Below, piece after piece: positions 1-41,877 of a DNA stretch of 41,877 bases. The stretch's first letter is position 1, and each line of letters opens with the position of its first letter. The translations under genes and the position numbers were made by a program. The DNA comes from Alicyclobacillus sp. (GTDB lineage: Bacteria > Bacillota > Bacilli > Alicyclobacillales > Alicyclobacillaceae): NCBI RefSeq assembly GCF_023511815.1, contig NZ_JAIMAV010000017.1:1-41877 (forward strand), in the 5' to 3' direction. Below the pieces are notes generated by a model. It worked only from the letters and a program-made list of their open reading frames with translations, made no database searches and was not told the origin of the DNA.

Positions 1-500
1 TCTGGCATGCGGATCCCATCCATATGTTGCCGGACAACTCCTTCTGGGGAGGCACGGCCGTGTGCGCCATCCTGTTGACCTGGGGGCCCGGGATGTACGT
101 GGCCAGGGTGCTTGCGGTGACGCTGCGCCAGCAGTTCGGTGAGCAGTACGTGTTGACCGCCCTCGGCAAAGGCTTGGGCTGGAAGACGGTGGTGTTCCGA
201 CACATCCTGCGCAACACCTGGCCCAAGCTGGTGCTGGAGTTGCCCGCGGTGTACACGATGGCCATGAGCGGGCTGGTGGCGGTGGAGTTCATCGGGATGC
301 GCGAGCAGGGGGCTGTGTTCGGCGCGCTTCAGGCGCTCGGACACGCCGGGCTCGGATTCAGCACCCTGTGGACGTCCCCCGCGGAATTTCACATCACGGC
401 GCTGACCGCGTACCTGACGTTCTTCTCCCTGTTCACGGCGGTGACGCGGGGAATTGGATGGTATGCGGCGCGCCGATGGAGTTGGATGACCCGTGCGTGA
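1..500 (+). CDS. ABC transporter permease, peptide/nickel type (DppB-like), 5' partial
   Basis: Inner-membrane permease subunit of a binding-protein-dependent importer of the dipeptide/oligopeptide/nickel family. The reading frame is open from base 3, so the gene starts outside the window; the ATG at 24 is probably internal. The visible 166 codons cover the C-terminal half. The cytoplasmic loop around bases 145-230 carries an EAA-type motif (TALGKGLGWKTVVFRHILRN), which docks on the transporter ATPase. It is flanked by hydrophobic membrane segments near bases 60-120, 240-310 and 400-460. It overlaps the next permease gene by 8 bases, as DppB/DppC pairs usually do. The substrate cannot be told because neither the binding protein nor the ATPases lie in the window. 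Confidence 0.85.
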   Translation, partial: WHADPIHMLPDNSFWGGTAVCAILLTWGPGMYVARVLAVTLRQQFGEQYVLTALGKGLGWKTVVFRHILRNTWPKLVLELPAVYTMAMSGLVAVEFIGMREQGAVFGALQALGHAGLGFSTLWTSPAEFHITALTAYLTFFSLFTAVTRGIGWYAARRWSWMTRA

Positions 501-1509
501 GTGGTGGAACCCGAAGACGGCCGCCGGAGCCGTCCTGATCCTGGCGGTGCTCATCCTCGGCGCGGACCCGGGCACATGGGTGCACATCTCCCCGTACGCG
601 CAGGACGTGTGGCATCCGGCGACAGCCACCTCGACCGCGAGCATGCCCCCGTTCCCCCCGTCCCGGCAGCACTGGCTGGGCACGGACCAGGACGGCCACG
701 ACCTGTTCGCACGAATCCTGTACGGCGCCCTGCCGACGCTGTGGGACGCCACCTGGCTCGTGCTGGCGGTGTGGGGGGTGTCCGTGGCCATCGCCCTTCT
801 GCGCGTGGTGTGGCGGATCCCTTTTCCGCTGGTCGATCTCGCCACCGGCCTGACCACCCTCGTCCCGCCGATGCTGGTCGCGCTCCTGTTGCTCGAGGCC
901 CCCGCCTTCTACTTCTCGCCGCGCCTGAACCTGTGGTACTACGCGGTGATCACCTGTCTTGAGAGCGCCCGGTTCATTCCCACGCTGGAGGGGGACCTCC
1001 GCCTGATTTTGGCCCGCCCGTTCATCGAAGCGGCCCACACCACCGGGTGCTCTCCGTGGCGCATCCTCACCCGGCACGTGTGGCCCTGGTTTCGCCCGTA
1101 TCTGGCCGAGTACGTGCCGCTGTCCTACGCGCGCGTGCTGGCCGTCATGGGCGAGCTGGCGTACTTCGGGATCTTCAGCCACCTGCGGCTGATCCGAAGC
1201 GACAGCGCTGTGGTGATTGACAGCCGGCAGTTGGACTGGCCGGCGCTCATCGGGATGGGAAGCCAGCACTGGTTCTCCGATCCGGCGCCCGTTTTGTTTC
1301 CAACGCTCGCCCTGTGCGTCCTCATCCTCGGGTTGCGGCTTCTCGCGGCAGGGGTGTCACCGGCGCTCGAGGGCAACCCAAGCGGGTGGGGACCCTCCTC
1401 GCTCCAATCCGGCGGGCGGAGGGTCCGCCGGCGCGCCGGGTGGCGGCGCCGCGCCCGCTATGCTACGCTGTTTGCGGACAACCGGGGGAGTGGAGGCACA
1501 GACGTTTGA
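493..1509 (+). CDS. ABC transporter permease, peptide/nickel type (DppC-like)
   Basis: Second permease of the same importer as the gene before it. The GTG start at 493 overlaps the upstream stop. Near residues 55-75 it has the DppC signature (HWLGTDQDGHDLFARILYG), and around residues 175-200 an EAA loop (FIEAAHTTGCSPWRILTRHV). About six hydrophobic segments are visible. The last 45 residues are arginine-rich and unlike a membrane domain. They run through the ribosome binding site of the next gene, so the C-terminal tail may be poorly conserved. The stop codon overlaps the TTG start of the glycosyltransferase gene. No ATPase follows, so the rest of the importer must lie upstream of the window or be encoded elsewhere. 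Confidence 0.85.
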   Translation: MREWWNPKTAAGAVLILAVLILGADPGTWVHISPYAQDVWHPATATSTASMPPFPPSRQHWLGTDQDGHDLFARILYGALPTLWDATWLVLAVWGVSVAIALLRVVWRIPFPLVDLATGLTTLVPPMLVALLLLEAPAFYFSPRLNLWYYAVITCLESARFIPTLEGDLRLILARPFIEAAHTTGCSPWRILTRHVWPWFRPYLAEYVPLSYARVLAVMGELAYFGIFSHLRLIRSDSAVVIDSRQLDWPALIGMGSQHWFSDPAPVLFPTLALCVLILGLRLLAAGVSPALEGNPSGWGPSSLQSGGRRVRRRAGWRRRARYATLFADNRGSGGTDV

Positions 1510-2420
1510 AGATCGCGATTCTCATCCCTTGTTACAACGAGGAGCCGACCATCGGCAAGGTCGTCTCCGATTTTCGCCGCGAGCTGCCGGAGGCCGAGGT
1601 GTACGTGTACGACAACAACTCCCGCGATCGCACGGCGGACGTGGCCGCCGCGGCGGGCGCCATCGTGCGGCGGGAACCGCGCCAGGGCAAGGGCAACGTG
1701 GTGCGTTCGATGTTCCGCGACGTCCACGCGGACGTGTACGTCATGGTGGACGGGGACGACACGTACCCGGCCGAGTTCGTGCACCAGCTGATTGCGCCCG
1801 TGATGCGCAAAGAGGCGGACATGGTGATCGGGGACAGGCTCTCCAACGGATCGTACACCAAGGAAAACAAGCGGCCATTTCACAATTTCGGCAACAACCT
1901 GGTGAGGTGGCTGATCAACACCCTGTTTCACTCGGACCTGCGCGACATCATGACCGGGTATCGCGCGTTCAACCGTCTGTTCGTCAAAAACATGCCGGTC
2001 GCCAGCGAGGGCTTTGAGATTGAGACCGAGATGACCCTGCACGCCCTGGACAAGAAGTTTCGGATTGTCGAGATCCCGATTGATTACCGCGACCGGCCGG
2101 AGGGCAGCTTCTCCAAGCTGAACACCCTCAGCGACGGGATGCGGGTGCTGCGGACCGTGTTCTGGATCTTCAAGGATTACAAGCCGCTGGCGTTCTTTTG
2201 CACCGCCGCGCTGGTGTTCTTCGCGTGCGGTCTGGCGGTCGGCATCCCGGTGATCACCGAGTTCATCGCGACCCGCATGATCTCGAAGATCCCGTCCGCC
2301 ATCCTGGCCGTCGGATTCATGATGCTATCCTCCATCTCGGTGACCTGCGGGTTTATCCTCGACACCATCGTGCGGCAACACCGGGATGTCTACCAATTGC
2401 TGTTGAACAAGACGGAGTGA
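1506..2420 (+). CDS. family 2 glycosyltransferase with two C-terminal membrane helices
   Basis: Probable polyprenyl-phosphate sugar transferase of the GT2 DPM1/GtrB/ArnC type. It would move a sugar from a nucleotide donor to undecaprenyl phosphate on the inner face of the membrane. The 304-residue protein opens with the nucleotide-binding strand ILIPCYNEEPTIG, followed by a D-rich metal and donor site (VDGDDTYP, about residues 81-88). It ends with two hydrophobic segments near residues 225-255 and 265-290. The TTG start at 1506 was chosen because GGAGG lies at 1492-1496, 9 bases upstream, and family members begin right before this strand; the longer frame from 1314 overlaps the permease gene. 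The next gene encodes a small SMR-like protein, which suggests a transferase and flippase pair. The sugar is unknown. Confidence 0.82.
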   Translation: MKIAILIPCYNEEPTIGKVVSDFRRELPEAEVYVYDNNSRDRTADVAAAAGAIVRREPRQGKGNVVRSMFRDVHADVYVMVDGDDTYPAEFVHQLIAPVMRKEADMVIGDRLSNGSYTKENKRPFHNFGNNLVRWLINTLFHSDLRDIMTGYRAFNRLFVKNMPVASEGFEIETEMTLHALDKKFRIVEIPIDYRDRPEGSFSKLNTLSDGMRVLRTVFWIFKDYKPLAFFCTAALVFFACGLAVGIPVITEFIATRMISKIPSAILAVGFMMLSSISVTCGFILDTIVRQHRDVYQLLLNKTE

Positions 2421-2425
2421 CGCGC

Positions 2426-2767
2426 ATGAACTATCTTCTGGTGGCGGTGAACATCGCTCTGCTCGTGACCGGGCAGGCGCTGTGGAAGATCGGAATTGGG
2501 TCGTTGTCGCTCCACGGCATCGGGGATCTGTTTCGCGCCCTGCTTTCGCCCTGGATCCTCGGCGGCATTGTTCTGTACGGAATCGCGACCCTGGTGTGGA
2601 TCTATCTGCTCAAGCAACTGCCGCTGAGCATGCTGTACCCGATGCAGAGCCTCGCGTATGTGGCGGCCGTGCTGGTCGCGCTGTTCTTTTTCCATGAAAG
2701 CGTGCCGCCGACGCGCTGGGTGGGGCTTTGCATCATCCTCATCGGGGTGGTGTTCGTGGCCCGGTAA
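2426..2767 (+). CDS. small four-helix membrane protein, SMR/EamA (ArnE/ArnF-like)
   Basis: The product has 113 residues and is almost entirely hydrophobic, with four predicted membrane helices. This is the size and layout of small multidrug resistance proteins and of the ArnE/ArnF subunits that flip undecaprenyl-linked aminoarabinose. A conserved-looking segment, PLSMLYPMQSLAYVAAVL, sits before the third and fourth helices, where the family has its GVG-containing helix. The ATG at 2426 lies 5 bases after the glycosyltransferase stop, so the two are surely co-transcribed. From that context I infer a flippase role for a lipid-linked sugar rather than drug efflux. Homology alone does not decide between the two. 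Confidence 0.75.
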   Translation: MNYLLVAVNIALLVTGQALWKIGIGSLSLHGIGDLFRALLSPWILGGIVLYGIATLVWIYLLKQLPLSMLYPMQSLAYVAAVLVALFFFHESVPPTRWVGLCIILIGVVFVAR

Positions 2768-2842
2768 CCGCGCGCAGGGGGCCGGCGGGGGGTGCCACCC
2801 TCCGGATCCTCGGCGCGGAGGCGGACGAGAGGAGGGGACCGA

Positions 2843-3616
2843 ATGCGGCTGGTGATTGACGGGGTGTCGAAGGTGTACCGGGATCGGCGCGGCCGGGAGA
2901 CGGTCGCCCTCGAAGACATCCATCTGACGGTCGAGGAACACGCCTTCATCGCCATCGTCGGGCCGAGCGGGTGCGGCAAGTCGACCCTGCTCTCGATGGT
3001 GGCCGGACTCACGGAGCCGACCGCGGGCGAGATCTACTTCGAGGGTGTGAACGGAGACCGCCCGCGCATCGGCATGGTGTTCCAGGAGCACGCCCTGTTC
3101 CCGTGGCGGACGGTGCAGCGCAATGTCGAGTTCGGCCTGGAACAGCTCGGGGTCCCGAAGCGGGAGCGCGCACAGCGCGCGCGGGAGATGATCAGTCGGG
3201 TGGGCCTTGCGGGATTTGAGGACAAATACCCGCATCAGCTCTCGGGCGGGATGCGCCAGCGGGTGGGCATCGCGCGCGCCTTCGTCGTCGAACCCGAGCT
3301 GTTGCTCATGGACGAGCCCCTCTCGGCGCTCGACGCGCAGTCGCGTCTCATCATGCAGGACGAGCTGGTGAATCTGTGGGAATCCGTCCGCCAGAAGACG
3401 CTGTATGTCACGCACAACATCGACGAGGCGGTGGCCCTGGCGGACCGCGTGGTGGTGTTGTCACGGCGGCCGGGCCGGATTGTGCGGGTGGTGGACATCG
3501 ACATCCCGCGGGCCGAGCGCCGATCGGCACAGGCGCAGGGGGCGCTGTTCGCCCATAGGGACGCCATCTGGCAGACGATTCGGCACGACGCCCAGCAGGC
3601 GTTGGTGGAGGGATGA
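2843..3616 (+). CDS. ABC transporter ATP-binding protein, sulfonate/nitrate/taurine type
   Basis: ATPase subunit that powers an SsuABC/TauABC-like importer at the inner face of the membrane. It has 257 residues. It shows a Walker A motif (GPSGCGKST), a Q-loop (MVFQEHALFPWR, typical of the SsuB/TauB group), the signature LSGGMRQRVGIARA, a Walker B segment (LLLMDEPLSALD) and the switch histidine in YVTHNIDEA. The ATG at 2843 follows GAGGAGG at 2829-2835. An in-frame upstream ATG at 2792 has no good binding site. The stop overlaps the start of the permease gene (ATGA), so the two are translationally coupled. A sulfur- or nitrogen-containing small molecule is the likely cargo, but the substrate is not readable from the sequence. 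Confidence 0.9.
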   Translation: MRLVIDGVSKVYRDRRGRETVALEDIHLTVEEHAFIAIVGPSGCGKSTLLSMVAGLTEPTAGEIYFEGVNGDRPRIGMVFQEHALFPWRTVQRNVEFGLEQLGVPKRERAQRAREMISRVGLAGFEDKYPHQLSGGMRQRVGIARAFVVEPELLLMDEPLSALDAQSRLIMQDELVNLWESVRQKTLYVTHNIDEAVALADRVVVLSRRPGRIVRVVDIDIPRAERRSAQAQGALFAHRDAIWQTIRHDAQQALVEG

Positions 3617-4449
3617 GGATGCCAATCTCGTCGGACAACCCCTCGGGCCCGGATGTGCGATCCCGGGTGCCGGTGCGTTACCGAATGCATTTCGTGGAGC
3701 GAAGGGCTCCGGCTTGGCAGGGCCCGCTCGGCATCGTTTTGCTGTTGGCGCTGTGGCAGGGACTGGCGATGGCGGGCGTCATCCCGGAGGCCGACCTGCC
3801 GAGCCCGCTGTCGATTGTGCAGGCGGGGGTCGCGCTGGCCATCAGCGGCGATCTGTGGATGAACACCGCGGCGAGCCTCGGGCGCATCGCCGCCGGGTAT
3901 GTGCTCGGGGCGGCGACGGGGATGGTGCTCGGGCTGTGGCTCGGCTTTTCGCGCGTCGCGGAGCGCGTCGGTCTGCCCGTGGCCGGTGCGCTGTATCCCA
4001 TCCCGAAGCTGGCCATCATTCCGCTCATCATCCTCTGGGTGGGGGCGGGGGAAGCGTCGAAGGTGCTGGTCATCGCGGCCGAGGTGCTGTTCCCGGTCCT
4101 GTTCAACACGTACGCCGGGGTGCGCAACACCGACCCCGCGCTGCTGCGTGCGGCGGTCAGTTTCGGCGCGTCGCGCCGGACGCTGGTGTGGCGGGTGATT
4201 CTTCCAGCGTCGCTGCCCACGGTGTTCGCCGGGCTGCGCATCGGCGCCGGGCTCAGTCTTCTGGTGCTGGTGGCCGCGGAGATGATCGGCGCGCAGCACG
4301 GCCTCGGCGCGATGATCCTGCAGTACTCGTCGCTGATGCTGACGGCCAATGTGCTGGTCGGCGTGGTGGTGCTCAGCGCGCTCGGTCTCCTCATCAGCAG
4401 GGGGCTGGCGTGGTTGGAACGGCGTCTGCTGCCCTGGCAGGCGCGCTGA
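3613..4449 (+). CDS. ABC transporter permease, sulfonate/nitrate/taurine type
   Basis: Membrane subunit that pairs with the upstream ATPase. It is 278 residues long, near the usual 250-280 of SsuC/TauC proteins. About six hydrophobic segments are visible. The cytoplasmic EAA loop lies around residues 177-200 (LRAAVSFGASRRTLVWRVIL). The segment YPIPKLAIIPLIILWVGAGEASK near residues 127-149 is typical of this subfamily. The ATG at 3613 overlaps the ATPase stop; a second in-frame ATG at 3619 is also possible and would shorten the protein by two residues. The lipoprotein gene follows after about 125 bases that contain a promoter. Confidence 0.9.
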   Translation: MRMPISSDNPSGPDVRSRVPVRYRMHFVERRAPAWQGPLGIVLLLALWQGLAMAGVIPEADLPSPLSIVQAGVALAISGDLWMNTAASLGRIAAGYVLGAATGMVLGLWLGFSRVAERVGLPVAGALYPIPKLAIIPLIILWVGAGEASKVLVIAAEVLFPVLFNTYAGVRNTDPALLRAAVSFGASRRTLVWRVILPASLPTVFAGLRIGAGLSLLVLVAAEMIGAQHGLGAMILQYSSLMLTANVLVGVVVLSALGLLISRGLAWLERRLLPWQAR

Positions 4450-4462
4450 GCCGCGCGGGGGC

Positions 4463-4491
4463 TTGCCGAACCCGAGCAGACATCGTATGAT
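4463..4491 (+). promoter_or_regulatory. sigma-A promoter before the substrate-binding lipoprotein gene
   Basis: A -35 box TTGCCG (4463-4468) and a -10 box TATGAT (4486-4491) are separated by 17 bases. Transcription would start near 4498, some 77 bases before the lipoprotein start. It gives the binding protein extra transcripts beyond those from the operon, which fits the excess of binding protein usual for such importers. Confidence 0.65.
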
Positions 4492-4574
4492 GGTTCGAAA
4501 ATCATCGACATCGTCCGCCCTGCGAACGATGGGGCCCACAACGGGCCGGAGCGAGACAGAGGGAGTGGAGTTGG

Positions 4575-5663
4575 ATGAGACGTTGGATGTGCGCGGCGGC
4601 CGCCCTGGCCCTTTTGGGGGTGGCCGGATGCGGCCAGACGGGTGCGGGTGGCGGCAATACGGCGGCGGGTTCGGGGCAGGGGCAGCCGACGGGGAACGCC
4701 GGGGGCGGGGCGGCCGGAGGCAGCGCCGCGACCATCACCGTCGGGACGACCCCGCTGGTCAGCTCGGCGCCCATCTTTCTGGCCGAAGACCTCGGCTACT
4801 GGAAGGACCTCGGGCTCGACGTTCAGCTGAAGACGTACGAATCGGCCGGAGAGATTGACGTCGCGACGGCGGCCAACACCCTCGACGTCAGCGCGACCGG
4901 GATCACCGCGAGCCTGTTCAATCTTTGGGCGAGCGGGAAGAAGGAATACATCGTCGCGGACAAAGGGCGCATCTGGCCGGGGCAGAAGTTCGAGGCGCTG
5001 GTGGCCAGCGACCAGGCGTGGCAGGCCGGCGTCCGCACGGTGGCGGATCTGAAAGGGAAGCGGTTCGGCAATACGGCGGCGGGATCGACCTTCGATTACC
5101 TGCTCGGCGTGATGCTTGCGAACAACCATCTCTCTCTGAAGGACATCCAGGAGGTGCCGCTGCACACCACCTCGAACATCGCGGCGGCGGTGGAGTCCGG
5201 CCAGGTGGACGCGGCCATTCTGCCGCAGCCGGCGGCCAACAAGGAGTTGGCGAGCGGCAAGGCGCACCTCATCGCCTGGGTGGACGACAACGTCAAGGCG
5301 GACCTGTTGGTCCTCGCCTACTCGCCGAACTTCCGGGCCAATTCCGACCTGGCGACGAAGTTCATGGAGGGCTACCTCAAGGCGGTCCGCTTCTACAATC
5401 AGCACGTCTTTGGCAACCACGGAGCCGACGACCCGGATTCGAAAAAGGGACTTGACATCATCGCCAAGTACACCAAGCAGCCGGCCGACGTGGTGAAGAC
5501 CGAACTGATCTATGTGGATCCGAACGCCGAGGTCGATCCGGAGAACATCGAGAACCAGCTGAAGTTCTACCAGAGCGCCGGATTCGTCAAAGGGGACGTC
5601 GACGTCAGGAGCATGGTCGACGACTCGTTCCTGAAACAGGCGCGGCAGAAGCTGGGCTCCTGA
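4575..5663 (+). CDS. ABC transporter substrate-binding lipoprotein (SsuA/THI5-like)
   Basis: Extracytoplasmic binding protein for the importer encoded just upstream. The 362-residue product begins with a short signal peptide and a lipobox (LLGVAGC, Cys19), so it should be lipid-anchored to the outer face of the membrane. A glycine-rich linker of about 35 residues follows. The mature fold is of the NMT1/SsuA type: it starts with TITVGTTPLVSSAPIFLAED, has the helix motif GYWKDLGLDV, and later VADLKGKRFGNTAAGSTFDYL. Two weak ribosome binding sites (GGGAG, GGAG) precede the ATG. Together with the SsuB/SsuC-like partners this suggests a sulfonate, nitrate, pyrimidine-precursor or related ligand; the ligand cannot be fixed by reading. 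Confidence 0.88.
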   Translation: MRRWMCAAAALALLGVAGCGQTGAGGGNTAAGSGQGQPTGNAGGGAAGGSAATITVGTTPLVSSAPIFLAEDLGYWKDLGLDVQLKTYESAGEIDVATAANTLDVSATGITASLFNLWASGKKEYIVADKGRIWPGQKFEALVASDQAWQAGVRTVADLKGKRFGNTAAGSTFDYLLGVMLANNHLSLKDIQEVPLHTTSNIAAAVESGQVDAAILPQPAANKELASGKAHLIAWVDDNVKADLLVLAYSPNFRANSDLATKFMEGYLKAVRFYNQHVFGNHGADDPDSKKGLDIIAKYTKQPADVVKTELIYVDPNAEVDPENIENQLKFYQSAGFVKGDVDVRSMVDDSFLKQARQKLGS

Positions 5664-5836
5664 CCGGCCGCGCCAGGTGCCCCGCGGGCGCGGCGGTGGG
5701 CCGGGGGGCGGCCGCGCCGGGGTGCCCCGGCCGCACGGGGCCGGCGCGGGCCCGTCTCGGAGCCGGCGTGGACGCGTGGGCCTGAGCGGCGGGACGCGGG
5801 AGCGCGGGCGTGCGGGAGCGCGGGCGGTGGACTTCG
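5664..5836. other. GC-rich gap without a gene
   Basis: No credible gene is seen on either strand. The stretch is extremely GC-rich, and the open frames through it give only low-complexity Gly/Arg/Pro sequences. Near its right end lies an imperfect 16-base tandem duplication (5796-5827). GC-rich inverted repeats after the lipoprotein stop lack a T run, so no convincing terminator for the transporter operon is visible. Confidence 0.6.
5796..5827. repeat. 16-base tandem duplication
   Basis: The unit GCGGGAGCGCGGGCGT (5796-5811) is followed directly by a second copy (5812-5827) that differs only in its last base. It sits 10 bases upstream of the lepA -35 box. Confidence 0.7.
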
Positions 5837-5866
5837 TTGTCACGCGGCGGATTGGAATGCTATAAT
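5837..5866 (+). promoter_or_regulatory. lepA promoter with extended -10
   Basis: A -35 box TTGTCA (5837-5842) and a perfect -10 box TATAAT (5861-5866) are 18 bases apart. TGC directly before the -10 gives an extended -10 element. Transcription should start near 5873, about 110 bases before the lepA ATG. This is one of the best sigma-A promoters in the window. Confidence 0.8.
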
Positions 5867-5886
5867 CGTGTCGCATTTTGTCGGGT

Positions 5887-5914
5887 GCCGCGCCTGCCGG
5901 GCGCGGCGCGTTTT
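5887..5914 (+). terminator. hairpin in the lepA leader, attenuator-like
   Basis: A perfect 8-base-pair stem (5887-5894 with 5900-5907) and a 5-base loop are followed by GCG and TTTT. It starts only about 14 bases after the predicted transcription start. It resembles a weak intrinsic terminator or a 5' stabilising hairpin. The short T run makes full termination doubtful. Confidence 0.45.
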
Positions 5915-5983
5915 GTAGACGGCTTGAGACAGGGGCCGCGAACGGGGCGGCCGGGCACCTGCATCGGGGGAGGCGGCAGCGGG

Positions 5984-7786
5984 ATGGACGAACGGCAGCG
6001 GCGGATCCGCAACTTCTGCATCATCGCGCACATCGACCACGGAAAATCGACGCTCGCGGATCGCCTGCTGGAGCGCACCGGCACCGTGTCGGAGCGGGAG
6101 ATGCAGGATCAGCTGCTCGACCAGCTGGACCTGGAGCGGGAGCGGGGCATCACCATCAAACTGCAGCCGGTGCGCCTGTTCTACAAGGCGCAGGACGGCG
6201 TGGAGTACGAACTGAACCTGATTGACACCCCGGGACACGTGGACTTCACGTACGAGGTCTCGCGCAGTCTGGCGGCTTGCGAAGGCGCCCTGTTGGTGGT
6301 CGATGCCGCCCAGGGGGTGGAGGCCCAGACGTTGGCCAACGTCTACTTGGCCCTCGATAACAATCTGGAGATCCTGCCGGTGATCAACAAGATTGATCTT
6401 CCGAGCGCCGACCCCGAGCGGGTCAAGCAGGAGATTGAGGACATCATCGGATTGGACGCGAGCGACGCGGTGCTGGCGTCGGCCAAGGCGGGCATCGGGA
6501 TCGACGAGGTGTTGGAGCAGATTGTGCACAAGGTCCCGCCGCCGCACGGCGATCCGGACGCGCCTTTGCAGGCGTTGGTGTTCGATTCGCACTACGACTC
6601 GTACCGGGGCGTCATCGTCTACATCCGCGTCGTCAACGGCCAGATCCGCCCCGGCATGCGCATCCGCATGATGGCGACGCAGGCCGAGTTCGAGGTGGTG
6701 GAGGTCGGCGTGTTCCGGCCCGGGATGACGCCGGTCGAGGGCCTGGCGGCGGGAGAGGTCGGGTATTTCGCGGCGAGCATCAAGAACGTCCGCGACACGC
6801 GCGTCGGCGACACGGTGACCGACGCCCTGCGTCCGTGTGCGGCGCCGCTGCCCGGCTACCGCAGGGTGACGCCGATGGTGTTCTGCGGGCTGTATCCGGT
6901 GGACAGCGGCGACTACCAGGACCTGCGCGAAGCCCTCGAAAAGCTGTCGCTCAACGACGCGGCCCTGACCTTTGAGCCGGAGACCTCGAGTGCGCTCGGG
7001 TTCGGCTTTCGGTGCGGCTTTCTCGGCTTGCTGCACATGGAGATTGTCCAGGAGCGGCTGGAGCGCGAGTACAATCTGACGTTGATCACGACGGCGCCCA
7101 GCGTCGTGTACCACGTGTACCTGACGGACGGCACGCGCGTGGAGGTGGACAACCCGAGCAAGATGCCGCCCGCCGAGCGGATCGAGCACGTGGAGGAGCC
7201 GGTGGTGACGGCCTCCGTCATCACGCCGAACGACTACGTCGGCCCGGTGATGGAGCTGTGCCAGGAGAAGCGGGGCGTGTTCAAGGACATGCAGTATCTC
7301 GACCAGACGCGCGTGACGCTCAAGTACGAGCTGCCCCTGGCCGAGATTGTCTACGACTTCTTCGACCGCCTCAAGTCGTGCACGCGCGGTTACGCGTCGT
7401 TCGACTACGAGCTGGCGGGGTATCAGCCGTCCAACCTGGTCAAGATGGATATTTTGTTGAACGGAGAGGTGGTCGACGCCCTGTCGTTCATCGTCCACCG
7501 CGACAAGGCGTATCCGCGCGGGCGCGCCCTGTGCGAGAAGCTCAAGGAGCTCATCCCCAGGCAGCTGTTCGAGGTGCCGATCCAGGCGGCCATCGGCAAC
7601 CGCGTGATCGCCCGCGAGACCATCAAGGCGATGCGCAAGAACGTGCTCGCGAAATGTTACGGGGGCGACATCACGCGCAAACGCAAGCTGTTGGAGAAAC
7701 AGAAGGAAGGCAAGAAGCGGATGAAGCAGGTGGGCAGCGTCGAAGTGCCGCAGGAGGCGTTCATGGCCGTGCTGAAGATGGAGTGA
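5984..7786 (+). CDS. lepA: elongation factor 4 (LepA)
   Basis: Ribosome-bound GTPase that helps 30S assembly and back-translocation. The 600-residue product is the family's normal length. It has G1 AHIDHGKST (residues 15-23), the switch region with RGITIK, G3 DTPGH, G4 NKID and a G5-like ASAKAG segment. EF-G-like domains follow, and then the LepA-specific C-terminal region ending around [22 protein letters not shown]. The ATG at 5984 follows GGGGGAGG at 5965-5972; the longer open frame from 5810 starts before the promoter. The stop overlaps the hemW start (TGATG), so the two are coupled. The same lepA-hemW order is standard in Bacillales. Confidence 0.97.
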
Positions 7787-9081
7787 TGGGGATGGACGGG
7801 AACCGCGGGGAAGCACCGGGATTCGCGCGGGGGGTCCGCACCGAATCGGACCCGGCGCGGCCCGGAGGATCGGCGCCTCTGAAGGACGCGCTCGACGAGG
7901 CGGTGCCGAGCGCCCTGTATGTGCACATCCCGTTTTGCGCCAGCCGCTGCCACTACTGTGATTTCACCACCTACGTCGCGCCGCGCCCGGTGATGGATGC
8001 GTACGTGCACCACCTGGCCGAGGAGTTCCGGCTCATTGGGGCGGTGGCGACGGAGCCGCTTCGGTCGGTGTTCTTCGGCGGGGGCACGCCGACACAGCTG
8101 TCGGTGCGCCAGCTGGACGCGGTGTTCGAGGCGCTGCATCGGCATTTTCGCCTGGCGGACGGGGCGGAGGTGACGATGGAGGCCAATCCGGGCACGGTGG
8201 ATGCAAAGAAACTGCAACGGTTGCGCGAGGCGGGGGTCAATCGCCTCAGCTTCGGCGCACAGACGTTCAACGACGCGCTTTTGCTGGCCATCGGCCGGCT
8301 TCACGACGCGGACACCATCCGCCGCAGCGTCGCCCTGGCGCAGGCGGCGGGATTCACCCAACTCAACCTCGACCTGATGTTCGGATTGCCGGATCAAACC
8401 CTGGATGATGTGCGGGAGAGCGTCCGCGAGGTGGTTCGCCTGGGGGTGCCGCACGTATCGGCCTACTGGCTGAAGGTGGAGCCGGGCACGCCCTTCGCCC
8501 GCTGGCAGGAGGCGGGCCTGTTGCCTCTGCCGGGAGAGGACCTGGAGGCGGATATGTACGATCTCGTCCGCGAAGAGCTCTCCGCGGCCGGATACCTGCA
8601 CTACGAGGTCAGCAACTTCGCCCGTCCCGGGTTCGAGGCCCGGCACAACCTGGTCTACTGGCGCAACGAACCGTACTTCGCCGCCGGCGTCGGCGCACAC
8701 GGGTATGCGTTCGGCGAGCGGTATGAGAATGTCACCGAACTGCCGGCGTACGCCTCGCATCTGTCCGCCGGGCGCAGACCGGTCGCGGCGGCGCACCGCG
8801 TGTCACCCGCGGAGTCGGCGGAAAACACGGTGATGCTCGGGCTGCGCCTGCGCCGCGGGGTCGAGGCGTCGCGGTTTTTGTCGCGGCACGGGGCGCGGCT
8901 GGAGGAAGTGTTCGGCGGTGTCATCCCGCCGCTGGTCCAGCGCGGGCTGCTCGCCTGGGACGGGGACCGGCTCCACGTCACGGAGGAAGCGTGGCCGGTG
9001 GCGAATCTGGCCTTCGAGCCGTTCGTCGGCGCGCTGACATCCGATGACGGAAGCCCCGGTGGGCGCGCGGGGATCAATTGA
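7786..9081 (+). CDS. hemW: radical SAM heme chaperone HemW
   Basis: HemW binds heme and a [4Fe-4S] cluster and delivers heme to respiratory enzymes. It is often misnamed coproporphyrinogen III oxidase. The cluster motif is C51-x3-C55-x2-C58 (CASRCHYC), preceded by YVHIPF. GGGTP follows further on, and the HemW-specific heme motif HNLVYW is present. This supports HemW rather than HemN, whose motif has a fourth cysteine. The 431-residue product is about 45-50 residues longer than usual. Part of this is an unstructured N-terminal tail of about 43 residues before the first strand, so the true start could be further downstream. The stop codon TGA overlaps the -35 box of the hrcA promoter. Confidence 0.93.
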   Translation: MGMDGNRGEAPGFARGVRTESDPARPGGSAPLKDALDEAVPSALYVHIPFCASRCHYCDFTTYVAPRPVMDAYVHHLAEEFRLIGAVATEPLRSVFFGGGTPTQLSVRQLDAVFEALHRHFRLADGAEVTMEANPGTVDAKKLQRLREAGVNRLSFGAQTFNDALLLAIGRLHDADTIRRSVALAQAAGFTQLNLDLMFGLPDQTLDDVRESVREVVRLGVPHVSAYWLKVEPGTPFARWQEAGLLPLPGEDLEADMYDLVREELSAAGYLHYEVSNFARPGFEARHNLVYWRNEPYFAAGVGAHGYAFGERYENVTELPAYASHLSAGRRPVAAAHRVSPAESAENTVMLGLRLRRGVEASRFLSRHGARLEEVFGGVIPPLVQRGLLAWDGDRLHVTEEAWPVANLAFEPFVGALTSDDGSPGGRAGIN

Positions 9082-9106
9082 CAACCGCCATGGGAGTTGC
9101 TATGTT
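9078..9106 (+). promoter_or_regulatory. hrcA operon promoter (sigma-A)
   Basis: A perfect -35 box TTGACA (9078-9083) and a -10 box TATGTT (9101-9106) are 17 bases apart, with TGC before the -10. The -35 overlaps the hemW stop codon. Transcription should start near 9113, just ahead of the CIRCE operator. Confidence 0.9.
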
Positions 9107-9120
9107 CGATCTGAGCGAGT

Positions 9121-9147
9121 TTAGCACTCGTCCTCGGTGAGTGCTAA
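9121..9147 (+). promoter_or_regulatory. CIRCE operator
   Basis: A perfect inverted repeat, TTAGCACTC, 9 bases, GAGTGCTAA, matches the CIRCE consensus exactly. It lies in the 5' leader between the predicted transcription start and hrcA. HrcA binds CIRCE together with GroEL and represses the operon until heat shock titrates the chaperonin. Confidence 0.99.
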
Positions 9148-9204
9148 CAGATTGGCGCTGCGGCAGAGGACCGCGGGCAAGGCGCGTTCAGGAGGTGCTC
9201 GGCG

Positions 9205-10254
9205 ATGGACGTGCTGACGCCAAGGCAGAAACTGATCCTGGCCGCCATCGTGGAGGATTACATCCGATCGGCGGAGCCGGTCGGGTCTCGGACGCTCTCG
9301 AAGCATCAGGACTTTCAATTGAGTCCGGCGACCATCCGAAACGAGATGGCGGATCTGGAAGAATTGGGATATTTGGATCAACCCCACACCTCGGCGGGAC
9401 GCGTGCCGTCTCAGAAGGGATACCGATATTACGTGGATCATCTGGCGACGCGCCGGGAGATGGACCCGCAGACGCTGCGGGTGCTGCGCGATTTGTTCCG
9501 CCAGCGCATGGACGAGGTGGAGCGCGTCATCCAGCAGACGGCGACGGTGCTGTCGCAGCTGACCCAGTACGCGGCCATCGCGCTGGGACCGCTGATTCAC
9601 CAGCAGCACATCCGGCACATTCAGCTGGTGCCGCTCGGCGGCAACGCGGCGGTCGCCATCCTGGTGACCGACACCGGGCACGTGGAGAATCGCCACGTGA
9701 CCCTTCCCGACGACATCCCGCCCGGCGAGATGGTGCGGCTGGTCAACCTGCTCAACGCCAAGCTGGTGGGCACACCGCTGGCACGGCTGCGTTCGCACCT
9801 GTATCAGGAGATTGCGGCCGAGATGGTCGAGACCCTGGAGCGGTACGAAGACGCCATCTCGGTGCTCGACCAATTGAGCGAAACCCTGGTCAACGGGCCC
9901 GGCCAGGTGGTGGTCGGCGGGGTGACCAACATGCTCGGGCAGCCCGAGTTCCGGGATGTGGAGCGGGTGCGTCCGGTGCTCGAATTGCTGGAGTCCGCCG
10001 ATTGGCGCAGAGCCCTCGACCTGGTTCCGCTGACCGGCCCGGGGGTGCAGGTGCGCATCGGCATGGAGAACCCGGTGGCGAGCCTCCAGGATTGCACCGT
10101 CGTCTCCGCAACCTACACGGTGGGCGGGGTGCCGGTCGGCAGCATCGGGGTGATTGGCCCGACGCGGATGAATTACGCGCGGGTGATGCGCATTTTGGAA
10201 TACACGGCCGGCGCCCTGACGCGCCTGATGACCGAACGGCTGACCGGTTCGTGA
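9205..10254 (+). CDS. hrcA: heat-inducible transcription repressor HrcA
   Basis: Autoregulatory repressor of class I heat-shock operons; it binds the CIRCE site 58 bases upstream of its own start. The 349-residue product has an N-terminal winged helix. Its recognition region reads SPATIRNEMADLEELGYLDQPHTSAGRVPS (given here as residues 38-67), which is highly conserved. It is followed by the GAF-like dimerisation domain and the conserved C-terminal segment GVIGPTRMNYARVM. GGAGGTG at 9191-9197 sets the ATG at 9205. It heads the order hrcA-grpE-dnaK-dnaJ, as in B. subtilis. Confidence 0.97.
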   Translation: MDVLTPRQKLILAAIVEDYIRSAEPVGSRTLSKHQDFQLSPATIRNEMADLEELGYLDQPHTSAGRVPSQKGYRYYVDHLATRREMDPQTLRVLRDLFRQRMDEVERVIQQTATVLSQLTQYAAIALGPLIHQQHIRHIQLVPLGGNAAVAILVTDTGHVENRHVTLPDDIPPGEMVRLVNLLNAKLVGTPLARLRSHLYQEIAAEMVETLERYEDAISVLDQLSETLVNGPGQVVVGGVTNMLGQPEFRDVERVRPVLELLESADWRRALDLVPLTGPGVQVRIGMENPVASLQDCTVVSATYTVGGVPVGSIGVIGPTRMNYARVMRILEYTAGALTRLMTERLTGS

Positions 10255-10298
10255 CGAGCCGGGGCCCATTCGGCGCGCCGTGGACAGGCCGGTGAGGG

Positions 10299-10315
10299 AG
10301 CCGGCAGCGCCGGCT
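10299..10315 (+). other. hairpin in the hrcA-grpE spacer
   Basis: A perfect 7-base-pair stem (10299-10305 with 10309-10315) and a 3-base loop sit directly before the grpE Shine-Dalgarno (GGAGG, 10316-10320). In B. subtilis the transcript is cut between hrcA and grpE near a stem-loop. A similar role here is an inference. Confidence 0.5.
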
Positions 10316-10332
10316 GGAGGGAGAGGTCAGAC

Positions 10333-10968
10333 TTGCAACGGGAAGACGACAGGACGAACGAGACGAAGGACGAGGCGCGGGCGCCCTCGGGGGTTGAGCC
10401 CACGGACGCCGCCGAGACACCCGACGGGGCCGCGGAGGACAGGGAGGACAGCGCGGGCGCCCCGGGGGACGCGGCGGCCGAGGACGCGGCGGCGGAGGAT
10501 GCCGCGGAGCCGGTGGCCGACCCGGCGGCGGAGGCCGCCCGCCTGGCGGACGAGGTGGAGCGCCTGCGCCAGCAGCTGTTGCGTGCGCACGCCGACTTCG
10601 ACAATTTCCGCCGGCGCACGCGACAGGAGAAGGAGGACCTGCAGTGGTTCGCGAACAAGCAGCTCCTCGTGGAGCTGTTGCCCGTGGTCGACAACTTTGA
10701 ACGGGCTCTGGCGGCATCCGGCGAGGCATCCGACCTTCGCGCCGGCGTGGAGATGGTGCACCGGCAGCTGGTCGGCATCCTGGAGAAGTTCGGGGTGACG
10801 CCGGTGCCCGCGGTCGGGGAGAAGTTCAATCCGACGGTGCACGAGGCGGTCATGCAGGAGCCGGCGGGCGAAGGGGCTGAGCCCGGCGTGGTGGTGCAGG
10901 AGCTGCAGCGCGGGTACATGCTGAAAGACAAGGTTTTGCGGCCCGCGATGGTGAAGGTGACCGTGTGA
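10333..10968 (+). CDS. grpE: nucleotide exchange factor GrpE
   Basis: GrpE opens the nucleotide pocket of DnaK so that ADP is replaced by ATP. The 211-residue product starts with about 65 acidic, low-complexity residues rich in Ala, Glu and Asp. A long coiled coil follows (RLADEVERLRQQLLRAHADF), then the conserved DNFRRRTRQEKED region and the C-terminal beta domain. The latter holds NPTVHEAV and a tail GYMLKDKVLRPAMVKV. A TTG start was chosen at 10333, since GGAGG lies at 10316-10320 and the purine-rich GAGAGG follows. No ATG exists nearby. Confidence 0.95.
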   Translation: MQREDDRTNETKDEARAPSGVEPTDAAETPDGAAEDREDSAGAPGDAAAEDAAAEDAAEPVADPAAEAARLADEVERLRQQLLRAHADFDNFRRRTRQEKEDLQWFANKQLLVELLPVVDNFERALAASGEASDLRAGVEMVHRQLVGILEKFGVTPVPAVGEKFNPTVHEAVMQEPAGEGAEPGVVVQELQRGYMLKDKVLRPAMVKVTV

Positions 10969-10969
10969 G

Positions 10970-10996
10970 GGCCCGCCCCGGGGGACCGGGCGGGCC
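10970..10996 (+). other. hairpin in the grpE-dnaK spacer
   Basis: A perfect 9-base-pair GC stem (10970-10978 with 10988-10996) has a 9-base loop. It starts 2 bases after the grpE stop, and no T run follows. It is more likely an mRNA processing or stabilising element within the operon than a terminator. Confidence 0.5.
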
Positions 10997-11031
10997 ATTG
11001 TACGGGCGATTTGGGAAGGGAGGAGACGGAC

Positions 11032-12870
<1,839 letters not shown>

Positions 12871-12885
12871 CGGATGCGCGCGTTG

Positions 12886-12922
12886 ACGCCGCGCCAGCCC
12901 CACGGACGATTTGGCGCGGCGT
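12886..12922 (+). other. hairpin in the dnaK-dnaJ spacer
   Basis: A perfect 11-base-pair stem (12886-12896 with 12912-12922) has a 15-base loop. It lies in the 145-base space between dnaK and dnaJ, and no T run follows. It may limit read-through to dnaJ or protect the 3' end of dnaK mRNA. Confidence 0.5.
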
Positions 12923-13015
12923 GTCCTCACCGCCGGGCGGGGCGGGCGCGCCGCCAACGGGCGGGCGTTTGCCGATGCGAGCGGCGTGCCCGCGCGTGCT
13001 GGGGAGGTGCAGCCG

Positions 13016-14152
13016 GTGAGCAAGCGGGACTACTATGAGGTGCTCGGCGTCAGCCGATCCGCTTCCGCGGACGAGATCAAGCGCGCGTATCGCAAGCTGG
13101 CGCGCCAGTACCACCCGGATGTCAACAAGGAGGATCCGAACGCCGCCGAGAAGTTCAAAGAGATCAACGAGGCGTACGAGGTCCTCTCCGACCCGCAGAA
13201 GCGCGCCCACTACGACCAATTCGGCCACGCCGATCCGACCGCCGGCATGGGCGGCGCGGGGCCGGACTTCGGCCAGGGATTCGGCGGGTTCGGCGACTTC
13301 TCCGGCTTCGGTGACATCTTCGACATGTTCTTTGGCGGCGGTCGTCCGCGGGGGCCGCAGCGCGGCCAGGACCTGGAGTATGAGCTGGAGATCGACTTCG
13401 AGGACGCCGCGTTCGGGGTCGAAGAGGAGATCCAGGTCCCGCGCATGGAGACGTGTTCGACGTGTGAGGGTTCCGGAGCGAAGCCGGGCACGCGCGTGGA
13501 GCGCTGCCCGGTCTGCAACGGCACGGGCGAGCAGCAGAACGTGGTCAACACGCCCTTCGGCCGAATGGTCAACCGGCGCGTATGCACCGCGTGCCGCGGC
13601 CGCGGGGTGCGGATCCCGCACCCGTGTGAGGACTGTCACGGGACGGGGCGCCGGCGTGTCCGCCGGACGGTCAGCATCCGCGTGCCGGCGGGCGTGGACA
13701 CCGGGACGAGGCTGCGCATCCCGGGGGCGGGAGAGGCGAGCCCCAACGGCGGACAGCCGGGAGACCTGCACATCATCATCCGAGTCCGCCCACACGACGT
13801 GTTCGAGCGGGACGGCACCAACGTCTACGTGGATTTTCCGCTGACGTTCGTGCAGGCGGCTCTGGGGGACGAGGTGGAGGTGCCGACGCTCGACGGGAAG
13901 GTCAAACTCCGCATCCCGGAGGGGACCCAGTCCGGCACCACGTTTCGGTTGCGCGGCAAGGGCATCCCGAAGCTGGGATCGAACACGCGCGGCGACCAGC
14001 ACGTCCGGGTGCATGTGATCACGCCGACCCACCTGACCGAACGCCAGCGCGAGCTGTTGCGCGAGCTCGGCAAAGAGCTGGGCCAGGTGCCGCAGGAGCA
14101 ATCCAGGACCTTCATCGAGCGGATGAAAAGCGCGTTTCTGGGCGACAACTGA
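13016..14152 (+). CDS. dnaJ: chaperone protein DnaJ (Hsp40)
   Basis: Co-chaperone that delivers substrates to DnaK and stimulates its ATPase. The 378-residue type I protein has the full domain order: a J domain (residues 1-70) with the HPD motif in QYHPDVNK; a Gly/Phe-rich linker; the zinc domain with four CxxCxGxG repeats ([32 protein letters not shown]); and two C-terminal beta domains. The GTG start at 13016 is 8 bases after GGGGAGG (13001-13007) and gives the classical start [11 protein letters not shown]; the longer open frame from 12911 would begin inside the spacer hairpin. Confidence 0.97.
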
Positions 14153-14159
14153 AGACGAC

Positions 14160-14190
14160 GGGCGCCCGGCCAGGAGCCGGGCGCCCATTC
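14160..14190 (+). terminator. hairpin after dnaJ
   Basis: A perfect 11-base-pair GC stem (14160-14170 with 14176-14186) has a 5-base loop and is followed by ATTC only. The stem is strong but the T run is poor, so it may be a partial terminator that reduces expression of prmA and rsmE relative to the chaperones. It ends 10 bases before the prmA ribosome binding site. Confidence 0.55.
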
Positions 14191-14209
14191 GTAGATGGGA
14201 GCGTATCGG

Positions 14210-15157
14210 ATGGAGTGGTGGCAGATTCGCCTGGCGGTGCCGGCCGAAGCCAGCGAGGCCGTGGCGGCCCGCCTGCAGGAATGGCCCGAGATCCAGGGCG
14301 TGGCGCTGGAGGGGCTGTGGGGAGAAGAACCCCCGCACCCGGAGTACGGGGAGTGGTTCGACGATTCGCTGTTGCACAGCGACCGCATGCAGGTGAGTGT
14401 GTACCTCCCGGCGACGGTGGCCGAGGACGAGTGGCGCCGGCGGCTCGCCCGGGATCTGGCGGCGGTGGCCGCCGCCGGCCTCGACGTGGACGGGGCGCTG
14501 GAGGGCGTCGAGGCCGAGCGCGTGGACGAGGCGCAGTGGGCGTCGGCGTGGAAGGAGGAATTCACGCCGATCCCGGTCGGCAGGCGGCTTCTCATCGTGC
14601 CCCGGTGGATGCGGGACGAGGCGGACCCGGAGGACCGGCTGCCGATTGTGATTGAACCGGGAATGGCGTTTGGGACCGGCACCCACGCCACCACGCAGCT
14701 GTGCCTGGAGGCGCTGGAGGACCTCCCGGTGGCGGGCGCGCGGGTGTTGGACATCGGGTGCGGCACCGGCGTTCTGTCCATCGGCGCCGCCAGGCTCGGG
14801 GCATCGTCGGTGACGGCGATTGATCTCGATCCGGTGGCCGTGCACGCCGCGGCGGAGAACGTGGCGGACAACGGCCTCTCTCGCGTGATCTCCGTTCGAC
14901 AAGGGGACCTTTTGCGCGACGTGCCCGCGCACGCAGGGTACGACGGGGCGCTCGCCAACATCCTGCGCGACGCGGTGATTGCCCTCGCCCCTCAGGCGGC
15001 GAAGGTCCTGGTCCCCGGCGGGTGGCTGGTCACGTCCGGGTTCGTCGAGGGACAGGCGGACCAGGTGGGCGAGGGGCTCAAAGCCGCCGGTTTTGACCCG
15101 GTTCGCCGGCTGCAGCGGGAGGACTGGGTGGCGCTGGTGGCGGTGAGACGCTCGTGA
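14210..15157 (+). CDS. prmA: ribosomal protein L11 methyltransferase PrmA
   Basis: S-adenosylmethionine-dependent enzyme that methylates amino groups of ribosomal protein L11. The 315-residue product has an N-terminal substrate-binding ferredoxin-like domain, where a typical WWQIRLAV strand is seen. The catalytic domain has PGMAFGTGTHATTQLCLEAL, the SAM loop DIGCGTGVLSIGAARLG and the ANIL active-site motif (GALANILRDAVI). The ATG at 14210 fits the GGGAG at 14197-14201; an in-frame ATG at 14195 would add five residues but lacks a binding site. Its stop overlaps the rsmE start. The order dnaJ-prmA-rsmE is conserved in Bacillales (yqeT-yqeU). Confidence 0.96.
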   Translation: MEWWQIRLAVPAEASEAVAARLQEWPEIQGVALEGLWGEEPPHPEYGEWFDDSLLHSDRMQVSVYLPATVAEDEWRRRLARDLAAVAAAGLDVDGALEGVEAERVDEAQWASAWKEEFTPIPVGRRLLIVPRWMRDEADPEDRLPIVIEPGMAFGTGTHATTQLCLEALEDLPVAGARVLDIGCGTGVLSIGAARLGASSVTAIDLDPVAVHAAAENVADNGLSRVISVRQGDLLRDVPAHAGYDGALANILRDAVIALAPQAAKVLVPGGWLVTSGFVEGQADQVGEGLKAAGFDPVRRLQREDWVALVAVRRS

Positions 15158-15918
15158 TGCCGCGCGTGTTCGTGGACGAGCCGATCACGCCCGGAGCGCG
15201 TCACACGGTCGGAGGGGAGGATGGCCATCACTACGCGCGGGTGCTCCGCGTCCGGCGCGGGGAGGTGCTGGCCGTGGCCAGCGGCGGGCGCGCGTACCGC
15301 TGCGAGGTGGCGGCGGTCGACGCCCGCGCCGGGCGGGTGGACATCGTCGTGGGCGATCCGCTGCCGCCGGCGGAACCGAGGCGGCCGGTGTTTCTTCTCC
15401 AAGGCCTGGCGAAGGGTGATAAAATAGAGAGCGTTATTCAGCACAACACGGAGGCCGGGGCGGCCGGTTTCTGCGTGCTCGCGGCGGCGCGATCGGTGGT
15501 GCGTCTGGACGCGCGCCGGGCGGAGGAGCGGTGTGTCCGTTGGCGGCGGGTCGCACGCGAGGCGGCGGCCCAGGCGCAGCGGGACATCGTCCCGGAGGTC
15601 GGCTTTGCCGGCCAACTGGATCAGGCGATGGCGTGGCTCTCGGCCCGGGGGGTCGCGCGGGTGCTCCTGCTCGACGAGCTGGAGTCGGCCCGCGGCTTTC
15701 GCCAGGCGTTGGAGGAGGCTTCCGCCGGCGAGGGCGGCGGAGCGGCGATCGCGGTGGCCGTCGGGCCGGAGGGTGGCTGGGACGACCGGGAGCGGACCCG
15801 GTTTCTCGAACTCGGGGCCGTCGCGGTGACGTTGGGACCGAGGATTCTGCGGACGGAGACGGCGGGATTGGCGGCCGTGTCCGCGATTCTGTATCACGAC
15901 GGGGAATTCAGGAGGTGA
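15157..15918 (+). CDS. rsmE: 16S rRNA (uracil1498-N3)-methyltransferase RsmE
   Basis: SPOUT-class enzyme that methylates U1498 of 16S rRNA. The product has 253 residues. The N-terminal PUA-like domain includes HHYARVLRVRRGEVLAV. The C-terminal knotted domain carries the hallmark VGPEGGW and the knot segment TLGPRILRTETA, which bind S-adenosylmethionine. The ATG at 15157 overlaps the prmA stop (TGATG); a GTG three bases earlier is equally possible. Known as yqeU in B. subtilis, where the gene is also between prmA and mtaB. Confidence 0.96.
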   Translation: MPRVFVDEPITPGARHTVGGEDGHHYARVLRVRRGEVLAVASGGRAYRCEVAAVDARAGRVDIVVGDPLPPAEPRRPVFLLQGLAKGDKIESVIQHNTEAGAAGFCVLAAARSVVRLDARRAEERCVRWRRVAREAAAQAQRDIVPEVGFAGQLDQAMAWLSARGVARVLLLDELESARGFRQALEEASAGEGGGAAIAVAVGPEGGWDDRERTRFLELGAVAVTLGPRILRTETAGLAAVSAILYHDGEFRR

Positions 15919-15923
15919 CGGGG

Positions 15924-17375
15924 ATGCCGACGGTGGCGTTTCACACCTTGGGCTGCAAGGTGAACTTTTACGACACGGAGGCCATCTGGCGCATGTTCAA
16001 GGCGGCCGGGTACGAGCAGGTGCCGTTCGAGGAGCGGGCGGACGTGTACGTGATCAACACCTGCACCGTGACCAACACGGGCGATCGCAAGTCGCGGCAG
16101 ATGATCCGCCGGGCGGTTCGGACCAATCCGGACGCGACCGTCGTCGTGACGGGTTGCTACGCCCAGGTCGCACCCGACGAGGTCGCGAAGATCGCCGGGG
16201 TGGACCTGGTGGTCGGCAACGACCGGAAATCGAAGATCGTGGAGCTGGTGGAACAGGTCCAGCGCGAGCAGCACCCGTACCAGGCGGTGGGCAACATTCT
16301 GAAGACGCGTGAATTCGAGGAGATGGACGTCCCGTTCTTCGAGGAGCGCACGCGTGCCAACCTGAAGATCCAGGACGGGTGCAACAACTTTTGCACGTTC
16401 TGCATCATCCCGTACGCGCGCGGGCTCATCCGCAGCCGCAGGCCGGAGAACATCGTGGTGCAGGCGACAAAGCTCGCCAAGGCGGGATACCGGGAGATTG
16501 TCCTGACCGGCATTCACACCGGCGGATACGGGGCGGACCTGGACGGGTACCGGCTGTCCCATCTGCTCGAGGCGCTCGAGGCGATTCCGGAATTGTACCG
16601 GGTGCGGATCAGCTCCATCGAGGCCAGCGAGATCGACGATCGCCTGATTGACGTGCTCGGCCGCTCGCGCAAGGTCTGCCGGCACCTTCACATCCCGCTC
16701 CAGGCGGGTCACGACGAGGTGCTGCGGCGCATGAACCGGCACTACCGGGTGGCGGCCTACGCGGAAAAGTTGGCGAGCCTACGGGCGGCGTTGCCCGACG
16801 TGGCCATCACCACCGACGTGATTGTGGGCTTTCCGGGGGAGACGGACGAATATTACGAGGCCTCGGAGGCGTTTGTGCGCGAGATGGCGTTCTCGCAGCT
16901 GCACGTGTTCCCGTACTCGCCCCGAAAGGGGACGCCGGCGGCGCGCTTTCGCGATCAGGTGCCGGAGGACGTGAAGGAGGCGCGCGTCCAGCGGATGCTG
17001 CGCCTGTCGCAGGAACTGGCCCATCACTTCGCATCCAGGCATCTCGGCCGGCGCCTAGAGGTCATTCCGGAGGAGCCGCTGCATCTGGAGGGACGGGGGG
17101 TGCACCCGGGGCAGGGACCCGACGGGAAGCCGGGGTTCTGGCTGGTCGGGCATGCCGACAACTACCTGAAGGTGGCGTTTCCCGTCCCGGAAGGGGTGGC
17201 GCCGGAGTCCATCATGGGCGAGGTGTGCGAGGTGGAGCTGACGGAGGCGGGCGGCCACCTGCAACAGGGACGGTTCATCGGTCAGCGGACGCATGCCCAG
17301 GTGGACCTGGACGCGGCGAGCGCGGTGCTGGATTCCGCCGCGACCCCCGCGAAGGCGTTGGCGGCCCGGGCGTAG
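15924..17375 (+). CDS. mtaB: tRNA t6A37 methylthiotransferase MtaB
   Basis: Radical SAM enzyme that converts t6A37 to ms2t6A37 in ANN-decoding tRNAs. The 483-residue product has an N-terminal MTTase domain with cysteines in TLGCKVN (C11), INTCTV and VTGCYAQ, which hold the second iron-sulfur cluster. The radical SAM triad is C153-x3-C157-x2-C160 (CNNFCTFC). A TRAM-like domain is expected at the C-terminus. GGAGGTG at 15911-15917 supports the ATG at 15924. A 15-base near-duplication spans the stop codon (17361-17375 and 17376-17390), so a second in-phase stop lies 15 bases after the first. Usual family length is about 430-450; the extra residues are in the C-terminal tail. Confidence 0.95.
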   Translation: MPTVAFHTLGCKVNFYDTEAIWRMFKAAGYEQVPFEERADVYVINTCTVTNTGDRKSRQMIRRAVRTNPDATVVVTGCYAQVAPDEVAKIAGVDLVVGNDRKSKIVELVEQVQREQHPYQAVGNILKTREFEEMDVPFFEERTRANLKIQDGCNNFCTFCIIPYARGLIRSRRPENIVVQATKLAKAGYREIVLTGIHTGGYGADLDGYRLSHLLEALEAIPELYRVRISSIEASEIDDRLIDVLGRSRKVCRHLHIPLQAGHDEVLRRMNRHYRVAAYAEKLASLRAALPDVAITTDVIVGFPGETDEYYEASEAFVREMAFSQLHVFPYSPRKGTPAARFRDQVPEDVKEARVQRMLRLSQELAHHFASRHLGRRLEVIPEEPLHLEGRGVHPGQGPDGKPGFWLVGHADNYLKVAFPVPEGVAPESIMGEVCEVELTEAGGHLQQGRFIGQRTHAQVDLDAASAVLDSAATPAKALAARA

Positions 17376-17390
17376 GCAGCCCGGGCGTAA
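17361..17390. repeat. 15-base tandem near-duplication over the mtaB stop
   Basis: GCGGCCCGGGCGTAG (17361-17375) is followed directly by GCAGCCCGGGCGTAA (17376-17390), with two differences. Each copy ends in a stop codon in the mtaB frame. It looks like a small slippage event at the gene end. Confidence 0.6.
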
Positions 17391-17427
17391 GCGGCAAGAC
17401 GGCGGGGACGAGAGAGGAGGCCATCGG

Positions 17428-18696
17428 ATGGCGGAGGAACGGGTGGAGCGCGCGGCCGGCGGGTTTGTGGTCCGCCGGCGCGGGAGCGGACGAGAGGTGC
17501 TGTTGATTGACGATGCGTACGGACGGGTGTCTTTCCCCAAGGGGCACCTGGAACCGGGGGAGACGTGGGAGGATGCGGCGGTGCGCGAGGTCCGCGAGGA
17601 GACGGGCATCCTGTCGCGAATCCTCGCGCCGCTCGGCCGCGTCGAGTACCTCATTGAGCGGGACGGCGCGCCGGTGCGCAAGCAGGTTCGCCTGTTTCTG
17701 ATGGAGGAGATTGACGAGCAGGACGAACCCTCGTATCAGGCGGAGGAGGTGCGCGGGGCGTACTTTCTCCCGTGGGATGAGGCGGATCGCCGCCACCGGG
17801 CGCAGGGCTACGAGAACTGGTCGTGGGTGTTCGCGAAGGCGGACGCGCTGTGGCGCTGGCACGAGAGCCGCTGGGAGACGCGCCTGCGCGGGGTGTCCAA
17901 CTCGGCGGATGCCATCGACGCGGTGTGGAACGAGGTCTCCCCGCTGCTGGACGACCTTGTGGCCGCGGTGGCGCGGGAGCTGTCGGTGGTGGCCCCGGCG
18001 CTCCACCGGCAGGCGGAATCCCCCGCCCTGCCCAGGGAGGTGGAGGCGGCGTCCTTGCCGCAGGCGATTGAACACACCCTGCTCAAGCCGGAGGCGTCCC
18101 AGGTGGACGTGGAGAACCTGTGCCGGGATGCGGCCCGCCACGGTTTTCACGCGGTGTGCGTCAATCCGCAGCACGTAGGGCTCGCGCGGCGGATGCTCGA
18201 CGGAACCGGTGTGGCGGTATGCACCGTGATCGGGTTTCCGCTCGGCGCCGCGGACCCGGTGGCGCTGGTGGCGGAGGCGGAGGCGGTCGTGCAAGCGGGG
18301 GCCGTCGAGATTGACATGGTGATCCCGGTCGGCTCCATGCGGGAGGACGACATCTGGACGGTGCATGATCACGTGCGGCGCGTCTGTGAAGCGGCGCACC
18401 GTCACCCGGGCGTGACGGTCAAGACCATCCTCGAGACCCATTTCCTCACCGCCTCCCAGGTGTGCATGGCGTCGATGGTCGCCGCGGCGGCGGGAGCCGA
18501 CCTGGTCAAGACCTCCACCGGATTCGCGCCGACGGGGGCGAGGATTGCGGACGTGGCGATGATGGCCCTCTCCGCGGGCGGCCGCGGCGTGAAGGCGGCG
18601 GGCGGTGTCCGCACCCGCGCGGACGCCCTGGCGATGATGCGGTTCGGGGCGACGCGCATCGGCACCAGCTCAGGCGTGGCCATGCTCAGGCAGTAG
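17428..18696 (+). CDS. Nudix hydrolase fused to deoxyribose-phosphate aldolase (DeoC)
   Basis: One open frame of 422 residues holds two complete enzymes. Residues 1-135 are a Nudix domain with a perfect Nudix box (G38 to residue 60: GHLEPGE, then REVREETG). The lead-in FPKGHLEPGE resembles that of diadenosine polyphosphate hydrolases. Residues 208-422 are DeoC, which splits 2-deoxyribose 5-phosphate into glyceraldehyde 3-phosphate and acetaldehyde. Its catalytic residues are all present: Asp296 in VEIDMVI, the Schiff-base Lys361 in LVKTSTGF, and Lys389 in GVKAAGGVRT. The linker (136-207) includes a helical, acidic and tryptophan-rich part. GAGAGGAGG at 17411-17419 supports the ATG; no internal start with a binding site was seen for a separate deoC. 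Its 3' end overlaps the converging gene by 27 bases. Confidence 0.88.
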   Translation: MAEERVERAAGGFVVRRRGSGREVLLIDDAYGRVSFPKGHLEPGETWEDAAVREVREETGILSRILAPLGRVEYLIERDGAPVRKQVRLFLMEEIDEQDEPSYQAEEVRGAYFLPWDEADRRHRAQGYENWSWVFAKADALWRWHESRWETRLRGVSNSADAIDAVWNEVSPLLDDLVAAVARELSVVAPALHRQAESPALPREVEAASLPQAIEHTLLKPEASQVDVENLCRDAARHGFHAVCVNPQHVGLARRMLDGTGVAVCTVIGFPLGAADPVALVAEAEAVVQAGAVEIDMVIPVGSMREDDIWTVHDHVRRVCEAAHRHPGVTVKTILETHFLTASQVCMASMVAAAAGADLVKTSTGFAPTGARIADVAMMALSAGGRGVKAAGGVRTRADALAMMRFGATRIGTSSGVAMLRQ

Positions 18697-19605
18697 CCAC
18701 TCGACCAGCCGCGCGAACGGCCCCGCCACCGGCCACACGGCCAGGGTGCACAGGAGGTTGAACACGGTGTGCGCGTTGGCGATCTGCTGGGCCGCGCCCT
18801 CCGCGAGCCGTGCCATGAGCGCGGTGTAGGGGCCGAGAAACGGCAGGAACGCGAGGGCGCCGCCGACGTTGAGCAGGACGTGCGCCAGGGCGACCTGCTG
18901 CGCGGGGCGCGACTGGCCGATGGACGCGATGACGGACGTGATGCAGGTCCCGATATTGGCGCCGAAGACGATGGCGATCCCGGCGTCCACGGGCAGCGCT
19001 CCGTCGGCCGCGAGGGCCATGGCGATGACGGTCACGACGGTGCTCGACTGAACCAGGCCGCTGGCGAGACAGCCGGTGACGAGGGCGAGCCAGGGGCTGC
19101 CCGCGGTCTCTTGCAGCCAGCCGTGAAACCAGGCGGTGGCGGCCACGGGTTGGAGTGCGCGCTCCAGCGCGTGGATGGCGATGAAAATGCAGGAGAACCC
19201 GCAGAGCGCGCGGGCCAGGGGACGGATGCGCGGGCCGCCGAGGAGCCAGGCGGCGGTCCCGAGAAACAGCGTCACCACCGCGGCGGCGGTGAGATCGAAT
19301 GTGAGCAGCTGGGGGGTGACGGTCGATCCGACGTTGGCTCCGAGCACGATGCCGAGCGCGTCCCGAAAGGCCATGCTCCCGCTGGCCACCAGTCCCACGG
19401 CCGCTGCGGTGATGGCCGCGCTGCTCTGGACGGCGGCCGTGATCACGACGCCCGTGAGGATTCCCCGCCCCGGGGTGCGCGCGAGTGTGTGCAGCAGGGC
19501 GGGCAGGCGGCTGTCGACCATCGCCTCGAGCCCGGATCGCATCACCCGCAGTCCGCCGATGAACACGAACAGGGCGGCGGCGGCGATGACCAAGTTCAGG
19601 ACCAC
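18670..19605 (-). CDS. Na/phosphate cotransporter family protein (NptA-like)
   Basis: Integral membrane protein of the Na+/Pi cotransporter family (Pfam Na_Pi_cotrans, PNaS). It has two inverted repeats, each with the signature QSS motif: VQSSAAITAAAVG and VQSSTVVTVIAMA. Each is followed by a GANIGT-type segment (LGANVGSTVT, FGANIGTCIT). About eight to nine hydrophobic segments are visible. There is no C-terminal PhoU-like domain, so this is the short form of about 310 residues. The GTG at 19605 lies 8 bases after GGAGG; a GTG at 19620 would add five residues but has no room for a binding site. It converges on the Nudix-DeoC gene with a 27-base overlap. Phosphate is the family substrate; uptake or export here is not known. 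Confidence 0.85.
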   Translation of the reverse strand: MVLNLVIAAAALFVFIGGLRVMRSGLEAMVDSRLPALLHTLARTPGRGILTGVVITAAVQSSAAITAAAVGLVASGSMAFRDALGIVLGANVGSTVTPQLLTFDLTAAAVVTLFLGTAAWLLGGPRIRPLARALCGFSCIFIAIHALERALQPVAATAWFHGWLQETAGSPWLALVTGCLASGLVQSSTVVTVIAMALAADGALPVDAGIAIVFGANIGTCITSVIASIGQSRPAQQVALAHVLLNVGGALAFLPFLGPYTALMARLAEGAAQQIANAHTVFNLLCTLAVWPVAGPFARLVEWLLPEHGHA

Positions 19606-19672
19606 GGACAACACCTCCACCCTTCCAACCTATGAACGGGATGCGAGGGTCATGCCTGGGACTGGAAGCTGT

Positions 19673-19702
19673 TTGACAGTGGGTTTGCGGGTGTACTATA
19701 AT
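19673..19702 (+). promoter_or_regulatory. rpsU promoter (sigma-A)
   Basis: Perfect boxes TTGACA (19673-19678) and TATAAT (19697-19702) are 18 bases apart. Transcription should start near 19709, with a 37-base leader to rpsU. The match to consensus fits a highly expressed ribosomal protein gene. Confidence 0.92.
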
Positions 19703-19745
19703 ACGTCTGATTCACGATTTGCCTGGGGCGGAGGGAGGGAGAACG

Positions 19746-19925
19746 ATGTCCGGAATCAAAGTTCGCAAAAACGAATCTCTGGACAGTGCACTGCGGCGCT
19801 TCAAGAAGGCGACGGCGAAGGACGGGGTGTTGGCCGAGATCCGCAAGCGGTCCCACTACGAGAAGCCGAGCGTGGCGCGCAAGAAAAAGGCCGAGGCCGC
19901 GCGCAAGAAGCGGCGCGCGTACTGA
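19746..19925 (+). CDS. rpsU: 30S ribosomal protein bS21
   Basis: Small-subunit protein near the anti-Shine-Dalgarno end of 16S rRNA, helping initiation. The 59-residue product reads [20 protein letters not shown] at the start and ends in a very basic [16 protein letters not shown] tail, matching the family in length and charge. The ATG at 19746 follows GGAGGGAGGGAGAACG. It lies nine codons inside the longest open frame, whose extra residues are not family-like. The strong promoter is directly upstream and yqeY follows after 32 bases. Confidence 0.97.
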
Positions 19926-19957
19926 TCCCGTATGATTTTGAGCAGGGGGCCGTTCGC

Positions 19958-20398
19958 ATGAGTCTGTCCGAACGCCTGTCGGAAGACATGAAGCAGGCGA
20001 TGAAGGAGAAGGACAAGGTTCGCCTGTCCGTCATTCGCATGGTGCGGTCGGCCATGAAGAACCGCGAGATCGAAACCGGAGCGCCTTTGGACGACGAGGG
20101 CATCCTCGCCGTGATCCAGAAGGAACTCAAACAGCGCCGAGACTCCCTCCAGGCGTTCGAGAGTGCCGGAAGGTCCGATTTGGCCGAAGCGGCGCGCCAG
20201 GAAATCGAGATCTTGACGAGCTATCTGCCCGAACCGTTGTCCGAAGCGGACCTGCGCCGACTGGCCGAGGAAGTGATCAACGAGGTCGGGGCGAAGACGA
20301 AGGCGGATATGGGCAAGGTGATGTCCGCCCTGATGCCGAAGGTCCGCGGGCGAGCCGAGGGGCGCCAGGTGCAGCAGGTGGTGCAATCCCTGCTCTGA
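19958..20398 (+). CDS. yqeY: GatB/YqeY domain protein
   Basis: The 146-residue product matches the YqeY family, whose domain is also found at the C-terminus of GatB of the tRNA amidotransferase. It begins SLSERLSEDMKQAMKEKDKV and has the family features SVIRMVRSAMKNREIE and IEILTSYLPEPLSEADL. The last third (ADMGKVMSALMPKVRGRAEG) is the tRNA-binding-like fold. Its precise job as a stand-alone protein is not established. Pairing with rpsU is almost universal in Bacillales. The ATG was chosen because GGGGG precedes it and the family begins here. A strong terminator follows. Confidence 0.95.
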   Translation: MSLSERLSEDMKQAMKEKDKVRLSVIRMVRSAMKNREIETGAPLDDEGILAVIQKELKQRRDSLQAFESAGRSDLAEAARQEIEILTSYLPEPLSEADLRRLAEEVINEVGAKTKADMGKVMSALMPKVRGRAEGRQVQQVVQSLL

Positions 20399-20457
20399 CC
20401 CGGGGCGTCCGTCGTTCGAACGGCGGGCAGTTCGAAAAACGATTCAGACTGCGCGGC

Positions 20458-20500
20458 AAACGCCGCCCGTGCTCCACAGCGGAGCTCGGGCGGCGTTTTT
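20458..20500 (+). terminator. intrinsic terminator after rpsU-yqeY
   Basis: The left arm 20461-20475 pairs with 20481-20495 (nine GC-rich pairs, one T-T mismatch, five more pairs) around a 5-base loop. AAA stands before it and TTTTT after it (20496-20500). A textbook rho-independent terminator. Confidence 0.92.
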
Positions 20501-20505
20501 GTGCT

Positions 20506-20530
20506 ATCCGGGCCCGGCTTGTCATACCCA
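20506..20530 (+). promoter_or_regulatory. possible sigma-E promoter for yqfC
   Basis: CATACCCA (20523-20530) matches 6 of 8 positions of the sigma-E -10 consensus CATACANT. A CTAT-containing -35-like element lies about 15 bases upstream. In B. subtilis yqfC and yqfD belong to the sigma-E regulon. The start site would fall near 20537, downstream of the ATG at 20530 and before the GTG chosen for yqfC. Confidence 0.4.
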
Positions 20531-20568
20531 TGAGAGGGAGACAGACCGTGGGTCGGGAGGTGACGGCG

Positions 20569-20880
20569 GTGAACCGTTGGCGCCGCAGGATTCAGAAGAC
20601 CGTCACAGACCTTTTGGCATTGCCCCAGGACGCGCTGGCGCCCATCGCCCGCCTCACGTGCATCGGCGGCCAGGAGGTGGTCGTCGAACAGGCGGTGTCG
20701 CTGCTGCGCGTCGAGGAGCGCCAGGTGGAACTGGATCTGGGGGACATGACGCTGTTGATTGAAGGGGACGGCTTCACGGTGCACCTGGTGGCCAGCGGCG
20801 AGGTGCATGTCACCGGCCGCGTGGATCGCATCGTGTACCGGCGACCGCAGCCGACGGGGCGAGGAGGGGGCCGCTCATGA
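20569..20880 (+). CDS. yqfC: sporulation protein YqfC
   Basis: The 103-residue product matches the YqfC family, whose mother-cell expression and conservation tie it to spore formation; biochemical function is unknown. It begins NRWRRRIQKTVTDLLALP and contains the family core PRxxLxGxxEVxVEQHxGIL-like pattern, here ARLTCIGGQEVVVEQAVSLL, then a beta-rich C-terminal half. The GTG at 20569 is 8 bases after GGAGG (20556-20560). An in-frame ATG at 20530 would add 13 residues but has no binding site and lies before the likely transcription start. The stop overlaps the yqfD start (ATGA). Confidence 0.9.
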   Translation: MNRWRRRIQKTVTDLLALPQDALAPIARLTCIGGQEVVVEQAVSLLRVEERQVELDLGDMTLLIEGDGFTVHLVASGEVHVTGRVDRIVYRRPQPTGRGGGRS

Positions 20881-22079
20881 GGACCCCCGGATGGCCGGGG
20901 TTGCCCGGCTGGTTGACCCTGGAGCTGCGCGGCGAGGACATCCCGGCGGTGTTGGCGGCCTGCGCCAACCGGGGCATGCGGCTGTCGGCCGTCCGCGTGC
21001 GCGGAGAACGGTGCACGCTCACGCTGTCGCTCGGCGATTACCGGGAATTTTATCCCATCTGCCGCCGGCACCGCGTGCGCTTCCGGGTGCTGGCGCGGCA
21101 GGGGCCGGCCTTCACCGCGCGCAGGGCCCGGCGCAGGCCCGCCTTTTTCCTTTCGGCCGCCCTGTTCGTCGCCGTGGTGTACGCGTGTGGATCCGTGGTG
21201 TGGCAGGTGGACGTGGGCGGACAGGTCAGTGAGGAGGGGCGAATGGCGCTCCTGGAGGCGGCGCGCGACAGCGGGCTGCGCCCCGGGGTGTGGAAGGGCT
21301 CGTTGCCCGACGCGCTGACGCTGCAGGCGGAGATCCTCCGCCGCGCTCCGTCGATGCTCTGGGTTGGCGTGGAGATGGACGGGGCCAAGGCCCGGCTCGA
21401 GGCCATCGAGCGCGTCCCAGGGCCCGAGGTGAAGCCGGCCTCGCCGCACAATCTCGTGGCGGCCCGGCCCGGGGTGATCCGACACGTGTTCGCGACGCGC
21501 GGCCAGGTGGTGGTCCGGCCCGGCCAGGTGGTGCAGCCCGGACAAATCCTCGTCTCCGGGTCGCTCGGCGGCGGGGCGGCCGAGGTGCCGGCGGAGGGCC
21601 GGGTGATGGCGGAGGTCTGGTACACCTCCCATGTGGAGGTGCCGCTCACGGTGGGGATAGAAGGGTTGACGGGACAGACGGCCGAACGCGGGTATCTGGT
21701 CGTGGGTCCCTGGGCAATCCACGTCTGGGGATGGCGGATGCCGACGTTCACCGCCCACGCCGAGCGCGCGGACGAATCCGATTGGCATCTGGGCGCGTGG
21801 CGCCTGCCGGTGCAGTGGCGCAACGTGACCCTGTTCGAGGCGACGGAATCCCAGGTGTCCCTGGACGAGGCGGCCGCCCGGGCGCGGGCGCTGGAGCTGG
21901 CGGCGCAGGACGTCCGGCGGCAGATGGGGGAGGGCGGTGTGCTGGGACAGACCGTTTTACAGTCGCGAGTCGACCATGGTAAGCTATACGCAACGGTTTT
22001 GACACGAACCGAAGAGGATATCGGCGTACCCGCCCCCATCCCGAAGACCGAGGCGTCATCCGACGGGGCGCGGGCGTGA
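20877..22079 (+). CDS. yqfD: sporulation protein YqfD
   Basis: Membrane-anchored sporulation protein of unknown mechanism, related to SpoIVFA/YqfD-type stage IV proteins. The 400-residue product has one clear membrane helix near residues 83-105, after a basic stretch (RRARRRPAFF). A large outside domain follows, including the family segments QVDVGG, ILRRAPSMLWVGVEMDGAKA and the motif region PGVIRHVFATRGQVVVRPGQVV. The ATG overlaps the yqfC stop, so translation is coupled. PhoH follows in the conserved order. Confidence 0.92.
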   Translation: MRTPGWPGLPGWLTLELRGEDIPAVLAACANRGMRLSAVRVRGERCTLTLSLGDYREFYPICRRHRVRFRVLARQGPAFTARRARRRPAFFLSAALFVAVVYACGSVVWQVDVGGQVSEEGRMALLEAARDSGLRPGVWKGSLPDALTLQAEILRRAPSMLWVGVEMDGAKARLEAIERVPGPEVKPASPHNLVAARPGVIRHVFATRGQVVVRPGQVVQPGQILVSGSLGGGAAEVPAEGRVMAEVWYTSHVEVPLTVGIEGLTGQTAERGYLVVGPWAIHVWGWRMPTFTAHAERADESDWHLGAWRLPVQWRNVTLFEATESQVSLDEAAARARALELAAQDVRRQMGEGGVLGQTVLQSRVDHGKLYATVLTRTEEDIGVPAPIPKTEASSDGARA

Positions 22080-22094
22080 AGGAGTGGTGGCTGG

Positions 22095-23066
22095 TTGGGG
22101 CAGGACATCATCGTCCGCAAGTGGGCGTTCGCCAACAACGATGAGGCGGTCTCGGTGCTGGGGCCGCACGACGCGCTGCTGCGCCTTCTCGACGACGCCT
22201 TCGAAGCCAAGGTGACCATGCGGGGCACCGAGGTGTCGTTCACCGGCGAGGCGCAGGAGGTCGACACCATGGTCGCGCTCATGAAGGCGGTCACACAGCT
22301 GTCCCAACTGGGAGTGCATTTGACGGAGGGGGATTACCGGCACGCGGTGGATCTCGCCCGGCGCGGCGAGATCGCCGAATTGGTCCCGCTGTACACGGCG
22401 GAGGTCGCCACCACCTACAAAGGGAAGCCGGTGCGGATCAAGACCCTCGGGCAGCGGCGCTATGTGGAGGCCATCCGCCGCAACGACATCGTCTTCGGCA
22501 TCGGTCCGGCCGGGACGGGAAAGACGTATCTCGCGGTGGCGATGGCGGTGGCCGCGCTCAAGCGGGGGGACGTCAAGCGGATCATCCTCACCCGGCCCGC
22601 CGTCGAGGCGGGGGAAAACCTCGGGTTTCTGCCGGGGGATCTGCAGGAGAAGGTCAACCCGTATCTGCGGCCCATCTACGACGCGCTGTACGACGTGTAC
22701 GGTGTCGAACAGGTCCAGCGGGCCCTCGAACGCGCGAGTATCGAAATCGCTCCGCTGGCGTACATGCGCGGGCGAACGTTGGACGAGTCGTTCATCATCC
22801 TGGACGAGGCGCAGAACACCACCACCGAACAGATGAAGATGTTTTTGACAAGGCTTGGATTCGGTTCCAAGATGGTGATCACCGGCGATGTGACCCAGAT
22901 TGACCTTCCGCCCGGCCGGCCGTCCGGTCTGGTTCAGGCGGAGCGCATTCTGCAGGGCATCCAGGGCATCGCCTTCTGCCGGTTCAGCGGAGAGGACATT
23001 GTGCGGCATCACCTGGTTCAGCGCATCATCGAGGCGTACGAGGCCGAGGCGGCCGCTCAGCGCTGA
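22095..23066 (+). CDS. phoH: PhoH family ATPase
   Basis: Cytoplasmic ATPase linked to RNA metabolism. The N-terminal 100 residues form the small KH-like domain of the PhoH/PhoL group. The ATPase part has Walker A GPAGTGKT (residues 137-144) and Walker B FIILDEAQNTT, then the sensor ITGDVTQIDLP. The product has 323 residues, near the normal 320. The TTG start at 22095 lies about 10 bases after AAGGAG; no in-frame ATG is near. Together with ybeY just downstream it suggests a shared role in rRNA processing and RNA quality control. Confidence 0.95.
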   Translation: MGQDIIVRKWAFANNDEAVSVLGPHDALLRLLDDAFEAKVTMRGTEVSFTGEAQEVDTMVALMKAVTQLSQLGVHLTEGDYRHAVDLARRGEIAELVPLYTAEVATTYKGKPVRIKTLGQRRYVEAIRRNDIVFGIGPAGTGKTYLAVAMAVAALKRGDVKRIILTRPAVEAGENLGFLPGDLQEKVNPYLRPIYDALYDVYGVEQVQRALERASIEIAPLAYMRGRTLDESFIILDEAQNTTTEQMKMFLTRLGFGSKMVITGDVTQIDLPPGRPSGLVQAERILQGIQGIAFCRFSGEDIVRHHLVQRIIEAYEAEAAAQR

Positions 23067-23120
23067 TCCCGGAGAGCGCCGCGGGCCTGTGGCGCGGGGC
23101 GGTGCGAGGGGATAAGGGAT

Positions 23121-25241
23121 ATGAACTTATGGGCAAGCTGGAGTCTGGCCATTCGCCGCTTCCTCGACGACCCGAGATTTCGTGACAGCCGGCGTGTCCG
23201 GCGGTACCTGTATGCCGGTGCGCTGCTTGTGCTGTATCTGGTGTTGGTGGGCACGGTGCTGCCGCCCCGGTACGATTTCCGGGTCGGCCAGGTCAGCCCG
23301 GTGACCATCCGGGCGCCCATCACGGCGGTGGACACGAAGGCGACGGAAGAGGAACGCCAGGCGGCCATGGCCAAGGTGCCGAAGCAATACGTGCAGTCGC
23401 CGGCCGTGGAGCAGCAGGCGCTGCAGCAGGTGGACGAGCTGTACAGCACCGCGGTGAAGGTGGTTTCGGACAAGCATCTGACGCAGGCGGAGCGCATCGA
23501 GTCGTTGGCGGCCGCGGCGCCCAAGCAGGTCTCCCAATCGACGCTGCAGGCGTTGGTGGGGATGGACAGCCGGCAGATTGGGATTCTGCAGAGCGTCTCC
23601 GACCGGATTGTGCACGACCTGCTCGACCAGCCGTTCAACGAGGAGGCGGCGCAACAGGCGTCTCTGTTGGTCGACCGCCAGATGCTCAACTACGATCTGG
23701 ACCGCGTCTCCCGTCTGATTGTGCAGAACGTCGTGACGAGCGTCCTGAGGCCCAACATGGTGTATCAACCGGAGGCGACCGACGCGGCCCGGCAGGCCGC
23801 CGCCAAGGCGGTCCCGGAGAAGTACATCCACAAAGGCCAGGTCATCGTCAACAAGAATGAAGTGATCACGGACACCGTCCTCAGCCAGCTGAAGGACGTC
23901 GGCCTGTACCGGAGCCGTCCCAACTACGGCGTGATGGCGGGATTCGCCCTTTTCATGGTGATCTTGGGCGGGCTGCTCGCCACCTACATCGAGCGGCGAG
24001 GGTCGCGAAGGCGTTTGGACAACCTGTCGCTGTTGATGGTCGCCCTCATCCTCATCCTGATGGTGCTCATCATCCGCGTCGCCAAGGGCATCGTAAATGC
24101 GGGAGGTCCGCAATCGGTATCGTATCTGGTGCCGATGTCGATGGGGGCCATGTTGATCACGGTGCTGATTGACGCCTCGCTCGCCCTGGTGACCTCGTTT
24201 TTCACATCGTTGTGGTTCGGAGCGGCCTTCGGATTTGACTACGGACTGGCGCTGGTCAGCTTCACCGCGTCGTTGGTCGGGGCGTACACCGTCAACCGGG
24301 TGACCCACCGCGGAACCTTCATGCGGGCGGGCTTCCTCGTGTCGCTCGTCCAGGTGGCGACGGTGTTGGCGCTGAGCCTGACGGACACCGGGGCGGGGGG
24401 CGATTGGCACAGCACATCGTTGCACATCGGGCTGGCGGCGCTCGGCGGCTTGGAGAGCGCCATTCTCACCATCGGCATCCTGCCCTTCTTTGAGGGGGCT
24501 TTTGGACTGCTGACCGCCATCCGGCTGTTGGAGCTGTCCAATCCGAACAATCCGCTGTTGAAGAAATTGCTGATGGAGGCGCCCGGTACATACCATCACA
24601 GCCTGATTGTCGGCAACCTGGCGGAAGCGGCGGCGGAGTTGGTCGGCGCCGATCCGCTCCTGTGCCGGGTGGGGGCGTACTACCACGACGTCGGCAAAAC
24701 ACGGCGGCCGCTGTTTTTCGTCGAGAATCAGATGACCAAAGACAATCCGCACGACCGCATCGCGCCGAGCCTGAGCCATCTGATTATCACGTCGCACGTT
24801 TCGGATGGCCTCGAGATGCTGGAGAAGGCCGGATTGCCGAAGCCGATCCGGGACATCTGCGCCACCCACCATGGGACGACCATCCTGTGGTACTTCTACA
24901 ACAAGGCGCGGGAGATGGACAAAAACGGGACGGTCAAGGTGGATGACTTCCGGTATCCGGGGCCGAAGCCCAAAACGCGCGAGTGCGCGATTCTCATGAT
25001 CTGTGACGCGGTCGAGGCGGCCGTGCGCAGCATGAGCAAGCCGACACCGAACCGGGTGGAGGGGGTGATCCGGAAGATCATCCGGGATCGACTGCAGGAC
25101 GGCCAGCTCGACGAATGCGACCTGACCCTGCAGGACCTCGACGCCATGGTGGGGGCGTTCATGAAGACCCTCAAAGGCATCTACCACGCCCGGATTGAGT
25201 ACCCGGATCCGGACAAAATACGAAAGGAAGTCTCCAGATGA
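23121..25241 (+). CDS. pgpH: cyclic di-AMP phosphodiesterase PgpH (7TM-HD)
   Basis: Membrane enzyme that hydrolyses the second messenger c-di-AMP to pApA. The 706-residue product has a first membrane helix near residues 28-50, then an extracellular 7TMR-HDED domain to about residue 265. Seven hydrophobic segments follow (about 270-460), and then a cytoplasmic HD domain. The HD domain starts with the His491 of TYHHSL and has the metal-binding pair His522-Asp523 in YYHDVGK. A further conserved segment is HISHVSDGLEMLEKAGLP-like (TSHVSDGLEM). It is known as yqfF in B. subtilis. The stop overlaps the ybeY start. Confidence 0.95.
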   Translation: MNLWASWSLAIRRFLDDPRFRDSRRVRRYLYAGALLVLYLVLVGTVLPPRYDFRVGQVSPVTIRAPITAVDTKATEEERQAAMAKVPKQYVQSPAVEQQALQQVDELYSTAVKVVSDKHLTQAERIESLAAAAPKQVSQSTLQALVGMDSRQIGILQSVSDRIVHDLLDQPFNEEAAQQASLLVDRQMLNYDLDRVSRLIVQNVVTSVLRPNMVYQPEATDAARQAAAKAVPEKYIHKGQVIVNKNEVITDTVLSQLKDVGLYRSRPNYGVMAGFALFMVILGGLLATYIERRGSRRRLDNLSLLMVALILILMVLIIRVAKGIVNAGGPQSVSYLVPMSMGAMLITVLIDASLALVTSFFTSLWFGAAFGFDYGLALVSFTASLVGAYTVNRVTHRGTFMRAGFLVSLVQVATVLALSLTDTGAGGDWHSTSLHIGLAALGGLESAILTIGILPFFEGAFGLLTAIRLLELSNPNNPLLKKLLMEAPGTYHHSLIVGNLAEAAAELVGADPLLCRVGAYYHDVGKTRRPLFFVENQMTKDNPHDRIAPSLSHLIITSHVSDGLEMLEKAGLPKPIRDICATHHGTTILWYFYNKAREMDKNGTVKVDDFRYPGPKPKTRECAILMICDAVEAAVRSMSKPTPNRVEGVIRKIIRDRLQDGQLDECDLTLQDLDAMVGAFMKTLKGIYHARIEYPDPDKIRKEVSR

Positions 25242-25699
25242 GTGTGTCGGTGGAAATCGATGTCCGCCACCCGCTTCCGCCGGGAGTGGACGAGCCGCTG
25301 GTTGCACGGGTGTTGGAAGCGGCCGGCCGTCAGGAGGGGGTGGCCGGCGAGGTGTCCGTCTCCTTCGTGGGAGACGACGAAATTCACGAGCTGAACCGCC
25401 GGTACCGCGGTGTGGATCGGCCGACGGACGTGTTGTCGTTCTCGCTGCTGGAGGGCGAACCCATGCCGGACGGGGAGGCCGACCCGATGCTCGGCGACAT
25501 CGTGGTTAGCGTCCCGACGGCCGTCCGTCAGGCGGACGCGTACGGCCACTCGGTGCGGCGGGAGATCGCGTTTCTTCTGGTCCATGGATTTCTGCACCTG
25601 ATTGGGTACGACCATCCGGATGAAACATCGGAACGCGAGATGATGGATCGCCAGGAGCGGGTTCTGCGCGCACTCGGCCTGACGCGGGAAGCGGAGTGA
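25238..25699 (+). CDS. ybeY: endoribonuclease YbeY
   Basis: Zinc-dependent RNase needed for 16S rRNA 3'-end maturation and ribosome quality control. The 153-residue product has the family signature H116-GFLH120-LIGYDH126, whose three histidines bind zinc. The upstream ELNRRYRGVDRPTDVLSF stretch is also diagnostic. The ATG overlaps the pgpH stop (ATGA), and AAAGGAAG precedes it. Known as yqfG in B. subtilis; era, which also acts on 16S rRNA, lies close downstream. Confidence 0.97.
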   Translation: MSVSVEIDVRHPLPPGVDEPLVARVLEAAGRQEGVAGEVSVSFVGDDEIHELNRRYRGVDRPTDVLSFSLLEGEPMPDGEADPMLGDIVVSVPTAVRQADAYGHSVRREIAFLLVHGFLHLIGYDHPDETSEREMMDRQERVLRALGLTREAE

Positions 25700-25704
25700 T
25701 TCGG

Positions 25705-26241
25705 ATGCCCTACTCCCGCCCCGTCGGGGGCCGATCCGGACGTCCGCGCGGCCCGTTGACCGAAGCGTTTCGCCACGCGATGGATGGCATCTGCCACGCC
25801 CTGCTCACGGAGCGGAACATGAAGATCCACTTCGTCTCGGGAGGCCTGGTGTTCCTGTGGTGCCTGGCGGTCCGCCCGACCGCCGGCCGGGCCCTGTGCG
25901 CCGTGGCGGCCGTCTACGGCGTGATCGCCGCCGAGTTGGTGAACACCGCCGTCGAGCGCGTGACCGATCTGGCCGCGGGCGGCCGCATGCGGGCGCTGGC
26001 CGGCATCGCGAAGGATGTGGCGGCCGGGGCGGCCCTGATGGTCAGCCTCGCCGCCGTGGCGGTGGGGATCTACCTCGGTGTGGTGTGTTATCCGTGGCGC
26101 TGGCGCCTGTTCTCCGGGCTGCATCCGTTGGGGGCCGCCGAGAGTCTGTGGGGACTCGCCGGGCTGTGTTTCCTGGCGCTGCGCAGCTTCGTGCACAGAA
26201 GGAGACTCGGTTGGGACGACGGGGAGGGAGTGTCATCGTGA
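25705..26241 (+). CDS. dgkA: undecaprenol/diacylglycerol kinase, C-terminally extended
   Basis: Integral membrane kinase of the DgkA family. In Bacillales it phosphorylates undecaprenol to recycle the cell-wall lipid carrier. Conserved residues are visible: E36-R37-N38 in TERNMKIH and the catalytic E77-LVN-TAVE84 segment (AELVNTAVERVTDL). The core ends near residue 120, whereas the B. subtilis protein is about 123 residues in all. Here some 55 more residues follow, with another hydrophobic segment (AAESLWGLAGLCFLAL) and a basic end. The ATG at 25705 is 8 bases after GGAG; an in-frame GTG at 25696 is possible. Its stop overlaps the era start (GTGA). Confidence 0.9.
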   Translation: MPYSRPVGGRSGRPRGPLTEAFRHAMDGICHALLTERNMKIHFVSGGLVFLWCLAVRPTAGRALCAVAAVYGVIAAELVNTAVERVTDLAAGGRMRALAGIAKDVAAGAALMVSLAAVAVGIYLGVVCYPWRWRLFSGLHPLGAAESLWGLAGLCFLALRSFVHRRRLGWDDGEGVSS

Positions 26242-27152
26242 CGACGGCGAATCCGAGCGAGGGGTTTCGATCCGGGTTTGCGGCGTTGATCGGCCGCCCG
26301 AACGTCGGCAAGTCGAGCCTGTTGAACGCCCTGGTCGGTCGCAAGGTGGCCATCATGTCCAACCGGCCGCAGACGACGCGCAACCGCATCCGCGGGGTGC
26401 TCACGACACCGGAGGCGCAGGTGGTGTTCATCGACACACCAGGGATCCACGAACCGAGGCATCGGCTCGGCCAGTACATGGTGGAGGCCGCCGTGGCCAC
26501 CCTGCGCGAGGTGGACGTCATCCTGCTGGTGGTCGACGCGCAACGGCCCGACACCAAGGAGGATCACCTCGTCTTCGAACGGCTGAAGGGGGTGCGCACC
26601 CCGGTGCTGTTGGTGATCAACAAGATTGATCTCGTCCCGAAGCCCGAGGTGCTCGAGGTCATCGGCCGCCTCAAGGATGTGCATCCATTTCGTCACATCA
26701 TCCCCGTCTCGGCCCGGGACGGGACGCAGCTGGATGAATTGGCGCGATTGCTCATCGCCGAGCTGCCCACGGGTCCGAAGTATTATCCGGAGGACATGAT
26801 CACCGACCACCCGGAGCGCTTCATCATCGCCGAGTACATCCGGGAAAAGGTCTTGCACCTGACCCGCGAAGAGGTGCCGCACTCGGTGATGGTCGACATC
26901 GAACAGTTGGAACGCCGCGAGGAGACGAACGTGCTGTACGTGCACGCGGTGATCTACACCGAGCGGGACAGTCAGAAGGCCATTCTCATCGGCCGGCGCG
27001 GCGCGATGCTGAAACAGATTGGCCAATTGGCCCGCCAGGAGCTGGAGGCGCTGTTCGGCACGCGCGTCTACTTGGAGCTGTGGGTCAAGGTGAAGAAGGA
27101 CTGGCGGAATCGCCCCGGGCTGTTGCATCAATTCGGCTTCGACGACACGTGA
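26238..27152 (+). CDS. era: GTPase Era
   Basis: Essential GTPase that binds the 3' end of 16S rRNA during 30S assembly. The product has 304 residues. G1 is GRPNVGKSS, the switch I region ends with the effector motif RPQTTRNRIRG, G3 is DTPG, and G4 is NKID. The C-terminal KH domain contains IGRRGAMLKQIGQLARQELE. The GTG at 26238 overlaps the dgkA stop, and GGGGAGGGAG at 26221-26230 is a strong binding site. The cdd gene found between dgkA and era in B. subtilis is absent. Confidence 0.97.
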   Translation: MTTANPSEGFRSGFAALIGRPNVGKSSLLNALVGRKVAIMSNRPQTTRNRIRGVLTTPEAQVVFIDTPGIHEPRHRLGQYMVEAAVATLREVDVILLVVDAQRPDTKEDHLVFERLKGVRTPVLLVINKIDLVPKPEVLEVIGRLKDVHPFRHIIPVSARDGTQLDELARLLIAELPTGPKYYPEDMITDHPERFIIAEYIREKVLHLTREEVPHSVMVDIEQLERREETNVLYVHAVIYTERDSQKAILIGRRGAMLKQIGQLARQELEALFGTRVYLELWVKVKKDWRNRPGLLHQFGFDDT

Positions 27153-27273
27153 ACCTGCACCCCTTTACCACTCGTTTCATCGTATACAGGTACAGGGCGG
27201 CGGCACCCTAACGTCAAGGGCGCACCCAGGCACAAACCGAGCAGCACATTCTCTGCAGAGGGGATGATTTGGG

Positions 27274-27420
27274 TTGCGGGATTTTTCGTGGCGCTACTTC
27301 ACGTTGACGGGTGACATCGACGCGTACCTGCTGTACAAGAAGCACGAACAGATGCTCGCCGACCGGCGGCAGCCGGACGTGGAGGAGGACGACACGGAGG
27401 GAAACGGCCCGGAGTCGTGA
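27274..27420 (+). CDS. yqzL: YqzL family small protein
   Basis: A 48-residue product reads RDFSWRYFTLTGDIDAYLLY after its TTG start and ends in an acidic tail. It has the FTLTGDIDAYLLYK core of YqzL, a small protein found between era and recO in many Bacillales; its function is unknown. GAGGGG at 27258-27263, about 10 bases upstream, supports the TTG at 27274. The gene is too short for most ORF callers. The 121 bases between era and this gene hold no further signal I can support. Confidence 0.8.
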   Translation: MRDFSWRYFTLTGDIDAYLLYKKHEQMLADRRQPDVEEDDTEGNGPES

Positions 27421-27459
27421 TGTCCGCCTGGGGAGCCCGCCGGGAGTGGAGGAACCGGT

Positions 27460-28446
27460 TTGCTGTTCAATGTGGAAGGTGTCGTGATTCGGACCGTCCC
27501 GTACGGGGAGACGCACGCGGTGGTGACGCTGTTGACCCCCGCGGGGACGCTCGGCGTGATGGCGCGGGGAGCGAAGCGCCCGCAGAGCCGGTTGGCGGCG
27601 GGCGTTCAGCTGTGCGTTCAGGGGATCTACACGGTGTACCGCGGCCGGGGGATGGGAAACGTGCAACAGGTGGAGGTCACCCGCGCCCGGCGCGCGCTGC
27701 GGGAGGACCTGGAGAAGGCGGCGTATGCCGCCTATTTTTGCGAGTTGGCGGCGGCTGTGGCGGAGGAGTACCCGAACGGCAGCGAAATGTGGTTTCAACT
27801 TTTCTGCGGCGCGCTCAACCGTCTCGAGGAAGATCGGGACGCCCCGGAGGTTCTGGCGCGCATCTGGGAGGCCAAGGTGCTGTTGGGCCTGGGGGCCGCC
27901 CCGGACTGGCGCCGTTGCGCCGTCTGCGGTTCCCCTTTGATGCCGCCTTCCGGGAAGGGAGAGAGGCCGGCGGCGGGGGCGGAGGCGGTCGGAACCGCGC
28001 GGGAGCAGGCGGATGGCGCGGATGGCGCGGATGGCGCGGATGGCGCGGCTTCCCAAGGAGAGGTTCCGGCGCCCGCGGTGTGGTACAGCCCGGTGCACGG
28101 CGGATTGGCGTGCGACGCGTGCGCTCGCGCCAATGGGGGCGGGCGGGCCGAAGGAGAGGGCGGGGCGGTGTTTGCGTCGTCTCCTCCGCCTCCGGAGCGA
28201 TGGATGCCGGTGCCTCCAGGTCTGCCGCACATTCTGCACCAATTGACGTGGGTGCCCTGGGATCGGCTGGGGCGCATTCGCCTCGGCCCCGCGACGCTTC
28301 GCGCGCTGGATCGCGTGCTGCGGGTGCAGCTGCGAGAGTTCGGGGGCATCTCTCCCAGGTCTCGCGAATTCCTGGACACACTCGGCCGCCTGGAGGCCGA
28401 GAGCAGACGCCTGGGGCGGCGCCGCGACGGTGAAAAACAGACCTAG
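27460..28446 (+). CDS. recO: DNA repair protein RecO with a low-complexity insert
   Basis: RecO anneals single strands and loads RecA in the RecFOR pathway. The 328-residue product starts with the OB-fold (NVEGVVIRTVPYGETHAVVTLLT). A helical domain follows, with a zinc site of C153-x2-C156 and C218-x2-C221. The gap between the two cysteine pairs is 61 residues, whereas family members usually have about 15-20. The extra part is Gly/Ala/Glu-rich and includes four copies of Ala-Asp-Gly encoded by a 9-base repeat at 28009-28047. Family length is about 250-255. The TTG start follows GGAGG at 27448-27452. glyQS, next in B. subtilis, is missing here. Confidence 0.92.
   Translation: MLFNVEGVVIRTVPYGETHAVVTLLTPAGTLGVMARGAKRPQSRLAAGVQLCVQGIYTVYRGRGMGNVQQVEVTRARRALREDLEKAAYAAYFCELAAAVAEEYPNGSEMWFQLFCGALNRLEEDRDAPEVLARIWEAKVLLGLGAAPDWRRCAVCGSPLMPPSGKGERPAAGAEAVGTAREQADGADGADGADGAASQGEVPAPAVWYSPVHGGLACDACARANGGGRAEGEGGAVFASSPPPPERWMPVPPGLPHILHQLTWVPWDRLGRIRLGPATLRALDRVLRVQLREFGGISPRSREFLDTLGRLEAESRRLGRRRDGEKQT
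28009..28047 (+). repeat. 9-base microsatellite inside recO
   Basis: GCGGATGGC occurs four times in a row (28009-28044), plus a partial fifth unit. It encodes Ala-Asp-Gly repeats and lies within the expanded loop of the RecO zinc site. The 9-base unit keeps the frame whatever the copy number. Confidence 0.9.
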
Positions 28447-28458
28447 ATCCGGTATACT
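28430..28458 (+). promoter_or_regulatory. ccpN promoter (sigma-A)
   Basis: GTGAAA (28430-28435) and TATACT (28453-28458) are 17 bases apart. The -35 lies inside the end of recO. Transcription would start near 28465, about 36 bases before the GTG of ccpN. Confidence 0.6.
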
Positions 28459-28500
28459 CTCTTGATAAATACGAGTGACGCGCCGTGCGCGTCGCGGGCG

Positions 28501-29148
28501 GTGAGCCATATCGAACTGACCAAGCGGCAAGAGGCGATTCTCGACATCGTCAAGCGGCTGGGGCCCATCACCGGCGAGCAGATTGCCGAACGGTTGAACC
28601 TGACCCGGGCGACGCTGCGGCCGGATTTGTCCATCCTCACCATGGCGGGATATCTCGAGGCCCGGCCGCGGGTGGGCTACTTTTACAGCGGGAAGAAAAA
28701 CGCGGACCTGTTCGGTGAAACCCTGCGCAAGATGAAGGTGCGGGATTACAAGTCCGTCCCCATCGTGATCACGGAAAAGACCTCGGTCTACGACGCCATC
28801 GTGACGATGTTCATGGAGGATGTCGGCAGCCTGATTGTGGTGCGGGACCAGCTGTTGCAGGGCATCGTCTCCCGCAAAGACCTGCTCAAGGTCGCCATCG
28901 GCGGCGGGGACATCCATCAGATTCCGGTGAACCTGGCGATGACGCGCGTTCCGCACGTGGTCACGGCGGAGTTGGACGAGGCGCTGTATGACGCGGCGGT
29001 GAGAATGGTGAATCACGAGGTGGACTCGCTCCCGGTGGTCCGCGCCCGATCAGAGGCGGAGGGCGGTGGAATGGAGGTGGTCGGGCGGGTTTCCAAGACC
29101 ACCATCGCCCGCGCGTTTGTGGAGCTCGGTCAGTACCGAGAGGTGTGA
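28501..29148 (+). CDS. ccpN: transcriptional repressor CcpN
   Basis: Repressor of gluconeogenic genes (gapB, pckA in B. subtilis) under glycolytic conditions. The 215-residue product has an N-terminal winged helix (HIELTKRQEAILDIVKRLGP, then TRATLRPDLSILTMAGYLEARPRVGY). Two CBS domains follow, with the segments VYDAIVTMFMEDVGSLIVV and ALYDAAVRMVNHEVDSLPVV, which sense nucleotides. The GTG at 28501 was chosen because family proteins start at this point; a TTG at 28462 would start at the transcription start. The ribosome binding site is weak. Known as yqzB; neighbours ppsR and dnaG follow as in B. subtilis. Confidence 0.93.
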   Translation: MSHIELTKRQEAILDIVKRLGPITGEQIAERLNLTRATLRPDLSILTMAGYLEARPRVGYFYSGKKNADLFGETLRKMKVRDYKSVPIVITEKTSVYDAIVTMFMEDVGSLIVVRDQLLQGIVSRKDLLKVAIGGGDIHQIPVNLAMTRVPHVVTAELDEALYDAAVRMVNHEVDSLPVVRARSEAEGGGMEVVGRVSKTTIARAFVELGQYREV

Positions 29149-29171
29149 GGGATTCTGAAGGAGGCGGCGTG

Positions 29172-29996
29172 ATGGCGAACGTGACCCCCGTTGTCTATGT
29201 GGTGTCGGATTCCGTTGGAGAAACGGGCGAATTCGTGGTCCGGGCGGCGGCCAGCCAGTTCGACGGTGGAAGCATGGACCTGCGGCGTGTCTCGCACGTG
29301 CAGGACACGCAGGTGATTGATGAGACCGTCGCCAGCGCCCGCGAGGAGAACGCCATCATCGCTTTCACCATCGTCCTGCCCCATCTGCGCGAGCACCTGC
29401 TGCGTCGCGCGTCGGCGCTGGGGGTGCGGACGGTGGACATCATGGGGCCGATGCTCGACGCGTTTGAAGAGGTGGTGGGGCAACCTCCGCATCGCAAGCC
29501 CGGATTGATCCATCAACTGGACGACGAATACTTCCGCCGGGTGGAGGCCATCGAATTCGCCGTCAAATACGATGACGGCCGCGATCCGCGCGGCTTGGAG
29601 CGGGCGGACATCGTGCTCATCGGGGTGTCCCGCACATCGAAGACCCCGCTCAGCATGTACCTGGCGCACCGCCGGTTGCGCGTGGCCAATGTGCCCCTGG
29701 TGCCCGAGGTCTCGCCGCCGGAGGAGTTGTTCGCCCTGCCGCCGGAGCGGGTCATCGGTTTGACCATTCGCCCGGACAAGCTGAACGTCATCCGCGTGGA
29801 ACGCCTGAAGTCGCTGGGGTTGACGCCCCAGGCCAGTTACGCAAGCCCGGAGCGCATCCGGCAGGAGTTGGAGTACGCCGACGGGATCATCCGCCGCATC
29901 GGCTGTCCGGTCATTGACGTGTCCGACAAGGCGGTGGAGGAAACGGCCGCCATGGTGCTGGAATACGTCCACCGGAAAAAGCCTCTGCGCGGATGA
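29172..29996 (+). CDS. pyruvate, phosphate dikinase regulatory protein (PpsR/YqfL)
   Basis: Bifunctional serine/threonine kinase and phosphorylase of the DUF299 family. It switches pyruvate, phosphate dikinase (or phosphoenolpyruvate synthase) off by ADP-dependent phosphorylation and on by phosphate-dependent dephosphorylation. The 274-residue product has the P-loop GVSRTSKTP at about residues 151-159, the start VYVVSDSVGETGE and the middle motif HQLDDEYFRRVEAIEFAVKYDDG. AAGGAGG at 29158-29164 supports the ATG at 29172. Adjacent to ccpN, it links gluconeogenesis control at both gene and enzyme level. No dikinase gene is in the window, so the target is inferred from the family. Confidence 0.92.
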   Translation: MANVTPVVYVVSDSVGETGEFVVRAAASQFDGGSMDLRRVSHVQDTQVIDETVASAREENAIIAFTIVLPHLREHLLRRASALGVRTVDIMGPMLDAFEEVVGQPPHRKPGLIHQLDDEYFRRVEAIEFAVKYDDGRDPRGLERADIVLIGVSRTSKTPLSMYLAHRRLRVANVPLVPEVSPPEELFALPPERVIGLTIRPDKLNVIRVERLKSLGLTPQASYASPERIRQELEYADGIIRRIGCPVIDVSDKAVEETAAMVLEYVHRKKPLRG

Positions 29997-30001
29997 CCGC
30001 C

Positions 30002-30030
30002 ACATATCCCGGCCCATCCCCCCATACACT
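30002..30030 (+). promoter_or_regulatory. sigma-E-like promoter
   Basis: CATACACT (30023-30030) matches the sigma-E -10 consensus CATACANT at every position. ACATATC (30002-30008) matches 5 of 7 positions of the -35, with 14 bases between. The start site would be near 30037. The transcript would run toward dnaG-sigA. Confidence 0.5.
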
Positions 30031-30170
30031 TCAACCGTGGGGAATGAGAAGGATAATTTGAAGGGCGCCCGTCGATACTAATGGTTGTTTCTGGCGGCCC
30101 CGGACTTCGTGCGGCCGCATACGGGCATGTCGAGGCATGCCGAAGAGGATCACAAAATCGTGACATGAAG

Positions 30171-30199
30171 GGAGGAAAATTGCTCACGTTGTAGAATAC
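30171..30199 (+). promoter_or_regulatory. sigma-H-like promoter upstream of dnaG-sigA
   Basis: GGAGGAAAA (30171-30179) fits the sigma-H -35 consensus RnAGGAwWW, and GTAGAAT (30191-30197) fits the -10 consensus RnnGAAT, with an 11-base spacer. In B. subtilis the sigA operon carries a sigma-H-dependent promoter active at the onset of sporulation, so the location is meaningful. The start site would be near 30204. Confidence 0.55.
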
Positions 30200-30286
30200 C
30201 TTTTACATCATGAAACACCAGATACCGTCGTCCCGAGTCCGTTCCAGACCGCCCCGTCCGCGGTGGAGGGAGAAGGGGATGGCACG

Positions 30287-32128
30287 ATGAGGAAAATTCC
30301 GGACGCATTTGTGGAAGAACTGCGCCGCAGGGTGGACATTGTCGAGGTGGTGTCTGAGTACGTTCAGCTGCGGCGGTCGGGTCGGTCCTGGGTCGGCCTT
30401 TGCCCATTCCACAATGAGCGGACCCCCTCGTTCTCCGTCTCCCCGGACAGGCAGTTGTATTACTGCTTCGGGTGTGGTGCCGGCGGCACGGTCATCCGTT
30501 TCGTCATGGACGTCGACGGGCTGACATTTTCCGAAGCCGTCGTTCGACTGGCACAGCGCGCTGGCATCGCAGCGCCGATCTCCCTCGACGAGGCAACCGG
30601 TGCGACTCCGCACGGCCGCGTGGACGGCATGCGGGAAGCCCATGAACTCGCTGCGAAGCTGTACAGCTACATTCTAATGAATACGAGTGCGGGGGTGCAA
30701 GCCCTAGCGTATTTGGAAGCGAGAGGGTTTCCACGGCAGACCCTGGTCGAGTTTGGCCTCGGCTACGCACCGCGCGGAGGGGATACGCTGCTGCGTTTCC
30801 TGCGCAGGCGCGGCTTTGCGGAGTCGCTGCTGGTGGAGTCGGGATTGGCGGTTGAGGTCGGCGGGCGGGTGATGGACCGCTTTCGAGACCGGGTGATGGT
30901 GCCCATCCGGGACCTGCAGGGCCGCGTGATCGCCTTCGGTGGAAGGGCCCTCGCCCCGGATGCGAAACCGAAGTACCTCAACTCGCCGGAATCTCCGCTG
31001 TTCCGCAAGAGCGACGTGCTGTTTCGGCTGGACGCGGCGAGGCGGGAGATCCGCCGCTCCGGGACGGCCGTCCTGATGGAGGGGTACATGGATGTGATGT
31101 CGGCGTGGCGCGCCGGCGTCCACAACGCGGTGGCCAGCATGGGGACCTCGTTGACCGAGTCGCATGCCCACCTGCTCAGACGGTACGCGCAGCGGGTGAT
31201 CATCGCCTACGACGGGGATGAGGCGGGGATCCAGGCCGCCAAACGGGCTCTGGAGGTGCTCCGGCCGGCGGGTCTGTCCGTGGAGGTCACGCTCTTTCCG
31301 GAAGGGCAGGACCCGGACGACTTCGTCCGCAGCCGCGGCGAACGGGCGTTCCAACGGTACCTTCAGACCAAGGCGTCGACGGAAGTGCAGTTTTTGCTGC
31401 ACGACCTGCGGCGGCGGGCGAACCTCGAGACGCAAAGCGGCCGCATGGAGTTTTTGCACAGCGCCATGGAGCTTTTGGCACAACGGGCGACGCCGATTGA
31501 ACAGGACGCCGAAATCCGGCTGTTGGCCGACGAGTTTCAGCTTTCCGCGGACGCGCTGCGCGAAGAGCTGCGGCAGGCGGCGCGGAGGTTTCCGCGGCGG
31601 CAGCGGGATCGAAAGCCGGCGGAGCCCGCGGCGAACCGTCCGCTCCCGAAGGGAAATGTGTTGGCGGGGAATCGACTGCTGCAGGCGATGCTGTTCGATT
31701 CCCGCTGGTACGAGAAGGTGTTGGCCGAGGGACTGGATGAGCTGCCTCTGCCGGAGCAGACCGCCCTGTTGGCGTACGTCTATCAGTTTCGCGCCGAGCA
31801 CCCGACCTCCGATCCCGGCGTATTGTTGGATCAATTGGACGAACCGGCGCTGGTCCGCCTGCTTTCGGGCCTTTTGATGGAGGAGCCGCCCGAGTTCGAC
31901 GAGGCCATCGTCGAGGACTATCTGCGGACGATTCGTCTCCATCGCCTGGAGACCGAATACGAACATGTCATCAGGGAGACGGTGCAGGCGCACCTGGAGG
32001 GCCGCGCGGATGAGGCGGCGGTGTTGAAAGGGCGCGCGGAAGCGTTGCAGAGGCAAATTCAACAGTTGAAGGTGCCACAGTGGACAGGGAAATCGGGCAC
32101 AGGGTTAAAGGAGGCGGGGCAAGCATGA
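30287..32128 (+). CDS. dnaG: DNA primase DnaG
   Basis: Makes RNA primers at the replication fork. The 613-residue product has an N-terminal CHC2 zinc domain with Cys39, His42, Cys60 and Cys63 (CPFH and CFGC). The RNA polymerase domain has the Toprim core ([10 protein letters not shown], then IAYDGDEAG and DPDDFV). A C-terminal helicase-binding domain follows. The ATG at 30287 is 8 bases after AAGGGG; an ATG 8 codons earlier is less well placed. The stop overlaps the sigA start (ATGA). The order dnaG-sigA is universal in Bacillales. Confidence 0.97.
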
Positions 32129-33267
32129 GCAAAGAGACAAAAGAGGAAGCCCGCGAACAACGTGGACACACCCTTCAGGAGGTCAAGGCCGCGCTGTTGG
32201 CCTTGGGGAAGAAGCGGGGGACGTTGACGTACACGGAGGTCGCCAACCGGTTGGCGCCGTTCGATGTCGATCCCGATCAACTGGATGAGTTCTTCGATCA
32301 ACTCGCGGAGGCCGGCGTGGACGTCGTGAACGAGCATGAGGAACTCGATCTCGACGACGCCGACGAGACGGAGCACAATGGCCTCGAGGACGATCCGGAG
32401 CGGATTGACCTCGACGATCTCTCGATGCCTCCCGGGGTCAAGATCAGCGACCCGGTGCGCATGTACCTCAAGGAGATTGGGCGCGTTCCGCTGCTGTCGG
32501 CGCAGGAAGAGATCGAGCTGGCCAAGCGGATCGAACAGGGCGATGAGGAGGCCAAGCGCCGCCTCGCGGAGGCGAACCTGCGGTTGGTGGTCAGCATCGC
32601 GAAACGCTACGTCGGCCGCGGGATGCTGTTCCTCGACCTGATTCAGGAGGGCAACCTCGGCCTCATCAAAGCGGTGGAGAAGTTCGATTACCGCAAGGGC
32701 TACAAGTTCAGCACCTACGCGACCTGGTGGATTCGGCAGGCCATCACTCGCGCCATCGCGGATCAGGCGCGCACCATCCGCATTCCGGTGCACATGGTCG
32801 AGACCATCAACAAGTTGATCCGCGTCTCCCGGCAGCTCTTGCAGGAATTGGGCCGGGAACCCACCGCCGAGGAGATTGCCGCCGAGATGGACATGAGTCC
32901 CGACAAGGTGCGCGAGATCCAAAAGATTGCGCAGGAACCGGTGTCGCTGGAGACGCCCATCGGCGAGGAGGACGACTCCCACCTGGGAGATTTCATCCCG
33001 GACGACGATGCGCTGGCGCCGGCGGACGCCGCGGCCTATGAGTTGCTCAAAGAACAGCTGGAGGATGTCCTCGACACCCTGACGGAGCGCGAGGAGAACG
33101 TGCTGCGGCTGCGCTTTGGCCTCGATGACGGACGCACGCGGACACTGGAGGAAGTCGGCAAGGTGTTCGGCGTGACGCGCGAGCGGATCCGGCAGATTGA
33201 GGCAAAGGCCCTGCGCAAGCTGCGCCATCCGAGCCGCAGCAAACGGTTGAAGGATTTTCTCGAGTGA
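32125..33267 (+). CDS. sigA: RNA polymerase primary sigma factor SigA
   Basis: Housekeeping sigma factor (RpoD). The 380-residue product has region 1.1-like and acidic N-terminal parts (residues 1-100). Region 1.2 holds [21 protein letters not shown]. Region 2 is complete: [40 protein letters not shown], then [19 protein letters not shown]. Regions 3 and 4 follow, ending with the -35-binding helix [28 protein letters not shown] at 32107-32114 supports the ATG at 32125, which overlaps the dnaG stop. It should read most promoters listed here. A terminator follows after about 70 bases. Confidence 0.98.
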
Positions 33268-33338
33268 CGCCGTCCGCGCACAGGTGATGGCGCCGCCGGC
33301 GCGGGTGTGGCGGGGGCGCCCGGGCACAGCGATGCGAG

Positions 33339-33370
33339 AAATGCCGCGTTCGAGGGAATGCGGCGTTTTT
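33339..33370 (+). terminator. intrinsic terminator after dnaG-sigA
   Basis: Left arm 33339-33350 pairs with 33357-33368 (12 pairs including two G-T) around a 6-base loop, ending in a TTTTT run (33366-33370). It separates the sigA operon from the acyl-CoA dehydrogenase gene. Confidence 0.85.
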
Positions 33371-33381
33371 GTTGCTGTTTT

Positions 33382-33395
33382 TGCAAGCGCTTTCG
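33382..33395 (+). promoter_or_regulatory. cre-like box (CcpA site) before the acyl-CoA dehydrogenase gene
   Basis: TGCAAGCGCTTTCG fits 12 of 14 positions of the catabolite-responsive element consensus TGWAARCGYTWNCW. The central palindrome AAGCGCTT is intact. A -10-like TATGCT (33399-33404) starts 3 bases downstream, so CcpA bound here would block the promoter. No good -35 was found. Confidence 0.6.
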
Positions 33396-33428
33396 CGGTA
33401 TGCTAGGGATGACGGGAGGGGAGACGAC

Positions 33429-34562
33429 ATGGATTTTGAGCTGACGAAGGAGCAGACGATGATCCGGGACACCGTGCGCGAGTTCGCCGAGGCGGAGATC
33501 CGGCCGAACGCGGCCGAATGGGACCGCCGGTCGGAGTTCCCGAAGGCGGTCTTCGAGAAGATGGGGCGGCTCGGGTTGTTGGGGCTGCCCATCCCGGAGG
33601 CGTACGGGGGCGCGGGGGCGGACATGATCACCTACTGCCTGGCCGTCGAGGAGATTGGCCGGGCCTGCGGGGGGACGGGGCTGAGTTACGAAGCGCACGT
33701 GTCGCTGGCGTGCATGCCGATCTATCTCTACGGCACGGAGGCGCAGAAGAAACGGTATCTCGTGCCGCTGGCGTCCGGTCAAACCATCGGATCGTTCGCC
33801 CTGACGGAACCGCAGGCGGGGTCGGATGCGGGCGGCACGCGCACCACGGCGCGCCGGGTGGGAGACGAATGGGTGATCCGCGGGAACAAGATCTTCATCA
33901 CGAACGGGGGCTACGCGGGGACGGTGGTGCTCACGGCCGTCACGGACCCCGCGAACCGGGGCATCAGCGCGTTCATCGTCCCGACCGACACACCCGGATT
34001 CCAGGTGGGAAAAGCGTATGACAAGATGGGCATGCGCGCGTCCAATACGGTTGAGCTCATCCTCGACGATGTGCGCGTCCCCGCGGAGAACATGCTGGGT
34101 CCGGAGAACGCCGGGTTTCGGCAATTCCTCTCGACGCTGGACGGCGGACGGGTGGCCATCGCCGCGCTGGCCATCGGCATCGCGCGCAGCGCCTTTGAGA
34201 CGGCCCTGTCCTACGCCAAGCAGCGGGTCCAGTTCGGGCAGACCCTCTCGAAATTCCAAGCCATCCAGCACAAGCTCGCGGAGATGGCGATGCACATCGA
34301 CCTCGCCCGCAACGCGGTGATGAAGGCGGCCTGGCTGTGCGACCAGGGTCGGCCCTTCACGCTCGAGGCCTCCTTTGCCAAGCTCTTCGCCTCGGAGATG
34401 TGCACGCGAACCTGCCTCGACGCCATTCAGATCCTCGGCGGCAACGGATACATGCGCGATTATCCCGTGGAACGCAACCTTCGGGACGCCAAGTTGATTG
34501 AGATCGGGGAGGGCACCTCGGAGGTGCAGAAGCTGGTGATTGCCAGGCAGCTGGGATGCTGA
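33429..34562 (+). CDS. acyl-CoA dehydrogenase
   Basis: FAD enzyme that makes the first double bond in acyl-CoA oxidation and passes electrons to an electron-transfer flavoprotein. The 377-residue product has the N-terminal helical domain ([17 protein letters not shown]), the flavin-binding signature [14 protein letters not shown], and the middle beta domain with ITNGGYAG. The C-terminal domain holds [20 protein letters not shown] and [21 protein letters not shown]. The catalytic glutamate is Glu361 in [10 protein letters not shown], as in short- and medium-chain enzymes. The gene stands alone after the sigA terminator, with a cre-like box upstream. The exact chain-length or branched-chain preference cannot be read. 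Confidence 0.92.
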
Positions 34563-34622
34563 CGGCCGCATGGCTCCCCGGTTCTAGCCTGTGCGCCGGA
34601 CTCGTACACTATCCGTGAAGCG

Positions 34623-34641
34623 GGCCGCCCGACGGGCGGCC
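34623..34641 (+). other. hairpin before the ydcF-like gene
   Basis: A perfect 8-base-pair GC stem with a 3-base loop ends 2 bases before the GGAGG of the next gene. No T run follows. It could dampen translation initiation or end part of the upstream transcripts. Confidence 0.45.
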
Positions 34642-34655
34642 GCGGAGGTGATGCG

Positions 34656-35249
34656 GTGGTCTGGCTGTGGGTCGCGGCGGCGGCGGTTTGCGCCGCCGCG
34701 TTGGGGTTCTGCGTCCTCATCGGATTGGCCGAATACGCCCGCTGGTTGGGACGGCGTCAGCGCCCACGGCCCGCGGACGCGGCCATCATCCTCGGCGCGT
34801 ACACCGATGGATACCGCCCGGGGACGGCGCTGACCAAACGGCTCAAGGTCGGGCTGGATCTGTACCGGCGGGGATACGTCCGGTTTCTCATCGTCAGCGG
34901 TGGGAGGGGACCCGACGAGTCCGTCAGCGAGTCGCGTTCCATGAAGCGGTTTCTGATTTTGAACGGGGTTCCCGCGGATGTTATCTTAGAAGACAGGCAC
35001 TCAGCGGACACCTGGGAGAATTTGCGCAACAGCCTCCGCGTGATGGAGGCCAACGGGTTGCGGACGGCCGTGGTCGTGACGAGCGATTACCATCTGCCGC
35101 GGGCGATGGCGGTGGCCAGCCGGCTCGGCATGGACGTGTCCGGATGCGCGGCGCGCTCCGGCAGCGGCGAGTTTCGGTTCGCGATGCGGGAGGTGGCCGC
35201 GCGTCTGAAATACGCCGTCTCCGGACAGGCGGGCCTGCGCCCGTCGTGA
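34656..35249 (+). CDS. YdcF/SanA-type DUF218 membrane protein
   Basis: The 197-residue product has one N-terminal membrane helix (residues 2-28) followed by a DUF218 domain. The domain has AIILGAYTDGYRPGTALTKRL, the loop LIVSGGRGPDESVSES, and SADTWENLRNSLRVM, then VVTSDYHLPRAM, all hallmarks of the YdcF/SanA/ElyC family. Some relatives act in cell-envelope or undecaprenyl-linked metabolism. The GTG at 34656 is 7 bases after GGAGG (34644-34648). A perfect 8-base-pair hairpin (34623-34630 with 34634-34641) lies just before that binding site. The gene is not at this place in B. subtilis. Confidence 0.82.
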   Translation: MVWLWVAAAAVCAAALGFCVLIGLAEYARWLGRRQRPRPADAAIILGAYTDGYRPGTALTKRLKVGLDLYRRGYVRFLIVSGGRGPDESVSESRSMKRFLILNGVPADVILEDRHSADTWENLRNSLRVMEANGLRTAVVVTSDYHLPRAMAVASRLGMDVSGCAARSGSGEFRFAMREVAARLKYAVSGQAGLRPS

Positions 35250-35277
35250 TGGGGTCGCGCGACAAAGGAGGATGCGG

Positions 35278-36174
35278 GTGGGCGTTTCGGTGGTGGCGTT
35301 GTCCGCCCGGTTGTCCCGGGTGGCCGGATTCATCCCGGAAGGGGCGCGCCTGGTGGATGTGGGCACCGATCACGCGTTTTTGCCCATCGCTCTGGTGCAA
35401 TCCGGCCGCATCCCGTCCGCCATCGCGTGCGACGTGGCCGCCGGGCCGGTCGGTGCGGCGCGGGAGAACGTGCGCCGGTACGGGCTGGACGACCGCGTAA
35501 AGATCCGGCAGGGGGACGGCCTGTCCCCCATCCGGCCGGGCGAGGTGGATGTGGCGGTGATCTCCGGCCTCGGCGGATGGACCATCACCGGCATCCTCCG
35601 CCGGTCACCCGCGGTCGTCGCGGCCCTGAATCGCGTCGTCCTGCAGCCGATGAATGCGGGCGGTGAGGTGCGCCGCTTTCTTCGTGACCAGGGATTCGGC
35701 ATCTGGGACGAGGCGTTGCTCGAGGAGGACGGCCGTTTTTACCAGGTGATTGCGTTCGATCGCGCCGTCTGCCCAAATGCCGTTTATGCGCCGTGGTCCT
35801 TGGAGGACCGCTGGCTGTGCGAGGAATACGGGCCGCTGTTGTTGCGGCGGTCCAACTCGCTCGTGCGTCGGTGGTTGTCCGAAGAGCGGCAGCGCCTGGC
35901 GCGCGTGCATCAACGCGTGGGGCAAGCCGTATCGGCCGAAGCGCGGTTGCGCCGGGAGGCGCTGGCGTTGCAATTGGCGGCGATGGACCGGTGGCTCACC
36001 GGCGGCAAATCTTGCCCGGCGAGCCCGGACCGGGACAATCGGGCCGAGCACCGCGCGGCCGTGGACGGGGCGGACAAGGACCGCGCGGCCGTGGACGGGG
36101 CGGACAAGGACGGGGTGGACAAGGACCGGGCGGACGGGGGCGAGCCGGGATCGGACCCGGGTGAACCGGTGTGA
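35278..36174 (+). CDS. trmK: tRNA (adenine22-N1)-methyltransferase TrmK with an acidic tail
   Basis: Class I methyltransferase that makes m1A22 in tRNA; known as yqfN. The product has 298 residues against about 240 in B. subtilis. The SAM pocket is LVDVGTDHAFLPIALVQSG near the N-terminus. It is followed by IACDVAAGPVGAARENV and the ISGLGGWTI motif. A C-terminal helical coil follows. The last 55 residues are Asp/Gly/Arg-rich and partly encoded by an exact 30-base duplication (36051-36110). The GTG at 35278 was chosen since AAAGGAGG ends 6 bases upstream; the ATG at 35272 touches the binding site. yqfO follows, as in B. subtilis. Confidence 0.93.
   Translation: MGVSVVALSARLSRVAGFIPEGARLVDVGTDHAFLPIALVQSGRIPSAIACDVAAGPVGAARENVRRYGLDDRVKIRQGDGLSPIRPGEVDVAVISGLGGWTITGILRRSPAVVAALNRVVLQPMNAGGEVRRFLRDQGFGIWDEALLEEDGRFYQVIAFDRAVCPNAVYAPWSLEDRWLCEEYGPLLLRRSNSLVRRWLSEERQRLARVHQRVGQAVSAEARLRREALALQLAAMDRWLTGGKSCPASPDRDNRAEHRAAVDGADKDRAAVDGADKDGVDKDRADGGEPGSDPGEPV
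36051..36110 (+). repeat. exact 30-base tandem duplication in the trmK tail
   Basis: Bases 36051-36080 and 36081-36110 are identical. A degenerate third part (to about 36135) shares the GGACAAGGACCG core. The unit is 30 bases, so the frame is kept. It encodes a 10-residue Asp/Ala/Arg/Lys repeat. Confidence 0.95.
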
Positions 36175-36257
36175 GGCGGTTGGGGACAGGTTCGGCGATG
36201 ACGATCCGCGCACAGGTCCCGACAAGGAAAAGGATCGGATGGGAGGGAGGCGCGTCC

Positions 36258-37370
36258 ATGGCGGATTGCACAATCCGGCAGGTGGTGGATGCGATGCACC
36301 GCATCGCGCCGCCGGAGCTGGCGATGGACAAAGACGTGATCGGACTTCAGATTGGGCGGATGGACAAGCCGGTTCGGCGCATCCGCCTCGCGCTCGACGC
36401 GTATCCGGCGGCCATCGAGGCGGCGGTGGCGGAGGGCGCGGATCTGCTGATCACGCATCACGCCCTGCTGTTCCGGCCGCTGCGCCGGATCGACACGGGG
36501 ACGGCGCGCGGCCGCGCGCTGGCGTTGGCGCTCGCGCACGACCTGGCGGTGTTCAACGCGCACACCAATCTGGACATCGCGGAGGGCGGCGTGAACGATG
36601 TGCTCGCCGACAGGCTGGGCCTGACGGCGTGTGAGGTGCTGGAGCGGACGCGCACGGAGGGGCTGCGCAAGTTGGTGGTGTTCGTCCCGGAAAGCCACCA
36701 CGAGGCGGTGCTGCAGGCGGTCTGCGCCGCGGGCGCGGGTCACATCGGAGCGTACAGCCACTGCACCTTCAACACGCCGGGCACCGGCACGTTTCTGCCC
36801 CTGGAGGGGGCGCGGCCGTACCTGGGGGAGGTCGGGCGCCTGGAACGAGCCGATGAGATCCGCCTCGAGACCATTGTGCCGGAGTCGAAGTTGGAGGCGG
36901 TGGTCCGCGCCATGCTGGAGGCCCATCCATATGAAGAGGTGGCATACGACGTGTATCCGCTGCAGCTGATGGGCCGCGTCTCGGGGATCGGGCGGGTCGG
37001 CGGGCTTTCCGTACCGATGCGGCTTGGCGACTTTGCGGAGCATGTGCGCCGGCGCCTTGGCCTGGATCACATCCGCTTCTCGGGCGATCCGAACCTGCTG
37101 GTGGAGCGCGTGGCGGTCCTCGGCGGCTCCGGTGGCCGGTTCGCCCGCAGCGCGATGGAAAAAGGCGCGCAGGTGTTGGTCACCTCGGACTGCGATCACC
37201 ACACGGTGGCGGAGGCCTGGCAGGATGGCTTGGCCATCATCGACGCGACCCACGCGGCCCTGGAACGTCCGGTGCTCGAGGGGCTGCGGGCCCGGCTCGC
37301 GGAGATGTTGCCGGATTCGGTATCCATCGAGGTGTTGGACGTGCGGGAGGATCCATTCCACTGGATCTGA
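36258..37370 (+). CDS. yqfO: Nif3-like dinuclear metal protein (YqfO)
   Basis: Nif3/NIF3L1 family protein, often labelled GTP cyclohydrolase I type 2 homolog. The 370-residue product has the N-terminal metal-binding half with LITHHALLF and NAHTNLDI. A central PII-like insert of about 100 residues follows (starting near LVVFVPESHHEAVL and including LEAHPYEEVAYDVYPL). The C-terminal half is GGSGGRFARSAMEKGAQVLVTSDCDHHTV. The fused PII-like insert is typical of the Bacillus form. GGGAGGGAGG at 36241-36250 supports the ATG at 36258; the longer frame from 36171 overlaps trmK. The cellular substrate is not settled for this family. Confidence 0.93.
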   Translation: MADCTIRQVVDAMHRIAPPELAMDKDVIGLQIGRMDKPVRRIRLALDAYPAAIEAAVAEGADLLITHHALLFRPLRRIDTGTARGRALALALAHDLAVFNAHTNLDIAEGGVNDVLADRLGLTACEVLERTRTEGLRKLVVFVPESHHEAVLQAVCAAGAGHIGAYSHCTFNTPGTGTFLPLEGARPYLGEVGRLERADEIRLETIVPESKLEAVVRAMLEAHPYEEVAYDVYPLQLMGRVSGIGRVGGLSVPMRLGDFAEHVRRRLGLDHIRFSGDPNLLVERVAVLGGSGGRFARSAMEKGAQVLVTSDCDHHTVAEAWQDGLAIIDATHAALERPVLEGLRARLAEMLPDSVSIEVLDVREDPFHWI

Positions 37371-37405
37371 TGGCGCCCCATTCACGCGGTGGCCGAAAAC
37401 TTCCG

Positions 37406-37435
37406 TTGACGGAACGGGGGCGGCCAACGTATAAT
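37406..37435 (+). promoter_or_regulatory. rnpB promoter (sigma-A)
   Basis: TTGACG (37406-37411) and TATAAT (37430-37435) are 18 bases apart. The predicted start near 37442 falls just before the P1 helix of the RNase P RNA. Confidence 0.9.
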
Positions 37436-37441
37436 ATCCTG

Positions 37442-37871
37442 TGCTTCGACGGGAAGTAAGCTGGACAACCGCTGGTGCAGTGCCGAAAGGCCGCACGAGA
37501 GGAAAGTCCGAGCTCCATAGGGCAGGGTGCCGGATAACGTCCGGCGGGAGCAATCCTAGGGAAAGTGCCACAGAAATGCAGACCGCCGATGGAGGCATGG
37601 CCTCACAGGCAAGGATGCAACGGTGCGGTAAGAGCGCACCAGCAACCCGGAGACGGGTTGGCTAGGTAAACCCCACCCGGAGCAAGACCGGATAGGAGCG
37701 CACACGTGGTGGCCCGCCACGCGCTCGGGTAGGTCGCTTGAGCCGGCTGGCAACAGTCGGCCTAGATAGATGGTTGTCACTCCATCCGTGCGAGGCATCC
37801 GCCGCCCGATGGCGGGATGCCGTCTGCAGCACCGGAGTACAGAACTCGGCTTACAGGCTTGCTTCCCGGCA
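37442..37871 (+). ncRNA. rnpB: RNase P RNA, A-type architecture
   Basis: Catalytic RNA that trims the 5' leader of tRNA precursors. Universal core segments are present: GAGGAAAGTCCGAGCTCC, the CACAGAAA region, AGAGCGCACCAGC, GGTAAACCCCACCCGGAGCA, AGATAGATGG and ACAGAACTCGGCTTACAG. The P1 helix pairs 37450-37461 with 37857-37868 (12 pairs, one G-U). The features seen are those of the A type. CATAGGGCAGGGTGCC is as in Escherichia coli. A P13/P14 hairpin follows the GAGCGCACC segment, and GGAGCAAG with CGGGTAGG and GCTTGAGCC form the P15/P16/P17 and P6 region. B. subtilis has the B type instead. Confidence 0.95.
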
Positions 37872-37901
37872 AAACCCGCAAGGCGTGCGCCTTGCGGGTT
37901 T
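37872..37901. terminator. two-way terminator between rnpB and ppaC
   Basis: A perfect 13-base-pair stem (37872-37884 with 37889-37901) and a 4-base loop end in TTT on the plus strand and TTTT on the minus strand. It can end rnpB and also the pyrophosphatase gene, whose stop lies 16 bases to the right. Confidence 0.88.
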
Positions 37902-37916
37902 CGGCTATTTGGGCGT

Positions 37917-38855
37917 TCACAGCGTGAATTGGCTGAGCGTGTCCGTGAGGACGGGGACCACCTGCTTCTTGCGGGACACGACACCTTTGAGGACGGCGCG
38001 GTTGTGGTCCAGCGTGACGCCGTAGGCCTTCTCCACCGCGGCGGCGGCACGGCCCAGCGCGACGGCGACCGAGTCGTTGTTCAGGATGTCGGTGACGACA
38101 AAGACGAACAGGTCCAGGCCCTTTTGGTCGATGATGCGCCGGATGGCGGCCTCCACCTCCGCCTGGCGGTCGAGCACGTCGTTCGGATCGACCGTGTTCA
38201 CCTGGGCGATCTCGACCTTGTACGCGCCCATTTGGAACTCCTTCGCGTCGAGGGAGAGCAGGTGTTCCACCGACTTGTCCCGGACGTCGGCACCGGCTTT
38301 CAGCATCGACAGCCCGTAGGACTCCAGGTCGAGGCCCGCGAGGGACGCCAGCTCCCGGGCGGCCGCGACGTCCTGATCGGTGCAGGTGGGCGACTTGAGC
38401 AACAGCGTGTCGGAGATGATGGACGACACCATCAGACCGGCCATCTCGCGGCTGACGGGAACACCGTGTTCCTTGTACAGCTTGTTCAGGATGGTCGCGG
38501 TGCAACCGACGGGTTCCGCCCGGTAGTACAGGGGCTGGCTGGTCTCGAAGTTGGCAATCCGGTGGTGATCAATCACTTCAATCACCTGCACCTGGTCGAT
38601 GTCGGGGGCGCTCTGTTGGCGCTCGTTGTGATCGACCAGGATCACCTGCTTCGCCTCCGTCGCCACCGTGTCCACCAGACGCGGGGGCTGCACCTGAAAA
38701 TGATTCAACACGAACTGGGTTTCGGCATTCAGCTCGCCGAGGCGGACGGCCTCCACCGAGGCGCCGAGCCGGGTTTTGAGATCGGCGTAGACCAGCGCCG
38801 AGCAGATGGAGTCGGTGTCGGGATTGCGGTGTCCGAAGATCAGTACCTTGTCCAC
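37917..38855 (-). CDS. ppaC: manganese-dependent inorganic pyrophosphatase
   Basis: Family II pyrophosphatase that splits pyrophosphate from biosynthesis into phosphate; it uses Mn2+ and is cytoplasmic. The 312-residue product has the DHH metal motifs [18 protein letters not shown] and [13 protein letters not shown] in the N-terminal domain, PVGCTATI next, and the C-terminal phosphate-binding [10 protein letters not shown]. The GTG at 38855 was chosen because GAGGAGG ends 6 bases upstream and homologues start at this MDKVLIFGH-like point; an ATG two codons earlier (38861) directly touches the binding site. Confidence 0.96.
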
Positions 38856-38885
38856 AGTCATCCTCCTCTTTCAGGGTCCGGCAAT

Positions 38886-38894
38886 ATCATACCA
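38886..38894 (-). promoter_or_regulatory. ppaC promoter, extended -10
   Basis: On the minus strand TGG precedes TATGAT (38891-38886), an extended -10 element. No good -35 box lies 16-18 bases upstream. Transcription should start near 38879. Confidence 0.5.
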
Positions 38895-38918
38895 GAAGAG
38901 GGGAGACAAGCGGGAGAG

Positions 38919-39257
38919 TCAGCACTCCTCCCGGGGTTCCTCGCGAGGAGAAATCGGCAGAATCTTCGGCTCATACACCTCGAACAGCTCGACGGTCGGC
39001 GGCCACAGATAGCCCGAACCGACCATGTCGGTCAACAGCGGCCGGACGCGTGCCAACGCGTCGAGCAGTTGCTGTTCCGTATCCCAGTAACTGATGGAGC
39101 AATACTCGCCGTCACGATAGTTGGCAAGAAACGTCACGCCTCGAAATCCCGGTTGCTTGGGCAACACGGACGCGAACACATCGGCAATGCGCTGCGCCTC
39201 CCACTCGGTGTTCGGTCCCAACGCCAAACGAATGACCCGCGCGTACACCGTCCCCAC
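38919..39257 (-). CDS. small dimeric alpha/beta-barrel (ABM-like) protein
   Basis: The 112-residue product resembles antibiotic biosynthesis monooxygenase-domain proteins by pattern: VYARVIRLALGP, a helix with QRIADVFASVLPKQPGFRGVTFL, then GEYCSISYWDTEQQLLDALARV. The ending KILPISPREEPREEC is unrelated to known motifs. Such small proteins act as heme oxygenases, quinol oxygenases or stress proteins; the residues for a specific activity are not visible, so I do not name one. The start is uncertain: GTG at 39257 or GTG at 39248, neither with a strong binding site. It lies upstream of ppaC in the same direction but ppaC has its own promoter. Confidence 0.7.
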   Translation of the reverse strand: MGTVYARVIRLALGPNTEWEAQRIADVFASVLPKQPGFRGVTFLANYRDGEYCSISYWDTEQQLLDALARVRPLLTDMVGSGYLWPPTVELFEVYEPKILPISPREEPREEC

Positions 39258-39329
39258 CCCGTCCCGTCAACAGTGACCTACCCTCTCCATCGTGCAACAA
39301 CCTGGCCCGTTTGAAAAGGGGGGATGGGG

Positions 39330-39512
39330 TCAGGTCTCGGGATCCGGGCTGCGCTCCGTTTCGTCCCAGACCAACCGCGTCACGCGCGTGAAGTCGCCGC
39401 GGCGGATCTCCTCCAATGACGCGTCTTCCGCCAATCCCTTGACTCCGTCCAGCCCGGGAGCCAGCCGGGGCCCGTCTTCCGGACGGTTGCGATCCGGTTG
39501 CGACACCGGCAT
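39330..39512 (-). CDS. small hypothetical protein
   Basis: A 60-residue charged product begins PVSQPDRNRPEDGPRLAPGL and ends ETERSPDPET. The part EDASLEEIRRGDFTRVTRLVWDE looks like a folded helix and strand; the ends look unstructured. GAGGAGG directly precedes the ATG at 39512, and a GTG two codons later has better spacing. I do not recognise the family. The good binding site, the acidic composition and its position divergent from the response regulator gene support it being real. Confidence 0.55.
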   Translation of the reverse strand: MPVSQPDRNRPEDGPRLAPGLDGVKGLAEDASLEEIRRGDFTRVTRLVWDETERSPDPET

Positions 39513-39628
39513 CACCTCCTCTTTGCGAAGCCCCGCGGGGGGCGTTTTGTCCACTAGCGTGTGCCCCGGATGCGCCGATATGCGCGCTGCGGTAAGATGA
39601 CGGAAGAACGTGCGAAGGGGGGATCCCC

Positions 39629-40408
39629 GTGTGGCGGGTGATGGTGGTGGACGACAATCCGCGGGCGCGGCGCGCGGTGTGCGCCTGGTTGGCCCGGGAC
39701 GACCGGTTCCAGGTCGTCGTCGAAGCCGCCACGGGCGAGGAAGCGGTTCGCCTTACTGTCGTGCATCGGCCCGATCTGGTGCTGATGGACCTGCGGATGC
39801 CCGGCATGGACGGGGTGGAGGCGACGCGGCGGATCAAACAGGATCGGCCACAGACCGCCGTGGTGGTCCTGAGCGTGTCGGACGACGTGGCGGACCTGTT
39901 TGAGGCGGTGCGCGCCGGCGCGCAGGGATACCTGGTCAAACGCATGCATCCGGAGGACTGGCTGGCGTACCTGGTGCGGTTGTTGGACGGGGACGATCCG
40001 CTTCCGCGCGACATGGCCACCCGACTGTGGTCGGCGTTCCAGCCGGCGCCCGGGGGCGCCATCGATGCGGCCGTCGGCGTTGCACCGGATTGGGAGCGGC
40101 CTGAGGATGCCCGGGGCCGAGTGCGCCCACGCATCCAAGAAGGTGGGGCGAGGGAGGGCCGGCGGGAATTAACGACATCCGCCGCGGCACAGCGGCTGAC
40201 CGCCCGCGAGCGGGAGGTGGCGGAGTTGGTGCGCACGGGTGCGACCAACCGCGAGATCGCCGCGCGTCTTTTCATCTCGGAGTACACGGTGAAAAATCAC
40301 ATCAAGCGCATCCTCGCGAAACTCGGCCTTGCCAACCGCGTGCAGCTCGCGGCTCAAAACGAATGGGAGGCGCAGGGCGGCTCATCGGATGCCGGTTCCT
40401 TCCGCTGA
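39629..40408 (+). CDS. NarL/LuxR-family response regulator
   Basis: DNA-binding regulator of a two-component pair. The receiver domain (residues 1-120) has the acidic pair Asp8-Asp9, the phosphorylation site Asp54 in VLMDLRMPGMDG, a Ser in VVLSVSD and the conserved lysine of YLVKRMHPED. A long, Arg/Gly/Ala-rich linker of about 65 residues follows, much longer than in typical NarL proteins. The LuxR-type helix-turn-helix occupies about residues 190-248 (LTAREREVAELVRTGATNRE, then ISEYTVKNHIKRILAKLG). The GTG at 39629 follows GAAGGGGGG. It converges with the histidine kinase gene, which is its likely partner. Target genes are unknown; the CopC-type gene lies just beyond the kinase. Confidence 0.9.
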   Translation: MWRVMVVDDNPRARRAVCAWLARDDRFQVVVEAATGEEAVRLTVVHRPDLVLMDLRMPGMDGVEATRRIKQDRPQTAVVVLSVSDDVADLFEAVRAGAQGYLVKRMHPEDWLAYLVRLLDGDDPLPRDMATRLWSAFQPAPGGAIDAAVGVAPDWERPEDARGRVRPRIQEGGAREGRRELTTSAAAQRLTAREREVAELVRTGATNREIAARLFISEYTVKNHIKRILAKLGLANRVQLAAQNEWEAQGGSSDAGSFR

Positions 40409-40442
40409 GGCGGGGACACCGGGCCCCGAACTCGCCGATGCG

Positions 40443-40490
40443 GCATCAGGTGGCCCTTGGCGCCTCTTGGCGCGTCACCAACCGTTGGCC
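40443..40490 (-). pseudogene. duplicated fragment of the histidine kinase 3' end
   Basis: Read on the minus strand this gives LVTRQEAPRAT and a stop, against VVTRQEASRTT and a stop at the real kinase end. The 17-base core GCCTCTTGGCGCGTCAC is identical at 40462-40478 and 40536-40552, and flanking TCAGGTGG is shared. The fragment is out of frame with the kinase and too short to be a gene. Confidence 0.6.
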
Positions 40491-40519
40491 CACGAATCGG
40501 CGGCGCCGGGCTGCGCGCG

Positions 40520-41371
40520 TCAGGTGGTCCGCGAGGCCTCTTGGCGCGTCACGACCACCCGGGTTCCCGTCTCGTCGTGCAGGACATCCAGCGTTGCGCC
40601 GATCTCGAGGGCGCGCTCGGCCATCATCTGCATTCCGAACCGGCGCCCGCCGGGGACCGGTGCGAAGCGCCGCCCGTCATCCCGGATTTCAAATCGCCAG
40701 CCACCGCCCGCGTCCCCAGACAGGGAGACGGATACGAAAGCGGCGTCCGCGTGCTTGTTGACATTGGCGATGGCCTCCTGGGCGATGCCGAACAGCTGCA
40801 CCTCGTCGGCGGGGGTCAGGCGGACGGTTCTGTCCATTCGGACCTCCCACGTCATCGGCCTGCGCCACGCCGTCTGGGCGACGAGCGCCTGCAACCGTCT
40901 GCCCAGGTCCATCCCGGCTTCGGGTGTCTGCCTGAGGTGGAAGATCACCTGCCGGACGTTCTCGTCCGCTTCCCGCAGCGCCATCTGAATCTCCTCCCAC
41001 GCCGCCGCCCCCTCTTCCTCCGCGGAACGGGTGCCGGCCTGGCGCACGGTCTCCAGCTGAACGCCGATGGAGAACAGCGTCTGCGCAATTTGGTCGTGCA
41101 GCGCCCGCGCGAGTCGCTCCCGTTCCTCCATGACTGCCCGCGCCGCCCGCTCCTGGGCCAGGGTCTGAACCGCCGTTTCGTACCGGCGGAACAACCCCTG
41201 GGAAAAGAGGGCAATCACCATGCCGGTGAGGATGGCCATCAACCAGTTTCCTCTCTCCATCGATAGGTACGGAAGGCCGAACTGGTGCCGGATCAGTTCG
41301 GCCGCAAGGACGATGAGCGCCGGCCCCAGCACCAGGGTGACGCGATACCACCGCAGCGTCATACGCCTCAT
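40520..41371 (-). CDS. sensor histidine kinase, NarX/DegS type
   Basis: Membrane-bound sensor kinase. The 283-residue product has two hydrophobic segments (about residues 10-27 and 43-60) with only a short external loop, so it probably senses a signal within the membrane. Then comes a coiled coil, and a HisKA_3 dimerisation domain with the phosphoacceptor His92 (RLARALHDQIAQTLFSIGVQ). The ATPase domain has the N box FGIAQEAIANVNKHADA. The G1 box reads DDGRRF (residues 231-236) where DNGxGF or DDGxGF is expected. The ATG at 41371 sits close to GGAGG; an ATG at 41362 is possible. The response regulator gene converges on it. Confidence 0.9.
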   Translation of the reverse strand: MRRMTLRWYRVTLVLGPALIVLAAELIRHQFGLPYLSMERGNWLMAILTGMVIALFSQGLFRRYETAVQTLAQERAARAVMEERERLARALHDQIAQTLFSIGVQLETVRQAGTRSAEEEGAAAWEEIQMALREADENVRQVIFHLRQTPEAGMDLGRRLQALVAQTAWRRPMTWEVRMDRTVRLTPADEVQLFGIAQEAIANVNKHADAAFVSVSLSGDAGGGWRFEIRDDGRRFAPVPGGRRFGMQMMAERALEIGATLDVLHDETGTRVVVTRQEASRTT

Positions 41372-41392
41372 CCACCTCCGGTCTTTCTCTTC

Positions 41393-41422
41393 ATTGTATC
41401 TGCGCTTGCAATTTCGTCACAA
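41393..41422 (-). promoter_or_regulatory. histidine kinase promoter (sigma-A)
   Basis: On the minus strand TTGTGA (41422-41417) and TACAAT (41398-41393) are 18 bases apart. The start site would be near 41386, about 15 bases before the kinase start. Confidence 0.6.
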
Positions 41423-41494
41423 AAATAGCCCGATGGAGCTAGATTTGCCGCCCGCCGGGCCGGTTACCCTGAAATCGTTGAGGAGGGACGTTCG

Positions 41495-41877
41495 GTGACC
41501 GGGCTTCGACGAAACGGGTGGTGGTGGGGAATTCTGCTGGTGGCGTCGGTGTGGATCTGGCTGTGTCCGATGCCAGCCTTCGCCCACGCCTACGTGGTCC
41601 GGTCCGATCCGATCGCGGGCGCGTCGCTGACCGCTCCGCCCGCCCGCATCCAGATCTGGTTCGACGAGCCCGTCGATGCCGGCAAGGACGCCCTGGTGGT
41701 GACCGACGAGCGCGGTCGGCGGGTGGATGCCGGCGACGCCCGGGTGGACCCGAAGGATCCCCTGCATCTGTCGGTCTCCCTCCAACCCAATCTCGGAGAG
41801 GGGCTGTATTCCGCCCACTGGCGGGTGGTGTCGGCGGACGGTCATCCGGTCGCGGGGACCCTGCCGTTCTCCGTCGG
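41495..41877 (+). CDS. CopC-domain copper protein, 3' partial
   Basis: The gene runs off the window; 127 residues are visible. A signal peptide (residues 1-30, ending AFA) is followed by His31 as the predicted mature N-terminus, as in CopC, where this residue binds Cu(II). The CopC domain follows: SDPIAGASLTAPPARIQIWF, later YSAHWRVVSADGHPVAGTLPF with the second copper histidine in DGHPVAG. AGGAGGG at 41481-41487 sets the GTG at 41495. It is either a free CopC or the start of a CopC-CopD fusion such as YcnJ, which would continue with membrane helices. It is divergent from the histidine kinase gene, with about 120 bases between. Confidence 0.88.
   Translation, partial: MTGLRRNGWWWGILLVASVWIWLCPMPAFAHAYVVRSDPIAGASLTAPPARIQIWFDEPVDAGKDALVVTDERGRRVDAGDARVDPKDPLHLSVSLQPNLGEGLYSAHWRVVSADGHPVAGTLPFSV

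Follow-up and report, generated by a model that had tools for sequence, protein, structure and literature searches.

A Nudix domain fused to deoxyribose-phosphate aldolase behind mtaB in Alicyclobacillus and its relatives

In the window (the whole 41,877-nucleotide stretch of Alicyclobacillus DNA that was analysed), the gene located behind mtaB encodes a Nudix domain and a deoxyribose-phosphate aldolase (DERA, DeoC) within one polypeptide. Sequence analysis supports the view that the product is a real, conserved two-domain enzyme, in which both active sites are complete. The explanation that we favour, and consider probable, is a fused housekeeping enzyme with two activities that work independently, derived from neighbouring genes of a prmA-rsmE-mtaB-nudix-deoC locus. 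According to this model, adjoining nudix and deoC genes would have been joined by the loss of a stop codon or frame break. Judging from homology and gene content, the DERA domain would (i) cleave 2-deoxyribose 5-phosphate to acetaldehyde and glyceraldehyde 3-phosphate, and (ii) end the breakdown of deoxynucleosides begun by a nucleoside phosphorylase and a phosphopentomutase encoded elsewhere; the Nudix domain would hydrolyse a dinucleoside polyphosphate or a similar nucleotide. The fusion would provide 1:1 co-expression and, in the family of the window, a predicted fixed arrangement of the domains, not substrate passing.

Structure of the fusion gene and its product

The fusion gene (positions 17428–18696, plus strand) is an open frame of 422 codons, whose translation contains no stop, as the preliminary description had stated. 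It is preceded by a Shine-Dalgarno sequence, AGGAGG (17415–17420, plus strand), 7 nt 5' of the ATG, and by mtaB (15930–17375, plus strand), the upstream neighbour conserved in synteny over the class. The 3' end of the gene is overlapped over 27 bp (18670–18696) by a convergent NptA-like (Na/Pi cotransporter-like) gene, and the same overlap was observed in L004 and other relatives.

The N-terminal part of the protein (residues 9–123; 17452–17796, plus strand) matches Pfam PF00293 NUDIX (7.4e-18), with a score above the Pfam cut-off. The Nudix box GX5EX7REUXEEXGU (residues 39–61; 17542–17610, plus strand) is matched perfectly by GHLEPGETWEDAAVREVREETGI. The C-terminal part (residues 209–421; 18052–18690, plus strand) is a DeoC/DERA domain, recognized by NCBIfam TIGR00126 deoC (residues 211–419; 1.6e-62, 210.7 bits, against a curated cut-off of 117.3 bits) as well as by Pfam DeoC (residues 218–421; 4.1e-18). 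In E. coli the catalytic triad of DERA is Asp102/Lys167/Lys201 (PMC8403123), and alignment identified Asp296 (18313–18315), the Schiff-base Lys361 (18508–18510) and Lys389 (18592–18594), all on the plus strand, as its equivalents. The perfect Nudix box and the three catalytic residues reported previously were thus both recovered, and the Pfam and TIGR00126 scores place the two matches far beyond chance.

The domains are connected by a linker (about residues 141–205; 17848–18042, plus strand) for which the AlphaFold2 model predicts helices at residues 134–146, 149–154 and 160–188. The length of approximately 70 residues given in the preliminary description holds (about 60–70 residues separate the conserved cores), with the qualification that the segment is predicted to be folded and helical, not loose. 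The model reached a pLDDT of 94 and a pTM of 0.93, linker included (linker blocks, pLDDT ≥83), and predicts a fixed arrangement of the two domains through the helical linker.

Conservation of the fusion in related genomes

The fusion was searched for in 61 relatives. It was found in one frame in all 37 Alicyclobacillaceae genomes searched, including the window's own, with a decayed second half in G012. The homologues of this family are full-length, display 45–79% identity and contain no internal stops; among them are proteins of Alicyclobacillus macrosporangiidus (78% identity), A. pomorum, A. contaminans, A. mengziensis and A. ferrooxydans. The sister family also carries the fusion, with a short linker (2–24 residues between the domain matches, compared with about 60–90 in the window's family), and scattered fused members were detected in families f17, f22, f25, f27 and f30. 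Both domains are under strong purifying selection (pairwise dN/dS, omega, of 0.02–0.16 in nearly all pairs). The omega of the linker is higher, though mostly below 0.5, which indicates weaker purifying selection than in the domains.

These data bear on the trivial explanation, namely that two genes only look joined, an assembly or sequencing error having erased the stop or frame break that separates them. In its favour, more distant families have separate genes, some of them one stop apart. However, the same open frame is present in other genomes of the family, including those of A. macrosporangiidus, A. pomorum, A. contaminans and A. mengziensis, and the linker itself has an omega below 1. 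We regard the probability of such an error as practically nil, and rejected it because the uninterrupted frame recurs over the family. The preliminary description had named two genes with a stop in the linker of related genomes as the finding that would overturn it; close relatives keep a continuous frame, and the fusion recurs in the whole family and its sister family. The separate genes of more distant families show how the fusion arose, not that it is false.

A short-linker fusion of family f17 was modelled by AlphaFold2, from a thinner alignment, with a pLDDT of 90 and a pTM of 0.70, i.e. without a confident domain arrangement. The difference between the pTM values (0.93 and 0.70) indicates that fusions of different origin need not share their geometry, which speaks against channelling as a shared reason for the fusions.

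In a 249-genome sample of the phylum, no DeoC neighbour of the Nudix profile was found in the out-of-class loci inspected. Three loci outside the class (L147, L143 and L151) contain relatives matching the Nudix profile in long frames (323–524 aa) without DeoC, which suggests other fusion partners; the L147 frame begins like a glycerate kinase. In the open literature searched, no paper mentioned Nudix, deoxyribose-phosphate aldolase and fusion side by side, and no title or abstract described a fusion of this kind. Both domains belong to well-known families; on these weak literature grounds, it is their combination and its repeated origin that may be new.

Locus organization and repeated origin of the fusion

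Across the class, prmA, rsmE, mtaB, nudix and deoC follow one another in a conserved order, accompanied by a convergent NptA-like gene. In many families the Nudix and deoC genes are separate yet adjoining: they (i) overlap by 4 bp (L051, L056, L065, L067, L089), or (ii) lie in the same frame, with a stop a few bases ahead of the deoC start (L053, L054, L063). In L062 and L078 the two genes share a frame with TGA-ATG between them, a single stop codon short of fusion.

A tree was built on the flanking MtaB, PrmA and RsmE proteins, which lack the fusion trait. It requires seven switches between the fused and separate states, at least six of which are forced by starred branches. The fused state arose about 6–7 times, apparently whenever the stop codon or frame break separating the neighbours was lost; the switches could in principle include fissions, but the scattered fusions are surrounded by separate genes. 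Control pairs from the same loci, about as tight as Nudix-DeoC, were never found fused (PrmA-RsmE, 0/52; RsmE-MtaB, 0/58; MtaB-Nudix, 0/74), compared with 57/92 for Nudix-DeoC. The Nudix gene is present in 80 of the 151 sampled genomes of the class; by hand-matched positions, it is fused to DeoC in 20 of these, adjacent to it in 37 and not adjacent in 23. Each gene also occurs at the locus by itself: some families have mtaB-deoC without Nudix (L086, L121, L124, L127, L128), and family f5 includes genomes with Nudix behind mtaB and deoC elsewhere.

The repeated fusion of one pair, and the fact that 57 of these 80 genomes have the two genes adjacent or fused, hint at some functional link beyond chance, and this counts against the favoured explanation. 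In a functional fusion, even a dead DeoC domain would shape or regulate the Nudix domain, or the pair would clear a still unknown deoxyribosyl (poly)phosphate. This would explain why Nudix-DeoC alone at this locus fuses repeatedly; we nevertheless consider it rather improbable.

The aldolase domain

Foldseek searches with the model yielded 3ngj, 8qps and 6d33 at TMt 0.91–0.95; all 50 of the 50 matches listed are DERAs, and none of those listed covers the Nudix part. Among these matches, identity to DERAs such as 8qps and 6d33 amounts to 44–50%.

A search of the genome containing the window (G000) revealed a single DeoC match, the fused domain. The deo genes for phosphopentomutase (deoB, contig C122) and pyrimidine-nucleoside phosphorylase (contig C88) are located on other contigs. 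No deo gene was found near the fusion in the surrounding stretch examined, where the neighbours are mtaB and the NptA-like gene, and deoC does not lie beside deoB, a phosphorylase or a regulator, as it would in a deo salvage operon. The earlier remark on the absence of neighbouring salvage genes is correct locally, but the same genome does encode deoB and the phosphorylase. The position behind mtaB, also recorded earlier, turned out to be one that deoC commonly occupies across the class. On the simplest reading of the gene content, the fused DeoC would be the cell's DERA for deoxynucleoside breakdown, placed behind mtaB like the deoC of many relatives.

In three genomes, G011 (only 85% complete), G016 and G020 (loci L017, L015 and L022, respectively), the fused DeoC site is intact and no match to deoB was detected. 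Against the favoured explanation, an intact DeoC without deoB leaves the source of the sugar phosphate in these genomes unexplained.

The Nudix domain and its likely substrate

All six key residues of the Nudix box are intact in every fused relative examined, and the catalytic residues are also present in the separate relatives examined. The best matches of a profile of 32 Nudix members were the Ap4A hydrolase of Aquifex (5.8e-29) and Ndx1, the Ap6A hydrolase of Thermus (5e-23), in agreement with the resemblance to diadenosine polyphosphate hydrolases noted in the preliminary description. Invariant positions in the 32-row alignment include AGG, Asp29, Lys85, Gln104/Glu107 and GYxN. From this distant homology, we infer that the domain is a pyrophosphohydrolase of a locus-specific subfamily nearest to the Ap4A/Ap6A hydrolases, and that it probably acts on a dinucleoside polyphosphate or a similar nucleotide.

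Nudix ADP-ribose diphosphatases are marked by a proline in the X-loop, and Ap(n)A hydrolases by a conserved tyrosine in the X-loop region (PMC5389931). In the Nudix part analysed here, no proline occurs among the invariant or nearly invariant columns C-terminal to the box. Tyr74 is present in 76 of 78 sequences and is common to the Aquifex and Thermus enzymes, although its alignment with human Tyr87 is not clear.

Decay of the aldolase and probable independence of the two activities

Among the 58 fused proteins examined, four (L030, L032, L037 and L041) lack the aldolase active site. The residues at the three catalytic positions of DeoC are D-I-M in L030, N-S-Q in L037 and D-T-Q in L041, and L032 is degenerate. 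In a further genome, G050 (L109), the DeoC domain is gone and mtaB is followed by Nudix without a partner. All five cases retain an intact Nudix box. This decay of the aldolase beside an intact Nudix box makes it most likely that the two activities are independent.

Three of the four decayed cases possess another deoC as a separate gene; in G044 and G048 this second copy lies between deoB and a phosphorylase gene. The fourth, G012, has neither deoB nor a phosphorylase above the cut-off. In genus g2, G018 combines a second deoC with an intact fused site, and in its sister G003, which has a longer branch, the fused site is lost, as expected if the extra deoC came first. Decay was observed in 3/8 cases with a second deoC and in 1/42 without (Fisher p=0.011, in a test that ignores shared ancestry). 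This enrichment, together with the lack of the deo pathway in G012, shows that aldolase loss tracks the state of deoxyribose metabolism; the Nudix domain does not follow.

The preliminary description had proposed a coupled two-step enzyme: Nudix would act on an NDP-deoxyribose-like compound, and the deoxyribose 5-phosphate set free would be handed on to the aldolase. In favour of such coupling are the repeated fusion and the conserved adjacency, both confined to the Nudix-DeoC pair, and the fixed arrangement predicted at a pTM of 0.93. However, the aldolase is destroyed or lost in five genomes with Nudix intact, either gene occurs behind mtaB without the other, no X-loop proline of the ADP-ribose diphosphatase type is conserved, the short-linker fusion lacks a confident arrangement, and the literature search found no paper on ADP-deoxyribose with Nudix enzymes. 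The release of deoxyribose 5-phosphate for the aldolase was thus not borne out, and we consider coupling very unlikely; the decay patterns and the X-loop leave a coupled deoxyribose pathway unsupported.

The full-length DeoC-like domains of L030, L037 and L041, pseudo-aldolases that have lost the catalytic lysines, may point to a non-catalytic role, which is a further argument against the favoured explanation. DeoC could serve partly as a scaffold for Nudix (in folding, oligomerisation or regulation), so that decayed domains are kept, and the rigid packing predicted for the window protein would fit such a role. However, Nudix is found alone in G050 and as a stand-alone gene in many relatives, the decayed domains may simply be en route to loss, and the short-linker fusion reached a pTM of 0.70. 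We therefore hold a scaffold role to be possible but unlikely, and retain a bifunctional fusion with independent activities as the preferred explanation.

Significance and comparison with known systems

The locus provides a clean case of repeated fusion of the genes of unrelated enzymes, in which the separate and one-stop-apart forms still exist in living relatives. The decay of one site beside an intact other one constitutes a natural experiment, which warns that a gene fusion does not by itself prove that two enzymes share a pathway. The analysis also identifies the only putative DERA of an Alicyclobacillus-type genome and, linked to the mtaB locus, a Nudix subfamily that is widespread and uncharacterised.

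The aldolase part is like the known DERAs (TIGR00126, EC 4.1.2.4; e.g. 8qps of Geobacillus and 6d33, BH1352 of Bacillus halodurans) in fold, catalytic triad and domain length. In contrast to them, the Alicyclobacillus protein has an additional N-terminal Nudix domain and a helical linker, and its gene is placed behind mtaB, outside any deo operon. Among solved structures, the Nudix domain is matched best by Aquifex aeolicus Ap4A hydrolase (3i7u) and by the Ap6A hydrolase Ndx1 of Thermus (1vcd). Both share with it the box, a PKG motif and a downstream Tyr, but are small stand-alone proteins without the GYxN motif that is invariant in the present subfamily. Mycobacterial MutT1 consists of a Nudix domain plus a histidine phosphatase. 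Like the fusion described here, it joins a Nudix domain to a second enzyme domain; the two differ in the partner, in our case an aldolase of class I, and in the Nudix subfamily (37 bits with the MutT1 model, compared with a cut-off of 475). The adjacent, unfused Nudix and deoC genes behind mtaB in other families of the class share the Nudix subfamily (32-row alignment) and the locus with the fusion, but are two genes that overlap or lie a few bases apart.
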